Assembly (NCBI RefSeq): GCF_000828475.1
Contig: NZ_AP014648.1
Coordinates: 3,235,400 to 3,299,399 of the forward strand
Length of the DNA stretch: 64,000 nt
Origin: Methyloceanibacter caenitepidi
GTDB taxonomy: Bacteria > Pseudomonadota > Alphaproteobacteria > Rhizobiales > Methyloligellaceae
Reading direction: 5' to 3'
Shown: piece after piece, positions 1 through 64,000 of the stretch
How positions within the stretch are numbered: the first letter of the stretch is position 1
Layout of the letters: the number at the start of each line of letters is the position of its first letter
Notes under the pieces: generated by a model
What the model saw: only the letters and a program-made list of their open reading frames with translations
Databases searched by the model: none
What the model was told of the DNA's origin: nothing
Position numbers and translations under genes: made by a program

Positions 1-2344
1 ATTCGGTGGCCAGGATCGAGGCGATGCCTTGCGGCTCTTCGGGGACGCCGTCGTTCCGCAGCGTCGGCAGGATCGCCAAATGATCTCTGATCGCCGAGAG
101 CTGGAAGCTGATGGAGCGGGGATTGTACGGATCGAGCATCACCATGTCGCGTACGGGCGCCAGCGCCACGCCGGTCATGTAGCGCGACCGGTAGGTGATC
201 TGCGAGTCGACGAGATCGAGCATGACTTCCAGATCCTCGGCCGTCGCCTCGTCCTCGATGAACGTGCGTGCGATCCGGCAGGTGAGAATGGCTCGTTCGA
301 TCCGCCTGCCGATGTCGAGGAAACGCCACCCCGCATCCCGGTTCATACTCTCCTGGGTCAGACCGGAAAGCGCGGCGAGGCCCTCGAGCGCCTTGTCCGC
401 GGCGTCCAGTACATCCGCCTCGCTCGGCAGCGCATCGAGGCTGGGGAAGTGCGCGTCGATCTGTCGGGATAGCCGCGAGGCGTCGATCGAAATCCGCTCG
501 CGGATGACGGAACTTGCGTTGCGGGCAAGACGGATCCCGGCAAGACCGGAGCCGTAAGCGCTATCGTCGGCGAGAGCGTGGCGGGCAACCTCAAGGGGCG
601 AACTGCCTTTCCGCTCCGGTGCGATTGCGCCCCACGCCACGAGCAGGTGCGTGAGCTTCTCGATCGTCTCCGGGACGTTGCCCGACAGGACATCCATGTC
701 GATGCTGCGGACGCATAGGCACCGGACGACACGTAACGTTGCTTCAGCGCGCTCGAGATAGCGGCCGTACCAATAGAGATTGTCAGCCGCGCGGCTGGGG
801 ATATTGCTGAAGACGCGCTGGATGTGGATGTCCTCGCCCGCCGACAGCAGGGATTCCGGCGCGACCGGCTTGGACGACAACACCCATACGTCGGCGGACT
901 GCACGCCCACGCCCATGCTGATGGCGCGCGCATCCGTGTCGGCGGAAATGCGGCAGAAGCCGCCCGGCATGATCTGCCACCCGTTCTCCGTCGCCGCTGC
1001 GAAGACACGAAGGACGAAGGGACGCGGGACCAGCCTGTCACCCTCCCACACGGGCGTGGTCGACAACTGGACGACCTCCTGACCGACATAGTCCATGCCG
1101 CGCCGTTCGACAGCCTCGCGCAGATCGGCCCGCCCAGCCTCGTCGAGTGTTCCTGGCACCGTCGACAGCTCGCCCTGGAGAAGCGACATCTGGCCGAACA
1201 AGGCGCCGGAGATCGCCATGTCGTCGAAATTGTCGAGGACGTGACGTTTGCTGCGGGGATCGCCGCACCACCACGTGGCGATGTTGGGAAGCGCCAGTTC
1301 CTGATCGATAAGCTTGGAGGCAAGCGACGGCATGATGCTCATAATGGCGCGCGATTCCGCGATGCCGCAGCCCGGCATGTTGGCGACGACCGTGCCGCCA
1401 TGACGCAACGCCGAGATCAAGCCTGGGATGCCGAGCCGAGATTGCCCATTCAACTCAATGGGATCCACATAGTTCGAATCGACGAAGCGCCAGATCGCGT
1501 CCGCGCGTTTGGGCCCCGCGATCGTGCGCACATGCGTCATCGCATCGTGGACCACGAGATCGTCGCCTTCGACCAAAAGAAAGCCGAGATAGCGTGCGAG
1601 ATAGGCCTGCTCGAAATAAGTCTGGCTGTAAGGACCCGGCGTGAGCAAACAGATACGCGGCTCGGCCCCCGGAGCGGCATCGACGAGCGAGGAGCGAAAG
1701 TCGCTAAAGAACGGCGCCAGACGGCACACATTCATGCGGCGATACCCCGTCGGCAACGCGCGCGACATGACAAGCCGGTTCTCCAGGGCGTAACCGAGGC
1801 CCGAGGGCGCCTGGGCGCGGTCGCTCAGAACCCACCAGCGTCCGTCCGGTCCACGACCGAGATCGGCGGCATAGAAGCGCAGCCAGCGCCCGCCAGGCGG
1901 CGACACACCCGCCAAGGGCCGCACGAACTCGCTCGAGCCGGCGATCAGCGCCGCGGGGACGACGCCATCGTGGACCAGTTCCCCCGGACCGTAGACGTCC
2001 GCGAGCATGGATTCGATCAGGCCGGCCCGCTGCGTGATCCCGGCTGCGATCGCGGTCCACTCCTCTTCTTCAATTAGAAGAGGCAGTCGGCTCATCGGCC
2101 AGTTGCGTTCCCGCGCCTCGCCATAGACGCGATACGAGACACCGATGTCTTGGAGGTGCCGGTCCACTGCGGCAAGCGACCGCTCGTCTGTCGACAATTG
2201 CCGGATAAAGTTGAGCCAAGCCGCGCGCGGGCGCCCGTCCGGCCCGATCAGCTCGTCCGGCACGCCGGGAAGCGGCGCGTAGTCGTCATACCAGGCTTGC
2301 TGGGGCGACTCGCCCTCTGCCGTCTTAGGTAAGGTCTGATCCAT
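1..2344 (-). CDS. Circularly permuted ATP-grasp type 2 / alpha-E domain protein (3' end outside window)
   Basis: This frame is open from an ATG at 2344 to the left edge, giving 781 residues and no stop, so the C-terminal tail (probably a few dozen residues) is missing. The first ~470 residues resemble circularly permuted ATP-grasp type 2 (DUF404/407), with the conserved stretch ESMLADVYGPGEL and a later NMPGCGIAES. The remainder resembles the helical alpha-E (DUF403) domain, with SRAADNLYWYGRYLERAEA. ATP-grasp enzymes ligate carboxylates to amines using ATP; these fusions recur beside transglutaminase-like genes and are suspected to make or modify peptides, substrate unknown. The start lies 6 bp after the stop of the upstream transglutaminase gene, so the two are co-transcribed. 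Family confident; role inferred. Confidence 0.85.
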   Translation of the reverse strand, partial: MDQTLPKTAEGESPQQAWYDDYAPLPGVPDELIGPDGRPRAAWLNFIRQLSTDERSLAAVDRHLQDIGVSYRVYGEARERNWPMSRLPLLIEEEEWTAIAAGITQRAGLIESMLADVYGPGELVHDGVVPAALIAGSSEFVRPLAGVSPPGGRWLRFYAADLGRGPDGRWWVLSDRAQAPSGLGYALENRLVMSRALPTGYRRMNVCRLAPFFSDFRSSLVDAAPGAEPRICLLTPGPYSQTYFEQAYLARYLGFLLVEGDDLVVHDAMTHVRTIAGPKRADAIWRFVDSNYVDPIELNGQSRLGIPGLISALRHGGTVVANMPGCGIAESRAIMSIMPSLASKLIDQELALPNIATWWCGDPRSKRHVLDNFDDMAISGALFGQMSLLQGELSTVPGTLDEAGRADLREAVERRGMDYVGQEVVQLSTTPVWEGDRLVPRPFVLRVFAAATENGWQIMPGGFCRISADTDARAISMGVGVQSADVWVLSSKPVAPESLLSAGEDIHIQRVFSNIPSRAADNLYWYGRYLERAEATLRVVRCLCVRSIDMDVLSGNVPETIEKLTHLLVAWGAIAPERKGSSPLEVARHALADDSAYGSGLAGIRLARNASSVIRERISIDASRLSRQIDAHFPSLDALPSEADVLDAADKALEGLAALSGLTQESMNRDAGWRFLDIGRRIERAILTCRIARTFIEDEATAEDLEVMLDLVDSQITYRSRYMTGVALAPVRDMVMLDPYNPRSISFQLSAIRDHLAILPTLRNDGVPEEPQGIASILATE

Positions 2345-2350
2345 CGGTCA

Positions 2351-5300
2351 TTACGAACGCCGAGCACTCCGACGCAGATCGAGCGTCAACGGAAACTCGC
2401 CCGCCGGCTCTTCCGCAGGCAAGTCCACAACGCCGGCAGTATGACCGTGATCTTGGAAGCGCGCCAGACGCCGCGCTTCGGCTTCGTACGAATTCACAGG
2501 GAAGGTATCGTGGCTCCGTCCGCCAGGATGGGCCACATGATAAACGCAACCGCCCAGGGAACGGCCGTTCCAAGAATCCACGAGGTCGAACGTGAGCGGC
2601 GCCTGCACTGGAATGGTCGGATGGAGTCCGGAAATAGGTTGCCAGGCCTTGAAGCGGACACCGCCAACGGCCTCGCCCTTCTCCCCCGTCCCGGTCATGG
2701 GCACGCGCCGCCCATTGCAGGTGATCACATGGCGCTCGGGCACGAGGTGGCTGGCCTTGACTTGGAGGCGCTCCACCGAGGAATCGACAAAACGGCTCGT
2801 GCCAACAGGCGTACTCTCTTCGGCCAGAACATGCCAAGGCTCGAGTGCCTGGCGCAGTTCGAGGCCTACACCCGAATAGTCGACGCGCCCATAGAACGGG
2901 AAGCGGAACTCCCACTGCGCCTTGAACCATTGCGGGTCGAAGCGGTAACCGGCCTGCTCCAGGTCGCCCAGGACACCGAGGAAGTCTTGCCAAACATAAT
3001 GCGGCAGCATGAATCGGTCGTGCAGCGCCGTGCCCCAGCGGACAAATCTGCCCCGCTGCGGCTCTTTCCAAAACATCGAAATCAATGCGCGAATGAGCAG
3101 CTGCTGCGCCAAGCTCATGCGGGCGTCGGGCGGCATCTCAAACGAGCGGAACTCCACGAGGCCAAGCCGGCCGGTCGCACTGTCGGGCGAGTAGAGCTTG
3201 TCGATGCAGATTTCCGCACGATGGGTGTTGCCTGTGACATCAGCCAGCACGTTGCGGAACAGCCGGTCGGTCAGCCACGGCTGGACATGCGCTTCGCCGT
3301 CGGGCATCAGCTCGAGCGCGATTTCGAGTTCGTAGAGGCCGTCGTGGCGCGCCTCGTCCATGCGCGGCGCTTGGCTGGTCGGCCCAATGAAGAGCCCCGA
3401 AAACAGATAGGACAGCGAGGGATGACGCTGCCAGTAGAGCACGAGGCTACGCAGCAGATCCGGCCGGCGCAAAAACGGTGAATCGTCTGGCGTGGCGCCG
3501 CCAATGACCACGTGATTGCCGCCGCCCGTGCCCACATGGCGGCCATCGATCATGTATTTGTCGGTCCCAAGTCGTGTCTGCCGCGCGACCTCATATAGAT
3601 CCGTCGTGATCTCCACCGCCTCCCGCCAACCTGAAGCTGGATGCACGTTCACCTCGATCACACCGGGATCCGGCGTGACCTTGATGACATTCAACCGAGG
3701 ATCGTCAGGGGGCGCATAACCTTCGATCTGCACACTCACGCCTATCGCCTTGGCGCTTTGCTCGACCGCCGTGAGCAGTTCGAGGTAATCCTCGAGGCGC
3801 TCAACCGGCGGCATAAACACCCTCAAAACACCGTCGCGCGGCTCGATAGTCACCGCCGTCCGTACAGCGTTGCGATTCTTTTCCTGCTCGGTCTTCTTCT
3901 GGCGCTCGGTCCCTCTTGTTGGCGAGGCCTTTGCCGCAGGAAGGACGTCTTCTATCTGCTCGCGGCTCGGCAGCGGGTCGCGGGGAATACTGGGGTCTTC
4001 AGGGTAGATATACGGGTAATCCTCTTCCGGAATGAAAGGAAGGGACGCGAGCGGCAGCCTGAAACCAGCCGCGCTGTCACCCGGCATCAAAAACAGCCTG
4101 CCGCGCCGAAACGTCCAGTGCTCGCTTCGCCAACGAGCGTCGCTTGCCTTCGATTGCCAGCGCTGGATGGGCAGTACGAATCCGGCCGGCTCCGACAGGC
4201 CGCCCTCGAGAAGGCGAACCATGCGGGCACGCATTTCCGGATTGTCTAGCTCGGGATCGGTGGGATCAATATTCTCCGGTAGTTCTGCCTCTTTGGCAGC
4301 CCAGTAGACCGGATCCTCGAAAGCGGGCAGCGTGTATTCCGCACCAACGCCAACGCGCTCCGCTAGGTCCTCTGCCAACGCTTTCGCCTCGGCAATCAAG
4401 GCCTTCGCTTCGTCTTTTGTTCGGACAGTCTCTTCTGGCTGGCGTTCCTGGGCGAGCAGGGACATGTCTCCCCAAATTGGTTCACCGTCTTTGCGCCAGT
4501 ACAGGGCAAATGCCCAGCGCGGAAGAACCTCTCCCGGATACCATTTGCCTTGCCCGTAGTGCAGAAACCCATTCGGTGCGAAACGCTTCCGCAGCTTGCG
4601 CATCAGCGTGTCCGCCAGCCCCCGCTTGGTTGGCCCCACGGCGGACGTGTTCCATTCGGCACTTTCGAAATCGTCGATGGAGACGAATGTCGGCTCGCCG
4701 CCCATGGTCAGCCGGACGTCGTTAGCCACGAGGTCCCGGTCGACGGCTTCACCGAGCGCGTCCAGCTTTTCCCAGGCCTCGTCGGAAAACGGCTTCGTCA
4801 CGCGGGGCGCTTCGTGGATGCGGTCCACGCGCATCTCGAAGGCAAAATTGGCACTCGCCGCGTCGACCGTCCCCGTGATGGGCGCCGCCGACTGATAGTG
4901 AGGCGCCGCGGCAAGCGGGATATGCCCCTCGCCGCACAGCAGGCCCGACGTCGCATCGAAACCGACCCAGCCTGCGCCCGGGATATAGATCTCGGCCCAG
5001 GCATGGAGGTCGCAGAAATCCTTGTCGGTGCCCATCGGTCCTTCGATGGGGTCGACGTCCGCCTTCAGCTGGATCAGATAGCCGGACACGAAACGCGCCG
5101 CGAGCCCGAGATGCCGGGCAATGTTCACGAGCAGCCAGGCGGAGTCCCGGCAGGACCCCGACCCGAGTGCCAGCGTCTCCTCCGGGGTTTGCACGCCCGC
5201 CTCCATCCGGATGACGTAGCGGATGCGCCGCTGCAGTTCGTGGTTCAGGTCGACGAGGAAGAAGACGGTGCGTTCGGCGTCTGTCGGAAGCTCCTTCAGG

Positions 5301-5689
5301 AACGCCGCAACCCGCGGCCCCGGCTGGGCGTCGGACAGATAGGCCGCGAGGTCCATCCGCAACTCTTGCGGATAGGCGAACGGATACGCCTCCGCATAGG
5401 ACTCCACGAAGAAATCGAAGGGATTGACGGTCGAGAGGTTGGCGGTGAGGTTGACCTCGACGCTGAACTCCGTCGTCTTTTCCGGAAAAACCAACCGTGC
5501 CAACCAGTTGCCGTGCGGGTCCTGCTGCCAGTTGATGAAGTGCTGGCGCGGCGTCACGGACAACGAATAGCTGCGAATCTGCGTCCGGCTGTGTGCCGCG
5601 GGCCTCAGGCGGATCACCTGGGGCCCAAGGCCTACCGGACGGTCATACTGATAGGACGTAAGGTGGTGGAGGGACGTGAGTATCGCCAT
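2351..5689 (-). CDS. Transglutaminase-like protein with C-terminal DUF2126 (1112 aa)
   Basis: The N-terminal ~300 residues form a transglutaminase-like cysteine peptidase domain with a complete catalytic triad: Cys180 in [10 protein letters not shown], His229 in [13 protein letters not shown] and Asp245 in GFDATSG. A bacterial transglutaminase N-terminal beta domain precedes it (residues ~1-95). The rest (~310-1112) is DUF2126, which in other bacteria is nearly always fused or adjacent to this domain. No signal peptide or membrane segment is visible, so it is probably cytoplasmic. It is followed at 6 bp by the ATP-grasp/alpha-E gene. Known clusters of this type are thought to build and cleave a peptide or amide, but no substrate is established. 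The length of about 1100 residues is normal for the fusion. Confidence 0.9.
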
Positions 5690-5930
5690 TCAGCCCAGTT
5701 CCGTGGCGCCGCAACCGCAGGAGTTCGCTTCTTTATTAGTTCCCTGCCGATCACCATAGCAAACTCGGCCGCAGCGCCATGCCTGTATTTGTCGCAGGGA
5801 CCGCATGGAAACTAGCCAAGCAGGCGGAGCATGCAAGGGGCGGCGGTTTCCGTTGTGTCGGACCCCCTATCCGCTGCCGCCGGCAGATGGGGCGCTCCCC
5901 AGTATCGAGCGGCGAAACAGGCGATGTGGA

Positions 5931-6293
5931 TTACAGATCCACCAACACGTCGAATCCGCCGAAGATCATCCGTTTCCCGTCGAAAGGTGGCTCTGCTAAA
6001 GTGCCGGCCGCCATGCCGTCCCGCATCTCGCTCATGACCTTGGGCATTCCTTCGTCTTGCGCAGCCTCGGACTCCCACTCGGCGAAGCCGAAGACGACCG
6101 TTTCATCGGGCTCGCATTTCACGGCCAGCGGAAATGACGTCAGCTTCCCGGAAGGAATGTCGGCGCCCCAGCATTCAACGCAGCGGACCGCGCCGTGTTT
6201 CTTGAAGATCTTTGTGGCTTCCTCGACATGGGTGGCATAGGCGTCCTTGTCCGCGGACGGAACGGCGGCAACATACGCAACGACATAAGGCAT
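5931..6293 (-). CDS. DUF1428 family protein (120 aa)
   Basis: A small soluble protein beginning MPYVVAYVAAVP and containing the family-typical ECWGADIPSGK and FGFAEWESEAAQDEGM segments, which mark DUF1428 (YbaA-like, dimeric alpha/beta-barrel fold). No catalytic function is established for the family. It lies 11 bp downstream of the SRPBCC-VOC fusion gene on the same strand and is probably co-transcribed with it. In many proteobacteria DUF1428, SRPBCC/AHSA1, VOC and ArsR genes cluster together, as here. Full length; family call confident, function unknown. Confidence 0.85.
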   Translation of the reverse strand: MPYVVAYVAAVPSADKDAYATHVEEATKIFKKHGAVRCVECWGADIPSGKLTSFPLAVKCEPDETVVFGFAEWESEAAQDEGMPKVMSEMRDGMAAGTLAEPPFDGKRMIFGGFDVLVDL

Positions 6294-6304
6294 TGGATTT
6301 CTCC

Positions 6305-7282
6305 CTATTGTCCCGCCGCCGCGGCCTCGAGCGCGGCGACATCGATTTTGGTCATCTGCATCATCGCAGCTTGCGCACGGCCTGCCGCCGCGGCATCGGG
6401 ATGACCGAGCAGGCGTGGGAGCGCTTCAGGGATGACTTGCCAGGAAACACCGAACCGGTCGACCAGCCAGCCGCATTTGCTTTCCTCGCCACCCCCTTCG
6501 ATGAGCTTCGACCACAACCGGTCGGTCTCCCCCTGGCTTTTCGTCAGAACACTGATCGATGCGGCTGGCGAAAGTTTATGATACGGACCGCCGGTGAGGA
6601 TCATCATTGGCGCGCCGGCAAGCGTGAACTCGACGACCATCGGATCGTCCGGCTGCCCATGCGAATAGATGCCGTCGATCTCACTGTCCGGCAGTAGCGA
6701 CACGTAGAACTCTGCTGCTTCCTGCCCGCCGCTCTCGAACCAGAAACACGTCCGAACCTTCGATTTGAAGGTCATTGGCAAGGGCGCAGCGCCGGTCCCG
6801 TTTGCGAGAGATCGCGCCAACTCTTCGAGCTGCGCCGCCGCCGCGGACCACCCCCTCTGAAAGCCCATCTCGAGATGAGCCTGTTTGTCGGCGGCTTTGC
6901 TGTGGCGCGCTCCCCAGACCATCGTCGTTCGCTGGCCAGGCGCATCCGACAATGCCACATAGCCCGTCATGAATGACGACTCGCGAGGCACGAAACCTTC
7001 GGAGTAGGCGTCCGTGAAGGTCAGACGCTTTCCGCTGACGATCTCCAGCCAGATCCCCGTGTTGTCCATTCGCGTGCCGTCCGGCCCCACCATGACGGTG
7101 TTCATTCGGCCGCCGGGCCGAAGATCGAAATCGGCCTCCGACACCTGCCACGGTTTCGGGCAGAACCATTGCTTGAGGAGATCCGGTTCCGTCCAGCAGC
7201 GCCAAACCGCACTGCGGGGAGCGTCGAGATCACATTGAATCTCGAGCGAGAGCCCCTCTTCCCGGAATTCTGTGTCCGCCAT
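6305..7282 (-). CDS. SRPBCC (AHSA1-like) / VOC fusion protein (325 aa)
   Basis: Residues ~8-160 form a START/SRPBCC AHSA1-type ligand-binding domain (AVWRCWTEPDLLKQWFCP, DNTGIWLEIV). Residues ~170-300 form a glyoxalase/PhnB-type VOC domain of the 3-demethylubiquinone-methyltransferase-like kind (CFWFESGGQEAAEFYVSLLP ... DRFGVSWQVIPE). These domains are usually separate neighbouring genes, so the single reading frame is a natural fusion. The ATG at 7282 is chosen because it follows a GAGAGAGG Shine-Dalgarno; the frame stays open upstream but runs into the divergent arsR promoter region. It is co-directional with DUF1428 and divergent from the ArsR gene 104 bp away, which may control it. Ligand unknown. 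Confidence 0.85.
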   Translation of the reverse strand: MADTEFREEGLSLEIQCDLDAPRSAVWRCWTEPDLLKQWFCPKPWQVSEADFDLRPGGRMNTVMVGPDGTRMDNTGIWLEIVSGKRLTFTDAYSEGFVPRESSFMTGYVALSDAPGQRTTMVWGARHSKAADKQAHLEMGFQRGWSAAAAQLEELARSLANGTGAAPLPMTFKSKVRTCFWFESGGQEAAEFYVSLLPDSEIDGIYSHGQPDDPMVVEFTLAGAPMMILTGGPYHKLSPAASISVLTKSQGETDRLWSKLIEGGGEESKCGWLVDRFGVSWQVIPEALPRLLGHPDAAAAGRAQAAMMQMTKIDVAALEAAAAGQ

Positions 7283-7386
7283 TGACGACCTCTCTCGATA
7301 ATTGCGCGATCGGACCTGCCCGATGCGTTCTTGAACTTTCGGGGCGCACGGTATAGAAATACAATCATATGAGCAATAGGTGATAA

Positions 7387-7698
7387 ATGCTGGACGCAAC
7401 GTTTGCCGCTTTGTCGGATCCCACGAGACGCGCAATCGTCGGATATCTCAGGAATGAGGACATGTCCGTCGGTCAAGTGGTCGAAAAATTCGAGCTGACC
7501 CAATCGGCGATTTCACGTCATTTGGACGTTCTGGAGAATGCCCGTCTCATCAAGCGCAAGCGTGTGGGACAGCGGCGGGTCTGCTCGTTGTCGGCCATGC
7601 CGCTACGCGAACTCAGCGATTGGCTGGAGGCATATCGCATATTCTGGAATGACTCCTTGGAGCGCCTGGACCAAACGATTGCAGGGAAGAAGCAATGA
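7387..7698 (+). CDS. ArsR-family winged-helix regulator (103 aa)
   Basis: A minimal ArsR/SmtB-type repressor. FAALSDPTRRAIVGYLRNED is the classic N-terminal helix pair, and QSAISRHLDVLENARLIKRK is the recognition helix plus wing. There is no CxC metal-sensing motif, so it is not an obvious metal sensor; members of this subclass commonly sit in front of AHSA1/SRPBCC genes. Its TGA overlaps the ATG of the next gene by 4 bp (ATGA), so the two are translationally coupled. The 104-bp divergent spacer towards the SRPBCC-VOC gene is the likely operator region. Confidence 0.9.
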   Translation: MLDATFAALSDPTRRAIVGYLRNEDMSVGQVVEKFELTQSAISRHLDVLENARLIKRKRVGQRRVCSLSAMPLRELSDWLEAYRIFWNDSLERLDQTIAGKKQ

Positions 7699-8159
7699 CC
7701 GCAGTGACTGAAGACGTTTTGGAAATCCGCCGCGTCATCGACGCCTCACCCGATGCAGTGTTCGATGCCTGGACCACACCGGAGCTTGTCGAAGCGTGGT
7801 GGGGGCCTCATGGCTACCGGACCAGGGTGATCGAGCTTGATGCGGTTGTCGGCGGCCATTTTGCATTCCAGATGACGGCTCCGTCCGGCGCTTCGTGTCC
7901 TATGAGCGGCACGTACACAAAAGTCGAGCGGCCCCGCCGTCTGGCCTTTGAGGTCGCCGAGCATTGTATCGCGGACGTACCCGACGACGTCCGCGAACCC
8001 TCAGGTCCTTCCCAAGTCGAAATCAGGTTCGAAGCCAATGGCGAGACGACCGAGATCGTCCTGCGGCAGAAGGGCCTCGCAGCCGACTATCGCATGCTCG
8101 CGAATGGCGGCTGGTCCCAGAGCTTGGAGCGGGCAGACGAAGTATTGCGGCGCGCCTAA
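7695..8159 (+). CDS. SRPBCC / AHSA1-domain protein (154 aa)
   Basis: A single START-like AHSA1 domain. IDASPDAVFDAWTTPELVEAWWGPHG is the family's N-terminal signature and MLANGGWSQSLERADEVL its C-terminal helix. Such proteins bind hydrophobic ligands in a helix-grip pocket; the ligand cannot be read from sequence. It overlaps arsR by 4 bp. Its N-terminal half is related to the first domain of the divergently transcribed SRPBCC-VOC fusion, so the cluster holds two diverged AHSA1 domains around one ArsR regulator. Confidence 0.85.
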   Translation: MTAVTEDVLEIRRVIDASPDAVFDAWTTPELVEAWWGPHGYRTRVIELDAVVGGHFAFQMTAPSGASCPMSGTYTKVERPRRLAFEVAEHCIADVPDDVREPSGPSQVEIRFEANGETTEIVLRQKGLAADYRMLANGGWSQSLERADEVLRRA

Positions 8160-8275
8160 CCGCAAGTTCTGCGCCCTCCCCGCACCAACCGCAGCCATGC
8201 TAGAGTGCCGCGGCTGACGGGAGCGCTGCCGCGCGGCGCGCTGTCAGCTCGGATTCCATACGAGGGCTGCCTTCG

Positions 8276-9205
8276 ATGCCACTCCTAGACGACGCCACGT
8301 GCCAACTGCTTCACGTGGCCTTCGACGACCTGCCGTCCGAGTACAAGGCGCGCGCCTACGGCGTCGACTATGCGCGTCTATGCCTTCTCGGTGGCGGAGA
8401 ACTCTTCCTGACCCGCTACGGCTGGGGGCTTTCCAAGCGCGCCCTGCCCAAGGCCTGGTTCATCGATCAGCGCTATGAAGAGACCGGCAAAAAGCTCGAC
8501 GGGACTGGAACCGTATACCGTGTGCCGATCGTCGTTCCTGTGGGCGCCACGAAGGATGTCGTCGTCAAGTTTTCGCGGGTCGCTCAGGACGTTCCCATCT
8601 TCGTGGACAAGCCCGTTGCGGAACTCGTCCCCCGTTCGGTTATCGACAATGCGTGTTTCAACGATCCGTTCGAGGAGTTCGGATTGTTGACGGAATTGCG
8701 CCGCGGTCCTTTCAGTCCGGACCGTCCACCCATCAAGACGAAACGGCCCCTCGCCATCTACAGTCCGCCGCGCGAGTACAAGCTCTGGCAACTCGGCCGC
8801 AAAGAAGGACTGTTCTCCCAACACGTCGCGCGGCTGAGGGCGGACCAGGAAAAGAACGGCACCGGCGTGCCGGTGACACTTCACCTGAGGCGCGACTACA
8901 TCATGTTCTTTCAATGGGTCAAAGGTCTGGATGCAGTAGAGCTCTACAACGATGGTTTCCTGACGGCAGAGGATCTGCAAAACCTCTACAACAAGTCCAA
9001 CCTTGATCTGCGGGCCCACAACCTTGTCGTCCTCGACCACAAGCCGCGCCATTTGATTTTGCGCCCGCTCCGAAACGGAATCGAACTGCTCGCCCGGGAT
9101 GGCACGTTCGACTATGCGCTTATCGATTTCGAATTGTTGAAGCACGTCCCGACAGACTTGCCGGACAAGGCATCCACGAAGGAACTGGCTAGCGCCGGCG
9201 CTTGA
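8276..9205 (+). CDS. Unrecognised protein with protein-kinase-like motifs (309 aa)
   Basis: I do not recognise the family. The order of motifs resembles a divergent protein-kinase/aminoglycoside-kinase fold: DVVVKFSR (Lys98, like the beta-3 ATP-binding lysine); TELRR (Glu140, possible alpha-C glutamate); a hydrophobic hinge-like MFFQWVKGLDA (~210-220); SNLDLRAHNLVVLDHKP with Asp244 and Asn249 at the D-x4-N catalytic-loop spacing; and ALIDFELL with Asp284 in a DFE metal-binding position. The spacing of ~40 residues from catalytic loop to DFE is longer than in classical kinases, and no clear glycine-rich loop is visible. It stands alone between the SRPBCC gene and a convergent LOG-family gene. 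The start at 8276 is the first ATG after a GC-rich stem-loop region. Kinase activity is inference only. Confidence 0.6.
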   Translation: MPLLDDATCQLLHVAFDDLPSEYKARAYGVDYARLCLLGGGELFLTRYGWGLSKRALPKAWFIDQRYEETGKKLDGTGTVYRVPIVVPVGATKDVVVKFSRVAQDVPIFVDKPVAELVPRSVIDNACFNDPFEEFGLLTELRRGPFSPDRPPIKTKRPLAIYSPPREYKLWQLGRKEGLFSQHVARLRADQEKNGTGVPVTLHLRRDYIMFFQWVKGLDAVELYNDGFLTAEDLQNLYNKSNLDLRAHNLVVLDHKPRHLILRPLRNGIELLARDGTFDYALIDFELLKHVPTDLPDKASTKELASAGA

Positions 9206-9270
9206 TCGGCAGCCAGATTGCTGACCGAGATGTCGGCCTGCAGGCGTCGCCGGGCCGCCGTCAATCTGAC

Positions 9271-10107
9271 CTATGGCTCTCGCAGCAACGGTTCGGTCGA
9301 AAGACCTGCACGGGCGAGCACACCCCACGCCTCTTCGGCGTTGTCGACCATTTCGAACGAGCCCGCATCGTCTTGTCGGATGGTCCCCCGTTCCACCAGC
9401 GCGCCAAAGTCGATCAGATTCGTCCAATAGGACCGTGAGAACAGAATGACCGGAATCGGCGCCATCCTCTGAGTCTGTTTGAGTGTGAGAATCTCGAACA
9501 GCTCGTCCAAGGTCCCGAAGCCGCCAGGGAAGATCGCAAGCGCGCGGGCCCGCATGGCAAAGTGCATCTTGCGGATGGCGAAGTAGCGAAACGAAAAACA
9601 AAGGTCCGGCGTAATGTATGCGTTGGGGCGCTGCTCCTCTGGCAAGACAATGTTGAAGCCGATGCTCGGCGCACCAGCCTCCATTGCGCCCCGGTTGGCC
9701 GCCTCCATGATTCCAGGTCCGCCGCCGGTCGCCAAAACGTTGTGACGTGGACCGCTTGCGGCGAGCGCGCCGCCACGTTCCGATACAATGCGTGCGAAGC
9801 GGCGCGCCTCGTCGTACCAGGCGGACATAGCGCGCTGCTGTTCGGCGCGGGCCTGGCCGGCTGGGTCCGTGGCCCGGCTCAAGGCCGCATCGGCAGTCTC
9901 TGGCGAGACGATCAGGTGACTGCCGAAGACGACGACTGTCGAGTTGATCCCCTTGTCGATCAGGGCGCGATCAGCCTTCATGAACTCGAGAGCCAGGCGC
10001 AAAGGGCGCATCTCGTCGCCTTCGAGACAATTGTGTTCGTCCAGCGCGATGAGTTGAGCAAGCGCTAGCTTTTTTTGGCTCTCCGGATCGAAAGCGTTGT
10101 CTTCCAT
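9271..10107 (-). CDS. LOG-family (TIGR00730-type) Rossmann protein (278 aa)
   Basis: Contains both hallmarks of the LOG/lysine-decarboxylase-like family: the nucleotide-binding GGGPGIMEAANRGAMEAG and the catalytic IFPGGFGTLDELFEIL (PGGxGTxxE). Enzymes of this family hydrolyse nucleoside 5'-monophosphates, releasing ribose 5-phosphate from AMP or cytokinin ribotides. An N-terminal extension of ~80 residues ending in STVVVFGSHL marks the longer, hexameric-type LOG subgroup. The ATG at 10107 (MEDNAFDPE) is preferred over a TTG at 10170. It converges on the kinase-like gene with a 65-bp gap and is divergent from the catalase-like gene. Confidence 0.85.
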   Translation of the reverse strand: MEDNAFDPESQKKLALAQLIALDEHNCLEGDEMRPLRLALEFMKADRALIDKGINSTVVVFGSHLIVSPETADAALSRATDPAGQARAEQQRAMSAWYDEARRFARIVSERGGALAASGPRHNVLATGGGPGIMEAANRGAMEAGAPSIGFNIVLPEEQRPNAYITPDLCFSFRYFAIRKMHFAMRARALAIFPGGFGTLDELFEILTLKQTQRMAPIPVILFSRSYWTNLIDFGALVERGTIRQDDAGSFEMVDNAEEAWGVLARAGLSTEPLLREP

Positions 10108-10316
10108 GGGAGGCGTCCAGGCGATATTTCCTGGGCGCCATCCTATGACAGCCGGAGCCCTTGACGCCAATCAATGCGCCCAACCGGAATTGGCTCCACA
10201 GAGAAGTTGTCCGGCCGGCGCGCGTGCGATCGACAAATCGCGGCGCATCGGGAAAGAGCGTGCTACCTTCGCTGCGGCTTGAAACAAGCGTTCGATAACG
10301 ACGGGGTGAAATCGCG

Positions 10317-11318
10317 ATGGAGGATGTAAGCCGGTTCGAACGCCTGGAGCCCGGCGAGGACGATTTCACCAGGAACTACCTCGACGACCTCGAAAAGTAT
10401 CAAAGCGCGGTGGCGACCCAGCATACCGGCGGGCGCATTTGCCGCGGTTTTCACAAGAAAACATTGGCGGCTGCGCGAGGCACCTTTCGCGCTGCTGAGG
10501 CTTTGCCCGCGGAACTGCGCGTCGGTGTCGGCGCACTCTCGGAAAGCGTGTCGGCTGTCGTGCGCTTCTCCAGCGGTCAGTCGTTTGCGCAGCCCGATTT
10601 CGTTCCGGACATTAGGGGGCTCGCGGTCAAGATTCTCGACATCGATGGCGAACCTCTCGACGGGGCGCCCAACGGCGTTCAGGATTTCCTCGCCGTCAAC
10701 GCGAACAACCATTCGATCCGCGACGGCGAGACGTTCGCGCGGCTTAGCTTGACCGCCACGTCGCCCCTCAAAGCAGCGGCAACGGCATCGAGCCTCCTAA
10801 CTTTCGGCGAGCAAATGCGTCTAGCGTGGGAGTTTTCCCGACTTGCCGGTCGAACCTTGCTTCCCCTTTCGAGGCCCACCTATTTCGGCGCAGGGCCGAT
10901 TGCCTTTGGTGATATCCCGGCGAAGTTCCGCTGGGTTCCCGTGAGCCCGCCACCGGGCCGCTTTGTATGGCCGGGGCACGATTCACACCGGAACCGGTTC
11001 TGCCGGGACCTGATGAAAAGACCGTTGAAGTTCGACCTCGAGGTCCAGCTCTTTGTGGATGAGGGTGTGACCCCCGTCGAGGATTTGAGCGTGACTTGGG
11101 ATGAGAACGTCGCACCGCCGCGCAAGGTCGGAACGCTGCAACTTTCACCGATCCAGTCGCATTCGGACTTCGAAACGGCGTGCAACCAGGTTGAGGCGCT
11201 CGCCTTCAGCCCCTGGAATGGCTTGTCCGTTCACAGACCGCTCGGGAACCTCCAGCGGATCAGGCGTTTGGCCTATGCGCAAAGCGCCGAGCGGCGCGGT
11301 GCACGGTCGTGCCCATGA
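10317..11318 (+). CDS. Catalase-like haem protein (333 aa)
   Basis: Shows the catalase-superfamily layout at reduced size: RICRGFHKKTLAAARGTF aligns with the distal-histidine region, VRFSSGQSFAQPD and PDIRGLAVKIL with the conserved core, and HRPLGNLQRIRRLAY with a C-terminal motif found in small catalase-like and allene-oxide-synthase-like proteins. At 333 residues it is shorter than typical monofunctional catalases (~480). It may act on organic hydroperoxides or lipids rather than H2O2; substrate not determinable. No signal peptide. The neighbouring LuxR gene converges on it with 21 bp between stops. Confidence 0.8.
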   Translation: MEDVSRFERLEPGEDDFTRNYLDDLEKYQSAVATQHTGGRICRGFHKKTLAAARGTFRAAEALPAELRVGVGALSESVSAVVRFSSGQSFAQPDFVPDIRGLAVKILDIDGEPLDGAPNGVQDFLAVNANNHSIRDGETFARLSLTATSPLKAAATASSLLTFGEQMRLAWEFSRLAGRTLLPLSRPTYFGAGPIAFGDIPAKFRWVPVSPPPGRFVWPGHDSHRNRFCRDLMKRPLKFDLEVQLFVDEGVTPVEDLSVTWDENVAPPRKVGTLQLSPIQSHSDFETACNQVEALAFSPWNGLSVHRPLGNLQRIRRLAYAQSAERRGARSCP

Positions 11319-11339
11319 TCCAGCCTATAAGAGAAGCTG

Positions 11340-12467
11340 CTAGAAAAGCGGAACGCTAAAGCGGCCGACCAGCTCGCTCTGGCTCGCGACGCCGGTTTTC
11401 TCGTAGATTCGCTGCAGATGAACCCGCGCCGTGTTGTACGAGATACCCATTCGCGCCGCAGCGGCTTTCAACGTCTCGCCTCCTATCAAGCGGCGCAGCA
11501 ATTCGCTCTCGCGGCCGGTCAGACCGAAGAGACCATTGAGCTGTTCGTCGCTGAGGGCGAGGCGTAGGCTCGGATCCTGAATTTTCACCAGCACGACGGG
11601 GGCACTGACATCGTAGCCCCTCGCGGGGCTCAGTCCCGGCTCCGCGCTGATCAAATAGCTGGGCTTTGCACTTGGGCGCGCCGCAACGAGCGCTTCGCCC
11701 GCGAAGACCGACTGGCCCGCGCACGCCTTCAACGCCTTCCCGATTGCGCGCTGCAGCACCGGCTCGGCTTGAGGACAGGACAAGTGCAAGCGCCGGTCAG
11801 AGCCGAGGTAAACCCCATCGCCCTCCCGCAAGATCCTGTCGGCGATCGCATTGGTCTGTATGCAGGTCCCGTCGGGATTGATGCAGAGAAGCCCGAAGGG
11901 AAGATTTGCACTGAGTATTTCGGCGAAAGTCGCAGCGTTCTTGGCCTGCTCCTTCAAGCGGCCGATCCGGACGGCATTGGCGATATGCGGTCTTAACATG
12001 CGGCAACGCTCAACTTGCTGGTCGGAGGCGTGGCCCTGCCGGGCCTCGTAATGCATCCCGAGTAACGTAACCTCGGGACCACCGCCATCGAGGCGAGACC
12101 CGATAAAGTATTTTACGCCAACGGCACGCTGAAGCCAGTCGTAGGACGGGTTCCGGTTGATCTCGCTCTCGGACATGAGGTCGTAATCGCAGACCGTGTG
12201 GGCCTCGGCGCGGCCAAGTGAGTACTTAACGTGGGCGTCGGTGACATTGGGGTCATGCACATACTCCTCGGCGTACTCCTGTTCGATCTGGGGTAGACCG
12301 TGGGCGAAGATCCGCAGAAGGTCTTGAGTCTCCGAGTGAAACTGAAGCGCGACGCCGCCGACGGCCCCGATTTCCTCCGCCACCGTCCGAATGACATCGG
12401 AGACGCCGTTCCCGCACCATGCCGCGTCCTGAACGTCGGCGACAGCATCCACCAGCGAGCGTCTCAC
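11340..12467 (-). CDS. LuxR-type transcriptional regulator with N-terminal sensory region (375 aa)
   Basis: The C-terminal ~60 residues are a LuxR/GerE helix-turn-helix (GLTGRESELLRRLIGGETLK ... MGISYNTARVHLQRIYEKTG). The first ~310 residues look like GAF- and PAS-like sensory segments (LLCINPDGTCIQTNAIADRIL), without a receiver domain or acyl-homoserine-lactone-binding signature. It is therefore a ligand- or state-responsive regulator rather than a response regulator. It is transcribed divergently from the RND exporter operon starting at 12655 and is the obvious candidate to control it; a TAATGC-N4-GCATTA palindrome lies between them. Confidence 0.85.
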   Translation of the reverse strand: MRRSLVDAVADVQDAAWCGNGVSDVIRTVAEEIGAVGGVALQFHSETQDLLRIFAHGLPQIEQEYAEEYVHDPNVTDAHVKYSLGRAEAHTVCDYDLMSESEINRNPSYDWLQRAVGVKYFIGSRLDGGGPEVTLLGMHYEARQGHASDQQVERCRMLRPHIANAVRIGRLKEQAKNAATFAEILSANLPFGLLCINPDGTCIQTNAIADRILREGDGVYLGSDRRLHLSCPQAEPVLQRAIGKALKACAGQSVFAGEALVAARPSAKPSYLISAEPGLSPARGYDVSAPVVLVKIQDPSLRLALSDEQLNGLFGLTGRESELLRRLIGGETLKAAAARMGISYNTARVHLQRIYEKTGVASQSELVGRFSVPLF

Positions 12468-12501
12468 AAGCCCCCTCCACGCAGCATTCGATACGCGCTT
12501 C

Positions 12502-12517
12502 TAATGCAGTCGCATTA
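12502..12517. promoter_or_regulatory. Palindrome between luxR-type gene and RND operon (candidate operator)
   Basis: TAATGC and GCATTA are perfect inverted repeats separated by 4 bases in the 187-bp divergent spacer. Symmetry and position suit a dimeric LuxR-type regulator, but there is only one copy and no second member of the regulon to compare with. Confidence 0.35.
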
Positions 12518-12654
12518 TTGCCCGCCTTGATGGCGGTTGGCAAATTGCCCTGGGCATCGGACTGCGACGCAGGCCATGCAACTTGGGTTGCCGTAGGAAT
12601 GGGACACGCCTTCAGGGCCAGGCGCCTGACCTGCTTGCGGCATGGGGGAGCGAG

Positions 12655-14958
12655 ATGGGGTCTGTGGAGCCATCGTCTAGCCGTGGCACGCCGCGCCTGA
12701 CACTGCGCGTGTGGCTCGTTGCACTATGGACCGCGGTGCTGGTTCTCGACGCAGCCGCACTCCTCGGCGCATCGAAACTTCGCTACGAGGAAGGACTCGA
12801 TGTTCCCTTCTCCAGCTCCAGCCAGCGATACCAGGACTACGTTCGGTTCAAAGAACAGTTCACGCCGCCCACGGGCGATGTCGCCATCTTGTTCACAGCG
12901 AAGGACTTGGCTGAACCTGAGATTCTGGGTGCCATCCAGGACTTCACGCTCGATGCTCAACTGATCGACGGCGTTGCGGACGTTTACTCCATCTTCGCAT
13001 TGAGAGAGCCGTCTCCGAACGGAGACAGCACCCTACCGATCATTCCCGAACCGCTGCCGGACCGGCCGGCGCTCACCCAAATCCTCGATGATATGCGTGC
13101 GCTTCCGACAGGCTTGGGCCGCTTCGTCTCCGCGGATCGCACCATGACAGCGGTCGTTGTGACGCTCGCAGAACCGGATGCGCCGTTGCCGGCACGCAAG
13201 GCTCTGCTGTCCGAACTGCAGACGGCCGCGGCTGAAGCCGGGCCCGAAAACAAGTTGCAAGCCGAGCTGACCGGACTACCGATTCTAAGGGAGACGGTCA
13301 TTGCCTCCGTCTTCAAGGACACCTGGACTTTTACCGCGTTTGGCATGCTTTGCGGATTTCTCGTCTGCGCCGCCGCGTTGCGCAGCATTACACTGGCGGT
13401 GCTCGTGCTGATGCCGTCCGGCACCGCGCTCTTGTGGACGCTCGGCGTGCTTGGATTTGCCGGTTACCCGATCGGGGTCCTTACGGTCGCCCTTCCGGCG
13501 CTCGTCGCCGTCTTGTCATTCACCGACACGCTGCATCTGACCTTCGAGATGCGCAGGCTGCGCGACAACGGCGTCTCCGATGAGAAGGCGCCGCTCGAAG
13601 CCTTGCGGCGCGTCGGACCCGCCTGCGCGCTTGCGTCGATCACGACAGCGGCGGCGTTCGCGGGCCTCACGATATCAACATCGGCGGTCATCAGCGGCTT
13701 CGGCGTCTCCGGACTCATCGCCGCGCTCGTTTCGCTGGCCGCGGTCGTTGTCACCTGTCCGATGCTCTTTACGACGATCGCGGCCGTTCGCCCCAAGCGC
13801 TCGGTATTCGCCGGCCGCGCAGGCATGTACCCGGCCTTTCTCGACCTGGGGCCCTTGGCGGACTTCACGCTGCGGCACTACCGGCCGATTCTTGTTGCGT
13901 CTTTCCTCTGTCTCGTCGCGACCGCCGTCGCCTACACACAGATCGCGCCGAATTTTTCGATTCATGAGAACATCGACGCGGATGAGCCTGCGTTCGTCGC
14001 GCTCAAAAAGATGGACTCGGAACTCATACCGACGGGAATCATCGACATTCCCGTGCGTCTGGCTCCGCGGGATAATGAGTATTTCGATGGTGAGGCGCTC
14101 GCCCGTGTGAAGGCCGTGCACGCCGTAACGGCCGCCGCCGTACCGGACGCCGTCGTCGTCTCCGTCCAATCGCTGCTGAATCCCAGTCGATCTGGGGACG
14201 CGGGCGAAGAAGTCACCGAAGCCAACGCAATCCTAGCGCAGATGACGGAGACACAAAGAGGCCGGTTTGTCTCCCGCGACGGAGATTTCGGCCTGGTGCG
14301 CGTTGCAGTCCCCAATCACGAGGCCGCCCATGGGCGGGAGACGGCAACCGCGCTTGAAACCGCGCTGAAAGAACAGATCGATCGTGGGATCGTTCCCGGG
14401 GCGACAGGGTTGTTGCTGCTCCAATCCTTCATCAGCGGCGAGATGATCCGCGACCTCAACACCTGCTTCCTCATGGCCGTCGTCTTGTCGGGACTGCTGA
14501 TCGCCTATTGGTTCCGAAGCGGTGTTCTCGGGCTGGTCGCACTGGTTCCAAACGTCCTGCCGATCCTTGCCGTCGGGGCATTCTTGGCTGTGTCCGGCTG
14601 GGGACTCGAATACGCGAGCGGTGTCGCGCTGACGATCGCCTTCGGGCTCGCGGTCGACGACACGGTACATGTTCTCAACCGGCTGCGTTTGAATGCGGAT
14701 TCTGCCCGGCCCTACGACATTCGTGTCATTGCGACCTCAATCAAGGAGGTCGCGCCGGTGCTCGTCATCACGAGCGCGGTTCTTGCACTTGGCATGGCCG
14801 GACTGTTCTTCAGCTCGCTGCCAACGCTCCGCTATTTCGGCGGCATTCTCATCGCTGTCTTCGTCATGGCACTCATCGCCGACCTGGTGGTGCTGCCGGC
14901 TTTGCTGCGGTGGCTGGACACCCCTTCCCTATTCCGCCGTCCATGGAGGACCGCATGA
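12655..14958 (+). CDS. RND/MMPL-superfamily exporter (767 aa)
   Basis: A twin-repeat RND protein. Each half has one membrane helix, a large periplasmic loop, then a five-helix bundle. Family motifs are SFTDTLHLTFEMRRL in the first half and TIAFGLAVDDTVHVLNRLR in the second, each with the acidic residues used for proton coupling. At 767 residues it matches MMPL/HpnN-type lipid exporters rather than AcrB-type drug pumps (~1040). The ATG at 12655 follows GGGGGAG and is preferred to an upstream in-frame GTG/ATG. It overlaps the next gene by 4 bp. With SRPBCC lipid-binding proteins and a CruF-like enzyme downstream, the cargo is probably a lipid or isoprenoid (inference). Confidence 0.85.
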   Translation: MGSVEPSSSRGTPRLTLRVWLVALWTAVLVLDAAALLGASKLRYEEGLDVPFSSSSQRYQDYVRFKEQFTPPTGDVAILFTAKDLAEPEILGAIQDFTLDAQLIDGVADVYSIFALREPSPNGDSTLPIIPEPLPDRPALTQILDDMRALPTGLGRFVSADRTMTAVVVTLAEPDAPLPARKALLSELQTAAAEAGPENKLQAELTGLPILRETVIASVFKDTWTFTAFGMLCGFLVCAAALRSITLAVLVLMPSGTALLWTLGVLGFAGYPIGVLTVALPALVAVLSFTDTLHLTFEMRRLRDNGVSDEKAPLEALRRVGPACALASITTAAAFAGLTISTSAVISGFGVSGLIAALVSLAAVVVTCPMLFTTIAAVRPKRSVFAGRAGMYPAFLDLGPLADFTLRHYRPILVASFLCLVATAVAYTQIAPNFSIHENIDADEPAFVALKKMDSELIPTGIIDIPVRLAPRDNEYFDGEALARVKAVHAVTAAAVPDAVVVSVQSLLNPSRSGDAGEEVTEANAILAQMTETQRGRFVSRDGDFGLVRVAVPNHEAAHGRETATALETALKEQIDRGIVPGATGLLLLQSFISGEMIRDLNTCFLMAVVLSGLLIAYWFRSGVLGLVALVPNVLPILAVGAFLAVSGWGLEYASGVALTIAFGLAVDDTVHVLNRLRLNADSARPYDIRVIATSIKEVAPVLVITSAVLALGMAGLFFSSLPTLRYFGGILIAVFVMALIADLVVLPALLRWLDTPSLFRRPWRTA

Positions 14959-15464
14959 AAGCATCCCTACGCCTCGCGATCGTATCGTGTTTTCTCCTGA
15001 GCACTCTTGGGCCGGCAACGGCGTCGGACTTGAGCGACCTTCGCGGTTCCTGGTCGGGCCGCGGCACCCTCAAGGAATCCCCGGACGGACCGATGCGGCG
15101 GGGGTCATGCAGGGTTGGCATTCAAGGGAGTGGCGCAGGATCGTCCGTGACGTTGTCGGGCCGGTGCGCAGGTCCCGGCAAGGCGGCCTCGTTCGGCGGC
15201 ACGATCGCGCAGCGTGGCGGCAGCGCGGTCAGCGCGCGGTTTTCGTCGCCCGGCCGGCCCACGATCTCATACGCGGGCACTCAAAGCGGCTCAACGGTAT
15301 CAATGCGGTCGAGCAATGCCGTCACCGTCGACGGCAGAACGTATCGGTTGCAGCTCTGGATCAGGTCTCAAGGGGCAAACAGCTTCTCGATGACGCAGCA
15401 GGCGACCGAGATCGGAACGGGCAAACGGTCCCAGGTCTTCAACATGGCTTTCCAGCGGAAGTAA
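14955..15464 (+). CDS. Secreted protein of unknown function (169 aa)
   Basis: Begins with a clear Sec signal peptide (MKASLRLAIVSCFLLSTLGP, cleavage after ATAS near residue 24). The mature part is small, glycine/serine-rich and likely beta-rich (LRGSWSGRGTLKES; repeated SG/GS turns; single Cys pair). DLRGSWSGRGTL resembles lipocalin/calycin-like starts, which would fit ligand carriage, but this is weak. The ATGA overlap with the RND gene shows translational coupling, suggesting a periplasmic partner of the exporter. Confidence 0.75.
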   Translation: MKASLRLAIVSCFLLSTLGPATASDLSDLRGSWSGRGTLKESPDGPMRRGSCRVGIQGSGAGSSVTLSGRCAGPGKAASFGGTIAQRGGSAVSARFSSPGRPTISYAGTQSGSTVSMRSSNAVTVDGRTYRLQLWIRSQGANSFSMTQQATEIGTGKRSQVFNMAFQRK

Positions 15465-15470
15465 CGCCCG

Positions 15471-16109
15471 ATGGACGCTACCGCCCCCTCACCCGCCTCT
15501 GCTTTTACGGAATCGCCCGTCGATGCGCAGTATGACTTCGATATCCGGTCGGACTGGACGTTGATTGCCGAACCGGAGGAATTGACCCCCATCATCTTGG
15601 ATCCGGAACTGCTCCCACTCTGGTGTCCGAGCGCGTTCTTGAAGGGGGAACTGCTCGATCCCGGCGACAGCACGGGACTCGGCATGAGAATGCTCGTGCG
15701 GAGCAAGGGCATCCTTCCGCATACGTTCTTCTTCATCGGCGCGATTGTCTACGTCGAGCCCCACCGCGCGATGCAGATTACTGCCAGGGGCGACTTCGAC
15801 GGTCTTTGCGACATGCGCGTGATGCCGAACGGAGATGGAACCTGTGACGCCGACTTCCGGTGGCGCATCAATATTCGTCAGCCCTATATCCGTCCTCTGG
15901 TGCCGGCTCTACGACCGGTCTTCCTCTGGAACCATCGCGCCATGATGCGTCGGGTTCACCGCCAGTTTCAGCAAGAGATCGACCGGCGCCGGCGTGGATC
16001 GAACCGGTTCACACAAGAGACGGCGACGTTCCCGCACAACATTCCCTTCTTCCGCCGCACCTGGAAACGAATCGGGGCATCCGTCCTGTCTCAACGGACG
16101 GTCGAATAG
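15471..16109 (+). CDS. SRPBCC-family protein, copy 1 (212 aa)
   Basis: A START/SRPBCC-type protein: YDFDIRSDWTLIAEPEEL at the N-terminus, a pocket-forming middle, and the conserved tail ATFPHNIPFFRRTWKRIGA. It starts 6 bp after the secreted-protein stop. A second copy lies two genes downstream (17067-17720); the two are clearly paralogous over their whole length (by eye more than half identical), including EPEEL, LDPxLxxLWC, LPHTFF, QPYIRP and the tail. These proteins are expected to bind a hydrophobic ligand, perhaps the product of the intervening CruF-like enzyme. Confidence 0.8.
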   Translation: MDATAPSPASAFTESPVDAQYDFDIRSDWTLIAEPEELTPIILDPELLPLWCPSAFLKGELLDPGDSTGLGMRMLVRSKGILPHTFFFIGAIVYVEPHRAMQITARGDFDGLCDMRVMPNGDGTCDADFRWRINIRQPYIRPLVPALRPVFLWNHRAMMRRVHRQFQQEIDRRRRGSNRFTQETATFPHNIPFFRRTWKRIGASVLSQRTVE

Positions 16110-16131
16110 CCGTCGTTGGTTTCGAGCGCCT

Positions 16132-17070
16132 ATGAATCCTCAGCAGAAGCGAACGCCTATGAGCCGAAAAATCCTCACACTCCCAGTCGTCAGTCTTTAT
16201 CTCGTCGCCGCTGCCTGGCTGGGCAATGCACTCTACGCGATGGGCGATCCTGGCGGTGCGCTGAAATATTGGTCGCCAGCTTTGGTCGCGGTCGGCATGA
16301 TCACGTTCGTCATCATCCACGGACGCATTTTCGAAGGCTCTAGGGACCTTCTGCTTTTCGCGGTGACAGTGTTCGTCATCGGTTGGACCTTCGAGACAAT
16401 CAGCATCGTCACCGGTATCCCCTTCGGGAATTATCACTATACGGACGTGATGGCCCCGTTCCTCGGGCACGTCCCTGTATCCGTCATGCCCGCCTATTGT
16501 CTCATGGGCTACATCTCCTGGGCCATGGCCCGCATCCTTTGCCTGCAAGGGGACGGCTCCGATTTTCGTACGCAACGTTTGATCGTTCCGCTCGTCGCGG
16601 CCCTCCTCATGGTTCTGTGGGACCTGTCGATGGATCCACTCAGGGCGACAATTGAGCAACGTTGGATCTGGCACGATGGCGGCAGCCATTTGGGCGTACC
16701 GCTTCTCAATTATTTGGGCTGGTTCCTGGTCACCTGGACGATGTTTCAGACCTATGCGCTGTTGCGGAGCCCAGCCCCGTCAACGCAGGCCGACCTAGGG
16801 GCAGCGGACACCGTGCTTCTCCGCCTCTCGGTTCCGTTGATGTATCTGGCGTTTGCCGTCGAGTACGTCCTCAATCCTGCGGTGGCCGATCCGGAGCATG
16901 CCGCATCCATGGTTGAAAGCGGCCAGCTGAGCGTCGGACATATCCATGCCGCGACGGCGCTTCTGACCATGGTGACGATGGTGCCGGTGGCGCTTGTCGC
17001 CATTCACAAGGTTTGGCGCGCCGAGAAGACGAGCCTCTATCTCACGCTGAACGAGGAGACGCAGCGATGA
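16132..17070 (+). CDS. CruF-like carotenoid biosynthesis membrane protein (312 aa)
   Basis: A multi-pass membrane protein of the carotenoid-biosynthesis (DUF422/CruF) family. Typical features are GWTFETISIVTGIPFGNYHY, LGHVPVSVMPAYCLMGY, LMVLWDLSMDPLRA and LGVPLLNYLGWFLVTW, with about seven hydrophobic helices. Characterised members hydrate C1',2' double bonds of acyclic carotenoid ends. No phytoene synthase, desaturase or cyclase is in the window, so its substrate may come from elsewhere or be another isoprenoid. ATG 16132 and ATG 16159 are both possible starts. The stop overlaps the second SRPBCC gene by 4 bp. Confidence 0.8.
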   Translation: MNPQQKRTPMSRKILTLPVVSLYLVAAAWLGNALYAMGDPGGALKYWSPALVAVGMITFVIIHGRIFEGSRDLLLFAVTVFVIGWTFETISIVTGIPFGNYHYTDVMAPFLGHVPVSVMPAYCLMGYISWAMARILCLQGDGSDFRTQRLIVPLVAALLMVLWDLSMDPLRATIEQRWIWHDGGSHLGVPLLNYLGWFLVTWTMFQTYALLRSPAPSTQADLGAADTVLLRLSVPLMYLAFAVEYVLNPAVADPEHAASMVESGQLSVGHIHAATALLTMVTMVPVALVAIHKVWRAEKTSLYLTLNEETQR

Positions 17071-17720
17071 GCACCGTCCGCGTCGCACGTGACGACGCAT
17101 ACGATTTCGATATCACATCCGAATGGAACCTGCGGGCCGAACCCGAGGAGCTGTCCGAGGTTGTATTGGATCCGGACCTCTTTCACCTTTGGTGCTCGAG
17201 TACCGTTCTGAAGGCTCAGGTTCTCGATCACGGCGCGCCGGATGGAATGGGTATGACCCTCCGTCTCCATGTCAAAGGGATGCTGCCCCACACGTTCTTC
17301 TGCTTGGCGAAGGTCGTGGACCTGGTCGGCCATCGCTCGATGACGATCGCCGTCAGCGGCGATTTCGAAGGCGTCGGTACGCTCGCGGTGGAGCCGACGG
17401 GTACGGGAGTATGCGCGGTGACGGCGGGATGGCGCGTTCGGATCAACCAGCCCTACATCCGCCCCTTCATCACGCTGCTGAAGCCCGTCTTCATCTACAA
17501 TCACCTCTGGGGCGTACGCCAAATCGCCCGCCGGATGCAGGAGGAAATCGACCGGCGACGGAAGGGTTCGGACCAGTTCGCCGGTGCAATGGCGACGTTC
17601 CCGCACAACCTGGCCTTCTTCCGGCGCGGCTGGCGTCGAATCGGATCTGCGTTCCCTGTCGCAGTTCATCCCGGCGGGCCGGGGCGCAATCCTGTGGCGA
17701 CCAAAGGCCCCTACCCCTGA
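17067..17720 (+). CDS. SRPBCC-family protein, copy 2 (217 aa)
   Basis: Paralogue of the protein at 15471-16109, with the same YDFDITSEWNLRAEPEEL start and ATFPHNLAFFRRGWRRIG tail. It begins within the ATGA that ends the CruF-like gene. The pair flanks the CruF-like gene, which suggests duplication within the operon followed by specialisation, for instance for two ligands or for delivery and uptake. It is the last gene of the 12.6-17.7 kb operon; nothing convincing follows for 740 bp. Confidence 0.8.
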   Translation: MSTVRVARDDAYDFDITSEWNLRAEPEELSEVVLDPDLFHLWCSSTVLKAQVLDHGAPDGMGMTLRLHVKGMLPHTFFCLAKVVDLVGHRSMTIAVSGDFEGVGTLAVEPTGTGVCAVTAGWRVRINQPYIRPFITLLKPVFIYNHLWGVRQIARRMQEEIDRRRKGSDQFAGAMATFPHNLAFFRRGWRRIGSAFPVAVHPGGPGRNPVATKGPYP

Positions 17721-18464
17721 TCGTCACGGCCAGAAAAGTGCGAAGCGAATTTCGACGATCTAAGCGGGCCAATTGGTTGCGGGCGCTCGCAACCAGCCTC
17801 AAATGCACCTAGACCATGCCCTCTTCCGAGCCAGATTCTGGCCGCCCATGACAAAGGCGCTGTTGGCGCAATTGCTGCTCCGCTGTTGGCGTGGCACGGT
17901 TGACATTCCGAATAACTACAGGCCTTCGTGAGCGGGGTAACCACGTTGGGAAGGTCATCGTTGCGGCAGTCTTCGTATACCGAACCATGTAGCAGTTGGG
18001 TAACACCCAGATTGGGCGTGGGGTGAGGATGAAGGCGGCGCACGCGTTGCTAATCACATCGTTGCCGAGCACGAATTGTATGAAGAACTCCAGATCGGAG
18101 CCATTCTTGCACTGCCATCACGTTTTTCCCGATTGGCCATCACGTTTTCCCTGCTGCCCTTGAAGTGTGCTCAACACCTCCTAGCTCTAGTTCTGAACGC
18201 GAGAGCTGAGCCAACGATGAACGCGCAGGGCTTGTTGCCTGTTTACGGAGCGTGTTCTCGGAACATCGTGGCAAGCTTGCCCACGATGAGGCGTCTTGGC
18301 GTGCAGCCTAAGCACCCATTTTGCTTGGACCGTCCAAATCCGCGGTTCACGAAAATGACGCCGAAGCGTTCAGCGCGGCATCATTCCGCGAACGTTCCAT
18401 AGCCGCGGCACGTGATGTCGGCGCGGCTTTCAATCACAGATACGAGATGAAAGGAGTGCCTTTC
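17721..18464. other. Intergenic stretch without a convincing gene
   Basis: No frame here has a good ribosome site together with a recognisable protein. A minus-strand frame contains a lone CxxCH-like motif near 17890-17906 but no other cytochrome features. A near-perfect palindrome sits at 18264-18288 and a short direct repeat (CCATCACGTTTT) occurs twice around 18115-18152. It may be decayed DNA. Confidence 0.5.
18264..18288. repeat. Near-perfect 25-bp palindrome
   Basis: CATCGTG and CACGATG flank a perfect inner palindrome GCAAGCTTGC with one extra C. It lies in the gene-poor gap ~180 bp before the EF-hand gene and has no following T-run, so it is more like a protein-binding or relic site than a terminator. 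Confidence 0.5.
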
Positions 18465-18803
18465 ATGAGACTTGCTATTCTGGCGACAACAGCATTGCTC
18501 GCGATGACGAGCTACGCCCTTGGCGGCGGCGGCGCACCCGTTCCTGAGAAGGCAGAGGGTGTTCCGCCTTCTGGCAGACCAACAGCTGTGCTCAACCAAG
18601 CTGATTGCGAACGCGTCTGGAGAAAATCAAAGGACGCCCTGAGCGGTCACATCGTGAACTTTGAACTGGTGGACAAGAGCGGAGACGGGAAAATCTCCAA
18701 GTCTGAGTTCAAGAGAGGTTGCAATAAGGGTTGGGTGCAGAAACACGCTGCCCTGCCGTCAAACTCGGGTGGCGGTCAAACGCCACGTAAACCGATGCAA
18801 TAG
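18465..18803 (+). CDS. Exported EF-hand protein (112 aa)
   Basis: Starts with a Sec signal peptide (MRLAILATTALLAMTSYALG). The mature part has one canonical calcium-binding EF-hand loop, DKSGDGKISKSE, with acceptable ligands at positions 1, 3, 5, 7, 9 and 12, followed by the F of the exiting helix. A single EF-hand suggests dimerisation or structural Ca2+ binding in the periplasm. ATG 18465 is chosen because AAAGGAG lies 9 bp upstream. A calcium/cation antiporter gene occurs 2 kb downstream, though no operon link is evident. Confidence 0.8.
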   Translation: MRLAILATTALLAMTSYALGGGGAPVPEKAEGVPPSGRPTAVLNQADCERVWRKSKDALSGHIVNFELVDKSGDGKISKSEFKRGCNKGWVQKHAALPSNSGGGQTPRKPMQ

Positions 18804-18941
18804 CTCCTAACGTCAACCGACGCTGGAACGGACAGCGTCCCCACCGATCCTGCGGCGTGTCGCTATTTGCGAGGCCATCCCACTCACGTCGAGCAAACAG
18901 CGGCATTGCCGCGGGGACCAACAGCGAGATGGAGCAAAGCA

Positions 18942-19175
18942 ATGGATAGAGACCACAAAACAGGGGCTTCGGTCTTGAGCTCGACGGAAGGGCGGCTGGG
19001 CCAGAACGACGCAAGGCTCGAGCAACGCAGTGAAGACAAGCTCAAGCATTTTGGAACTGGATCCAAGCAACCTGAACAGGACCGCCGTCCACCGAAGCTC
19101 GGCCAGAAGGAGGCCGAGGAAGAGGCAAGCAGTGAGGCGGCGCTCAAAGACCTGTCGCGCAAAAGCGCGCGTTAG
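18942..19175 (+). CDS. Small charged hypothetical protein (77 aa)
   Basis: Not recognised. Highly hydrophilic and rich in Glu, Lys, Arg and Gln (EEEASSEAALKDLSRKSAR at the end), so probably largely disordered or helical. The ATG at 18942 has a GGAG ribosome site 9 bp upstream. Coding status rests on this and on its place in a run of small genes. Confidence 0.45.
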   Translation: MDRDHKTGASVLSSTEGRLGQNDARLEQRSEDKLKHFGTGSKQPEQDRRPPKLGQKEAEEEASSEAALKDLSRKSAR

Positions 19176-19297
19176 GGTTCCGCGGCTGGAGCCGAAACAA
19201 CGACGGCAACGAAGGACTGGCGAGTTTTTCGACCCGCCACCCAGTGGATACGCGCGTACTGGAACATCGGCGGTGAGGGCGTGTTGTCTAAGTGATC

Positions 19298-19762
19298 ATG
19301 GCTGATGCAGACCTCGAATTTGTCGATGTCAGTGCGCGCCTCGTTGCGGCCGTCGCTGTGGGTATGGGGATTGGCCTGAACCGCGACATTGCGGACAAGC
19401 CGATCGGCATGCGCACGCTTGGGCTCGTCGCGCTCGGCGCGGCTCTTGTCGCGCTCTCGACCGTCCATTTTAACGTCCTGGCCGATCATCCCGATGCGTT
19501 GAGCCGTGTCGTGCAAGGCGTCATTCAGGGCGTGATGGCTGGGATCGGTTTCATTGGCGCAGGCGTGATCATGCGCGACCCCAGTTCGGGCAATGTCGAA
19601 GGGCTGACCACGGCCGCAACCGTGTGGGTGACGGCAGCTCTCGGCATCGCGTGTGCGCTTGCATCGTGGGCAATCGTTGCGGTGTCCGTCTCCCTGGCGG
19701 TGTTCCTGCTTGTGGTCGTGGCGTGGCTGGAAGCTGCCGTGGAGCGGGGACGGTCGCGCTAG
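19298..19762 (+). CDS. MgtC/SapB-family membrane protein (154 aa)
   Basis: Four to five hydrophobic helices with the MgtC/SapB N-terminal domain signature: GIGLNRDIADKPIGMRTLGL, then GVIQGVMAGIGFIGAGVIMRD and GLTTAATVWVTAALG. It lacks the C-terminal ACT-like cytoplasmic domain, so it is the short form. MgtC proteins influence Mg2+ homeostasis and inhibit or modulate F-ATPase in intracellular pathogens; in environmental bacteria the role is less clear. GTG 19292 is an alternative start two codons upstream. The zinc-ribbon gene follows at 28 bp. Confidence 0.85.
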   Translation: MADADLEFVDVSARLVAAVAVGMGIGLNRDIADKPIGMRTLGLVALGAALVALSTVHFNVLADHPDALSRVVQGVIQGVMAGIGFIGAGVIMRDPSSGNVEGLTTAATVWVTAALGIACALASWAIVAVSVSLAVFLLVVVAWLEAAVERGRSR

Positions 19763-19790
19763 TCAATTCCGGCTCTTGAAGGAGGCTCCT

Positions 19791-20024
19791 ATGACCAAAT
19801 GTGCAACATGTGGCAACGACTACGACAAGACGTTCGAAGTTCACATGCAGGGCCAGAGCTACCACTTCGACAGTTTCGAGTGCGCTATCACGGCTTTGGC
19901 ACCGCTCTGCGCACACTGCGGCGTCCGCATTGTAGGACACGGCGTCGAACAGGACGGCAGGATTTTCTGTTGCGCCCATTGCGCCAAGCGCGACGGGGTC
20001 GACGGCCTTGTGGATCGCGGTTGA
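19791..20024 (+). CDS. Small zinc-ribbon / TRASH-like protein (77 aa)
   Basis: Eight cysteines in CxxC-type pairs: CATCGNDY, FECAITALAPLCAHCG and FCCAHCAKRDG, with histidines between. This layout suggests two zinc sites, like a TRASH/YHS-type or rubredoxin-like metal-binding module. A very good ribosome site (AAGGAGG, 6 bp spacing) precedes ATG 19791. It sits between an MgtC-like gene and a hypothetical gene; metal binding is read from the cysteines, the cellular role is unknown. Confidence 0.7.
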   Translation: MTKCATCGNDYDKTFEVHMQGQSYHFDSFECAITALAPLCAHCGVRIVGHGVEQDGRIFCCAHCAKRDGVDGLVDRG

Positions 20025-20064
20025 TAACAGCATCTCCCCCGGCGACCCAAGAAGGAACGAGATC

Positions 20065-20493
20065 ATGTCGAAATACACGGGCGTTCTGAACGAACCGTTG
20101 GAGGTCGAAGATGGCCCTGAGGCGTACTGGGAGCGTGTCGAGGCCCTCGCGGATCACTACGGCATCGATCTGCACGAGGACGCAGGATGGATGAGATTGG
20201 CGATCGAGCTTGCCGCAACTCACGTTCCGGGCTTCCAAATGAAACCAACGAGCCTCCCCGTAGAGGGGCTCACCGCACGCGACGCGGCTTCGTTGACGAG
20301 GTTGATCGAGCACATCAAGGAGGCTCGCTCCGCACGGCGGGCTGCGGCTCGCCTCGAGAAGGCACGAACCGATCTCGATCTCGACAATGCTGACGCTGTG
20401 ACGGCCTGGCTTGAAGGATTCATGGACCCCGCCAACGGCAGCTACGACAAGCGACGGGCCATGGCATTCATTTTTATGCGTTATGGCGCTTAG
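20065..20493 (+). CDS. Hypothetical soluble protein (142 aa)
   Basis: Not recognised. Predicted mostly helical and acidic, with a long charged helix (KEARSARRAAARLEKARTDL). No signal peptide or membrane segment. The start is ATG 20065 with AAGAAGGAACGAG upstream; an earlier in-frame GTG lacks a ribosome site. It lies 40 bp after the zinc-ribbon gene and may share its transcript. Confidence 0.65.
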   Translation: MSKYTGVLNEPLEVEDGPEAYWERVEALADHYGIDLHEDAGWMRLAIELAATHVPGFQMKPTSLPVEGLTARDAASLTRLIEHIKEARSARRAAARLEKARTDLDLDNADAVTAWLEGFMDPANGSYDKRRAMAFIFMRYGA

Positions 20494-20595
20494 GACCGGT
20501 TGCCGCGCCGAGCCGGCGAAGGGTAACCTCCGGGTTCTATGTCGATGAGGTCGGCCGCCGCGCCCATGACCGATATGTAGGATCTCTCGACGCTT

Positions 20596-21591
20596 ATGGC
20601 ATTGGGTCTATTCTTACTGGCCGCCGTCGTGATTGCGATCGCCGGCGTGCGAATGGCCAAACTCGCCGACATACTCGCCGACCGTACCAGGCTGGGCGAA
20701 GCGGTGGTCGGCGGCATGTTTCTCGGCGCCAGTACGTCGCTTTCCGGCGCCGTCACGTCCATATCCGCAGCGTCCGAGGGGTTGGTGTCCCTTGCTGTCT
20801 CCAATGCCATCGGTGGAATTTGCGTGCAGACCGTATTTCTCGTGGTTGCCGATATGACCTATCGCAAGGTCAATCTGGAGCACGCCGCGGCCGACGAGAA
20901 GAACACGCTTCAAGCGGCGATACTCATTTTGCTCCTCAGCGTGGCGCTTGCCGCGTATCTAACTCCACCGTTTGCTTTGTGGGTCGTCCACCCCGCCTCG
21001 ATTGTCCTGGTGGCGGTCTATATCTTCGGGGCACGTGCGGCGGTGGCTCTTGCGAAGCGGCCCATGTGGCATCCCGAGAAAACCAAAGATACAGTCCCGG
21101 ACCAACCGGAGAGCCAACACAAGAGCTCGCAGCTCGCCTATCTTCTCGTCCGGTTCGCCGCACTTGCTGTGATCCTCGGTGTGGCCGGGTATCTGGTGGC
21201 GACGACCGGCGCCCAGATATCGCGCGAGTTCGGCATTTCGCAGACCGTCGTCGGTACCCTATTGACGGCGACCACAACTTCTTTGCCCGAATTGGTCACC
21301 ACGCTTGCAGCCGTGCGTCGCGGAGCGTTGCAGTTGGCCGTCGGCGGCATCGTCGGCGGCAATACCTTCGACGTTCTTTTTCTTAGCTTGTCGGATCTGG
21401 CTTATCGCGAAGGCTCGATCTATCACGCCATGGGGAGTCGCGATGCGCTGCTGCTGGTCGCCGGCACTCTCTTGGCGGCAATACTCTTGGTTGGACTAAT
21501 CATGCGCGATCGCCGAGGCGTCGGCTTCGAAGGCATCAGCATCCTGGCGGTCTATATCGGCCTGATCGCCCTGCAAATCTCGCTCGGTTAG
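20596..21591 (+). CDS. Cation/Ca2+ antiporter of the CaCA superfamily (331 aa)
   Basis: About ten hydrophobic helices in two homologous halves. The second half carries a textbook alpha-repeat: TTTSLPELVTTLAAVRRG ... GGIVGGNTFDVLF, with the ion-binding Glu. The first half has the corresponding segment GASTSLSGAVTSISAASEGL ... SNAIGG, but the usual P-E of the motif is S-G and the terminal GSN is changed. Canonical Na+/Ca2+ exchangers need the Glu in both repeats, so this member may transport another ion or use altered stoichiometry. The start ATG 20596 has only a weak ribosome site. Confidence 0.85.
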   Translation: MALGLFLLAAVVIAIAGVRMAKLADILADRTRLGEAVVGGMFLGASTSLSGAVTSISAASEGLVSLAVSNAIGGICVQTVFLVVADMTYRKVNLEHAAADEKNTLQAAILILLLSVALAAYLTPPFALWVVHPASIVLVAVYIFGARAAVALAKRPMWHPEKTKDTVPDQPESQHKSSQLAYLLVRFAALAVILGVAGYLVATTGAQISREFGISQTVVGTLLTATTTSLPELVTTLAAVRRGALQLAVGGIVGGNTFDVLFLSLSDLAYREGSIYHAMGSRDALLLVAGTLLAAILLVGLIMRDRRGVGFEGISILAVYIGLIALQISLG

Positions 21592-21644
21592 CCGTCGAGC
21601 GCGACGACTACTTTGGGTCAATAGCGGGCGACAGCGGGCAAGTC

Positions 21645-21842
21645 CTAGCCGCCGTGTGGCCCTTCCAGCTTCCAGCGTTCGAGCACCTGCTCGACTTCAT
21701 CGAGAGTCATATTGTCTCGGCGCATGCGGTCACCGATTTTTCGGTGCAGTGAGAAACGATTGCCGTGTTTCTCGAGTTCGAAGAATAGCCGCTCCGCCAA
21801 GTCATTGGCGGCGCGCTCGCGATCGGTAGCGAACGTTTGCAT
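21645..21842 (-). CDS. Small hypothetical protein at the end of the fdh/moco operon (65 aa)
   Basis: Charged helical protein (RERAANDLAERLFFELEKHG; LDEVEQVLERWKLEG). A strong GGGAGG ribosome site precedes ATG 21842, and the gene begins 13 bp after the moeA stop, so it is very likely expressed with the formate dehydrogenase operon. It does not resemble FdsD, the small subunit/chaperone usually seen in such operons. Possible small accessory factor; function unknown. Confidence 0.6.
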   Translation of the reverse strand: MQTFATDRERAANDLAERLFFELEKHGNRFSLHRKIGDRMRRDNMTLDEVEQVLERWKLEGPHGG

Positions 21843-21855
21843 CGCTGCCCTCCCA

Positions 21856-23175
21856 TCAAGAGTCGCCCTTAGCCTTCAGGCATTCTAACCCGGTTTGACG
21901 CTGACCAAGATCAAACTCGGCGAACGGAATGAAATCGACTAGGTCGCCATTGCCGACTGATTCCACATCTTCACCGAGTTCAATCAAGCCATCGGACTCG
22001 CGCAGTGAAGAGATGAGCCCCGACCCATCGCGCGGAAACTTGGTCGCTACAAGCTTCCCATTCTCGCGCGCAAGCATTGCGCGCCAGAATTCGCGCCGTC
22101 CCGGCTTCTTCCGCTGACTGAATGCGGCCGGTACGGGGAAGCGCACTGGCTCCGGCCAGGCCCCTCCTGCAAGCCGCGTGACGAACGGGCGCACATAAAT
22201 GAGATAGCAGACGAACACGGCCACGGGGTTCCCCGGCAGACCGAGGACGACACAGTCGCAAATCTGCCCGAAACTCATAGGGCGCCCAGGCTTGATCGCA
22301 ATCTGCCAGAGGTGTCGCTTCCCCAGCGCATCGATACTACGAACGACATGGTCCTCCTGCCCCTGGCTGGCGCCTCCGGAGAGCACAATGACGTGAAAGT
22401 CGCGGCTTGCTTTAGCAAGCGCCGAAGTGACCGCCTCCGGTGTATCCGGAAGCACGCCCATGTCGACGGCCTGGGCGCCGCTTGCGGAGATCAGGCCCTG
22501 CAACATCGGCGCGTTGGCATCGTAGACAGCTCCGTCGACGAAAGGGTCGCCAGGTCTGAGGACCTCATCGCCAGTTGAGAACACAGCGACCTTCAGCGGC
22601 GCATGGCACAAGAGCGCACCGAGACCCGTGGCCGCGGCGCTCGCGACATCTTGCGGCCGCAACCGCCTTCCCGGCGCAAGCAGCATCTCGCCGGCCTTGG
22701 TGTCCTCGCCCGCAAGTCGCCGATTGGCGCCCGCCTTGAGCCCCGCCGGCACATGCGCACGGCGTGAGCTTTCACGCGCTGAGACTTGCACGTCCTCCTG
22801 CATCGCAACTGTATCGAGGCCAGCGGGTATCACCGCGCCGGTGAAAATTCGCACAGCGGCACCTTGCGGAACCGAACCCTGGAACGGGTGCCCCGCCATG
22901 GCTTCGCCGACGATGTCGAAGTCCGTCCCAGCTTTCGGATCATATTCTCGCGAAGCGAATGCGTAACCGTCGACCGCCGCATTATCATGTCCGGGGATCG
23001 CGCGCGGCGAGACAACTGCTTCGGCCAGGAAGCGGCCGTTTGCTTCCGCGACTGACACGGACTCCGTCCCCGTCACCGGGCGGACGCGAGACTTGAGAAT
23101 CTCAATCGCCTCGTGATGTGGTAGGCGATCCTTGTCGAGGACGAAGCAATCGTCGATCAGCTTGGCTTGCGTCAT
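21856..23175 (-). CDS. moeA: Molybdopterin molybdotransferase MoeA (439 aa)
   Basis: MoeA inserts molybdate (or tungstate) into adenylated molybdopterin. Diagnostic segments are RAIPGHDNAAVDGYAF near the N-terminus, IFTGAVIPAGLDTV, the substrate-binding VLSGGASQGQEDHV, and VLGLPGNPVAVFV. The length is slightly above the ~400 residues of most MoeA. Its start overlaps the mobB stop by 4 bp. Presence in an operon with formate dehydrogenase fits on-site cofactor assembly for that enzyme. Confidence 0.93.
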   Translation of the reverse strand: MTQAKLIDDCFVLDKDRLPHHEAIEILKSRVRPVTGTESVSVAEANGRFLAEAVVSPRAIPGHDNAAVDGYAFASREYDPKAGTDFDIVGEAMAGHPFQGSVPQGAAVRIFTGAVIPAGLDTVAMQEDVQVSARESSRRAHVPAGLKAGANRRLAGEDTKAGEMLLAPGRRLRPQDVASAAATGLGALLCHAPLKVAVFSTGDEVLRPGDPFVDGAVYDANAPMLQGLISASGAQAVDMGVLPDTPEAVTSALAKASRDFHVIVLSGGASQGQEDHVVRSIDALGKRHLWQIAIKPGRPMSFGQICDCVVLGLPGNPVAVFVCYLIYVRPFVTRLAGGAWPEPVRFPVPAAFSQRKKPGRREFWRAMLARENGKLVATKFPRDGSGLISSLRESDGLIELGEDVESVGNGDLVDFIPFAEFDLGQRQTGLECLKAKGDS

Positions 23176-23687
23176 GATCGCTCCAAACCCACGGCCTTGA
23201 GCATGAAATCGACTATGCGCTCGGTGGCGTCGATTGGGAAGACCGGCAGAGACTCCGTCTCGCCATCCGGCCGGTCGGAGGCAATTGCAACGATCCCGGG
23301 CACTTCAGCAGACAAAGACTCGCGCGATGCAGCCCCGTCGCGCCTGATCTCGATCTTTGGATATGTCTCGCGCTTATAGCCTTCGACCAATACGACATCG
23401 CACGGCCCGGCATGCTGCATAAGCTCACCGAAGCTCATCTCTGGAGCATCGCCCAACTCGCGCATCAAGGCAAAGCGGCGCGGTGAGGAAAGGATGATCT
23501 GCGTGGCGCCGGCCTCACGCATCTTGAACGAGTCGCGCCCCGGGTGATCCACGTCGAAGTTCACATGGGCATGCTTGAGGACGGAAACGGCAAAGCCCCG
23601 GGCCGTAAGTTCATGGATGAGACCGGTCATGAGTGTGGTCTTACCGGAGTTCTTCCAACCGACCACGCCGAAGACAGGCGGGCTCAT
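23172..23687 (-). CDS. mobB: Molybdopterin-guanine dinucleotide biosynthesis adaptor MobB (171 aa)
   Basis: P-loop GTPase: VVGWKNSGKTTLMTGLI is the Walker A region and VVLVEGYKRETYPKIE is the conserved MobB segment. MobB assists MobA in making the bis-molybdopterin guanine dinucleotide cofactor. It overlaps mobA by 4 bp and moeA by 4 bp, so all three are translationally coupled. Confidence 0.92.
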   Translation of the reverse strand: MSPPVFGVVGWKNSGKTTLMTGLIHELTARGFAVSVLKHAHVNFDVDHPGRDSFKMREAGATQIILSSPRRFALMRELGDAPEMSFGELMQHAGPCDVVLVEGYKRETYPKIEIRRDGAASRESLSAEVPGIVAIASDRPDGETESLPVFPIDATERIVDFMLKAVGLERS

Positions 23688-24319
23688 GACGCCGCCTCGC
23701 CCAGCAGCGCCTCGGCCGCGGCCAGATCCTCCGGCGCATTGATATTGAAGAATGGGTCAATGCTCCGCGAACCGACGTCGACCGGCGGAAAGAAAACCGG
23801 TACCGCTCCGTGATCCGTGGTCCAGGCTGTCACTTTCCGTTCGCCACGTTTGAGAGATTGCTCAAGTTCTTCGCCGAGCCCGATTGGCCAAAGCCCGATC
23901 ACAGGATGCAAACCGGCATCGGATTGCGCGATGCGAAAACCTGAAGCGTTGCCGGGCGACTCGAGGAACTTTTGCACAAGATCGGCAGGAAAGAAGGGCG
24001 TGTCTGTCGCGATTGTCACCGCATACTCGACCCTGGGCCGGTTCGCTTTTATCCATTCGAGTCCCGCAAGGACGCCGGCCAAAGGTCCCTGAAAGCCGGC
24101 GACACTGTCCGGCACGACTGGGTGGCCGAATGCCTCGAAGCGTGACGGATCGCCGTTGGCGTTGATGACAATTTCCGCGACCTGCGGGCTCAAGCGATCG
24201 ATGATACGTGCGAGAATCGGCTCCCCGCCGAGCGGCCGCAGACACTTGTCGCCGCCTCCCATGCGGCTTGATTTTCCGCCGGCGAGCAGGATTCCAACAA
24301 CACCATTGGGCGGGGCCAT
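23684..24319 (-). CDS. mobA: Molybdenum cofactor guanylyltransferase MobA (211 aa)
   Basis: Nucleotidyltransferase fold with the N-terminal LLAGGKSSRMGGGDKCL (LAGGxSxRMG...DK), the GTP/metal segment TIATDTPFFP and a C-terminal FFNINAPEDLAAAEALL. It attaches GMP to molybdopterin, forming the MGD cofactor used by DMSO-reductase-family enzymes such as the formate dehydrogenase encoded 14 bp upstream. Confidence 0.93.
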   Translation of the reverse strand: MAPPNGVVGILLAGGKSSRMGGGDKCLRPLGGEPILARIIDRLSPQVAEIVINANGDPSRFEAFGHPVVPDSVAGFQGPLAGVLAGLEWIKANRPRVEYAVTIATDTPFFPADLVQKFLESPGNASGFRIAQSDAGLHPVIGLWPIGLGEELEQSLKRGERKVTAWTTDHGAVPVFFPPVDVGSRSIDPFFNINAPEDLAAAEALLGEAAS

Positions 24320-24333
24320 GGTGAATCTTACGG

Positions 24334-27144
24334 CTACAGGCCCGAAGCTGTCACGTCGAGACTGGGCTCGGGTACGCGCGGGGTCTCGCCGTCCGCAGGG
24401 CCGATCCTAACCGCGCAATACTTGAACTCGGGGATCTTGCCGTACGGATCGAGCTGCGGATTGGTTAGGATGTTGGCCGCGGCTTCGACGTACGCGAAAG
24501 GAATGAAGACGGTGCCCTCCTGGACTGCCATATCGGCGCGGGCCGTCAGTTCGATCGAACCACGCCTTGTCGTGACACGCATGAGATCGCCGGGAGCGAT
24601 GTCGTAGCGAGCGAGCGTATTGGGGTGCAGGCTTGCCGTCGGACCGGGCTCGAGGGAATCGAGTACGTCAGCACGGCGCGTCATGGCGCCCGTATGCCAA
24701 TGCTCCAGCTGCCGCCCCGTCATCAGCACGAACGGATATTCCTGGTCCGGAACTTCCGCAGGCGGCAAGACATCGGCGGGCACAAGATAGGCCCGGCCCG
24801 ACTTTGTCGGGAATCCGTCGCCGAAGACTACGGCCTCGCCCGGATGATCAGGCTCAGGGCAGGGATAAATCACCGAGGATTCGTTATCCACACGCTCCCA
24901 CGTGATGTTGTCGAGCGACGGCATCGCGCGCTTCATCTCCTCAAAGACCTGCGAAGGATGGGTGTAGCTCCAGGGCAGACCCAGCCTTTTGGCCAACTCT
25001 ATGATGATCCAGAGATCTTCGCGCGTGTCCCCGGGCAGGTTCAGCGCCTTGCGTCCCATCTGAACCTGACGGTTCGTGTTGGTGACGGTGCCCGTCTTCT
25101 CCGGCCACGCGGAGGCGGGCAGCACGACGTCCGCCATCATTGCGGTCTCGGTGAGGAAGATGTCCTGCACCACGAGATGTTCGAGCTTGGCGATACCGGC
25201 GCGCGCGTGATCGAGATCCGGGTCGGACATGGCCGGGTTTTCGCCCTGAATGTACATGGCCTTGATCGTGCCGGCGTTCGCCGCATTGATGATTTCGACC
25301 ACCGTGAGCCCGGCCTTCTTTGATAGGGGCGTCTGCCAAAGCTCCTCGAACTTTGTATAGACGGGCTCGGCCTCGACGTCGGCATAGTCCGGATAGAACA
25401 TCGGAATGAGACCGGCATCGGATGCGCCTTGCACGTTGTTCTGCCCCCGCAACGGATGCAGACCCGTACCGGGCCGGCCCACCTGGCCACACATCAGGGC
25501 GAGAGAAATCAAACACCGGGAGTTGTCGGTGCCGTGCACATGCTGGGATATGCCCATGCCCCAGAAAATCATGGCGCGGTCAGCATTGCCGAAAACTCGT
25601 GCCACTTCTCGGATCGTCTCGGCGTCAATCCCGCAAATCGGGGCAACCGATTCCGGGCTATAGGCAGCCAGCTTTTCCTTCAGCCGCTCGAAGTTCTCGG
25701 TGTGCGCCTGCACATACTGAACGTCGTAGAGACCTTCCTCGACGATCGCGTGCATGATGCCGTTCAGGAGCGACACATCGCTCCCCGACTTAAACCGCAG
25801 CATATGCGTCGCGTAGTTGCGAAGCGCCTGGCCGCGCGGATCGATCACGATCAGCTTGGCGCCGCGCCGCGCCGCCTGCTTGAAGAAGGTCGCGGCCACC
25901 GGATGGTTTTCCGTCGGATTAGCGCCGATGATGACAATAACGTCGGCATGCTCGACCTCATTGAACGTGGCCGTCACGGCGCCTGATCCAATGCCTTCGA
26001 TCAATGCCGCAACCGACGACGCATGACATAGGCGCGTGCAGTGATCGATATTGTTGCTCTGGAAGCGTGTGCGGATCAGTTTCTGGAATAGATAGGCTTC
26101 CTCGTTCGAACATTTGGCCGAACCAAACCCGGCAATGGCCTGGCCGCCATGCTCGTCGGCGATGCGCGACAAGCCGGACGCAGCGACGTCGAGCGCCTCC
26201 TCCCAGGTTGCCTCACGGAAGTGGGTGTAGGGGTTCGAGGGGTCGACGTTCACGCCCTTTGGCATGTCCGGCTTGCGGATCAGTGGTTTCATCAGCCGCT
26301 GGGGATTGCTGACGTAGTCGAAGCCGAAACGGCCCTTCACGCAAAGCCGGTTCTCGTTCGAGTAGCCGTTGCGCCCCTGCACGAACGCAATCTTCTCATC
26401 CTTGATCTGATAGCTGATCTGGCAGCCGACGCCGCAATACGGACACACGGAGTGGACTTCGCGGTCGACCTCGCGGGATCCGTGTTGCGTGATCGGATCG
26501 ACGATCGACTTGGGCATAAGCGCGCCGGTGGGGCAGGCCTGCACGCACTCACCGCAGGCCACGCAAGTCGATTTCCCCATGGGATCGTCGAAGTCGAACA
26601 CGGGTTTGGCGTCGAAGCCCCGAAACGCCATGCCGATGACGTCGTTCACTTGCACGTCGCGGCAGGCACGCACGCATAAACCGCACTCGATGCAAGCGTC
26701 GAGATTGACGGCCATCGCCGGATGCGACAGGTCCGGCTTGATGATATCGCTCGCAGGGAAGCGCGAAGTATGAATGTCCTGCTCATCGGCCCAATGCCAG
26801 AACGGCGACACCCGGTCAGGCGAGTCCTCCTGCGGCGGCTGGTCCGCGAGGAGCAGTTCCATGACCATGCGGCGCGCCTTGACGGCGCGGTCCGTGGCCG
26901 TCCTGACCACCATGTCGGGGGCAGGCTTTCTAATACACGACGCCGTCAGTGTGCGTTCACCCTCGACCTCGACCATACAGGCGCGGCAGTTGCCGTCGGC
27001 CGCGTAACCAGGCTCCGGCAGCCAGCACAGATGCGGGATATCGATCCCGTGGCGCTTTGCCACCTGCCAGATGGTTTCACCCGGCTTAGCCGAGACCGAT
27101 TTCCCGTCGAGGGTGAAATGCAGTTCGCTTGTCTCGTCTGTCAT
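24334..27144 (-). CDS. fdh1A: NAD-dependent formate dehydrogenase alpha subunit, Mo/W-bis-MGD (936 aa)
   Basis: Catalytic subunit oxidising formate to CO2. Ligands are visible in order: a [2Fe-2S] site at Cys40/53/56/70; two ferredoxin-like [4Fe-4S] sites at Cys151/154/157/161 and 194/197/200/204; a NarG/FdhF-type [4Fe-4S] site at Cys234/237/241/268; and the metal ligand Cys373 followed by His374 (TRLCHASS), cysteine rather than selenocysteine. The C-terminal MopB-binding domain carries MTGRQLEHWHTGAMTRR. ATG 27144 is chosen because GGAGG sits just upstream. The best match is the Fdh1A/FdsA group; a tungstate transporter opposite suggests tungsten, as reported for Methylobacterium Fdh1. The symbol is by analogy. 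Confidence 0.92.
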   Translation of the reverse strand: MTDETSELHFTLDGKSVSAKPGETIWQVAKRHGIDIPHLCWLPEPGYAADGNCRACMVEVEGERTLTASCIRKPAPDMVVRTATDRAVKARRMVMELLLADQPPQEDSPDRVSPFWHWADEQDIHTSRFPASDIIKPDLSHPAMAVNLDACIECGLCVRACRDVQVNDVIGMAFRGFDAKPVFDFDDPMGKSTCVACGECVQACPTGALMPKSIVDPITQHGSREVDREVHSVCPYCGVGCQISYQIKDEKIAFVQGRNGYSNENRLCVKGRFGFDYVSNPQRLMKPLIRKPDMPKGVNVDPSNPYTHFREATWEEALDVAASGLSRIADEHGGQAIAGFGSAKCSNEEAYLFQKLIRTRFQSNNIDHCTRLCHASSVAALIEGIGSGAVTATFNEVEHADVIVIIGANPTENHPVAATFFKQAARRGAKLIVIDPRGQALRNYATHMLRFKSGSDVSLLNGIMHAIVEEGLYDVQYVQAHTENFERLKEKLAAYSPESVAPICGIDAETIREVARVFGNADRAMIFWGMGISQHVHGTDNSRCLISLALMCGQVGRPGTGLHPLRGQNNVQGASDAGLIPMFYPDYADVEAEPVYTKFEELWQTPLSKKAGLTVVEIINAANAGTIKAMYIQGENPAMSDPDLDHARAGIAKLEHLVVQDIFLTETAMMADVVLPASAWPEKTGTVTNTNRQVQMGRKALNLPGDTREDLWIIIELAKRLGLPWSYTHPSQVFEEMKRAMPSLDNITWERVDNESSVIYPCPEPDHPGEAVVFGDGFPTKSGRAYLVPADVLPPAEVPDQEYPFVLMTGRQLEHWHTGAMTRRADVLDSLEPGPTASLHPNTLARYDIAPGDLMRVTTRRGSIELTARADMAVQEGTVFIPFAYVEAAANILTNPQLDPYGKIPEFKYCAVRIGPADGETPRVPEPSLDVTASGL

Positions 27145-27155
27145 GGCGTCCTCCA

Positions 27156-28880
27156 TCAATATCTCGCCGGCGGTCCGCCGGCGTCCGGGACGGCCTCGTC
27201 AGAGAAAAACTCCATCGCGGTGACAAAGGCATTCGGGGCGGCTTGGCCAAGTCCGCAGATCGAGGCATCGCGCATGGCCTGTGCGAGCTCGCTCAGGAGG
27301 TCACCGTCCCACTCGTCTTTCTTGAGCAGAGCCACGGCCTTGTCGCAGCCAACGCGGCAAGGGGTGCATTGGCCGCACGATTCGTTTTTGAAGAACTGAA
27401 GCAGGTTGACCGCGACGTCCACGACGCGATCCTGTTGCGAGAAGATGACGATCGCGTGGCTGCCCACAAACGATCCGTACTTGTCCAAGGTTCCGAAATC
27501 GAGAGGGACGTCGCCGAGGCGCGCCGGGAGAATACCGCCGGAGGCGCCGCCCGGAAGATAGGCCTTGAAGTCATGGCCGTCCTCCATGCCGCCTGCGCGC
27601 TCGATCAGCTCATTCACGGTGACGCCGGCGGGCGCGATAATGACGCCCGGTTTCTTCACGCGGCCCGACACGGACCAGGACCGGAAGCCCTTGCTACCGT
27701 TCATGCCGTGATCGGCGAACCACTTGGCGCCCTTCTCCAGGATGGCGGGCACCCAGTAGAGCGTCTCGACGTTGTGGTTCAGCGTCGGGCGTCCAAACAG
27801 CCCGACCTCGGCGATGTAGGGCGGACGATTGCGCGGATAGCCGCGCTTGCCCTCGATGGACTCGATCATCGCCGACTCTTCACCGCATATATACGCGCCA
27901 GCGCCGCGGCGAAGCTCAATGTCGCCCTTCTTGATGATGCCTGACGATTCGAGCGCTGCGATCTCGCGCGCCAGAATATGGAGTACAGCGGGATACTCGT
28001 CGCGCATGTATAGATAGATGCGCTCAGCCTCGACCGCCCAGGCACCGATCAAGGCGCCCTCGAGCATTTGATGGGGATTGCGCTCGAGATAGTAACGGTC
28101 CTTGAAGGTGCCAGGCTCGCCTTCATCACCGTTGATCGTCATCAGCCGAGGGCCTGGAAACGAGCGGACAATCTGCCACTTCTTGCCCGCAGGGAAGCCC
28201 GCGCCGCCGAGCCCGCGCAAACCGGCGTCAGACATCTCGTCGATGACGTCCTCGACGCTGCGCTGCCCGGTTCGGCATTCTTCCAGCATGGCGTAACCGC
28301 CCTCGGCGCGATAGGCGGCGAGATCTTTGTATTCGGGGATATGAGGATCGTGCCGGCCGCTATCGAGATCCGCTTGAACCCGGTCGGGCGTTGCGTGGTC
28401 AACGAAATAATGTCCGATCTCGCACACGGGCGCGGTATCGCAGCGCCCCATGCACGGTGCCTTCAAAACCCGCACCTCCGACGGGTCCGTGCCGGCCTTT
28501 AGTGCATCATAGAGTGCGTCGGCCCCTTTGATGGCGCAGGTGATGGAATCGCAAACCCGAATGGTGGTGCGCGGCGGGGGCGTCTCGCCCTCCTTCACGA
28601 CGTCGAAATGCGCGTAGAACGTCGCTACCTCGTAGGCGGCGGCTTGCGGTAATTTCAACTCCTCGCACAGAGCACGGAGGTGCCGGCTGGAGATGTGGTG
28701 ATAATGATCCTGAATTAGGTGGAGGTATTCGATGAGGAGATCGTGACGGCGCGGACGGTCGCCCAACAGTTCACGGACTTGCTCCAGAGCGCTGACGTCG
28801 AGCTGCCGACCCTTGGGGAATCCTCGCGCACGCTTACGAGAGCCAACATTTCTTGCAGGCCGATCAGGCCCGCCATTCAT
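27156..28880 (-). CDS. fdh1B: Formate dehydrogenase beta subunit, NuoE-NuoF fusion (574 aa)
   Basis: A fused diaphorase subunit. Residues ~1-175 are the NuoE/FdsG-like thioredoxin-fold [2Fe-2S] domain (CDSITCAIKG ... CMGRCDTAPVC). The rest is NuoF/FdsB-like with FMN-binding LRGLGGAGFPAGKKW, NAD-region GAGAYICGEESAMIESIEG and the [4Fe-4S] motif ESCGQCTPCRVGC. It passes electrons from the alpha subunit to NAD+. Many bacteria have separate fdsG and fdsB; the fusion is the Fdh1B form of methylotrophs. ATG 28880 follows AGCAGGAAG; a GTG at 28898 is the alternative. Its stop is 11 bp from the alpha subunit start. The 234-bp gap to tupB holds the divergent promoters. Confidence 0.92.
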   Translation of the reverse strand: MNGGPDRPARNVGSRKRARGFPKGRQLDVSALEQVRELLGDRPRRHDLLIEYLHLIQDHYHHISSRHLRALCEELKLPQAAAYEVATFYAHFDVVKEGETPPPRTTIRVCDSITCAIKGADALYDALKAGTDPSEVRVLKAPCMGRCDTAPVCEIGHYFVDHATPDRVQADLDSGRHDPHIPEYKDLAAYRAEGGYAMLEECRTGQRSVEDVIDEMSDAGLRGLGGAGFPAGKKWQIVRSFPGPRLMTINGDEGEPGTFKDRYYLERNPHQMLEGALIGAWAVEAERIYLYMRDEYPAVLHILAREIAALESSGIIKKGDIELRRGAGAYICGEESAMIESIEGKRGYPRNRPPYIAEVGLFGRPTLNHNVETLYWVPAILEKGAKWFADHGMNGSKGFRSWSVSGRVKKPGVIIAPAGVTVNELIERAGGMEDGHDFKAYLPGGASGGILPARLGDVPLDFGTLDKYGSFVGSHAIVIFSQQDRVVDVAVNLLQFFKNESCGQCTPCRVGCDKAVALLKKDEWDGDLLSELAQAMRDASICGLGQAAPNAFVTAMEFFSDEAVPDAGGPPARY

Positions 28881-29114
28881 AGGGGCTTCCTGCTCCACGC
28901 TCCACCAATCTTCCTCTCAGATCAAACTGAGGCCCAACGGAAAATTTGTTAGCTTCCAAAGTTGTGATACCAGCCACTAGTATGGTGGAGCAAGGGAAGT
29001 GGGACAATCCACTTCGGATAGCAGCGAAGAGGCATACTTTTTTGCACGAACGATCCGAAAAGCCGAATGGCTGATCGGAAATCCTGATCGATAATCACGG
29101 ACCCACGTCGTTCA

Positions 29115-29822
29115 ATGACCGACTTTATCGACGCTTTTCGCACAGCTCTTGGTCTCATCGTCACGCTCGATCCGAATCTGGTCGAGATCCTTATCCTGTC
29201 CCTCAAAGTCAGCTTGGCGGCGGTTGTCATTGCCAGCCTGCTCGGATTTGCCATTGGCGGGGCGCTGGCGGTCTATCGCTTCCCGGGGCGCGGCGCGGTA
29301 TCGGCGGTACTCAGCGCTCTGATGGGGCTGCCTCCGGTCGTCGCAGGACTTGTCGTCTATCTCCTTTTGTCGAATGTGGGGCCGCTGGGTGTGCTGCAGC
29401 TTCTCTACACGCCGACAGCGATGATTATCGCTCAGGTTGTTCTGGTGACGCCGATTATCGGCGCCCTGACGCGGCAGGCCTGCCAAGACCTTCTGGAAGA
29501 ATATGACGAACAGCTGCGCTCGCTGGGAGCCTCGTCCAGTGCTATTGTCACCACGCTACTTTGGGACGGGCGTTATCGCCTGATCACCGCAGTTCTGGCT
29601 GGCTTCGGCCGCGCGATCGCCGAGGTCGGCGCCGTCATGATCGTTGGCGGCAATATTGATCACGTGACGCGGACGATGACGACGGCCATTGCCTTGGAAA
29701 CATCGAAGGGAAACATCGCACTCGCATTGGCGCTGGGCATCGTTCTTCTTACCATTGCCTTAGCCGTCAACGCCTCGCTGCTTTGGGTACAGCGTTTTGC
29801 CAACCGTCTCGCCTATGCTTGA
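29115..29822 (+). CDS. tupB: Tungstate ABC transporter permease TupB (235 aa)
   Basis: Five to six membrane helices and the EAA-type loop QLRSLGASSSAIVTTLL followed by FGRAIAEVGAVMIVGGNI, which is characteristic of TupB-type permeases. TupBCA imports tungstate with very high affinity. The gene is divergent from fdh1B; its last codons overlap the ATP-binding subunit gene by 8 bp. Confidence 0.88.
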   Translation: MTDFIDAFRTALGLIVTLDPNLVEILILSLKVSLAAVVIASLLGFAIGGALAVYRFPGRGAVSAVLSALMGLPPVVAGLVVYLLLSNVGPLGVLQLLYTPTAMIIAQVVLVTPIIGALTRQACQDLLEEYDEQLRSLGASSSAIVTTLLWDGRYRLITAVLAGFGRAIAEVGAVMIVGGNIDHVTRTMTTAIALETSKGNIALALALGIVLLTIALAVNASLLWVQRFANRLAYA

Positions 29823-30579
29823 TCCCACCTCGCCCCTGAAAGACTTCGGCGATCGTCTCGCGAGTCCGCCTTTGCCGGCCGAGCTGAAGGGGCTCGTCTA
29901 TGAGACGGGTGGCAAGCGGGTGATCAACGACGTCAATGCAACCATCCGGTCTCGCCGCATCACCGCCATCATGGGGCCGAACGGCGCGGGAAAAAGCATT
30001 CTCCTCAGACTGATGCATGGGCTGATCCTTCCCACGAACGGGGAGATCCTTTGGGCCGGGCGCCAGATGGATCGCGCCATGGCCCACCAGCAAGCGATGG
30101 TCTTCCAAAGGCCGGTGCTGCTGCGCCGCTCGGTGGCTGCGAACGTTTCGCATGCGCTGGGTCTCCGCGGGATCAAGCGTGACAAACGCGCGATTTGCGT
30201 TGACGAGGCGCTTCGGCTTGCCGGACTGGAGTGCCACGCTGCCATGCCGGCTCGCGTCCTGTCGGGTGGCGAACAGCAACGGCTCTGCCTTGCCCGGGCG
30301 CTCAGTTTGGAGCCCAACGTACTGTTTCTTGACGAGCCGACGTCGAGCCTCGATCCGGCGTCGACACTGGCTATCGAGCGGCTGCTGCTGGACGCTCAAC
30401 GCCGCGGCATCAAAGTGATCCTTGTGACGCACGACATTGGTCAGGCGCGGCGGCTGGCCGACGACGTCATGTTTCTGCATCACGGCCGCGTTCTCGAGCA
30501 TCAAGACGCTCAGAACTTTTTCGATGATCCGCAAAGCGAGGAGTTGCGTGCGTTCCTGAGTGGCGGTTTGGTACTTTGA
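29815..30579 (+). CDS. tupC: Tungstate ABC transporter ATP-binding protein TupC (254 aa)
   Basis: ABC ATPase with Walker A GPNGAGKS, signature LSGGEQQRLCLARAL, Walker B VLFLDEPTSSLD and switch histidine in LVTHDIG. An ~18-residue N-terminal extension precedes the ABC core. Start ATG 29815 lies inside the end of tupB. It is compact (no C-terminal TOBE/MOP regulatory domain), unlike ModC, which supports the Tup assignment. Confidence 0.88.
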   Translation: MLDPTSPLKDFGDRLASPPLPAELKGLVYETGGKRVINDVNATIRSRRITAIMGPNGAGKSILLRLMHGLILPTNGEILWAGRQMDRAMAHQQAMVFQRPVLLRRSVAANVSHALGLRGIKRDKRAICVDEALRLAGLECHAAMPARVLSGGEQQRLCLARALSLEPNVLFLDEPTSSLDPASTLAIERLLLDAQRRGIKVILVTHDIGQARRLADDVMFLHHGRVLEHQDAQNFFDDPQSEELRAFLSGGLVL

Positions 30580-30599
30580 GCTTCACTTGGAGGTTTCCG

Positions 30600-31439
30600 G
30601 TGCTCATTCACCGACGATGGATCCTTGGTCTTGGCTCCGCGCTATTGTTTGCGTCGCTGAGCTGCTCGAGTTTCGCGGTCGACGACGACTTCATTATTGT
30701 GCAGTCCACCACATCGACCCAGAACTCGGGGCTGTTCGATCACATACTGCCGAAGTTCACAGAGAAAACCGGCATCGACGTGCGGGTGGTCGCCGTCGGT
30801 ACGGGCCAGGCCCTCAAGAACGGCAGGAATGGAGACGGCGACGTCGTGCTCGTGCACTCCAAGCCCGACGAGGAAAAGTTCGTCGCCGAAGGCTGGGGCG
30901 TGAAGCGGCACGACGTAATGTATAACGACTTCGTCATCGTTGGGCCTGCCTCCGACCCCGCCGGTATCGCGGGATTAAAGGACGCAGACCAAGCGCTCAA
31001 AGTTATCGCCGCGGCCGAGGCGCCGTTCGCCTCCCGCGGCGATAACTCCGGCACGCATAAGGCCGAGCTGAGGCTATGGCAGAAGGCCGGCGTCGATCCA
31101 ACGCATGCGAGCGGCGACTGGTACTTGGAAACCGGTTCCGGCATGGGCACGACGCTAAACACGGCCGTCGGCAAGCACGCCTACACGCTCACCGACCGCG
31201 GCACTTGGCTCAGCTTTGCGAACAAGTACGACTTCAAAGTGCTCGTCGAGCGCGACCCTGCGCTTTTCAACCAATATGGCGTGATCCTGGTCAATCCGGA
31301 AAGGCACACCCGCGTGAAGGCCGAGAAGGGCCAAGCTTTCATCGACTGGCTGATCAGTGCCGAGGGCCAGAAGGCAATCGCGAGCTATAAGATTGACGGT
31401 CAACAGCTCTTCTCCCCAAACGCAGCTCCAGGAACGTGA
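30600..31439 (+). CDS. tupA: Tungstate ABC transporter substrate-binding protein TupA (279 aa)
   Basis: Periplasmic binding protein with a signal peptide (hydrophobic WILGLGSALLFASLS, cleavage near FAVDD). The mature N-terminus IIVQSTTSTQNSGLFDHILP contains the TTS-type oxyanion motif typical of TupA, and later SRGDNSGTHKAEL and ETGSGMGTTLNTA line the tungstate site. GTG 30600 is preferred as start because TTGGAGG lies 7 bp upstream; a TTG at 30576 overlaps tupC and has no ribosome site. Located next to formate dehydrogenase, it likely supplies tungsten to it. Confidence 0.9.
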   Translation: MLIHRRWILGLGSALLFASLSCSSFAVDDDFIIVQSTTSTQNSGLFDHILPKFTEKTGIDVRVVAVGTGQALKNGRNGDGDVVLVHSKPDEEKFVAEGWGVKRHDVMYNDFVIVGPASDPAGIAGLKDADQALKVIAAAEAPFASRGDNSGTHKAELRLWQKAGVDPTHASGDWYLETGSGMGTTLNTAVGKHAYTLTDRGTWLSFANKYDFKVLVERDPALFNQYGVILVNPERHTRVKAEKGQAFIDWLISAEGQKAIASYKIDGQQLFSPNAAPGT

Positions 31440-31748
31440 CCGTAGTCGGCATATCTTTCTAGAGAGAAACCCGGAAGCTGAGCCCATCTTCTCCGGGTAC
31501 GTTCAACGAAATGAATAGTGACCAGACGTCGATCCGCTAGCTGAAACAGGATCTCCGAGACGTTCCCGTGCGTAGCTAGGATTACCGAAACGATGTCCGC
31601 TTTGGGTCAGGAGCAGACCTAGAGGCTCGCCGGTCAGCACGTCCGGTTCGTGCCATAAGTGCACTCTCTAGGCAGTTCGCGGCTGTCCGCATGGACAAGA
31701 TTCCCTATCAAGATTCTGCATAGGGGATACGCGACATACGATGTGGAG
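31440..31748. other. Intergenic gap between tupA and gcvP
   Basis: No gene seen. A stem-loop (ACCCGGA ... TCCGGGT, ~31470-31499) follows tupA without a T-run and may still end the operon. A copy of a degenerate dispersed repeat lies at 31595-31666. Confidence 0.6.
31595..31666. repeat. Degenerate dispersed repeat, copy A
   Basis: Begins GTCCGCTTTGGGTCA and continues through GTCAGCACGTCCGGTTCGTGCCA. It aligns with 49129-49200 almost end to end with scattered differences and one small gap. Shorter pieces of the same motif occur at ~21611, ~36497, ~37129 and ~41101, always between genes. Confidence 0.65.
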
Positions 31749-34646
<2,898 letters not shown>

Positions 34647-35009
34647 TCAGCCGATGAGCTCCTTGTAGGCGGCTTCGTCCAGGAGACTGTCGACGGCTCC
34701 CAAGTCGGCGAGCTTCAGCTTGTAGAACCAACCGTCGCCTTCCGGGCTGGCGTTCACGATCGAGGGGTCGTCGACGATGTCTTGGTTTGTTTCCACCACC
34801 TCACCGGCAAGTGGTGCGTATACGTCCGATGCTGCCTTAACTGATTCAACAACGGCAACCTCCTGGCCCTTGTCGAGCGTTGTGCCGACATCGGGCAGCT
34901 GCACGAAGACGAGGTCGCCGAGCTGCTCGGCCGCATGGGCCGTGATGCCCACGGTCGCCACATCTCCGTCGATCCTCATCCATTCGTGGTCCTTGGTGAA
35001 TTTCAGCAA
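34647..35009 (-). CDS. gcvH: Glycine cleavage system H protein (120 aa)
   Basis: Lipoyl carrier protein of the glycine cleavage system. The lipoylated lysine is Lys58 in [13 protein letters not shown], followed by the typical PLAGEVVE turn; KDHEW at the N-terminus and WFYKLKLAD near the C-terminus are also family hallmarks. It shuttles the aminomethyl group among GcvP, GcvT and lipoamide dehydrogenase. It starts 18 bp after gcvT. Confidence 0.96.
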
Positions 35010-35027
35010 GATTACCTCCTTGCGGGC

Positions 35028-36185
35028 TCACCCGCGTTTGTACCGGTGTTCAACGAAGGGGAGAGGGCTGACGACAGCAGGCAGCCGCGTGCCGCGAACC
35101 TCGGCAAACAATTGAGTTCCCGGCTTGGAGAACTCGGTGTGGACGTAGCCCATGGCGATGGGCCGATCGAGGCTTGGACCGAACCCGCCCGAGGTCACGT
35201 GACCAATTGGCGCCGCGCCGGCTTCGTCGGCAAACAGCGAGGTTCCTGCGCGGATAGGGGCTCGGCTTTGGGGGAACAAACCGACGCGATGGGTGGCACT
35301 GCCTCTCTCCAACTCGCCGAGAATGACTGCTGCGCCCGGGAAGCCGCCAGCTCGTTGCCCATCCTCGCGTCGCGCCGGCGAAATCGCCCAAGACAAGCCG
35401 GCCATCACCGGCGTGGTCGCCGCATCGAGGTCGGCTCCATATAGGCACAGTCCAGCTTCGAGCCTCAGCGTGTCCCGTGCAGCGAGCCCTGCCGGAGCCA
35501 TATCCGGGTTCTCCAGCAAACCTTCCGCAAGCTCACGAGCGACATCCGGTGGCGTCGAGATCTCGAAGCCGTCGTCGCCGGTATATCCAGACCGGGAGAC
35601 GACGCATATCGTGCCCATTATCGCCGTTTCGCGTACGTCCATGAATCGCATGCTGGCGCAATCGGGGGCGAGGTGGGCGAGCGCCGCTTCCGCCTTCGGC
35701 CCCTGCACCGCGATCAATGCATGATCCGTTGGCTCGACGCTGCAGTCCGCCGACAGCGCGTCGCGCAAGAGCGTTTCGTCCTGTTCTTTGCATGCCGCAT
35801 TGACCACGAGGAGAAAGTGATCGCCACGGTTGGCGACCATCAGGTCATCGAGAATGCCGCCGTCGTCGTTTGTGAAGAAGGTGTAGCGCTGCCGGCCCGG
35901 CGCCAATCCCACGATGTCGGCGGGAACGAGGCGCTCGAGCGCATGCGCGGCATCGGCCGACGAGCCCGACCGCGCGCGCACCAGGATCTGCCCCATATGC
36001 GAGGCGTCGAACAGACTTGCCGCGGCGCGCGTATGCCTGTGCTCTTTGAGGACACCGGCCGCGTAGTTGAGCGGCATGTCGTAGCCGGCGAAGGGCGCCA
36101 TGCGGGCGTCCAGCGTCAAGTGCAACGCATGCAGTGGCGTCCGCTTCAATGCGGCTGACGTTTCTTGGGCGGCTTTGACACTCAT
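35028..36185 (-). CDS. gcvT: Glycine cleavage system T protein, aminomethyltransferase (385 aa)
   Basis: Transfers the methylene unit from aminomethyl-GcvH to tetrahydrofolate, releasing ammonia. Family segments are MAPFAGYDMPLNY near the N-terminus, LFDASHMGQI, and RSGYTGDDGFEI, with the C-terminal barrel ending in GTRLPAVVSPLPFV. ATG 36185 (MSVKAAQ) is chosen because AGGAG lies just upstream; the longer open frame would read into the riboswitch. First gene of gcvTHP. In a methylotroph this operon links glycine and C1-folate pools. Confidence 0.95.
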   Translation of the reverse strand: MSVKAAQETSAALKRTPLHALHLTLDARMAPFAGYDMPLNYAAGVLKEHRHTRAAASLFDASHMGQILVRARSGSSADAAHALERLVPADIVGLAPGRQRYTFFTNDDGGILDDLMVANRGDHFLLVVNAACKEQDETLLRDALSADCSVEPTDHALIAVQGPKAEAALAHLAPDCASMRFMDVRETAIMGTICVVSRSGYTGDDGFEISTPPDVARELAEGLLENPDMAPAGLAARDTLRLEAGLCLYGADLDAATTPVMAGLSWAISPARREDGQRAGGFPGAAVILGELERGSATHRVGLFPQSRAPIRAGTSLFADEAGAAPIGHVTSGGFGPSLDRPIAMGYVHTEFSKPGTQLFAEVRGTRLPAVVSPLPFVEHRYKRG

Positions 36186-36207
36186 GCAGAGGCTCCTCGA
36201 ACTCGCC

Positions 36208-36432
36208 ACCGGCGAAATCCCGCCGGTAAGAGCCCCCTCTGTCACGAGACCTGAAAGATTCGGCACATGCCCCAGGGGGCAGCTGCGCCTTCTCCTCGTC
36301 GGTGGGCCAGGAAAACCTGACCGCTTTCCAGAGTGTCAGTATGCCTTGCGGTCCTTGTTGCCTGAGAGTTTCCGGGGCGGTTGCTCCTTCGGCGCCGGGA
36401 TTAGCCGGTCTCTTCCGCAAGACAGCGGTGAC
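36208..36432 (-). promoter_or_regulatory. Tandem glycine riboswitch upstream of gcvT
   Basis: Read on the minus strand, 36432-36318 has the glycine aptamer core: GCCGAAGGAGCAA, then CTCTCAGGCAACAAGGACCG, closing with CTCTGGAAAGCGGT. A second, shorter aptamer follows (~36317-36230) with GTGCCGAATCTTTCAGG and GACAGAGGGGG. A perfect hairpin (ACCGGCG-GGATTT-CGCCGGT, 36227-36208) lies between aptamer 2 and the GAGGAG ribosome site, and is probably part of the expression platform. Known glycine riboswitches of this layout turn gcvT operons on when glycine is abundant. Confidence 0.9.
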
Positions 36433-36631
36433 CATTAGAGAATGGTGATTCTGGACCTCGCGGTCAACTGCCGGTTGGGCCCGCGGACGTCCGGTTTCGG
36501 TCAGAAGCAGATTTTGGCATTAGGCTCAGAAACGGCCGCTTGGTCGCCGATGGCGGACGTGCATTTGCTCCACGCCGTAAGTCTCTCGAAAGCGCCGAGA
36601 CCAGACCTAGACGGCGGTTTTTGCGCAGCTC

Positions 36632-36952
36632 TTGCAGTACGATCGAGCGCCTGGATCTTGCTGTCATCCGAATCTTGCGGAGCTCTACCGCCAGAAAGTC
36701 ATGAACCTCGCCGCCGCCCTGAAGGACGACAGCACGCGCCCAGAGGCTGCTGAATGCCTCCGCGAACTTATCCAAGAGCTCCGACTTGTGTCGAAGAATG
36801 GGAAGTTCCAGGTCGAGTTCTATGGCGAGCTGGCAGCCCTCCTCGACCTCGAAAACAAACGCCCCCATTCCAAGGAAACGGGGGCGCAAGTAACGTTGGT
36901 TGCGGGGGCCTGCAACCACCGAGAATTGGCCCTACCGCCGGTCCCGATTTGA
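36632..36952 (+). pseudogene. C-terminal relic of a large serine recombinase
   Basis: The frame from about 36665 reads HPNLAELYRQKVMNLAAAL, then RPEAAECLRELIQELRLV and VEFYGELAALLDLEN, which is the recognisable C-terminal end of resolvase/invertase-type serine site-specific recombinases. The catalytic N-terminal domain, recombinase domain and zinc ribbon are absent, so this is a fragment of about 95 residues. After VTLVAG it departs from the second relic at 57.5 kb. It indicates past insertion of a mobile element here. Confidence 0.75.
36807..36908. repeat. 102-bp direct repeat, left copy
   Basis: Matches 57536-57637 without gaps and with about five differences, four of them in the first 15 bases after the first ten. 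The last 12 bases equal the 3' end of the tRNA-fMet gene and the middle holds the tRNA's terminator hairpin (here with one mismatch in the stem). It encodes the end of the recombinase relic. Confidence 0.85.
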
Positions 36953-37006
36953 CGTTGAAGCTGTTAGCCGACAAGCAGCTTTATCTACACCTGAGCTACC
37001 GCGTCC
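36938..37006 (-). pseudogene. Possible degenerate tRNA
   Basis: On the minus strand the sequence begins GGACGCGGTAGCTCAGGTG, a typical acceptor/D-arm start, and continues with a GCTG...CAGC anticodon-like stem and an AACGTCAAATC T-loop-like piece. The acceptor stem does not close and the anticodon loop is the wrong size, so it is not a functional tRNA. It lies directly beyond the recombinase relic, as the intact tRNA-fMet does for the other copy. Confidence 0.3.
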
Positions 37007-37339
37007 TATCGGGCACGACTTTGGCCTCTGGCTGCCAAGTTCAGAACGCTATGCAGCTCCGCGCGGCGGGCTTTGAACCAGCTTACTTCACGTCTGCTTG
37101 CCAGAGCAAAGCTGACCTTTCCAACCGACGACCCGAAGTCCGCTTCTGATCCAAAGCGGACAACCCGCAGAGCAAATTGGTTCGGGCTTCAGATGGGTCA
37201 AACGATAGCCGGATGCTATTGGACTGGCAGTCCATTGCCGCGCATCTTTACGACAAGCCCCAAAAACGGGAGAGCGTTTCCTGGCGCGCCCCGATTGGCG
37301 ACTCCGAGGTTGAAGCGCTTGATAGACGACGGAAAATTC

Positions 37340-38056
37340 ATGCCTGAGACGCAGTTTGAAACACTTGAAGATGCTTTCGCGTATTGCCGGGACCTCGATG
37401 CGTCCCTCGCTGAGCGCCTTCGGCTGTTCTCCGACGCTTCGCGGGCATTGCACCCCGAAGGTCAGGACGTCGTCGACGGCTTGGCCGAACGGCTCAGAGC
37501 CTCCGATGCGTGGGCAGCGGCCCCGGCGCCCGGCGATCTCATGCCGAAATTTGCGCTGCCCGATGAGACCGGACACATTGTCCGTCTAGACGATCTCCTG
37601 GAATCGGGGCCAGCTGCAATCACCTTCCACCGCGGCCATTGGTGTCCTTATTGCCGTATTAGCACCCGAGCTCTCGCCGAGGTGCAGGACCAGATCGCCT
37701 CAGAAGGGGCCTCGATTGTTGCGATAACGCCCGAACGGGAGGCTTACGGCGCGCGTCTCAAAAGCGACTCTGGTATCCGCTATCCGGTGCTAGCAGACGT
37801 CGATAACGGGTACGCACTGTCCATTGGTCTGGCGATTTTCGTGGGCGCGCAGGTCGAAGCAGTAATGCGGCAGGCAGGCCGTGATCTGCCGAGTTACCAG
37901 GGCAACGATGGCTGGCTTCTGCCAATTCCGGCGACGTTTGTAGTGGCGCAGAACCGGCAAGTCGTCACGCGCTTTATTGACCCAGACTATCGTCGTCGCA
38001 TGGCGGTGGATGATCTACTGAGGGCTTTGAATTTGGCCCGCTCCAGAGGCGCCTAG
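37340..38056 (+). CDS. Peroxiredoxin-like (AhpC/TSA) protein, copy 1 (238 aa)
   Basis: Thioredoxin-fold AhpC/TSA protein with an ~85-residue helical N-terminal extension. The active region is FHRGHWCPYCRIST, a CxxC in the place of the peroxidatic Cys, as in the peroxiredoxin-like subfamily annotated as redoxins. The C-terminal LLPIPATFVVAQ and DPDYRRRMAVDDLL are conserved. ATG 37340 with GGAAAA upstream is preferred; the open frame extends left into relic DNA. A paralogue follows 110 bp downstream. Likely reduces peroxides or disulfides in the cytoplasm. Confidence 0.8.
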   Translation: MPETQFETLEDAFAYCRDLDASLAERLRLFSDASRALHPEGQDVVDGLAERLRASDAWAAAPAPGDLMPKFALPDETGHIVRLDDLLESGPAAITFHRGHWCPYCRISTRALAEVQDQIASEGASIVAITPEREAYGARLKSDSGIRYPVLADVDNGYALSIGLAIFVGAQVEAVMRQAGRDLPSYQGNDGWLLPIPATFVVAQNRQVVTRFIDPDYRRRMAVDDLLRALNLARSRGA

Positions 38057-38166
38057 CTTCCGAGCTGCGGTTTCGCCTCCCAACCCTGCTTTTCGAACCG
38101 GGCCCGCAATGGTATCCAGGGGACCAGGGCCTGCTGCCCAGGCGCAACCTTCAAGGTGCAGCCATC

Positions 38167-38886
38167 ATGGAGACGAAAATGGCCGCGCAGCCGCTGTCCG
38201 AGTTGCTTGAGGAGAAGTTCGTCGAGTGCCGTGACATGGACGGCTCCCTCGGTGAACGCCTACAAGCCTTCGCCGACGCCGTGCGCGAGATGGGAGAGGT
38301 CTTTCAGGTCTCTGTTGACGAGCTCGTGGCCCGCCTTCGCGAGCATAAGGTCGGCGAGCATGCACCCAAGGCCGGTGATCCCATGCCAAACTTCGTCTTG
38401 CCGGACGAGCGAGGTCATTTGGTGAGCCTCGGGGAGATGCTGAAGTCCGGTCCCGTCGCAGTTGTATTCCACCGTGGCCATTGGTGTCCTTACTGTCGAA
38501 TCAATACCAAGGCGCTCGCTGAGATTCAGGATCAGGTGGTGGCGCTGGGAGGCCAGATCGCAGCGATCATGCCTGATCGTCAGCACTACACGAGCGAACT
38601 ACGGGAGAGTTCTAGGGCCAAATTTCCGATTCTCACGGATTTCGACAACGGCTATGCGATGTCGCTGAATCTCGCATTTTGGGTGGGCGCAGAAATGCAG
38701 CAGATGATGTGCGAGGCAGGTTGGGACGTGGCGCCCTCGCAAGGCAGCGACACCTGGCTCCTGCCAATCCCGGCGACCTTCGTTGTTGGCACAGACGGTG
38801 TGGTCACGTCGCGCTTCGTCGATCCAGACTACCGCAAGCGCATGGCTATCGAAGACTTGCTGTCGGCACTGGCGCGGTCCCGCTAA
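38167..38886 (+). CDS. Peroxiredoxin-like (AhpC/TSA) protein, copy 2 (239 aa)
   Basis: Tandem paralogue of the preceding gene: the same FHRGHWCPYCRINTKALAEI active region, LTDFDNGYAMSL, LLPIPATFVVGTD and DPDYRKRMAIEDLL. By eye the two are roughly 55-60 percent identical from the CxxC onward and differ most in the N-terminal helices. The stop overlaps the convergent LysR gene's stop by 3 bp. LysR proteins near peroxiredoxins are often peroxide-responsive, but this one is not obviously OxyR. Confidence 0.8.
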   Translation: METKMAAQPLSELLEEKFVECRDMDGSLGERLQAFADAVREMGEVFQVSVDELVARLREHKVGEHAPKAGDPMPNFVLPDERGHLVSLGEMLKSGPVAVVFHRGHWCPYCRINTKALAEIQDQVVALGGQIAAIMPDRQHYTSELRESSRAKFPILTDFDNGYAMSLNLAFWVGAEMQQMMCEAGWDVAPSQGSDTWLLPIPATFVVGTDGVVTSRFVDPDYRKRMAIEDLLSALARSR

Positions 38887-39779
38887 GCCTCCGCGGTCTG
38901 AGTTCGCGACCAGTCATAGGCGCGCAACATCTTCATCATGGCGCCAGCGACCGCTGTGCGTTCGCGACCGGCGACTCCATAGAGATAGACGGTGCGCTCG
39001 AGATCGATGTCAGCGACCTGAATGCGCTTTAGGCCGATGGGGCTTTGGGTGCTTTCCGGCACGAATGCAACGCCAAACCCCGCCTCAAGCAGAGAGAAGA
39101 GGTCTGATTCAGCGCTGACTTCGTGGAAATGAGCAACCTCGATCTCGCGTTCGCGTAAGAGCCTTAGAAGGTCCTCTGTACTCTCACAATAAGTGCGGAT
39201 CATCAGACGTTCCTCGCGCAGTTCCTCCAGCCTGGCTGTCTGCTGTTGGGCCAGCTTGAGCTGGCTTGCCACGCCCAGATGAAATCCCTCGGAAAACAGA
39301 GGCCAGCGATCCAGTCGATCCCAGTCCTCTGCGATGGGCCCAGCGAGAGCAAGTTCTGCCTCACCCTTTTTGAGATAGTCGAGAACCTCGCTCGCACTGC
39401 CTCGCAGCAATTTCAGGTCAAGATTGCTGAATAGAGTGCCAAGTTCGACAACATGGGATGTGACCAGCGCCGGGTCGATCGTGGCCGACAGTGCGAGCCG
39501 AAGCGAGCCTACCTCGCCCTTCTTGATGGCTGAGGCCAAGGACCGCGCATTCATCGCGCTGTCGTAGCATTGCCGAAGGTGCGGTAACATCCTCTGGCCA
39601 AGCTCGGTCAGTTGAGCGTGTGGCCGCTCACGCCGAAACAGGTCGCCACCGAGTTCGCCCTCGAGTTGGCGAATGGCACGCGTCAACGAGGGCTGGGCCA
39701 CGTTGCACTGCTCGGCAGCTCGCGTGAAGTTCAGCTCTCGCGCTACAGCAAGAAAGTAGCGGACCTGGTGCATCTCCAT
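38883..39779 (-). CDS. LysR-family transcriptional regulator (298 aa)
   Basis: N-terminal winged helix MHQVRYFLAVARELNFTRAA ... CNVAQPSLTRAIRQLEGELG, then a LysR substrate-binding domain. ATG 39779 follows GGAG; the upstream extension is arginine-rich and unlikely to be translated. The effector domain has no OxyR-type redox cysteine pair that I can identify. It converges with the redoxin genes with overlapping stops, so antisense interference between the transcripts is possible. A tract of nine C lies ~105 bp upstream of its start. Confidence 0.9.
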   Translation of the reverse strand: MEMHQVRYFLAVARELNFTRAAEQCNVAQPSLTRAIRQLEGELGGDLFRRERPHAQLTELGQRMLPHLRQCYDSAMNARSLASAIKKGEVGSLRLALSATIDPALVTSHVVELGTLFSNLDLKLLRGSASEVLDYLKKGEAELALAGPIAEDWDRLDRWPLFSEGFHLGVASQLKLAQQQTARLEELREERLMIRTYCESTEDLLRLLREREIEVAHFHEVSAESDLFSLLEAGFGVAFVPESTQSPIGLKRIQVADIDLERTVYLYGVAGRERTAVAGAMMKMLRAYDWSRTQTAEA

Positions 39780-39968
39780 GCGAGTTGCTCCGCTAGGTGA
39801 TCGGGCCGAAGGGAGAGTGATTCTGAGAATAGCGCCGCGGCGCCGTCGCGCCAAGGTGTCGCCACTCGCGCACCGTCAAGTCCCCCCCCCTGAAAGATTG
39901 GATCTCGTCTGAGGTTTTACGCGCAACGGGTGCGAGCCGTCGAGGCCTTTATCTGTGCCGGAAAGAAG

Positions 39969-40009
39969 AGGATGTGACACCTTCCGGGGGGAAGAAGGTG
40001 TCACATCCT
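39969..40009 (+). other. Perfect 16-bp inverted repeat hairpin
   Basis: AGGATGTGACACCTTC pairs exactly with GAAGGTGTCACATCCT across a 9-base CGGGGGGAA loop. It is followed by TGAGGGGGG rather than a T-run, so it is not a classical terminator. It could be an RNA structure or a relic terminal repeat of an insertion element. Confidence 0.6.
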
Positions 40010-40099
40010 TGAGGGGGGCAGGAGGGAGGAGAGTTCGTCTCTGATTGAGAGGATCTCCTATGCGGGGCAGCAAATGAAATACCAGTTGGCTTCTTTGAT

Positions 40100-40135
40100 G
40101 ATAGCCAAAGGCTATCCCGTGCACGCTGTGCACGG
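40100..40135 (+). other. Two back-to-back perfect hairpins with 3-base loops
   Basis: GATAGCC-AAA-GGCTATC (40100-40116) is followed without a spacer by CCGTGCAC-GCT-GTGCACGG (40117-40135). Two perfect odd-spaced palindromes side by side could be operators for dimeric regulators or tandem RNA stem-loops. Confidence 0.55.
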
Positions 40136-40267
40136 TTTCAATAGCGACAAGGTATTGGGCAAGCGTGGGTGTCCGCCCCTACGTTGGGGGTGTTCCGAAC
40201 AGACACCTTGGCCAGCTGATCGGAACTTCCTCTACCCCCGGCCAGAGACACTCAAAGGAGACTTACA

Positions 40268-40372
40268 ATGAAAGAGATTCTCATCGCCTTGACCCTGGTT
40301 ACCACCTTTGCCGCTCCTGCCGCGATGGCTGAGGGTTTTCCGAATCCTTACCTGACGGAACAGTCCCGCTAG
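40268..40372 (+). CDS. Very short exported peptide (34 aa)
   Basis: A small gene with an excellent AAAGGAG ribosome site 8 bp before ATG 40268. The product starts with a complete signal peptide (MKEILIALTLVTTFAAPAAMA) and leaves a mature peptide of only 13 residues, EGFPNPYLTEQSR. It is followed by a strong terminator at 40419-40461. The combination of structured leader, ribosome site, signal peptide and terminator makes it a likely real transcript. Function unknown; candidate secreted or periplasmic micropeptide, or a leader peptide. Confidence 0.6.
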   Translation: MKEILIALTLVTTFAAPAAMAEGFPNPYLTEQSR

Positions 40373-40680
40373 GCAAGTGGCTTTGCAAAATGGGTGCGAC
40401 GACTGCACCCACCGTCCCAAGGGGCGCCCCTCCCGAGAGAGTCGGAGCGGGCGCCCTTTCTGCATCTGGCGTTCGGTCTCTCGCTGAAACTCCTGTCGCC
40501 GATGCACTAGGACCCTACGTACTGAGTACCGTCATCATAGACAGAAGGTATTGGGAAGACGAGTGCGCCATCGATAGCTTTCGATTGTTCCGGGACGAAC
40601 AAACAAAGCCCTTCGATCCGGTTCAGCTGTCACTAGATACGCCACAGAAACAACTTTGGCTCAAACATTGGAGATTGACG
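40373..40680. other. Gap between the two small exported-protein genes
   Basis: Contains the terminator at 40419-40461 and about 220 bp of promoter/leader sequence for the gene at 40681. An in-frame open extension exists upstream of that gene but has no ribosome site and crosses the terminator. Confidence 0.5.
40419..40461 (+). terminator. Rho-independent-type terminator after the 34-residue gene
   Basis: AAGGGGCGCCC and GGGCGCCCTTT form an 11-bp stem with a pairing inner loop, followed by a short CT-rich tail (TTTCT). Reads on the plus strand. Confidence 0.75.
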
Positions 40681-40917
40681 ATGCTTAAGATCTTCCCCGC
40701 AAAAAAGTGCGTCCTCGCAGTTCTGCTGATCGGCGCCTCTGCTGCCCCTGCGCTCGCGATGGGGCCGTTCTATATCATGTTCGACAACACGACGAAGCAG
40801 TGCGTCATGAGCCGCACGGCTCCTACCGACACCGCGAAATTCGCGATGATGGGTGAGTACAAGACCGAGGCCGATGCCAAGATGGCGATGGCCGGTATGA
40901 CGAAGTGTAAGGGTTAG
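40681..40917 (+). CDS. Small exported protein (78 aa)
   Basis: Begins with a signal peptide (KKCVLAVLLIGASAAPALA, cleavage near residue 26). The mature part is ~52 residues, methionine-rich, with two cysteines (QCVMSRTAPTD ... MTKCKG) that could form one disulfide. A repeated-looking MFDNTTKQC and EADAKMAMAGM suggest a small SPOR-like or helical fold, but I do not recognise the family. ATG 40681 starts the signal peptide; a terminator follows the stop at 26 bp. Confidence 0.7.
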   Translation: MLKIFPAKKCVLAVLLIGASAAPALAMGPFYIMFDNTTKQCVMSRTAPTDTAKFAMMGEYKTEADAKMAMAGMTKCKG

Positions 40918-40942
40918 TCGCTGTCCCCAACGATATTGCCAC

Positions 40943-40976
40943 AAGAGGGCGCTTAGCTTCGGTTAGGCGCCCTTCT
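40943..40976 (+). terminator. Terminator after the 78-residue exported protein
   Basis: AAGAGGGCGC and GCGCCCTTCTT pair around a TTAGCTTCGGTTAG loop, itself partly self-pairing, ending in a T-rich tail. Same style as the terminator at 40419-40461 (GGGCGCC core). Confidence 0.75.
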
Positions 40977-41532
40977 TGGTGTCCGAGTGCGCGACAAATG
41001 TGGATTAGGCATGAGTCTTACTCGTCGTGCCGTTCTCCTAACTACTAGACCGAGCGGCGCATTACGGCGCGGTCCTTCTTCTCCCATCTGAGCAAAAGCA
41101 GATGTCCGCTTTTGGCACTTGGCAGACTCCAATCGTGAGGCAGAGGATGTCCGCATAGGGACCCAAAGCGGTCGTCGCGGGCTGCTCAGCATATGAGATT
41201 GATCCACCAGAATGCGGTACACGCCGGCGACACTCCGGCTGGTGTCGGACTGGACCTACGGCATCTGGCTCGATCCTTTGGTTTTTCGGAACGCACTCAC
41301 TGCGAAGAACCAAGGCGACCTTGATCTACCGAAAGACCGGCAATCTGCGCGCGGTCCCGCTGCTGCTAGGACAATCAAGAATTGAGAGCACAGTTCGCTG
41401 CTTGTGAGTCGAAGTAGACGATGCCCTAGCTACTTCTGAAAATGTGGACGTATGAGTCCAGGGGTAGGGCAGACGCTGCTCTGCCCTATTCCCGCGGCCG
41501 CTCCGTACCAAGAGTTGCCGCATTGCGGCGAT
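40977..41532. other. Gene-free stretch with repeat debris
   Basis: No supported gene. Fragments of the dispersed motif (ATGTCCGCTTTTGGCACTTGGCAGAC) occur near 41099-41125. A GGGTAGGGCAGA...TCTGCCCTATTCCC hairpin (~41462-41492) lies 41 bp past the end of the minus-strand kinase gene and may act as its terminator. Confidence 0.5.
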
Positions 41533-44448
41533 TTACCTCCCCGTCTTCAGCAAACTCGAGCTGTCCCCTCCCACCCGTTTCGCACCTTCAGCCCACTTGC
41601 TCATCATGGCACGGAGCGTTGCGGGCGTGATTGGCTTTGGGAGATGATCGCTCATACCGGCTTCCCGGCACTTCTCCCATTGCGACGCGAGAGCTTGTGC
41701 GGTCATGGCAATGATCGGCAGGTGCTCGAAGCCGCGCATGGCACGGATGGTGCGGGTGGCCTGGAGGCCGTCCACATCCGGCATCTGGACGTCCATCAGC
41801 ACCATGTCGTAATTGCCGGTCTTCACGGCTTCGATCGCTTGCGCTCCGCCTGCCGCCTCGGAAATAACGTACCCCTCAGGCTCGAGCAGCGCCGAAACCA
41901 GGTCGCGGTTGAGATCGACATCGTCGACCACGAGTACGCGCGCTGCCGAACTGGACCTCTGGGGCTCATCCGCGCGATCATCGTCCGCTAGGGCCTGCGC
42001 GGCCATGCACGGTAGAGTGATCTCAAACCACACGGTGGTTCCTTTGCCCTCCACGCTCTCAACGCCCATCTTGCCGCCCATCATCTCCACAAGACGGTAG
42101 GAGATCGCCAGCCCGAGGCCCGTTCCGCCATACCGGCCGTGGATCGATGAGTTTGCTTGCGTGAAGCGATTGAAGATCGTTTCCACGCGCTCCGGATCGA
42201 TCCCGATTCCCGTGTCGCGCACCTCGATTCGCAAATGCTGGACCGAGTCCGAGTGCTCCGCCGCCGAGAGCGCAATGGTGACCGTGCCCTTGTCCGTAAA
42301 CTTCACCGCATTGTTGACCAGGTTGAGCAAAACCTGATGCAGGCGTCCCGGGTCTCCGAAATGCGCCTCGCCGACCGCATTTCCCCTCTCGATTTTGACC
42401 GTCAGGTTCTTCTCCTCGGCCATGAGGGAGACGCTCGCTGCAACCTCCTCAACCAACCTGACCATAGAGAATGGCACGGGATGGAGTTGGGCTGCGTCGG
42501 CCTCGAGGCTGGAGAAATCGAGAATGTCGTTGACCAGCGCGAGCAGCGCCCGGCTGGACGAGTCGATCGTGTTCGCGAAGCGCCTATCCTCGTCGCGAAG
42601 ACCCTTGCTCTTGGCGAGGAGCCCCGCGAAGCCCACGATAATGTTGAGCGGAGTCCTGAGCTCGTGGGTCATGTTGGCGAGAAACTCGGACTTGGCAATT
42701 GTCGCCGCCTCCGCTTCCGTACGCGCGAGTGCCAACTCCTCGTTGGACCGCTTCAGACGTGCGATGAACCGCTCCTCTCTTTGTCGCTCGATAGCCTTCT
42801 TGCGTGAGATGTCGCTGGTCATGCCGAGAAACAGCTGCTTGTCGCCCACTTGCATGGGGGACACGCCGAGTTCGATAGGGAAGGTCGTACCGTCTTTCCT
42901 GAGGGCGTGGACCTCTCGCCCCGCACCGATGATCTGGCCCTCGCCCGTGTCGAGGTAGTTCCGGATGTAGCCGTCATGCTCCCGGCGATAAGGCTCAGGC
43001 ATCAGGATACGGACGTTCTGTCCGATCACCTCGTCCTTCGAGTAGCCGAACATGCGCTCGGCGGCGGGATTAAAGCTTTGGACGATGCCAGCTTCGTCGA
43101 TGACGATGAGGCCGTCCGGTGCCGTCTGCATCACAGCCGAAAGTTGCGTGTTTAGATCGCTGAGCCTCTCATTGCTCTCGATAAGTGCTTTCGACTGCTC
43201 GCGCAGAGCCAACTCGCGATCGCTGATCTCGTCCGCCATGGCGCCGAAGGCCCGTGCGAGGTCTCCGGTCTCGTCATTGCGCTCGCGAACGCCACTCAGA
43301 TCGACGTCGCGACGACCGCGGCGCAAACTCACAGCCGCTGCCGTAACTTCCTTCAGTGGCCGCGTCATATAGCGCGACCAGAATACGGCGAGCGCCGTGC
43401 CACCCAGGATGAAAGCGACAGCCGTGAGAATTACCCGGATGGTGTCGGCGCCAATCTGCCGCTCGAGCCCCGACTCTGCCTCTATAACGCCCAGCGTGAG
43501 AAAACGGTCAGGCCGGTCGCCATCGATGACGATGCGTTTCTGGTGAAGCTGAGACTTGCCGTCGGCGCCGACGACGACGCTTTCCGTGTCCGGATCAATG
43601 TCACCAAGGCCCGGGTACGCGTCTTGAATAAGATGACGTTCGCCAAGGTCGAATCCAAAAGAAAGCGCCGGATCGGGATGGTACAGGTAGTCGCCGTCCG
43701 CGTTGGCGACCACCAGCCTCTGCCCTCTCTGCAGTACGGCTGCCATGCGGCGGAAATAATCCTGGGCATCAGCGTTGATGACGATCATCCCGAAGACTTC
43801 ACCGGTCTTGTCGTCGAAGACGGGTGTCGCGGCGCGAACCGTAGGCCGATGGGGCACCTCGAGTTCGCCGTACTCCCGGTTCAGGTTGACGTCGCTGAGA
43901 AACCGTTCGCCAGGTCTAAGCTCCAAGGTGCGTCTGAAATATGGACGTTCCGCTTTGCGCTGCAGCTTGCTCTCTGGTGTCCTCTGGATACCGTCCTCTG
44001 TCTTTTCCACGCGCACAATTTCTATGCCGTCGTCTGTGGCGGAAACAAACCGGATCTGGAAGTACTCGGGTCTCGCCTCGAGGAAACTTGTGAATATGTG
44101 CGCTAGGCGATTGCCCCAAAGCACCTCCGTGGAGTCATCCAGCGGGTCAATGCCGCCACTTTCTCTTGTACGGATTAGGCCCTGGATCGGCGGCATGGTG
44201 GATAGAATGGTCGTGTCCTGCTTGAGGCGGTCCAAAGAGGCCCCGAGACGGACCGATGCACGCTCCAAGGCCTCGGACGTTGCCAGCGCTTCCATCTGCT
44301 TCACGGCGGAGGAACTCGTCATGTACATGAGCGCAGCAACGCCTAGCGCTGTCACGCTGCCAAAGACGGACGCCCATATCGCCATCTTTGCCGCGAGGCT
44401 GAAGCGCATCCGCTTTGGCGTGGCAGCATTTTGCCGCTCTTCGGACAT
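41533..44448 (-). CDS. Hybrid sensor histidine kinase, Cache-HAMP-PAS-HisKA-HATPase-REC (971 aa)
   Basis: Membrane helices at ~18-45 and ~335-360 bracket a ~290-residue periplasmic double-Cache sensor domain. Then come HAMP (~360-415), a FixL-like PAS (FNPAAERMFGYSKDEVIGQN), the phospho-acceptor H-box FLANMTHELRTPLNIIVG, the ATPase (DTGIGIDPERVETIFNRF; GTGLGLAISYRLVEMMGG), and a C-terminal receiver (VLVVDDVDLNRDLV; phospho-Asp in VLMDVQMPDVDG). A hybrid kinase with receiver needs an HPt partner; one is encoded at 48768-49088. It is the last gene of a four-gene operon with glycosyltransferase and HlyD-like genes, starting 2 bp after the HlyD stop. Periplasmic ligand unknown. Confidence 0.9.
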   Translation of the reverse strand: MSEERQNAATPKRMRFSLAAKMAIWASVFGSVTALGVAALMYMTSSSAVKQMEALATSEALERASVRLGASLDRLKQDTTILSTMPPIQGLIRTRESGGIDPLDDSTEVLWGNRLAHIFTSFLEARPEYFQIRFVSATDDGIEIVRVEKTEDGIQRTPESKLQRKAERPYFRRTLELRPGERFLSDVNLNREYGELEVPHRPTVRAATPVFDDKTGEVFGMIVINADAQDYFRRMAAVLQRGQRLVVANADGDYLYHPDPALSFGFDLGERHLIQDAYPGLGDIDPDTESVVVGADGKSQLHQKRIVIDGDRPDRFLTLGVIEAESGLERQIGADTIRVILTAVAFILGGTALAVFWSRYMTRPLKEVTAAAVSLRRGRRDVDLSGVRERNDETGDLARAFGAMADEISDRELALREQSKALIESNERLSDLNTQLSAVMQTAPDGLIVIDEAGIVQSFNPAAERMFGYSKDEVIGQNVRILMPEPYRREHDGYIRNYLDTGEGQIIGAGREVHALRKDGTTFPIELGVSPMQVGDKQLFLGMTSDISRKKAIERQREERFIARLKRSNEELALARTEAEAATIAKSEFLANMTHELRTPLNIIVGFAGLLAKSKGLRDEDRRFANTIDSSSRALLALVNDILDFSSLEADAAQLHPVPFSMVRLVEEVAASVSLMAEEKNLTVKIERGNAVGEAHFGDPGRLHQVLLNLVNNAVKFTDKGTVTIALSAAEHSDSVQHLRIEVRDTGIGIDPERVETIFNRFTQANSSIHGRYGGTGLGLAISYRLVEMMGGKMGVESVEGKGTTVWFEITLPCMAAQALADDDRADEPQRSSSAARVLVVDDVDLNRDLVSALLEPEGYVISEAAGGAQAIEAVKTGNYDMVLMDVQMPDVDGLQATRTIRAMRGFEHLPIIAMTAQALASQWEKCREAGMSDHLPKPITPATLRAMMSKWAEGAKRVGGDSSSLLKTGR

Positions 44449-44450
44449 GG

Positions 44451-45500
44451 CTAGTCCTGGACCTGTTCAGCGCCGAACAAATCACGCAAGTGCTCGCGCG
44501 CGCCGCCAATTTTTGGAAATCGGGACACGCCGACCTTCTGGTTCAGAGGAAACGAACTGTCGCTCGAAAGACTGATTTTGGCGAGCTGACTTCGGTCCGA
44601 TGGCTTGAAGGTGTTCTGAAACTCTCGTGGCAACGTGTCGGTTACCGGCAGAATCTCGGTAATCGTGCCGAACGTCGCTCCGCGGCCGTCGGAGACGCGC
44701 ACCTCCATTCCGACGGAAATGGGAAAAAGATAGCGGCGCGGCAGATAGGCCAGCACATAGGGCTTGCCGGAATAGACGGACAGGATCGGCTCACCCGGGC
44801 GGTAAACGTTGCCTACCGAGGGAACAGTCGCGCCAATTGACCCGTTCACGGGGGAGCGAACGGTGCCATTATCGTAGAGTGCCTCGACCTTGGAGATCGC
44901 GTCGGCCGCGTCTTCCAGCGCCTCGTCTAGAGAGTCGAGTTCTTCCTGGAGAACCTGACGCTGTGTCCTGAGACTCACGCGATCGCGGTTTGCCTCATAA
45001 CTCACCTTCAGCGCCTCTTGATAGCGCGCCGACGTCACAAGCTTCGCGGCGGCCAGATCGTCGAACTGCTTTATGGTGTTGACAGCTTCATCTGCACGGC
45101 GTTCGGCCAGGGGCAGGAGCTGCGCTACGTTCTCCGACCGCACCTTGAAGTCGGTGGCCTTCGCGACGAGCTCGGCACGCTTTGTCGACAGATCGGCAAG
45201 GCGCTCCAGAATCTCGGTCGACTGGAGATTGATCAATACGCTCCCCGCGTCGACATCTTGCCCTTCTCTCACGTCGACCGCTTCCACGCGCGCGACATAG
45301 GGCGTGGCGATGACATGCTGGTCCCGCAGCACAAGGCCGTCGGCTCTTAGAAACACGTAGTCGCCGAAGAGATAGTTGGCGACGACGAGTCCGAACAGAC
45401 AAAGCAGGACGATGTAGATGGTCCGCCCCGTCTTGCTGCGGATGACACGCTGCTCGTTTGGGATATTGTCAGGACGCTGACGATTTTTCAGCGGTCTCAT
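44451..45500 (-). CDS. HlyD-like membrane fusion protein (349 aa)
   Basis: One N-terminal membrane helix (TIYIVLLCLFGLVVANYLF, ~27-47), then a biotinyl/lipoyl-like beta hairpin (ATPYVARVEAVDVREGQDVD), a long coiled coil (~100-210), and a second half-hairpin (GTVRSPVNGSIGATVPSVGNV). This is the periplasmic adaptor layout. No ABC or RND partner is nearby; instead the glycosyltransferase gene ends 3 bp upstream. HlyD-like proteins paired with a family 2 synthase occur in alginate (Alg44) and in the rhizobial mixed-linkage beta-glucan system (BgsB with BgsA), which supports a role in polymer export. Unlike Alg44, no PilZ domain is visible. Confidence 0.8.
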   Translation of the reverse strand: MRPLKNRQRPDNIPNEQRVIRSKTGRTIYIVLLCLFGLVVANYLFGDYVFLRADGLVLRDQHVIATPYVARVEAVDVREGQDVDAGSVLINLQSTEILERLADLSTKRAELVAKATDFKVRSENVAQLLPLAERRADEAVNTIKQFDDLAAAKLVTSARYQEALKVSYEANRDRVSLRTQRQVLQEELDSLDEALEDAADAISKVEALYDNGTVRSPVNGSIGATVPSVGNVYRPGEPILSVYSGKPYVLAYLPRRYLFPISVGMEVRVSDGRGATFGTITEILPVTDTLPREFQNTFKPSDRSQLAKISLSSDSSFPLNQKVGVSRFPKIGGAREHLRDLFGAEQVQD

Positions 45501-45503
45501 GGG

Positions 45504-46766
45504 TCACCTCCGTACGCGATGTACCTTTTGCGGCACATAGGTGTCTCTGTACGACGCAGCGAAAATCCACTCTTGAAGGTAAGCTCCGAGCCGGACGAAG
45601 CGCATTAGAAAGCCATTGAAAAGGCTGTAGCCGGGCAAGAATGGAATTAGCCGTATGGTATCCACCTTTGGCGTCGCTACCGCCGCCAAGGAGAAGGCCA
45701 ACGCATCGAGCACGAACATGCCCGCCTGCGCGCCAAGCAGGATGACCAAGCCAAGGTCTCCATAGGTCGCGAACAGCCAAACGATATAGACCGGAAAAAA
45801 GAAGGCCGAGCCCAGATTGAAGACGATAAAGTCGATTTGGTGCCAAAGCTCCCCGAGATTGAAACGCGGGCTCAAGGGATTCATCAAATCGGCATGCTTC
45901 CGGTAGCGCAGGTGAACGGCATCCCGTTCCCACCGGAAGCGTTGGCGGATCAGCACGGACAGTCTGTGCGGAACATCCGTATAGCAGAGCGCATCGGCGG
46001 CAAAGACAGTCTTCCACCCCGCCTTCCGCAGCGATAGCGTGACATCCAGATCTTCGCCGCCGCCGGCGTCATATCCGCCAACGCCAAGCAAGGCCTTGCG
46101 CCGAAATGCGCCGAAGGCGCCCGACACGCAGCTGACCTGATCGGTCAAGTCGGAGGCCTGCTTGCCTTGCGAGATCGAGATCAAATACTCGATCGCCTGA
46201 AAGGCAGTCACTAGGCTTCGCTCGGGGTTGCGCACCACGACGTTGCCGGCGACGGCGCCAGCGCGCGGATCGGCGAACGGTTCGAGAATATCCCTGAACG
46301 CATGACGGTCGAAGGTGCAATCGCAATCCACCACGACGACGATGTCGCCGGTGGCTCGGGAGAGCGCCAGGTTCAGCGCTGCCGACTTGCCGGCCCGTAC
46401 CTGCGTGCTGTGACCCTCGGTAATGAGGCCGGCATCTTGCAGATCCCGTAGTTTCATCGGTGTACGGTCGGCGGAGCCGTCGCTGACTGCGATGATCTCG
46501 TCGGGCACTCGACTTTGTTCGTGGAGCGCAAGCACGCAACGTTCGATGGAGTCTTCCTCGTTGTGCCCGGCGATAACAACCGTCACGCGCCCGAGGAACG
46601 GATCCTGCCTCCTCTTCGGGTAAAGAAGGATGGCGGCGACGGAGAAGAAGCTGAGCGTGTAGCGCGGGAACTCGAAGATCACGACGAACCAGAACAGCCG
46701 AAAGAGGCTCTCGCCACTTTGCGCCGTCAAGTAGGTGATGCCATCTGCGACGGGCTGGAGCATCAC
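45504..46766 (-). CDS. Processive family 2 glycosyltransferase (420 aa)
   Basis: A membrane-embedded GT2 synthase. An N-terminal helix (~25-48) precedes the cytosolic GT-A domain with VTVVIAGHNEEDSI, VSDGSADRT, the DxD-type VVVDCDCTFD, the catalytic GGGEDLDVTL and the Q-R-F-R-W motif in IRQRFRWERD. C-terminal membrane helices follow (~300-380). These are the signatures of cellulose/curdlan/hyaluronan-type processive synthases. At 420 residues it has no PilZ or other c-di-GMP domain. It overlaps the response-regulator gene by 4 bp and is followed by the HlyD-like gene. Polymer identity unknown; beta-glucan is a guess by analogy. Confidence 0.85.
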   Translation of the reverse strand: MMLQPVADGITYLTAQSGESLFRLFWFVVIFEFPRYTLSFFSVAAILLYPKRRQDPFLGRVTVVIAGHNEEDSIERCVLALHEQSRVPDEIIAVSDGSADRTPMKLRDLQDAGLITEGHSTQVRAGKSAALNLALSRATGDIVVVVDCDCTFDRHAFRDILEPFADPRAGAVAGNVVVRNPERSLVTAFQAIEYLISISQGKQASDLTDQVSCVSGAFGAFRRKALLGVGGYDAGGGEDLDVTLSLRKAGWKTVFAADALCYTDVPHRLSVLIRQRFRWERDAVHLRYRKHADLMNPLSPRFNLGELWHQIDFIVFNLGSAFFFPVYIVWLFATYGDLGLVILLGAQAGMFVLDALAFSLAAVATPKVDTIRLIPFLPGYSLFNGFLMRFVRLGAYLQEWIFAASYRDTYVPQKVHRVRR

Positions 46767-48568
46767 GCAAAGTCTCCCGGACCGAAGACCTGGAACTCGG
46801 GTCCGATATCGCAGCGAAGCGTCTTCTCGGCGGCGGCTACAAGAAGGTCAAAGTCGGCCTTCGTCTCCTCTGGCTCGCTTCCGGCCATGAGGACGAAGTC
46901 CCTGGAGTGGCCGGAAACTACGAGATCCGCGTCGCTGCTAAGGCTCGTGCGCAAATTCTCGATGAAAAGATCGCGCACTTTCGCAAAGGTGCGCGCGCCA
47001 TGTTGCGCGGCGATCTCTTTTTCGTTGCGATAATGCAGGCTGATTAGCGTGAACGGCACCTGAGCGTCGTTGTACTTCTTGGCGGCCGAGTTGAGCGCGA
47101 CGACCAACTCGAGCGGCAAGTCTGCGAAGCGAAGCGCGTGGCTTGCCGTTCCCAACAGAGAGTGACCGTGCTCGGCGAAGCCGGCTCCTTGGTCGGTCAG
47201 ATGATAGCTGTAGATGTCGCGCGGCGGCGCGATATCGGAGTCGACGTGGCCGCCGCAATCCAGGCAAACGAATCCCACCGCCGGCTCCGATGCGGCATGG
47301 CCGCAAGCGTCGCAAACCACCATGGAACCTGGCCGGTCGTAGTCGAAGCCGAAATGGGTCAGCTCGTAGCGGCACTTGGGGCATACGAGACGGTCGCCAC
47401 GGCGAAACTCGCGCTCGGGCCCCTGATAGGCGCAACGGAAGTGATGCAGGTACTGCTCTTCCTCGAGCTGGGGGCTGTGGCACTGACGGCACTCCTCGCG
47501 TACGTGCAGGCGAAGAGAGTCGCATTGCGGGCAAACATGGAAGCGATCGAAGAACTCACGCCGCAATAGTCCGCGCTCGCAAAGCGCTTCGGCCTCGCGT
47601 ACCGCGACCGCCGTGGCAAGAGCGACGTTGTAGGACACCAGCCACTTGGATTGCGGGTCGTAGGTAGGCGCGAGAGGCTGGTCCGCCACGAACAGGCGTC
47701 CGATAAGCTGCTCGCCGAGGTCTTCGCTAAATCGTACGTCGCGGTCCAACTTCATCCGCCGGTCGTGGGCCTTGCCAAGAACCTGCTCGAGATAGGTCGT
47801 GTCCCGCGCTGTGAGCTTGGAAGCATCGACATCCGAGGCATGCCCGAGAAGACCGGTAGCATCGACGATCGGCAGCGAAAATAGGGCCTTGGCGCGCCAA
47901 ATCGCGCCGAGATCCTCGACCGAGACGGGCTCCTTGATGAGGATGCCATCGAAGCGCGGATCGGCGAGGCTCGCTTGGATAGCCCGCGCCGACAAGTGTC
48001 CCGCTTGGATGTCGCCAGGCCATGTCAGAAAATTGTGACCGAGGCTTTCAAGGGGCGATCGTGAGACCGCAGCCGAGCCGGGGCTTTTTTCCGCAGGGGG
48101 CGCTTCTCGGGCCTCCATGTCCGCGATTTCCGCTTGATCCTCGACGACACGCGCGACCTCGTAGATATCGAGGGGCTTCGGCAGGACGTGATCGAAGTTG
48201 TGGCAGCCCTCCGGATGCGCCAGCAAACCCTCCGCATCCAAGGTGATCGCGATGAGCTTTGGGATTTTGCGGTCGCCCGCTTCACGCCGGAAGATTGTCG
48301 CGACCTGCAAGCCGTCCATTCTCGGCAGGTGGAAATCCAGCAAGGCGACGTCGTACGAGTTCTGCCGCAGCGCCGCGAGCGCCTGCTCCCCGTCGGTAGC
48401 GATATCGACGTGGTGGCCGCGCTGGCTGAGCAACATTTTCAGGATTTCGTGGGTCGTCGGGCTGTCTTCGGCGACCAGAATGCGCCGGGCCACCGGCAAC
48501 TCCGGGGCACCTTCAGGGTTCTTGGTAATCACGGATAGCATGTCGAGATTCGGCCCGGTTTCACTCAA
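46763..48568 (-). CDS. Response regulator with zinc-ribbon (TackOD1-like) and degenerate GGDEF-like output (601 aa)
   Basis: Residues ~28-145 are a receiver domain (ILVAEDSPTTHEIL; phospho-Asp78 in LLDFHLPRMDG; Lys131). The middle (~340-440) is a dense cysteine region with pairs at 346/349, 360/363, 396/399, 419/422 and 435/438, resembling zinc ribbons of TackOD1-type output modules. The C-terminal ~130 residues (FTLISLHYRNEKEIAAQHG; AKVRDLFIENLRTSL; DADLVVSGHSRDFVLMAG) resemble a GGDEF-related domain without the GGDEF signature, so diguanylate cyclase activity is unlikely. First gene of the four-gene operon, coupled to the glycosyltransferase by a 4-bp overlap, so probably its phosphorylation-dependent controller. 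Domain names for the output half are tentative. Confidence 0.75.
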   Translation of the reverse strand: MSETGPNLDMLSVITKNPEGAPELPVARRILVAEDSPTTHEILKMLLSQRGHHVDIATDGEQALAALRQNSYDVALLDFHLPRMDGLQVATIFRREAGDRKIPKLIAITLDAEGLLAHPEGCHNFDHVLPKPLDIYEVARVVEDQAEIADMEAREAPPAEKSPGSAAVSRSPLESLGHNFLTWPGDIQAGHLSARAIQASLADPRFDGILIKEPVSVEDLGAIWRAKALFSLPIVDATGLLGHASDVDASKLTARDTTYLEQVLGKAHDRRMKLDRDVRFSEDLGEQLIGRLFVADQPLAPTYDPQSKWLVSYNVALATAVAVREAEALCERGLLRREFFDRFHVCPQCDSLRLHVREECRQCHSPQLEEEQYLHHFRCAYQGPEREFRRGDRLVCPKCRYELTHFGFDYDRPGSMVVCDACGHAASEPAVGFVCLDCGGHVDSDIAPPRDIYSYHLTDQGAGFAEHGHSLLGTASHALRFADLPLELVVALNSAAKKYNDAQVPFTLISLHYRNEKEIAAQHGARTFAKVRDLFIENLRTSLSSDADLVVSGHSRDFVLMAGSEPEETKADFDLLVAAAEKTLRCDIGPEFQVFGPGDFA

Positions 48569-48767
48569 TCAATTGCGCGATCAAGCATACGGGCCCCGCA
48601 ATAAGCCTGGGTGAATCTTCCCGGCCACTTTTGCTGCTTTTCTCGCTGATACGGTTACTTAGTCGTTAAGAGCGGGGGATTCCGGATCGGGCGCGGGCGC
48701 TAAAACCCACTGCGTTTAAGGCGTTGCTTTCAGGTTCCATTATCCTTTGAACCGCTAGGCTTCGAGC

Positions 48768-49088
48768 ATGAAACCGGTGCTCGATCACACCAAGCTCCAG
48801 GGCCTGAAAGAGATCCTCGGAGAGCAGAAGTGCAACGCCGCGCTGGAGCGCTTCCAGGAGGAATTGCGCACCTGCCTTGCCGCAATCGAGGGTGGCGGCG
48901 CGGAGCGCGCCGAGAGCGCACACAGGCTCGCGGGCGTCGCAGGCCTCTTGGGATTCGACGACCTCGAAGAGCACAGCAGGCGGTTTCTCGACGCGGTTAC
49001 CCAAGAACAGGACGATGTCCCGGCGCTGGCCGAGAACCTCGTCGAAGCCGCGCATCGCGCAGAAGCGGAACTTTCCGCCGCAGTTTAG
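48768..49088 (+). CDS. Stand-alone HPt phosphotransfer protein (106 aa)
   Basis: Four-helix histidine phosphotransfer domain with the phospho-accepting His52 in ESAHRLAGVAGLLGF. No other domain. It is transcribed divergently from the response regulator gene, 199 bp away, and is the natural intermediary between the hybrid kinase (41533-44448) and the REC protein (46763-48568). The start ATG 48768 lacks a strong ribosome site. Confidence 0.85.
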   Translation: MKPVLDHTKLQGLKEILGEQKCNAALERFQEELRTCLAAIEGGGAERAESAHRLAGVAGLLGFDDLEEHSRRFLDAVTQEQDDVPALAENLVEAAHRAEAELSAAV

Positions 49089-49128
49089 GTGCAGCAACAA
49101 CTGGCGTTGGGAGCATAAGATATCCAGC

Positions 49129-49200
49129 GTCCGCTTTGGGTCAAAAGCTGACGTTCAGGGCGTCAGTCAGCATGTCCGGTCCGTGCCAAAAGCAGAATTC
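49129..49200. repeat. Degenerate dispersed repeat, copy B
   Basis: GTCCGCTTTGGGTCAAAAGC ... GTCAGCATGTCCGGTCCGTGCCAAAAGC. It aligns with 31595-31666. Located between the HPt gene and the next minus-strand gene; no coding potential seen. Confidence 0.65.
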
Positions 49201-49210
49201 AGACCAACCG

Positions 49211-49537
49211 TCACGCTAGGTCCGAGATGCCCTGCCGAGACCTGGCGAATTCTTCCTGGCGCAACCGTGCCCACTTGTATGCGTCGGTGATGGAGAGAGC
49301 ATAGATGAACAGTCCGCCAGCGAATCGGCCCATGAGAGACTGATCGGGTGTGGTGAGGTGCACCGTTATATAGCCGAACAGAAGCATGAAAAACACGAAC
49401 ACCAGACCGCGGCTCGGCATGCCGGCCGCGACGTGGCCTGCACCCGGCAGAACGATGGCAAGAGCCAGGACGATATAGGGGTTCACCGGCCGGCGGTCGG
49501 AACCGACTCGCGCGAGAATTTCAGGCGGCGGCTTCAC
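49211..49537 (-). CDS. Small integral membrane protein (108 aa)
   Basis: Three hydrophobic segments (PYIVLALAIVLPGAGHVAAG, LVFVFFMLLFGYITVHL, FAGGLFIYALSITDAY). PGAGHVAAGMPSRGL resembles the start of TM2/DUF-type small membrane proteins. GTG 49537 with GGAG upstream is chosen; it overlaps the preceding gene by 17 bp. An alternative start further upstream (49558) is less likely. Function unknown. Confidence 0.6.
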   Translation of the reverse strand: MKPPPEILARVGSDRRPVNPYIVLALAIVLPGAGHVAAGMPSRGLVFVFFMLLFGYITVHLTTPDQSLMGRFAGGLFIYALSITDAYKWARLRQEEFARSRQGISDLA

Positions 49538-50210
49538 GAAGCATCTCCTTGGTTGCACCGGTCTCTAACGCATGCCGCACCGCGATGCAGCGCCGCACGA
49601 GATCCACAAAGCGCTCCCGGTCGAACTGAACGACCTCGAAGCGCGCTTGACGAAGCAAGAGGTAATCCCCCCTCTGTGCCTCGTCGGCTTGCCAAACGAT
49701 CCGCACGCCCTTTGGCGTGATCAGAAGCTCTTTCGCTTTGGCTTCGTCAAGGATGTCCACGTGGGGCTGGATCGACTCCGGCGGCGGGATATTCGCAGGG
49801 TCGTCGCAACGGATCACGGCACGTTCCGGCCAGTTCGCCGGCGTATCGAGCCGCTCCGACAACGTGTCAAATGGCGAGAAGAACTCGGCTCCTGACGGAC
49901 GCATCATAATATCGACGGCACTGCCGGTCGCGACAGGCGCCTGCAGTGTAACCCGCAACCATAGGGACGGCAGCTTGCGAAGCGCCATACCGTCGACGAC
50001 CACATCCGCCCGAATGGGCTCGCCCTCATACGTGCCGGTGATCGTAGGATATCCGAACACGTCGAGGGCGAGCTTCGGGTCATCGAGGACGGTCCGGCAG
50101 TCGTTGAAGAACGCGGCCCTCCGTGCTCGGACCGTTTTCTGATCTTCGCGGTGGCGGTAGACAAGATATGCCAGCCCCACCACCGCTGTTATGACTGCCA
50201 GAACCGTCAT
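49521..50210 (-). CDS. Membrane-anchored hypothetical protein (229 aa)
   Basis: An N-terminal membrane helix (TVLAVITAVVGLAYLVY) is followed by a soluble ~205-residue domain without a recognised motif (LDVFGYPTITGTYEGEPIRA; SLWLRVTLQAPV). Positive residues directly after the helix predict a cytoplasmic domain. It lies 6 bp downstream of the universal stress protein gene and is probably co-transcribed with it and with the permease genes. Confidence 0.65.
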   Translation of the reverse strand: MTVLAVITAVVGLAYLVYRHREDQKTVRARRAAFFNDCRTVLDDPKLALDVFGYPTITGTYEGEPIRADVVVDGMALRKLPSLWLRVTLQAPVATGSAVDIMMRPSGAEFFSPFDTLSERLDTPANWPERAVIRCDDPANIPPPESIQPHVDILDEAKAKELLITPKGVRIVWQADEAQRGDYLLLRQARFEVVQFDRERFVDLVRRCIAVRHALETGATKEMLREAAA

Positions 50211-50216
50211 CGACGC

Positions 50217-50648
50217 CTACCGTACGATCGTCACGGGACAATGGGCCCGCGCTGTCACGGCATAGGCCGTCGAACCCAAGATCATGCGAGACAGGCCCGT
50301 ATGACCGTGAGATCCCATCACGATGAGATCGAAGCCATGCTGTTCGGCATAGGCCGCGATCGCCTCCGGGACGTTGCGGCTGTTAGCCGTCGCACATGAC
50401 ACGCCGTCCAAGCCTGCCTCTTTGGCCTGCTTGGCGGCGCGCTCGAACTCGGCCCGCGTGATGGCATCGCTAGCCGCCAGCACTTGGGAGTCCCAAAAGG
50501 CCGAGTTCGCCATGTCCTCTTTGGAGACCAACTCGACCGCAAGGATCGTGAGCGGGACTCCGAGTTCCTTGGCCAAATCAATCGCAAAATCGATTGCCTT
50601 GGCCGAGATAGCCGAGCCGTCGGCAGCGCATAGGATGTTCTTGATCAT
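50217..50648 (-). CDS. Universal stress protein, UspA family (143 aa)
   Basis: Single Usp domain with N-terminal ILCAADGSAISAKAIDFA and the ATP-binding GSHGHTGLSRMILGSTAYAV (G-2x-G-9x-G-S/T), so an ATP-binding type. It follows the APC permease by 9 bp on the same strand; Usp proteins paired with transporters can regulate them directly. Confidence 0.92.
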   Translation of the reverse strand: MIKNILCAADGSAISAKAIDFAIDLAKELGVPLTILAVELVSKEDMANSAFWDSQVLAASDAITRAEFERAAKQAKEAGLDGVSCATANSRNVPEAIAAYAEQHGFDLIVMGSHGHTGLSRMILGSTAYAVTARAHCPVTIVR

Positions 50649-50657
50649 GAGTGCCTC

Positions 50658-52052
50658 CTAGTATCCGCGCGGCCGCGACCACGGCATGGTGAACTGATCG
50701 CCCCTCCGAACGTACTTGTACCGATGGAAGACGAACCACAGCGACGCGACGATGTAGAAGCACATCATGGCGAGGAGCTGCGTTCCGTAGCCGAGGAACG
50801 TGGCGAAGTACGTGGTGATACACAGCAGCAGGAGCACGATCGCCGGCAGCGGATGGAACGGATGCACGTAGCCCCGGCGGATAGTGCCGAGCGGCCACTT
50901 CTTCCGGAACATCCACATGTTGATCGGCATGAACGTGTAGCCGAGCAGCCCCGACAAGATCGAGAAGGTGATGACCTGGTCGAGGAGTCCTGTGAACGCA
51001 AAGCTCACCGCGATCGGGATCAAGAACAGAATTGCCCGGTACGGCGTGCGGTAACGCGGATGCACGGCGCCGAACCAAAGCGGCATGTAACGATCACGCC
51101 CCATGGAGAACCAGGAGCGGGACGCATCGTTGATGCAGCCATTGGCCGAGGCGATGGCCGCGAAGAGCGTGCCAATGAAGAGGAACACCTGAAGTGCAGG
51201 CACGCCGGTGACACGGGCAGCATCATAAAGTGGGGTCGCGGCCTGGCCGAGAAACTCCCACGGAAGAAGGCCCGTAGCCACGTACCACGTCATGGTCGCC
51301 GCGATGAGCAGCGTGATGATGCCGCTCATCGTTCCATAAGGCAGCGAGCGTGCCGGTGACCGCACCTCTTCCGCGGCTTGGCACGTCCCCTCGATCCCGA
51401 GGTAGTACCAGATACCGAACTGGAAGGCGGCGATCACGCCGATCCACCCATACGGCAGATCGGTGAGCAACTCACGATGTTGCAGCATCTCCCCGGGGTG
51501 CCAAGGCTGAACGCCGAGGAACAGAACGACGATGGAGATAAAGGCGGCCGCGGTAATGACGAAGTTGACCGTCAACGTCATCAGCACACCGCGGTAATTC
51601 AGCCACGCGAGCGCCGCGATCGTCAGAACCACGAACGGTCGCGGATCCAGGGCATCATGCCCCATTTCGCCGGCAACCGCGGTCAGCAGGTCACCCACGA
51701 CAAGTGCGTCGGCAGCCTCGAGCATGGTGTAGGCCATGACGAGGTACAGTCCGACATTGAAGGCCATGAGCGGCCCCATGATGTGCTTTGCTTGAGCGTA
51801 TTGTCCGCCCGCGGCAGCGACCGTGGAAGTCACCTCCGAGTCGATCATCGCGACGCAGGTGTAGAGCAAGCCGATGACCCAGCAGGCAATGAGGGAGCCC
51901 ATGGCGCCGCCCTTGCCCACCGAGAAGTTCCAACCCATGAACTCGCCCACCAGCACGATACCAACGCCCAGAGCCCAAACGTGGGCAGGCCCAAGAACGC
52001 GTAAGAGTGAAATTCGCTGCCGGTCCTGACCGGCCGTATCAGTAGATGACAT
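50658..52052 (-). CDS. APC-superfamily amino acid/amine permease (464 aa)
   Basis: About 12 membrane helices with the APC core: GVGIVLVGEFMGWNFSVGKG (unwound helix 1), EVTSTVAAAGGQYAQAKHIM and YYLGIEGTCQAAEEVRSPAR. The last motif and GGQYAQA are close to ethanolamine/amino-acid permeases of the EAT group. ATG 52052 after AAGGGGGA is preferred over the long upstream open frame. Three small membrane-protein genes precede it and a Usp gene follows. In a methylotroph the substrate may be an amine or amino acid, but this cannot be read from sequence. Confidence 0.82.
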   Translation of the reverse strand: MSSTDTAGQDRQRISLLRVLGPAHVWALGVGIVLVGEFMGWNFSVGKGGAMGSLIACWVIGLLYTCVAMIDSEVTSTVAAAGGQYAQAKHIMGPLMAFNVGLYLVMAYTMLEAADALVVGDLLTAVAGEMGHDALDPRPFVVLTIAALAWLNYRGVLMTLTVNFVITAAAFISIVVLFLGVQPWHPGEMLQHRELLTDLPYGWIGVIAAFQFGIWYYLGIEGTCQAAEEVRSPARSLPYGTMSGIITLLIAATMTWYVATGLLPWEFLGQAATPLYDAARVTGVPALQVFLFIGTLFAAIASANGCINDASRSWFSMGRDRYMPLWFGAVHPRYRTPYRAILFLIPIAVSFAFTGLLDQVITFSILSGLLGYTFMPINMWMFRKKWPLGTIRRGYVHPFHPLPAIVLLLLCITTYFATFLGYGTQLLAMMCFYIVASLWFVFHRYKYVRRGDQFTMPWSRPRGY

Positions 52053-52078
52053 AACGCCGTCCCCCTTGATTCGTGACA

Positions 52079-52249
52079 CTAGGTCAGTTCGTGCTTTTCG
52101 CTTTCGCTCTCGAGCTCGCCCTCGCGAGAGGACGTCAAGAGATCCTCGCTGAAGTCTCGATTGACTTGGAGTGCGTCGAAAAGCATCCACAAAAGGAGCA
52201 ATCCGGAGATGCCCCAGGCGGCGTATTCAAGGATGTTCCACAAATCCAT
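52079..52249 (-). CDS. Single-helix small membrane protein (56 aa)
   Basis: A short gene between the permease and the 128-residue protein. A GGAGGGG ribosome site lies immediately before ATG 52249. The product has one membrane helix (YAAWGISGLLLLWMLFDALQ) and an acidic tail (SREGELESESEKHELT). It starts 9 bp after its upstream neighbour, as expected for an operon member. Possibly a small accessory subunit of the transporter. Confidence 0.65.
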   Translation of the reverse strand: MDLWNILEYAAWGISGLLLLWMLFDALQVNRDFSEDLLTSSREGELESESEKHELT

Positions 52250-52258
52250 CGACCCCTC

Positions 52259-52645
52259 CTATTTCTTGTCGCCGAAGCGCTCGGCTATGACTTCGCGATA
52301 TTCCTTCTCCGAAAAGCGGACCAGGAACACGAAGTATCCGAGGATCACCACGGCGGTGATCAGGAGCGCCCAGGGGTTGATGGTGTAGTCGAACCGCGTG
52401 GTGATCATTTCGGTAGCCGTCTCCGGCGTAAATCCGAGTTTCTCCCACTGCGCCGCCATCGTTGGGTTTTGCCCCAGCGCTTCCCACGTCGGCTCGTCGA
52501 CGGTCTTGGTGATCGTTCCTCCGCCGGTCAGCCCCAGAACGAGCGGCGCAAATAGCACCGCGTAGACCAGCACCAGCAGAAAGATGGAGTCGAAGATTTG
52601 TCCGGCCTTGCCTTGCTCCGGCGGCCGATAAGCTTTTCCGCTCAT
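52259..52645 (-). CDS. Two-helix membrane protein (128 aa)
   Basis: Hydrophobic helices at ~20-40 (SIFLLVLVYAVLFAPLVLGL) and ~92-110 (PWALLITAVVILGYFVFLV) with a ~50-residue loop between them (EPTWEALGQNP ... FTPETATEMITTRFDYTIN), predicted outside. Not recognised. Flanked by other small membrane-protein genes in the permease operon, 14 bp from its upstream neighbour. Confidence 0.65.
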   Translation of the reverse strand: MSGKAYRPPEQGKAGQIFDSIFLLVLVYAVLFAPLVLGLTGGGTITKTVDEPTWEALGQNPTMAAQWEKLGFTPETATEMITTRFDYTINPWALLITAVVILGYFVFLVRFSEKEYREVIAERFGDKK

Positions 52646-52659
52646 TGTCCGTATCCCCC

Positions 52660-52977
52660 TTAAGCCCGTTGCGCGGCCGTGCGCGATTGCTCGGCGCGGA
52701 CTTCGCGTGCCGCGTCAAGGTGTTTGATGTCGAGGCCGTAGATGAAGTCCTTGTCCTCCTTGTAGTGGCGGATCATCGCCCCGATGGAGGCCGTGTTGAA
52801 CACGAGGACAGCTCCGGCAGCGCAGCTTAGGACCAGACGAATTGTCGGATCCGGAACGGCCTGCCAGACCATGTAGAGCACGAACAGAACGGTGCACCAG
52901 AGCACGGCCACGAAGGTCCATGCTCCCATCCGATCCATTGCGTACATCGCTTCTATACGCTCAGATAGGCTTCTCAT
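52660..52977 (-). CDS. Two-helix membrane protein, first gene of permease operon (105 aa)
   Basis: Two hydrophobic helices (WTFVAVLWCTVLFVLYMVW and LVLSCAAGAVLVFNTASIG) and charged ends (HYKEDKDFIYGLDIKHLDAA). ATG 52977 follows GGGAGG. Not recognised. It appears to be the first gene of the minus-strand operon ending with the Usp and the two membrane proteins (52977 down to 49211). Confidence 0.65.
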   Translation of the reverse strand: MRSLSERIEAMYAMDRMGAWTFVAVLWCTVLFVLYMVWQAVPDPTIRLVLSCAAGAVLVFNTASIGAMIRHYKEDKDFIYGLDIKHLDAAREVRAEQSRTAAQRA

Positions 52978-53017
52978 TTCATTCCTCCCATTGCCCCTAG
53001 GCGGCATTTCGCCTCGG

Positions 53018-53048
53018 CCCCTGCTTTTCCGCAGGGGAAATTTTTTTT
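53018..53048 (+). terminator. Strong hairpin with T8 run upstream of the NarL-type regulator
   Basis: CCCCTGC-TTTTCC-GCAGGGG, then AAA and eight T on the plus strand: a classical intrinsic terminator. No plus-strand gene precedes it; the DNA to its left is the start of the minus-strand permease operon. A smaller hairpin (AGGCG...CGCCT, 52999-53014) sits directly before it. It may end an antisense or leader RNA. Confidence 0.75.
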
Positions 53049-53150
53049 ACTGAACGGCCAGCTTCGTGCGATACTTGGACACTGTCGATGGCGTAAGGGA
53101 GGGAGCCCTCCCCCTAACGAGGGAGGCTACGCCCCAAGAAGAGGGTTGTT

Positions 53151-53915
53151 GTGTCTCCGATGAACGAGGGAACCTTGAAAACCAGTGTTACGACGCCCAA
53201 CGGGCAAGCTGTGTTGCACACCGCGAAAAAGGGCCCCATGCATCTTCTCATCGCCGACGATCACATGCTGTTTCGATCCGGCTTCAAATTACTCGTGTCG
53301 CAACTGTTTCCCGTCGCCGAGCTGTTCGATGCTGGCGATGCCAACGAGGCATGGGACGTGCTCAACGCCGACGAAGAGTTTCATTTGGTGTTTCTGGACC
53401 TGGCCATGCCGGGCATGAACGGAACCGCGGGCGTGAGGCGTTTTGTAGAGCGGCGACCGTCAGTTCCTGTCGTTATTTTGTCCGCCCATACCGCACCGGA
53501 GGAGATCGCCGAGTGCATGGGGCTCGGCGTGCGCGGCTATATTCCCAAATCGTCGAGCGAAAGTGTGTTGCGCAATGCGGTTGAATTGGTGCTCGCCGGC
53601 GAGATTTATGTTCCGCGTCACGCCATCGACCAAATTCTCACCGAAGGCAGTACCGGAGGTGCCGACGACTTTGAGAATCTGCCGGAAAACAATCCGCTCC
53701 GGCAGCTCACGCCCCGGCAGCGCAGCACCCTGTCGCTGATGATCGAGGGCCTGTCCAACAAGGAAATTGCGCGCAGCCTCGGTCTCCTCGAGAGCACCGT
53801 GAAGGCCCATGTCAAAGTGATCTTACGCAAGCTCTCGGCCCAAAACCGCACGCAGGCGGCGCTCATCGCCGCCGATCTGGGCTGGCCGCGCCGGCTCAGA
53901 ACATGGTCCTCGTGA
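53151..53915 (+). CDS. NarL/FixJ-type response regulator (254 aa)
   Basis: Receiver domain with HLLIADDHMLFRSGF, the phospho-Asp in LVFLDLAMPGMNG and Lys in GYIPKSSSE, then a LuxR-type helix-turn-helix (LTPRQRSTLSLMIEGLSNKE ... LGLLESTVKAHVKVILRKL). GTG 53151 has GAGGG 5 bp upstream; ATG 53160 and ATG 53238 (directly before the receiver) are alternatives. It converges with the PAS hybrid kinase gene, leaving 6 bp between stops, which suggests they form a two-component pair. Confidence 0.9.
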   Translation: MSPMNEGTLKTSVTTPNGQAVLHTAKKGPMHLLIADDHMLFRSGFKLLVSQLFPVAELFDAGDANEAWDVLNADEEFHLVFLDLAMPGMNGTAGVRRFVERRPSVPVVILSAHTAPEEIAECMGLGVRGYIPKSSSESVLRNAVELVLAGEIYVPRHAIDQILTEGSTGGADDFENLPENNPLRQLTPRQRSTLSLMIEGLSNKEIARSLGLLESTVKAHVKVILRKLSAQNRTQAALIAADLGWPRRLRTWSS

Positions 53916-53921
53916 CGGGCC

Positions 53922-55436
53922 TCAGGCGGCCGTGGAAACGCCGCTCAACAACTGATTGATTGTCCGTACGAGGCTCATACCTTCCACCGGTTTGTGGACG
54001 AGCCGGCACCCGCTCGCTTCGGCCTCGGCGATGCGTCCGGGATCGGTATCCCCGGTCACGAGAATTCCCGGAATGGCACGGTTGACCTTGAAGCGCACCG
54101 CCGCGATTGCGTCGGAACCTTTGGCGCCGGCTTCGAGTCGGTAATCTGCGATGGCCAGCTCGGGGGCGACATCGGAGGCCGCCACCCTGGTGACGAGGTC
54201 GTCGATGGTATTCGCCGAAATCACTTGTCCGCCGCACGCGCGAAGCAGCGTCTCCAGTGCGTTCAGCTGATGAGGCTCGTCGTCGATGACGGCGATGGTG
54301 CGTCCCGTTAAATCGAGAGGTACGTCTTCAGCCACCGGTGCGACAGCCTGATGGCTGTGAGCGATCGGCAACGAGATGGAGAACACGGAGCCTTTTCCGG
54401 GTTCTGATTTCAGCGCAATGGGCGCTCCTATGAGGGCGGCCTTCCGGCGCACGATGGCAAGGCCCAGCCCTGCGCCGCGCCGCCGGTCCCGTGCAGGATT
54501 GTGGAGCTGATAGAACTCCTCGAAGATCTTGTCTTGGTATTCCGGCGCGATGCCGATGCCACTGTCCCACACCTCGATCACAGCGTTCCCACCGCGCACC
54601 CTGCATCCGACCAGTACTCGGCCTTGTTCCGTGTATCGCAAGGCGTTTGCCACAAGGTTCTGCACGATACGGGTCAGGATCCTATGGTCCGCACGGACAA
54701 AGATGCTCCTGGGAACGAAACGAAGATGGAGTTTCCTGTCTTGCGCCTCCCGCTGAAAGCTCTTCTCCAGCAACTCGAAAAGATCGGGGATCGGGACGTC
54801 CGCAAACTCGGGAACGACGACGCCAGCATCCAAGCGGGAGATGTCGAGCAGGTCCTCGAGTAACTCGTTACCGGCGTCGAGGCAGGTACGGATATCAGCA
54901 AGGATCTCCTTGCTCGATTCGTCCATCGACTGACGGCTCAGGGCCGCGACATACATACTGACCGCCTGGAGCGGCTGACGCAGGTCATGACTTGCTGCAG
55001 CGAGAAAGCGGCTCTTTGCCCGATCCGCCTTTTCCGCATCGACTTTGGCAAGGCGCAGCGCGTCCTCGGCACTCTTGCGCCAGGAGATGTCTCGAACGCT
55101 TGCGCGCACCCCCAGCCGTTCGCCGTCAGGACCTACCATGGGCTGCCAGGAAACAGCGGCACAGCCAGCTTGGCCGTCTTTGCGGAGAATCCGAAACTCT
55201 ACGTCGTTCCCGCTTGTCCCTCCGAGCGCCGACTGCAAGAGCGCCCGCACCGCTTCGCGGTCATCGGGGTGTACGATCTCCAGCGGATAGTCGACCATAC
55301 TCAGGCACTCGGCGACGGAGAATCCCGTCATGCGCTCCACAGCGGGATTGATCCAGCGGACACGGCCATCCGGCAGAAGCCAACTCTCCCAGTCGTAAGT
55401 GTAGTTCGCGACAATCTCGAATAGATCCGTGCCCAC
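53922..55436 (-). CDS. Soluble PAS hybrid histidine kinase (504 aa)
   Basis: PAS domain at ~15-130 (WINPAVERMTGFSVAE; PLEIVHPDDREAV), H-box FLAAASHDLRQPLQAVSMYV, ATPase domain (DSGIGIAPEYQDKIFEEF; GAGLGLAIVRRKAAL) and a C-terminal receiver (AVIDDEPHQLNALETLL; Asp in LAIADYRLEAG). The HDLRQPLQA-type H-box marks the subgroup often paired with NarL-type regulators. No membrane helix, so it senses a cytoplasmic signal. GTG 55436 with AGGGAG upstream is preferred; an ATG at 55517 adds 27 unconserved-looking residues. The neighbouring APC permease is divergent. Confidence 0.87.
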   Translation of the reverse strand: MGTDLFEIVANYTYDWESWLLPDGRVRWINPAVERMTGFSVAECLSMVDYPLEIVHPDDREAVRALLQSALGGTSGNDVEFRILRKDGQAGCAAVSWQPMVGPDGERLGVRASVRDISWRKSAEDALRLAKVDAEKADRAKSRFLAAASHDLRQPLQAVSMYVAALSRQSMDESSKEILADIRTCLDAGNELLEDLLDISRLDAGVVVPEFADVPIPDLFELLEKSFQREAQDRKLHLRFVPRSIFVRADHRILTRIVQNLVANALRYTEQGRVLVGCRVRGGNAVIEVWDSGIGIAPEYQDKIFEEFYQLHNPARDRRRGAGLGLAIVRRKAALIGAPIALKSEPGKGSVFSISLPIAHSHQAVAPVAEDVPLDLTGRTIAVIDDEPHQLNALETLLRACGGQVISANTIDDLVTRVAASDVAPELAIADYRLEAGAKGSDAIAAVRFKVNRAIPGILVTGDTDPGRIAEAEASGCRLVHKPVEGMSLVRTINQLLSGVSTAA

Positions 55437-55576
55437 ACGCCGCTCCCTTACGCTCCAGTCCCTACAATCGGAGGAATGCTCCCCCGTACGGGACGGGAGT
55501 CCACCCACTTGCGCCAATTGCCGTCTGCGATATCAGCCCGCACTCTACTCCGCGTAACCACCCTAATAGGGACTTT

Positions 55577-55621
55577 AGCGCTGTCAGGGGGCCTACAGCC
55601 TCCCGACAGCGCTTCTTTTTT
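55577..55621 (+). terminator. Terminator-like hairpin in the leader of the second APC permease gene
   Basis: AGCGCTGTC and GACAGCGCT form a perfect 9-bp stem around an inner GGGGGCC/GCCTCCC-type pairing, followed by TCTTTTTT. It reads on the plus strand and ends 41 bp before the permease start, in the position of an attenuator. Confidence 0.7.
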
Positions 55622-55661
55622 GGAGCAAGGAGAACTGAAGCTCAATTTGGGGGGCAGCTCA

Positions 55662-57263
55662 ATGGCTTCAATCGCAGACGCAGCACAACAGAGTGCCGGC
55701 GAGTCCAGTCTTCATCGCGTCATCAGCTGGAAGGACGCCTTCTGGGTCGCGAGTGGCGTGCCAGCGCTCGTATTGTTCTCGATTGGCGGCATCGCCGCCA
55801 CGGTTGGCACACCTTCTGTCCTCGTTTGGACTCTTTCGGTCCTCTTCGGCTTCATTCAGGCCTTCACCTACGCTGAAATTGCTGGGCTGTTCCCGAACAA
55901 ATCAGGTGGTGCTTCTGTTTACGGCGCCGCAGCCTGGGTTCGCTACAGTCGGCTCATCGCACCATTGTCGGTGTGGTGTAATTGGCTCGCCTGGACACCC
56001 GTTCTTGCCATCGGTTGCGGTATTGCGGCGGGCTACATTCTTACGGCTCTCTTCCCACCGGAAGCAGCTATCAGAACCTGGGAAATCCAGCTCGTCGATC
56101 TGTCCTTCTTCAAGGAGGATCTCAGTCTACGGCTCAACTCCACCTTCTTTATCGGCGCGCTTTTGATGCTGATTTCCTTCGGCATTCAGCACCGTGGAAT
56201 CCTCTCTACGGCCAAGGTGCAGACCATCGTCGGCGCTTCCGTACTCATACCACTTCTGATTATCGGCATCGTCCCTCTGGTCACGGGCGACGTGTCGATG
56301 AAGGCGTTCCAGCCATTTGCACCGGGCACGAATGTCACGACAGCTGCGTGGGACAAGGCCGGTATTGCGCTATTCTGCGGCGGCCTATTCATCGCAGCAT
56401 GGTCGGCATACGCCTTCGAGACCGCGATTTGCTACACTAGCGAGTTCAAGAATCCCGCCACGGATACCTACAAGGCGATCCTCTATTCGGGTCTGCTGTG
56501 TATCGCCGTGTACGTCCTAGTTCCACTGTCCTTTCAGGGAGCACTTGGTCTTGCAGGCGTGATCGCACCCGGCATCGTCGATGGTTCCGGTGTGGCGCAA
56601 GCAATGGCTTCAATGGTCGGCGGCGGCGCATTTATCACCAATCTGCTCGTGGTAATGCTCCTGCTTGCCCTGATGCTTGCAATCACCACCGCCATGGCCG
56701 GCAGCTCTCGGACTCTCTATCAGGGTTCCGTCGACGGCTGGCTGCCGCGCTATTTGAGCCGGGTCAACAAGAACGGCGCGCCGACCAACGGCATGGCAAC
56801 GGACCTTGGCTTCAACCTGATCCTGCTCTTGATGTCGGACTACCTGTTCGTTCTAGCGGTCTCGAACGTCTGCTACATTGTGTTCAATTTCCTCAACCTC
56901 AATGCGGGCTGGATCCATCGTATTGACAACGCTCACGTGAAACGCCCTTGGCGCGCGCCGACCGTGCTCCTTGCTGCGGGCGTATTCCTGGCATTCGTCA
57001 ATGCCTTCCTGCTTGGCGCCGGTGCGGATGTTTGGGGCTCAGGTACGCTGATCGCCGGTGCCATTGCCATTGGGCTGGTTATTCCGGTCTTCATCTACCG
57101 GCACTACATCCAGGATCGAGGCGTGTTCCCGCCCGAAATGCTGGCGGACCTTTCCGTTGACGGAAAGACCATCAGCAATCCGAAGGCAGGTTTGCTGCCT
57201 TACGTTGCGCTCGCAGGCGGCGTTCTCTCCGCTACGATCGCCTACATCATTTTCTGGACGTGA
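55662..57263 (+). CDS. APC-superfamily permease (533 aa)
   Basis: Around 12-14 membrane helices with APC features: VASGVPALVLFSIGGIAAT, FTYAEIAGLFPNKSGGASVY (helix 2 GG region), AYAFETAICYTSEFKNPATD and TAMAGSSRTLYQGSVDGWLP. The last motif is common in glutamate/GABA- and amino-acid-type permeases. ATG 55662 is taken because a G-rich ribosome site precedes it and hydrophobic sequence starts soon after; the open frame extends to 55476 across the terminator-like hairpin. Substrate unknown. Confidence 0.85.
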   Translation: MASIADAAQQSAGESSLHRVISWKDAFWVASGVPALVLFSIGGIAATVGTPSVLVWTLSVLFGFIQAFTYAEIAGLFPNKSGGASVYGAAAWVRYSRLIAPLSVWCNWLAWTPVLAIGCGIAAGYILTALFPPEAAIRTWEIQLVDLSFFKEDLSLRLNSTFFIGALLMLISFGIQHRGILSTAKVQTIVGASVLIPLLIIGIVPLVTGDVSMKAFQPFAPGTNVTTAAWDKAGIALFCGGLFIAAWSAYAFETAICYTSEFKNPATDTYKAILYSGLLCIAVYVLVPLSFQGALGLAGVIAPGIVDGSGVAQAMASMVGGGAFITNLLVVMLLLALMLAITTAMAGSSRTLYQGSVDGWLPRYLSRVNKNGAPTNGMATDLGFNLILLLMSDYLFVLAVSNVCYIVFNFLNLNAGWIHRIDNAHVKRPWRAPTVLLAAGVFLAFVNAFLLGAGADVWGSGTLIAGAIAIGLVIPVFIYRHYIQDRGVFPPEMLADLSVDGKTISNPKAGLLPYVALAGGVLSATIAYIIFWT

Positions 57264-57535
57264 GGATTTTTCGTCAGGGCCTGAGCCGCTGGGAACTAGA
57301 ACCGCTCGGATATGCGGCGACCGACGAGCCAAGCCGCGCGACCGTCGCCGTGACGTCGTCGAGATAAGGGAATTGTTTCGGCTATGAGATTGTGCGCCCG
57401 GTCGCCACGTCCGGAGTGCCCCCTGCCTGGCGAACGCCGCGTCAAAGTGACCGAGGCAAATCTGCCGCATTTTCCGCGAGGGCGCCGCACTTCGCGGGCC
57501 GTCATCTTGTCTTTCACGGCCGCGCCGGGGACAGC
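57264..57535. other. Gap between APC permease and recombinase relic
   Basis: No gene seen on either strand; all frames are short or lack ribosome sites. It precedes the tRNA-fMet-linked relic and may be decayed mobile-element DNA. Confidence 0.5.
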
Positions 57536-57625
57536 TCCAGGTCGAACTTCATGGCGAGCTGGCAGCCCTCCTCGACCTCGAAAACAAACGCCCCCGTTCC
57601 AAGGAAACGGGGGCGCAAGTAACGT

Positions 57626-57637
<12 letters not shown>
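57536..57637. repeat. 102-bp direct repeat, right copy
   Basis: Counterpart of 36807-36908, same orientation, 20,729 bp apart. It ends 12 bases inside the tRNA-fMet gene (its 3' end including CCA). The 87-bp part from 57551 on differs at a single base. Confidence 0.85.
57581..57615 (-). terminator. Terminator of the tRNA-fMet gene
   Basis: On the minus strand, CGCCCCCGTT and AACGGGGGCG form a 10-bp stem with a short loop, followed by TTTGTTTT. It lies 10 bp downstream of the tRNA CCA end. Confidence 0.85.
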
Positions 57638-57702
<65 letters not shown>

Positions 57703-57915
57703 TCAATTCAAGTGGCCTTTGGAAACAAAGGGCCGCCCCTTGGCTGCGTAAACGCCCGAATGGGCCCCGCCGCGAAGGGGGAGAACCTATAGAGAGGTTC
57801 TTAGATGATTGGAAGCGCTAAACTTACGCGGCCCGTTCGGCCTGCGGCGCTGGCCCCTTAATAGGGGATTCACGACAGCTTTGTAAAGCCCGGCGTGGGC
57901 CAATACCCGCGTGTT

Positions 57916-58275
57916 TCAGACCCCCTTGGCCGGTTTGGCCTCGCCCTCCACGGCGACTTCCGGGGGGCCCTCATCGACCTTTTTTCCCTGCCAGATGAAA
58001 TAGATGTTGCGGGAGTAGATGATCAGCCCCGTCGCCTGGCCGATGATGAAGACCGGATCCATGCGGTGGATGGCGTAGCTCAACAGCATGAGGCCGCCGA
58101 TGAAGCTGAAATACCAGAACGTCTCGGGCACGATGGATGCGCGGGCGCGCTCGGTGGCGATCCACTGAATCAGAAATCGCATCGAGAACATGAGCTGCGC
58201 GAACAGGCCAATGCCGAGCCAAATCAGTTCCGCGGCGGACTTGTCGGCCCACCATTGTGCGAGGCCCTCCAACAT
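57916..58275 (-). CDS. Lipid A biosynthesis N-terminal (LAB_N) domain protein (119 aa)
   Basis: Three membrane helices of the LpxB N-terminal-like domain: LGIGLFAQLMFSMRFLIQWI, PETFWYFSFIGGLMLLSYAI and PVFIIGQATGLIIYSRNIYF. Such stand-alone proteins occur next to family 2 and family 39 glycosyltransferases in lipid A or cell-envelope sugar modification clusters, as here. ATG 58275 lies 5 bp after the GT2 stop. They resemble small multidrug-resistance-fold flippases, so a role in lipid-linked sugar translocation is plausible. Confidence 0.88.
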   Translation of the reverse strand: MLEGLAQWWADKSAAELIWLGIGLFAQLMFSMRFLIQWIATERARASIVPETFWYFSFIGGLMLLSYAIHRMDPVFIIGQATGLIIYSRNIYFIWQGKKVDEGPPEVAVEGEAKPAKGV

Positions 58276-58280
58276 GGGCG

Positions 58281-59084
58281 TTACCCTCTCTGGCTTACGA
58301 GTTGAATATGCCGCTCGCCAGTCTTCGCGGCATCGCCGTGGACGTGTTCGGCCACGGGCGGAATATCGGTGCGCTTGCGCAGCCAACTTACGCCGACGAG
58401 ATCGTAGATACCGATCAGCGCACGGCCCAAATTGGTATATTTCGAGTGCCCTGCGAGACGCGGGCGATCGTTGACCGGTGCGAAGCTCACCTGATGGCCA
58501 TAGGTCAAGAAAAAGGCCGGAAGATAGCGGTGCATGCTGGTGAAGTAGGGCAGCGCGAGATAGGCGTCGCGGTGATAGACCTTGATGCCGCATCCGGTAT
58601 CGGGGCAGCCGTCGTCCAGGACCTTGTCGCGAAGCCAGTTGGCGAAACGGGAGGCGAAACGCTTCGAGCCCGTATCCTTACGTGAGGCCCGCACGCCGCC
58701 GACAAGCGCGGGCTCCGAACCCGGCTCTCCGAGCTTCTCGAAAAGGCCGGCGATGTCCGCAGGGTCGTTCTGGCCGTCCCCGTCCATGGTCGCAACCACT
58801 GGGAATCGCGCCGCCGTAATCGCGGTGCGCATCGAGGCGCTCTGGCCGGCCCGGCGGCCATGGCGCAAATAACGTAACGTTCCGTGCGCCGGGATCAGGG
58901 CTTTGATTTCGGCTGCCGTCGCGTCGTCACTGGCATCGTCGACAACAATCACCTCCCCGAGAATGGGCTCGGGCACGGCGGCATAGGTCTCCTCGATCAG
59001 ACGACCAATATTGCCTTGCTCGTTGAACGCAGGAATGACAACGGAGATGCGGACGGCGCCGCCCGGCGCCAAATCGCCTGGCAT
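58281..59084 (-). CDS. Family 2 glycosyltransferase, dolichol/undecaprenyl-phosphate type (267 aa)
   Basis: Soluble GT-A domain: ISVVIPAFNEQGNIGRLIEE, VVDDASDDAT, the metal-binding TMDGDGQNDP, and TGCGIKVYHRDAYLAL. It belongs to the DPM1/ArnC-like group that loads a sugar onto a polyprenyl phosphate, but it lacks the C-terminal membrane helices of ArnC. ATG 59084 is chosen because the conserved domain starts ~12 residues later. Together with the LAB_N protein and the divergent GT39 gene it probably forms one pathway: lipid-linked sugar synthesis, flipping and transfer. Confidence 0.88.
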   Translation of the reverse strand: MPGDLAPGGAVRISVVIPAFNEQGNIGRLIEETYAAVPEPILGEVIVVDDASDDATAAEIKALIPAHGTLRYLRHGRRAGQSASMRTAITAARFPVVATMDGDGQNDPADIAGLFEKLGEPGSEPALVGGVRASRKDTGSKRFASRFANWLRDKVLDDGCPDTGCGIKVYHRDAYLALPYFTSMHRYLPAFFLTYGHQVSFAPVNDRPRLAGHSKYTNLGRALIGIYDLVGVSWLRKRTDIPPVAEHVHGDAAKTGERHIQLVSQRG

Positions 59085-59245
59085 ATGATCCCCTACGGAA
59101 CGCGAGTGGTGGTCGAAGCGACCATAGTGATGTTCAAGATTGACGTCCAGATATAGGATGCACCACTCCTGACATAATTCTGTTAAATATTTCAGCCCTC
59201 TAGGGGGTTGAGACGCTCGCCCAAGCCCCTCTAGAGGAAGCCATC

Positions 59246-60784
59246 TTGTCCGCCCACGAAATATCGCAAGCGACCGGGCCGTCCGGCGCACCGTTTGGAC
59301 CGCCCTTGTCCGACAGGGGCTACGCGCTTCTGACGTTCGTGTGCCTCGGCATCCTGCTGGCTTTCCGGCTGCTGGCCCTTTATGCCTCCAAGATCGATTT
59401 CGTCATGGACGAGGCCCAGTACTGGAGCTGGTCGCGCGATCTCGACTTTGGCTACTTCTCCAAACCGCCGTTTATCGCTTGGGTAATCCGGGCCATGGGC
59501 GAAACGTGCGGCCTGTCGGAAGCCTGCACGCGGGCCGCCTCCCCGATCCTGTACACCCTCACCTCCGGACTGCTCTTCGTCATTGCCCGTAAGCTCTTCA
59601 ACGCGCGCGTCGGATTCTGGACAGCCGTCGTCTTTGCGACCCTGCCGGGCGTCTCCTACGCCTCCGCGCTGATCACCACCGATGCTCCGCTGATCTTCCT
59701 CTGGACACTGATGATGTTCTTCTGGGTCATGCTCGTGAAGCAGAAGAGCATGGGCTACGCCATCCTCTTGGGCCTCGCCATCGGCACGGGCCTGCTGGCC
59801 AAGCAGGCGATGATCTATGCTGTGCTGTGCATCGCCTGCCATGCGGTGGTGTCGCACGAAGCGCGAGAGGCGCTCAAAGGCGGCCGCGCGATCGTGGCCG
59901 GACTCATCGCCATCGCGCTGTTCTCACCGAATATCTTCTGGAATGCGGAGCACGGCTGGCCGACGGCCAAACACACCGGCGATAACATGGGTTGGCGCGC
60001 GCCGTATGTGCATCCGCTCGAGCTCTTGGAGTTCATCGGCGCGCAGTTCGCGCTGTTCGGGCCGATCCTCTTTGCCGTCCTGATCCGCGCCGCGATCCGT
60101 TATGTCGGCCGCCCGGACGATGCGAACAAGACGCTGCTGCTCAGTTTCTCGCTGCCCATCCTCTTGGCGTTGGTCATCCAGGCCTTGCTGTCGCGCGCGC
60201 ACGGCAACTGGGCCGCGACGGCCTATCCCGCCGCCACGGTGTTTGTGACAGCGGTTCTGCTGGAGCATGGGCGCCGTGTGCTGCTGGGAATATCGATGGC
60301 CCTGCATATTCTCGTCGCGGCCGTGGTCGGGATTGCCCCGGCCTTCGCCCGCACCTGGCCGCTGTTCGAGCAGCTGACATTCCTGCGGTCGTCCGTAGCG
60401 TGGGAGGAGACAGCGGACGCCGTGCGCAAACTCTTATCCGAGGGCCGATATCGCGCCGTCGTGGTGGACACTCGCGATCTCACCGCGGAGCTGCTCTACT
60501 ACATGCGGGACGTCGACATTCCGCTCTATGCCTGGAAACGCAGGGCGGAGCCGCATCACCACTACCAGATGACCCGGCCCTTCGTGGCCGGCTCGCGGGA
60601 GCCGGTGCTCCTGGTCTCGGTGCATTCGTGCCGGCCGGGCATTACACGCAAGTTCGAGAGCGTGACAGAACTGCCGCCGATCGAGATCCCCTTGGTGCGC
60701 GACGAAACCCGCACGTTGTATTCCTGCGTGCTATCGGGCTACCGCGCGACAGAAAAAAGTAGGCGCATTAGGCAGAGCAAGTAG
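59246..60784 (+). CDS. Family 39 (ArnT-like) membrane glycosyltransferase (512 aa)
   Basis: About 11-12 membrane helices with the GT39/PMT signature in the first periplasmic loop: FVMDEAQYWSWSRDLDFGYF followed by SKPPFIAWVIR, containing the catalytic acidic residue of the DE motif. Enzymes of this family transfer sugars from polyprenyl phosphates to lipid A or other envelope acceptors. No ATG is available at the N-terminus; TTG 59246 with AGAGGAAG upstream is taken as start. Divergent from the GT2/LAB_N genes over a 161-bp spacer. Confidence 0.85.
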   Translation: MSAHEISQATGPSGAPFGPPLSDRGYALLTFVCLGILLAFRLLALYASKIDFVMDEAQYWSWSRDLDFGYFSKPPFIAWVIRAMGETCGLSEACTRAASPILYTLTSGLLFVIARKLFNARVGFWTAVVFATLPGVSYASALITTDAPLIFLWTLMMFFWVMLVKQKSMGYAILLGLAIGTGLLAKQAMIYAVLCIACHAVVSHEAREALKGGRAIVAGLIAIALFSPNIFWNAEHGWPTAKHTGDNMGWRAPYVHPLELLEFIGAQFALFGPILFAVLIRAAIRYVGRPDDANKTLLLSFSLPILLALVIQALLSRAHGNWAATAYPAATVFVTAVLLEHGRRVLLGISMALHILVAAVVGIAPAFARTWPLFEQLTFLRSSVAWEETADAVRKLLSEGRYRAVVVDTRDLTAELLYYMRDVDIPLYAWKRRAEPHHHYQMTRPFVAGSREPVLLVSVHSCRPGITRKFESVTELPPIEIPLVRDETRTLYSCVLSGYRATEKSRRIRQSK

Positions 60785-60788
60785 CGCA

Positions 60789-61346
60789 CTAGTGGTGGTC
60801 GTGGTGACTGTGATCGGCGCCGTCGTCGGCGTCCATCTTGTCCGGCGCGCCGGCCGGTCCCGACCCCGCGGGTACGTCGATCTCGATCGGACCGGCCTTT
60901 TCGAACTCCAATGTCAGCGGCAGAGTTGCTCCCTTGGCCAGTGCGGCGTCGAGGCCCATAACCATGATATGGATGCCGCCGGGCTTCAGCGTCACGGTAT
61001 CACCCGCGGGGATTGTCAGACCATCTCGGAGCGGCCTCATTTTCATGACGCCCGTATCGGTCATCTCCGTTTCGTGGATCTCGACTTGCGCAGCATTCGG
61101 GGAACGCGCACCGCGCAGCACGTCGGCGTCGTCCCCGACATTCTGGATTTTCAGATAGGCGGCCGTGATACGGCCTTCGCCGATCGTCGGGCGGACCCAG
61201 GCCTGGGAAATGGCAATTCCCGTCCCTTGCTCGGCCCAGACGGCCAAGGCGACGAACAGGAAGGCAGCCAAGGTAAGAGCAAGTGCGAGACCAATTTCAA
61301 TCCTGTGTCTCGTCGCTCGTCCCATCCCTGTCTCCAAATCCGTCAT
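60789..61346 (-). CDS. PCu(A)C-type copper chaperone (185 aa)
   Basis: An N-terminal membrane/signal segment (GLALALTLAAFLFVALAVWA) precedes the PCuAC domain. The copper-binding H-M-x10-M-x21-H-x-M type pattern is seen as IHETEMTDTGVMKM and GGIHIMVMGLD. A histidine/aspartate-rich tail (DHSHHDHH) may add metal sites. Such proteins deliver Cu(I) to cytochrome oxidase CuA/CuB centres in the periplasm. ATG 61346 is chosen; a longer open frame has no ribosome site. Its stop lies 4 bp from the convergent GT39 stop. Confidence 0.9.
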   Translation of the reverse strand: MTDLETGMGRATRHRIEIGLALALTLAAFLFVALAVWAEQGTGIAISQAWVRPTIGEGRITAAYLKIQNVGDDADVLRGARSPNAAQVEIHETEMTDTGVMKMRPLRDGLTIPAGDTVTLKPGGIHIMVMGLDAALAKGATLPLTLEFEKAGPIEIDVPAGSGPAGAPDKMDADDGADHSHHDHH

Positions 61347-61608
61347 AGGAACACAATCTCTAGTAGCTGTAGTCAGCCACAAACACGGTTGCTCTTCTAA
61401 GCCCTTTTTGGCGTCGGATGTTGTGCCGTGGTGTCGCGTGCGGCGCTCCGTCGCTTTGCCAAGCTGTATTGAATCAACTGCTTGGAGAGGGCGCTCAGCT
61501 ATGCAAAACCGGGCTCTCCGAGAGGTCGCCTCAAGGAATCGATTGAGCGGCGGCGGCTAGTGCCCTAGAAAGCCTAGAAAGTCCGATGCGTCAATCTCAG
61601 GGCAACTT

Positions 61609-62391
61609 TTGCTGCTTAGGTTCGGCGCGTACCGGTCTGTCTGGGCCGGAACGGTACCGGCTTGGCCCCATCGGCCGGGACCGGACAACGGGGGACTTTG
61701 CGACAGAGGGGATACCAGACTGGTCACTCGGGGGACATTTTTGGCGGCGGCAGGCGCCGTCATTCTAACCGCGCTGTGCCTCAGCGGCTGCACGGGGCGT
61801 TCGCCCGTCGGTCTGCCCATGGCCGCGACCACGGACGAACGCGAGTGCCTCGTCCGGGCCATGTATTTCGAATCCAACCGGTCCAGCTACGACGGAAGCA
61901 TGGCTGTTGGCAGCGTCGTCATGAACCGGGTGGAGTCAGAGCGCTTTCCGGACACGATCTGCGGCGTCGTCGGCCAGCACAAACAGTTCGCGTCCGGCGT
62001 TCTGACAAAGCCAATGGATCCCAAGCAGATGAAAGTTGCAGTGGCTGCAGCCGATACCGTCCTAAAGGGCGGGCGGCACCCGAAAGTGGGCCCGGCCATG
62101 CATTTTCACGCAGCCGGCTACAACAATCCCTACCCAGCGAAGTACATGACGGTTGCCGGCGGCAACGCCTTCTATCTCAAGCCCGGGCGGCGCTGGCAGC
62201 ACGAATATACGGGTAGCGTTTCGACGGCACAGTCGAAGCCGGTGGAGAATCTGACAAAGCGCGCCTCCACGATCCTTGCCGGCGCGGCGTCGGTCGTTCC
62301 TGGCGCGGCGGCCGCGGGCGTTCCGTGCCAGGGCACGGAGGATCCGGGCGCCATTTCGCTGGCTTGCGAAACGGAAGCCGCCGGACGCTAG
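61609..62391 (+). CDS. SleB-type cell wall hydrolase, probable lipoprotein (up to 260 aa)
   Basis: The catalytic domain (~75-210) is Hydrolase_2/SleB: CLVRAMYFESNRSSYDGSMA with the conserved Glu, VVMNRVESERFPDTICGVVG, then HFHAAGYNNPYPAKY. A hydrophobic segment ending in LCLSGC is a lipobox, so it is probably a membrane lipoprotein acting on peptidoglycan. The start is uncertain: TTG 61609 begins the open frame, but TTG 61741 with GGGGGAC upstream lies just before the hydrophobic segment. There is no ATG before the lipobox. Confidence 0.8.
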   Translation: MLLRFGAYRSVWAGTVPAWPHRPGPDNGGLCDRGDTRLVTRGTFLAAAGAVILTALCLSGCTGRSPVGLPMAATTDERECLVRAMYFESNRSSYDGSMAVGSVVMNRVESERFPDTICGVVGQHKQFASGVLTKPMDPKQMKVAVAAADTVLKGGRHPKVGPAMHFHAAGYNNPYPAKYMTVAGGNAFYLKPGRRWQHEYTGSVSTAQSKPVENLTKRASTILAGAASVVPGAAAAGVPCQGTEDPGAISLACETEAAGR

Positions 62392-62468
62392 GGCAACCGC
62401 GTCAAAGAAATGCCGCCGCGAGCGGACCCGCGACGGCTTTACAGTCCACCAAGCGCAAACGCTTGTCG

Positions 62469-63014
62469 CTACTCGCCCTTCAGCGCCTTCTCGAAATATT
62501 TGTGCACCACTTTGTCCTGGTTCTCGAGCAGCCAGTCGATCGACGGCTGATAGGTCATGGCCTTGTTGATAGCCTGCCAGGTCGCCTTGCGGTGAATGTC
62601 GAACAGAATCTGGTGGTCGAGATCCTCGACGTCGACGATGCCCGGATTCAGCCACACCGAAACGATGATTCCGAGCTCGTCCGCCTTGTCTTTCGGGATG
62701 TCGCCGGAGCGTACCGCGTCGAGCACACCCATGGCCGTGGCGTACTGCACCGTGCCCATGAGGATGTTCGTGTAACGTGCATCGTCCACCGTAACCTTGC
62801 TCACGCAGATGGTCGGCGGGCGCACCATGACATCGGTATTCAAGAGCGCCAGCACACGGCTGTGGCCCTTCACCTGATCGCCGAGCAGATTGGCGAAAGC
62901 GCTGCCCATGGGGCCGTCCATCTCGCCGATGGCGACTTCGGGCTCCGCGGCCGTGCCGGGCGGTCCGCCGGCGACCAGGCTCTCGCCCACTCTCATGACA
63001 ATACGGTCAGACAT
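62469..63014 (-). CDS. Formaldehyde-activating enzyme (Fae) homologue lacking the catalytic histidine (181 aa)
   Basis: Homologous to Fae, which condenses formaldehyde with tetrahydromethanopterin. Matching segments are RIVMRVGESLVAGG, GSAFANLL, VSKVTVDDARYTNILMG, QYATAMGVLDAVRSGDIPKD and ADELGIIVSVWL. In Fae the catalytic His17 lies in EVAHID; here the aligned stretch reads EVAIGEMDGP, so the histidine is absent. It is therefore probably a Fae2/Fae3-type paralogue of unknown function rather than the main Fae. It stands alone, with no other H4MPT-pathway gene nearby. Confidence 0.8.
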   Translation of the reverse strand: MSDRIVMRVGESLVAGGPPGTAAEPEVAIGEMDGPMGSAFANLLGDQVKGHSRVLALLNTDVMVRPPTICVSKVTVDDARYTNILMGTVQYATAMGVLDAVRSGDIPKDKADELGIIVSVWLNPGIVDVEDLDHQILFDIHRKATWQAINKAMTYQPSIDWLLENQDKVVHKYFEKALKGE

Positions 63015-63144
63015 GATCTGTCTTGTTCCCTCGTTTGGTTTGTGGTGATTGCGCGCGGACTATGCCGGGGCGAGCCGCACATCGCAATGCCTACAAGCGA
63101 GTACAATGCCGCAGGCCGCGCGGCCCGGAAATGGCGCGCACTTT

Positions 63145-63600
63145 TCAGAGCGTCGCCGCAAATTCGTCCATCAGTTTCTGAAGCTCTTCCATTTCAGGAA
63201 ACGCCTCGTAGCGGAATTCTGCCGGCGTCGTGACCCAGGGGAGCTTGTCGCGTGTCATCGTCTCGATGAACGGTCGAGACCACTTCGGGTCGTCGAACAT
63301 GGTCGGGCGCACGTTGACGAAAGCATCGAAACCCACGATGCGGGTGAACACCCAGCTCTTGCAGGTCGCGCAGCAGTAATGATCGAGGGTTGGCCCGTGA
63401 ATGCCGCCCTTCACAGGCTCGCCTTCCAGGACCTTAAACGCCTCCGCCGGAACCATCGCCGTCAGGGAGAATGCGCTCGCACTCATGCGCTGACACCCGC
63501 GGCAATGGCAGGCGGCGGTCAACACAGGCGGGGCGGCGATCTCGACGCGCAAGGCGCCGCACCGGCAGTGACCAACGCATGGAAATTCTGGGTCGCTCAT
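63145..63600 (-). CDS. GFA/CENP-V family zinc protein (151 aa)
   Basis: Glutathione-dependent formaldehyde-activating (GFA) fold: GHCRCGALRVEI, AACHCRGCQRMSASAFS and CCATCKSWVF supply the zinc cysteines. The C-terminal MFDDPKWSRPFIETMTRD is typical of a widespread subfamily. Real S-hydroxymethylglutathione synthase activity is established for few members, so formaldehyde metabolism is only suggestive, though Fae-like is the next gene. Confidence 0.88.
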   Translation of the reverse strand: MSDPEFPCVGHCRCGALRVEIAAPPVLTAACHCRGCQRMSASAFSLTAMVPAEAFKVLEGEPVKGGIHGPTLDHYCCATCKSWVFTRIVGFDAFVNVRPTMFDDPKWSRPFIETMTRDKLPWVTTPAEFRYEAFPEMEELQKLMDEFAATL

Positions 63601-63642
63601 CGTCCCGGACCATAGGCGGGCGCCGGCATACGGAAAACCCGC

Positions 63643-63685
63643 AACAAAAAACCGCCGCTGGGAAACCCAAGCGGCGGTCTTGTTT
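63643..63685 (-). terminator. Intrinsic terminator of the rRNA operon
   Basis: On the minus strand ACCGCCGCTT and AGCGGCGGT pair around GGGTTTCCC-type bases, followed by TTTTTTG. It lies ~125 bp downstream of the 5S gene. The plus-strand side also ends T-rich, so it could work in both directions. Confidence 0.8.
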
Positions 63686-63808
63686 GAAAGGCGCGCGAAA
63701 ACCGCAGCGCCAACGATCGTGGAAGAGGAGAATATCTCGATAAAGCTTCCTCAGCCGCGCCTGCCATAGCGGCGCATGCGTAAGAAGACAACCAACCGTC
63801 CTTGGCAA

Positions 63809-63924
63809 GCCTGGCGACGACCTACTCTCCCAAGTCTTGAGACTTAGTACCATCGGCGCTGGAATGTTTCACGGCCGTGTTCGGGATGGGAACGGGTGGG
63901 GGCACTCCGCAATAATCACCAGGC
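63809..63924 (-). rRNA. rrf: 5S ribosomal RNA
   Basis: About 116 nt on the minus strand, with the conserved CCCATCCCGAACACGGCCGT, GTACTAAGTCTCAAGAC and GGGAGAGTAGGTCG blocks and closing GCCTGG/CCAGGC ends. The remaining ~76 bases to the window edge are the 23S-5S spacer and possibly the last bases of 23S. No tRNA lies between 5S and the terminator. Confidence 0.95.
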
Positions 63925-64000
63925 CAGCGAAGAACGGTTAGTTGCGAAAATCTGATCTCAACTTAGGGCGCTACCGCGCGTCGCGCTGCTTGAGCACGCT

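Follow-up and report, generated by a model that had tools for sequence, protein, structure and literature searches.

A zinc-binding regulator of the TackOD1 family, which is without known function, probably switches the activity of a sugar-polymer secretion module that is widespread in bacteria and is built around a GT2 synthase and a HlyD-type adaptor. Together, TackOD1, GT2, and HlyD form a real and conserved synthase-switch module that has apparently gone undescribed; a literature search joining degenerate GGDEF domains, HlyD, and GT2 found no such system. At the locus studied here, which lies in a 64,000-nucleotide stretch of Methyloceanibacter caenitepidi DNA (the window), we think it probable, judging from sequence, that the TackOD1 protein acts as a synthase switch whose input has changed from c-di-GMP to a kinase-HPt phosphorelay. 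If this is true, a synthase has moved from second-messenger to phosphorylation control.

TackOD1 is a widely distributed domain of obscure function, and its linkage to one synthase provides it with a definite partner and a role that can be tested; the prospects for giving it a function are good. The same linkage suggests that many Proteobacteria, among them free-living, plant-associated, and host-associated genera, possess a kind of envelope glycan system that is so far undescribed.

A synthase, an adaptor, and the parts of a phosphorelay share one locus

The genome that carries the locus is a single contig of 3.42 Mb, and its closest relatives among named genomes with the locus are Methyloceanibacter species. 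Four genes lie on the minus strand in the order regulator (601 aa, 46763 to 48568), GT2 synthase (420 aa, 45504 to 46766), HlyD-type membrane-anchored periplasmic adaptor (349 aa, 44451 to 45500), and hybrid sensor kinase (971 aa, 41533 to 44448). A gene for a stand-alone HPt protein (106 aa, 48768 to 49088, plus strand) is divergent and lies 199 bp from the regulator start. The kinase and HlyD genes are 2 bp apart and the HlyD and GT2 genes 3 bp apart, while the regulator stop and the GTG start of the synthase overlap by 4 bp (46763 to 46766, minus strand), which is probably a sign of translational coupling; in most loci of the family, genes likewise overlap or are separated by only a few bases. 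The ORF coordinates match the positions, 2- to 3-bp gaps, and 4-bp overlap given in a preliminary description of this DNA. The regulator begins at a TTG codon and has an in-frame ATG at codon 10. In the intergenic region from which the regulator and HPt genes diverge (48569 to 48767), no convincing sigma-70 promoter was found, and the sigma-70 promoter and terminator scans gave results at chance level. Elsewhere in the window, two tandem, similar ORFs (37073 to 38056 and 38167 to 38886) resemble thioredoxin-fold/peroxiredoxin proteins.

Pfam searches divided the kinase into a PF21623 sensor and HAMP, PAS, HisKA, HATPase, and REC domains. It had been described as a Cache hybrid kinase; the hybrid architecture holds, and the Cache label is loose because dCache_1 scores below its cut-off. 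The HPt protein, correctly described before as stand-alone and divergent, scores just above the Pfam cut-off (24.9 bits versus 24.6) and contains one of the three HPt domains that this genome encodes. The key residues of a relay are present in all three proteins (H595 and REC residue D886 in the kinase, H52 in the HPt protein, and D78 in the regulator), in agreement with the earlier statement that all parts of a His-Asp-His-Asp relay are found in one place. In a related locus from a complete genome (L018:12737-15662), the kinase orthologue is broken into three ORFs with 4-bp overlaps.

The synthase matches several GT2 models in Pfam and contains the motifs D, DxD, GED, and QRFRW, with hydrophobic segments at residues 311 to 361; by these motifs and predicted membrane segments, it is a processive-type enzyme. 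The QxxRW and D/DxD/ED motifs are invariant or nearly so across the GT2 family, in which most full-length members score about 330 to 650 bits on the family profile. The adaptor matches HlyD_3 (30.6 bits versus a cut-off of 22.2) and has one hydrophobic segment (residues 23 to 51), an N-terminal anchor. Both proteins are thus as first described, a HlyD-like adaptor and a GT2 enzyme without PilZ; Pfam found no PilZ domain in the adaptor, the synthase, or the regulator. Identity as a PgaC/IcaA PNAG synthase was rejected (136 bits versus the NCBIfam equivalog cut-off of 422.3), and membership among cellulose or NodC synthases was rejected by the cut-offs of their models.

The synthase/HlyD pairing had been likened to BgsA/BgsB, but this relationship is distant: the GT2 profile gives BgsA of Sinorhizobium meliloti a score of 122 bits, and a 40-kb stretch around it contains no TackOD1 match. 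We therefore rejected BgsA/BgsB homology as the main guide. The two systems share a GT2 synthase beside a HlyD-like gene and regulation that does not involve PilZ; however, c-di-GMP binding by BgsA takes place at the C-terminal tail of the enzyme itself (PMC5567048), and such a tail is absent from the 420-aa GT2. The Alg8/Alg44 alginate polymerase likewise combines a GT2 enzyme, a membrane-fusion partner, and a cytosolic sensor, although the sensor there is a PilZ domain fused to the HlyD-like protein Alg44, whereas here PilZ is absent and the regulator is a separate protein (PMC8461298). By analogy, the synthase may work like a PelD- or Alg44-controlled synthase that uses a different sensor.

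The regulator combines REC, TackOD1, and degenerate GGDEF-like domains

Profile searches of the 601-aa regulator found homology to REC, TackOD1, and GGDEF. The REC domain (residues 29 to 140; 48149 to 48484, minus strand; E value of 3.3e-15) has the acid-pocket and active-site residues E34, D35, D78, T109, and K131, of which the phospho-acceptor D78, T109, and K131 are identical in 20 of 20 aligned REC-bearing family members. The TackOD1 domain (PF18551; residues 280 to 457; 47198 to 47731, minus strand) was matched at 5.9e-50 and 169.9 bits, against a cut-off of 32, and has the 11 invariant cysteines of this family, arranged as five CxxC pairs and an HxxC. The many CxxC pairs reported for this protein are therefore real, but what was called an unusual zinc-ribbon regulator belongs to a named family.

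The original definition of TackOD1 came from response regulators of archaea that have 11 conserved cysteines, and its function was then described as obscure (Galperin 2018, PMC5847659); an earlier study had located most of the family (arCOG06883) in type IV pilus loci of thaumarchaea (PMC4858521). The archaeal proteins share the domain, the pattern of 11 cysteines, and the REC-TackOD1 architecture with the regulator described here. They differ in lying near type IV pilus loci, whereas here TackOD1 is fused to a GGDEF-like domain and linked to a GT2/HlyD synthase.

An AlphaFold model of the full-length regulator has a mean pLDDT of 88. Its best full-length Foldseek match is PleD, with a poor global fit because the domains move. 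PleD also has REC, a receiver-like middle part, and a GGDEF fold, but it is an active cyclase and lacks zinc ribbons. The short alpha/beta stretch between REC and the zinc part matches receiver proteins weakly (VIA Z of ~4) and, in the model, may be a decayed second receiver. The TackOD1 core is modeled confidently (pLDDT of 93.7); compared with the PDB, it gave no Foldseek match with an E value of ≤0.001 and no VIA Z above 5.9.

The C-terminal domain (residues 473 to 601; 46766 to 47152, minus strand) is a degenerate GGDEF-like domain, as had been proposed. Aligned by hhalign, the C termini of the family match the GGDEF domains of the same genome (96.4%, E value of 1.2e-9), and a profile search of the PDB with this domain returned diguanylate cyclase/GGDEF structures at 3.4e-8. 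The GG(D/E)EF motif is absent from the regulator, and a pattern scan of the family found it in two members only, outside the GGDEF-like domain. On this basis, we rejected an active diguanylate cyclase, which is the annotation of relatives in some records. Several REC-less members exceed the Pfam cut-off for GGDEF, and one has a weak match to PelD_GGDEF.

TackOD1 genes are linked to one GT2/HlyD synthase across genomes

Three family searches, blind to neighboring genes, yielded 37 intact TackOD1 genes: 12 among relatives, 15 across the phylum, and 10 in the class of one such genome. A GT2 gene adjoins 36 of the 37, with L167 as the exception, and in these 36 loci HlyD lies beside GT2 or is separated from it by one gene, except where a contig ends. 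On plasmid records, GT2 is next to TackOD1 in 8 of 8 examined. In a set of 61 relatives, TackOD1 exceeds the cut-off in 11 genomes, and a GT2 orthologue scoring >330 bits occurs in those 11 and in no others. This adjacency and matching co-occurrence argue, on genomic grounds, that TackOD1 is the partner of one GT2/HlyD synthase in these bacteria. A scan of named genomes and plasmids agrees with the linkage and contains one clear orphan (L073), in which the frames are broken; two other loci (L042 and L052) lie at contig ends. No outer-membrane partner or porin was consistently linked across the loci.

Loci of this kind occur in alpha- and gammaproteobacteria, on one Phycisphaera contig (L076), on a Plesiomonas plasmid, and on a small mobilizable Aeromonas plasmid. 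Because the arrangement recurs across Proteobacteria and on one Phycisphaera contig, it is not due to chance. The preliminary picture of a phosphorelay joined to a synthase gains good support from the conservation of the neighborhoods, but the core unit proved to be TackOD1, GT2, and HlyD, which occur widely without any kinase, REC, or HPt.

Receiver domains and the RxxD motif distinguish two forms of the regulator

Within 6 kb, a gene for a kinase or another receiver is present at 23 of 28 REC-form loci versus 1 of 39 REC-less loci, and an HPt gene at 22 of 28 versus 0 of 39. The 28 usable REC-form loci include four with REC in a separate or broken frame, and Fisher tests of these contrasts ignore descent; by independent pairs, the REC/HPt and REC/kinase contrasts nearly always run in the expected direction and fall short of significance.

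Pel synthesis is switched on when c-di-GMP binds PelD at the RxxD motif of its degenerate GGDEF domain (PMC7112168, PMC8461298). PelD resembles the TackOD1 proteins in that a degenerate GGDEF domain is part of a regulator encoded with the polymerizing machinery, and it has RxxD in common with the REC-less members. It differs in being a membrane protein with a GAF domain and without zinc ribbons or REC; moreover, Pel uses a soluble GT4, and RxxD is lost in the 601-aa regulator. Of 44 REC-less sequences, 30 have the motif, which lies at the I-site position. Its two residues are the best-conserved of the 163 columns of the GGDEF-like domain in the group that falls outside the REC-containing clade (D in 29 of 29 and R in 28 of 29), and a third Arg used by PelD is found in only 17 of 29. 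As read from these sequences, most family members probably respond to c-di-GMP via the regulator and not the synthase.

Among REC forms, R and D occur together in 4 of 23, and most lack both residues. The M. caenitepidi regulator has SxxD in place of RxxD, with no Arg at or beside the site, and in its close relative L018 an Arg is displaced by one residue (RSDAD). A REC-less Brucella/Microvirga clade and a few other members have neither REC nor RxxD. The loss of RxxD in REC-bearing members supports the original suggestion that control here may be by phosphorylation rather than by c-di-GMP.

A tree of the GT2 synthases shows six changes of REC and five of RxxD, but the two move in opposite directions in only about one independent pair (0.9 of 5). 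The REC/RxxD contrast on the tree is largely one historical event, and this count lends no support to repeated exchange of REC for RxxD. The Brucella/Microvirga clade adjoins the REC forms, as if REC had been lost again. Because the tree was built quickly and its branches near the root are long, a change of input from c-di-GMP to phosphorelay is likely in direction but short of proof.

A candidate mechanism and its alternatives

We propose that the GT2 synthase polymerizes a glycan in the inner membrane that would pass the envelope with the HlyD-type adaptor, and that the cytosolic TackOD1-GGDEF-like protein would turn this synthase on and off as its dedicated switch. Most relatives would probably use the switch to read c-di-GMP via a PelD-like RxxD site; the lineage studied here would have gained a receiver domain and lost the RxxD site, so that the input would be phosphorylation by the neighboring hybrid kinase. 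Following established hybrid-kinase logic, the kinase would autophosphorylate at H595, and the phosphate would pass to D886, to HPt H52, and on to regulator D78. The phosphorylated regulator, changed in this way, would gate the GT2/HlyD complex, a step suggested by gene linkage that is near-obligate, by the translational overlap, and by the precedents of PelD and Alg44. The zinc ribbons may serve in structure, in docking to the synthase, or in redox or zinc sensing. We infer the phosphotransfer, the binding of switch to synthase, the direction of control, and a secreted polysaccharide as product from what the sequences show: the parts of the locus and their conserved linkage, the association of REC with HPt and kinase genes, and the pattern of RxxD. 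More tentatively, TackOD1, GT2, and HlyD could represent an unrecognized class of synthase switch with exchangeable inputs, namely, a c-di-GMP I-site in most bacteria and a full kinase-HPt phosphorelay in an alphaproteobacterial branch. REC-less members with RxxD and REC-bearing members without it offer a natural experiment on a change of input in a biofilm-type synthase.

Since the genome encodes nine GGDEF domains as well as PilZ domains, c-di-GMP signaling is present in this bacterium, and the TackOD1 protein could be c-di-GMP responsive here too, with REC only modulating it. Such a dual input would fit the four REC-form relatives that keep RxxD and the displaced Arg of L018, but we consider it rather unlikely given the SxxD site of the 601-aa protein, with no Arg at or next to it, and the loss of both residues in most REC forms. 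The GT2/HlyD pair might also make a short glycan or glycolipid, or modify an envelope component, without secreting a polymer; the synthase does score far below every curated synthase model (136 bits versus 422.3 for PgaC), and no porin is consistently linked. This appears improbable, however, because the QxxRW and D/DxD/ED motifs that are conserved in the family are typical of processive GT2s and the HlyD-type partner recalls Alg44 with Alg8.

We judge it quite improbable that the TackOD1 protein is instead a transcriptional response regulator, with a winged helix and zinc ribbons, whose linkage to the synthase reflects transcriptional control of the operon. REC-wHTH-TackOD1 proteins are listed in archaea (Galperin 2018, PMC5847659), and VIA-align matched the TackOD1 core weakly to MarR-type winged helices (Z of 5.0 to 5.5 over ~70 residues), but a Z of 5 is background level for such searches. 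REC-less members that have a GGDEF-like domain and share an operon with the synthase show the design of a posttranslational EPS switch, and the gene overlap with the synthase recurs. A synthase switch under phosphorelay control remains the reading that we favor.

Broken, split, and unusual copies

L073 and L167, which have no GT2 neighbor, are adjacent to a kinase and a response regulator and may be orphan outputs or remnants. In Methyloceanibacter superfactus (L023, L027, and L044), the frames of one TackOD1/GT2/HlyD set are broken, and another copy of TackOD1 has HlyD and GT2 upstream, in reversed order. The TackOD1 frame of Rhodobium orientis (L034:9812-13003) runs past its expected stop into the GT2 region, which is a frameshift or an assembly error. 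On a plasmid of Sinorhizobium medicae T10 (L129:5007-7598), GT2 and HlyD genes of the same family precede a TackOD1 remnant of 109 aa that may be a copy in decay, and on an Alisedimentitalea plasmid (L084:5560-6845), a 312-aa TackOD1 protein and the next ORF, of 113 aa, resemble a split TackOD1/C-terminal domain. A 29-kb mobilizable plasmid of Aeromonas caviae (L083) carries TackOD1 and GT2, which suggests horizontal spread. At one REC-less locus (L115:8959-11769), a 936-aa AMIN-domain protein is encoded beside HlyD, and similarly large ORFs occupy this place in L109 and L114.
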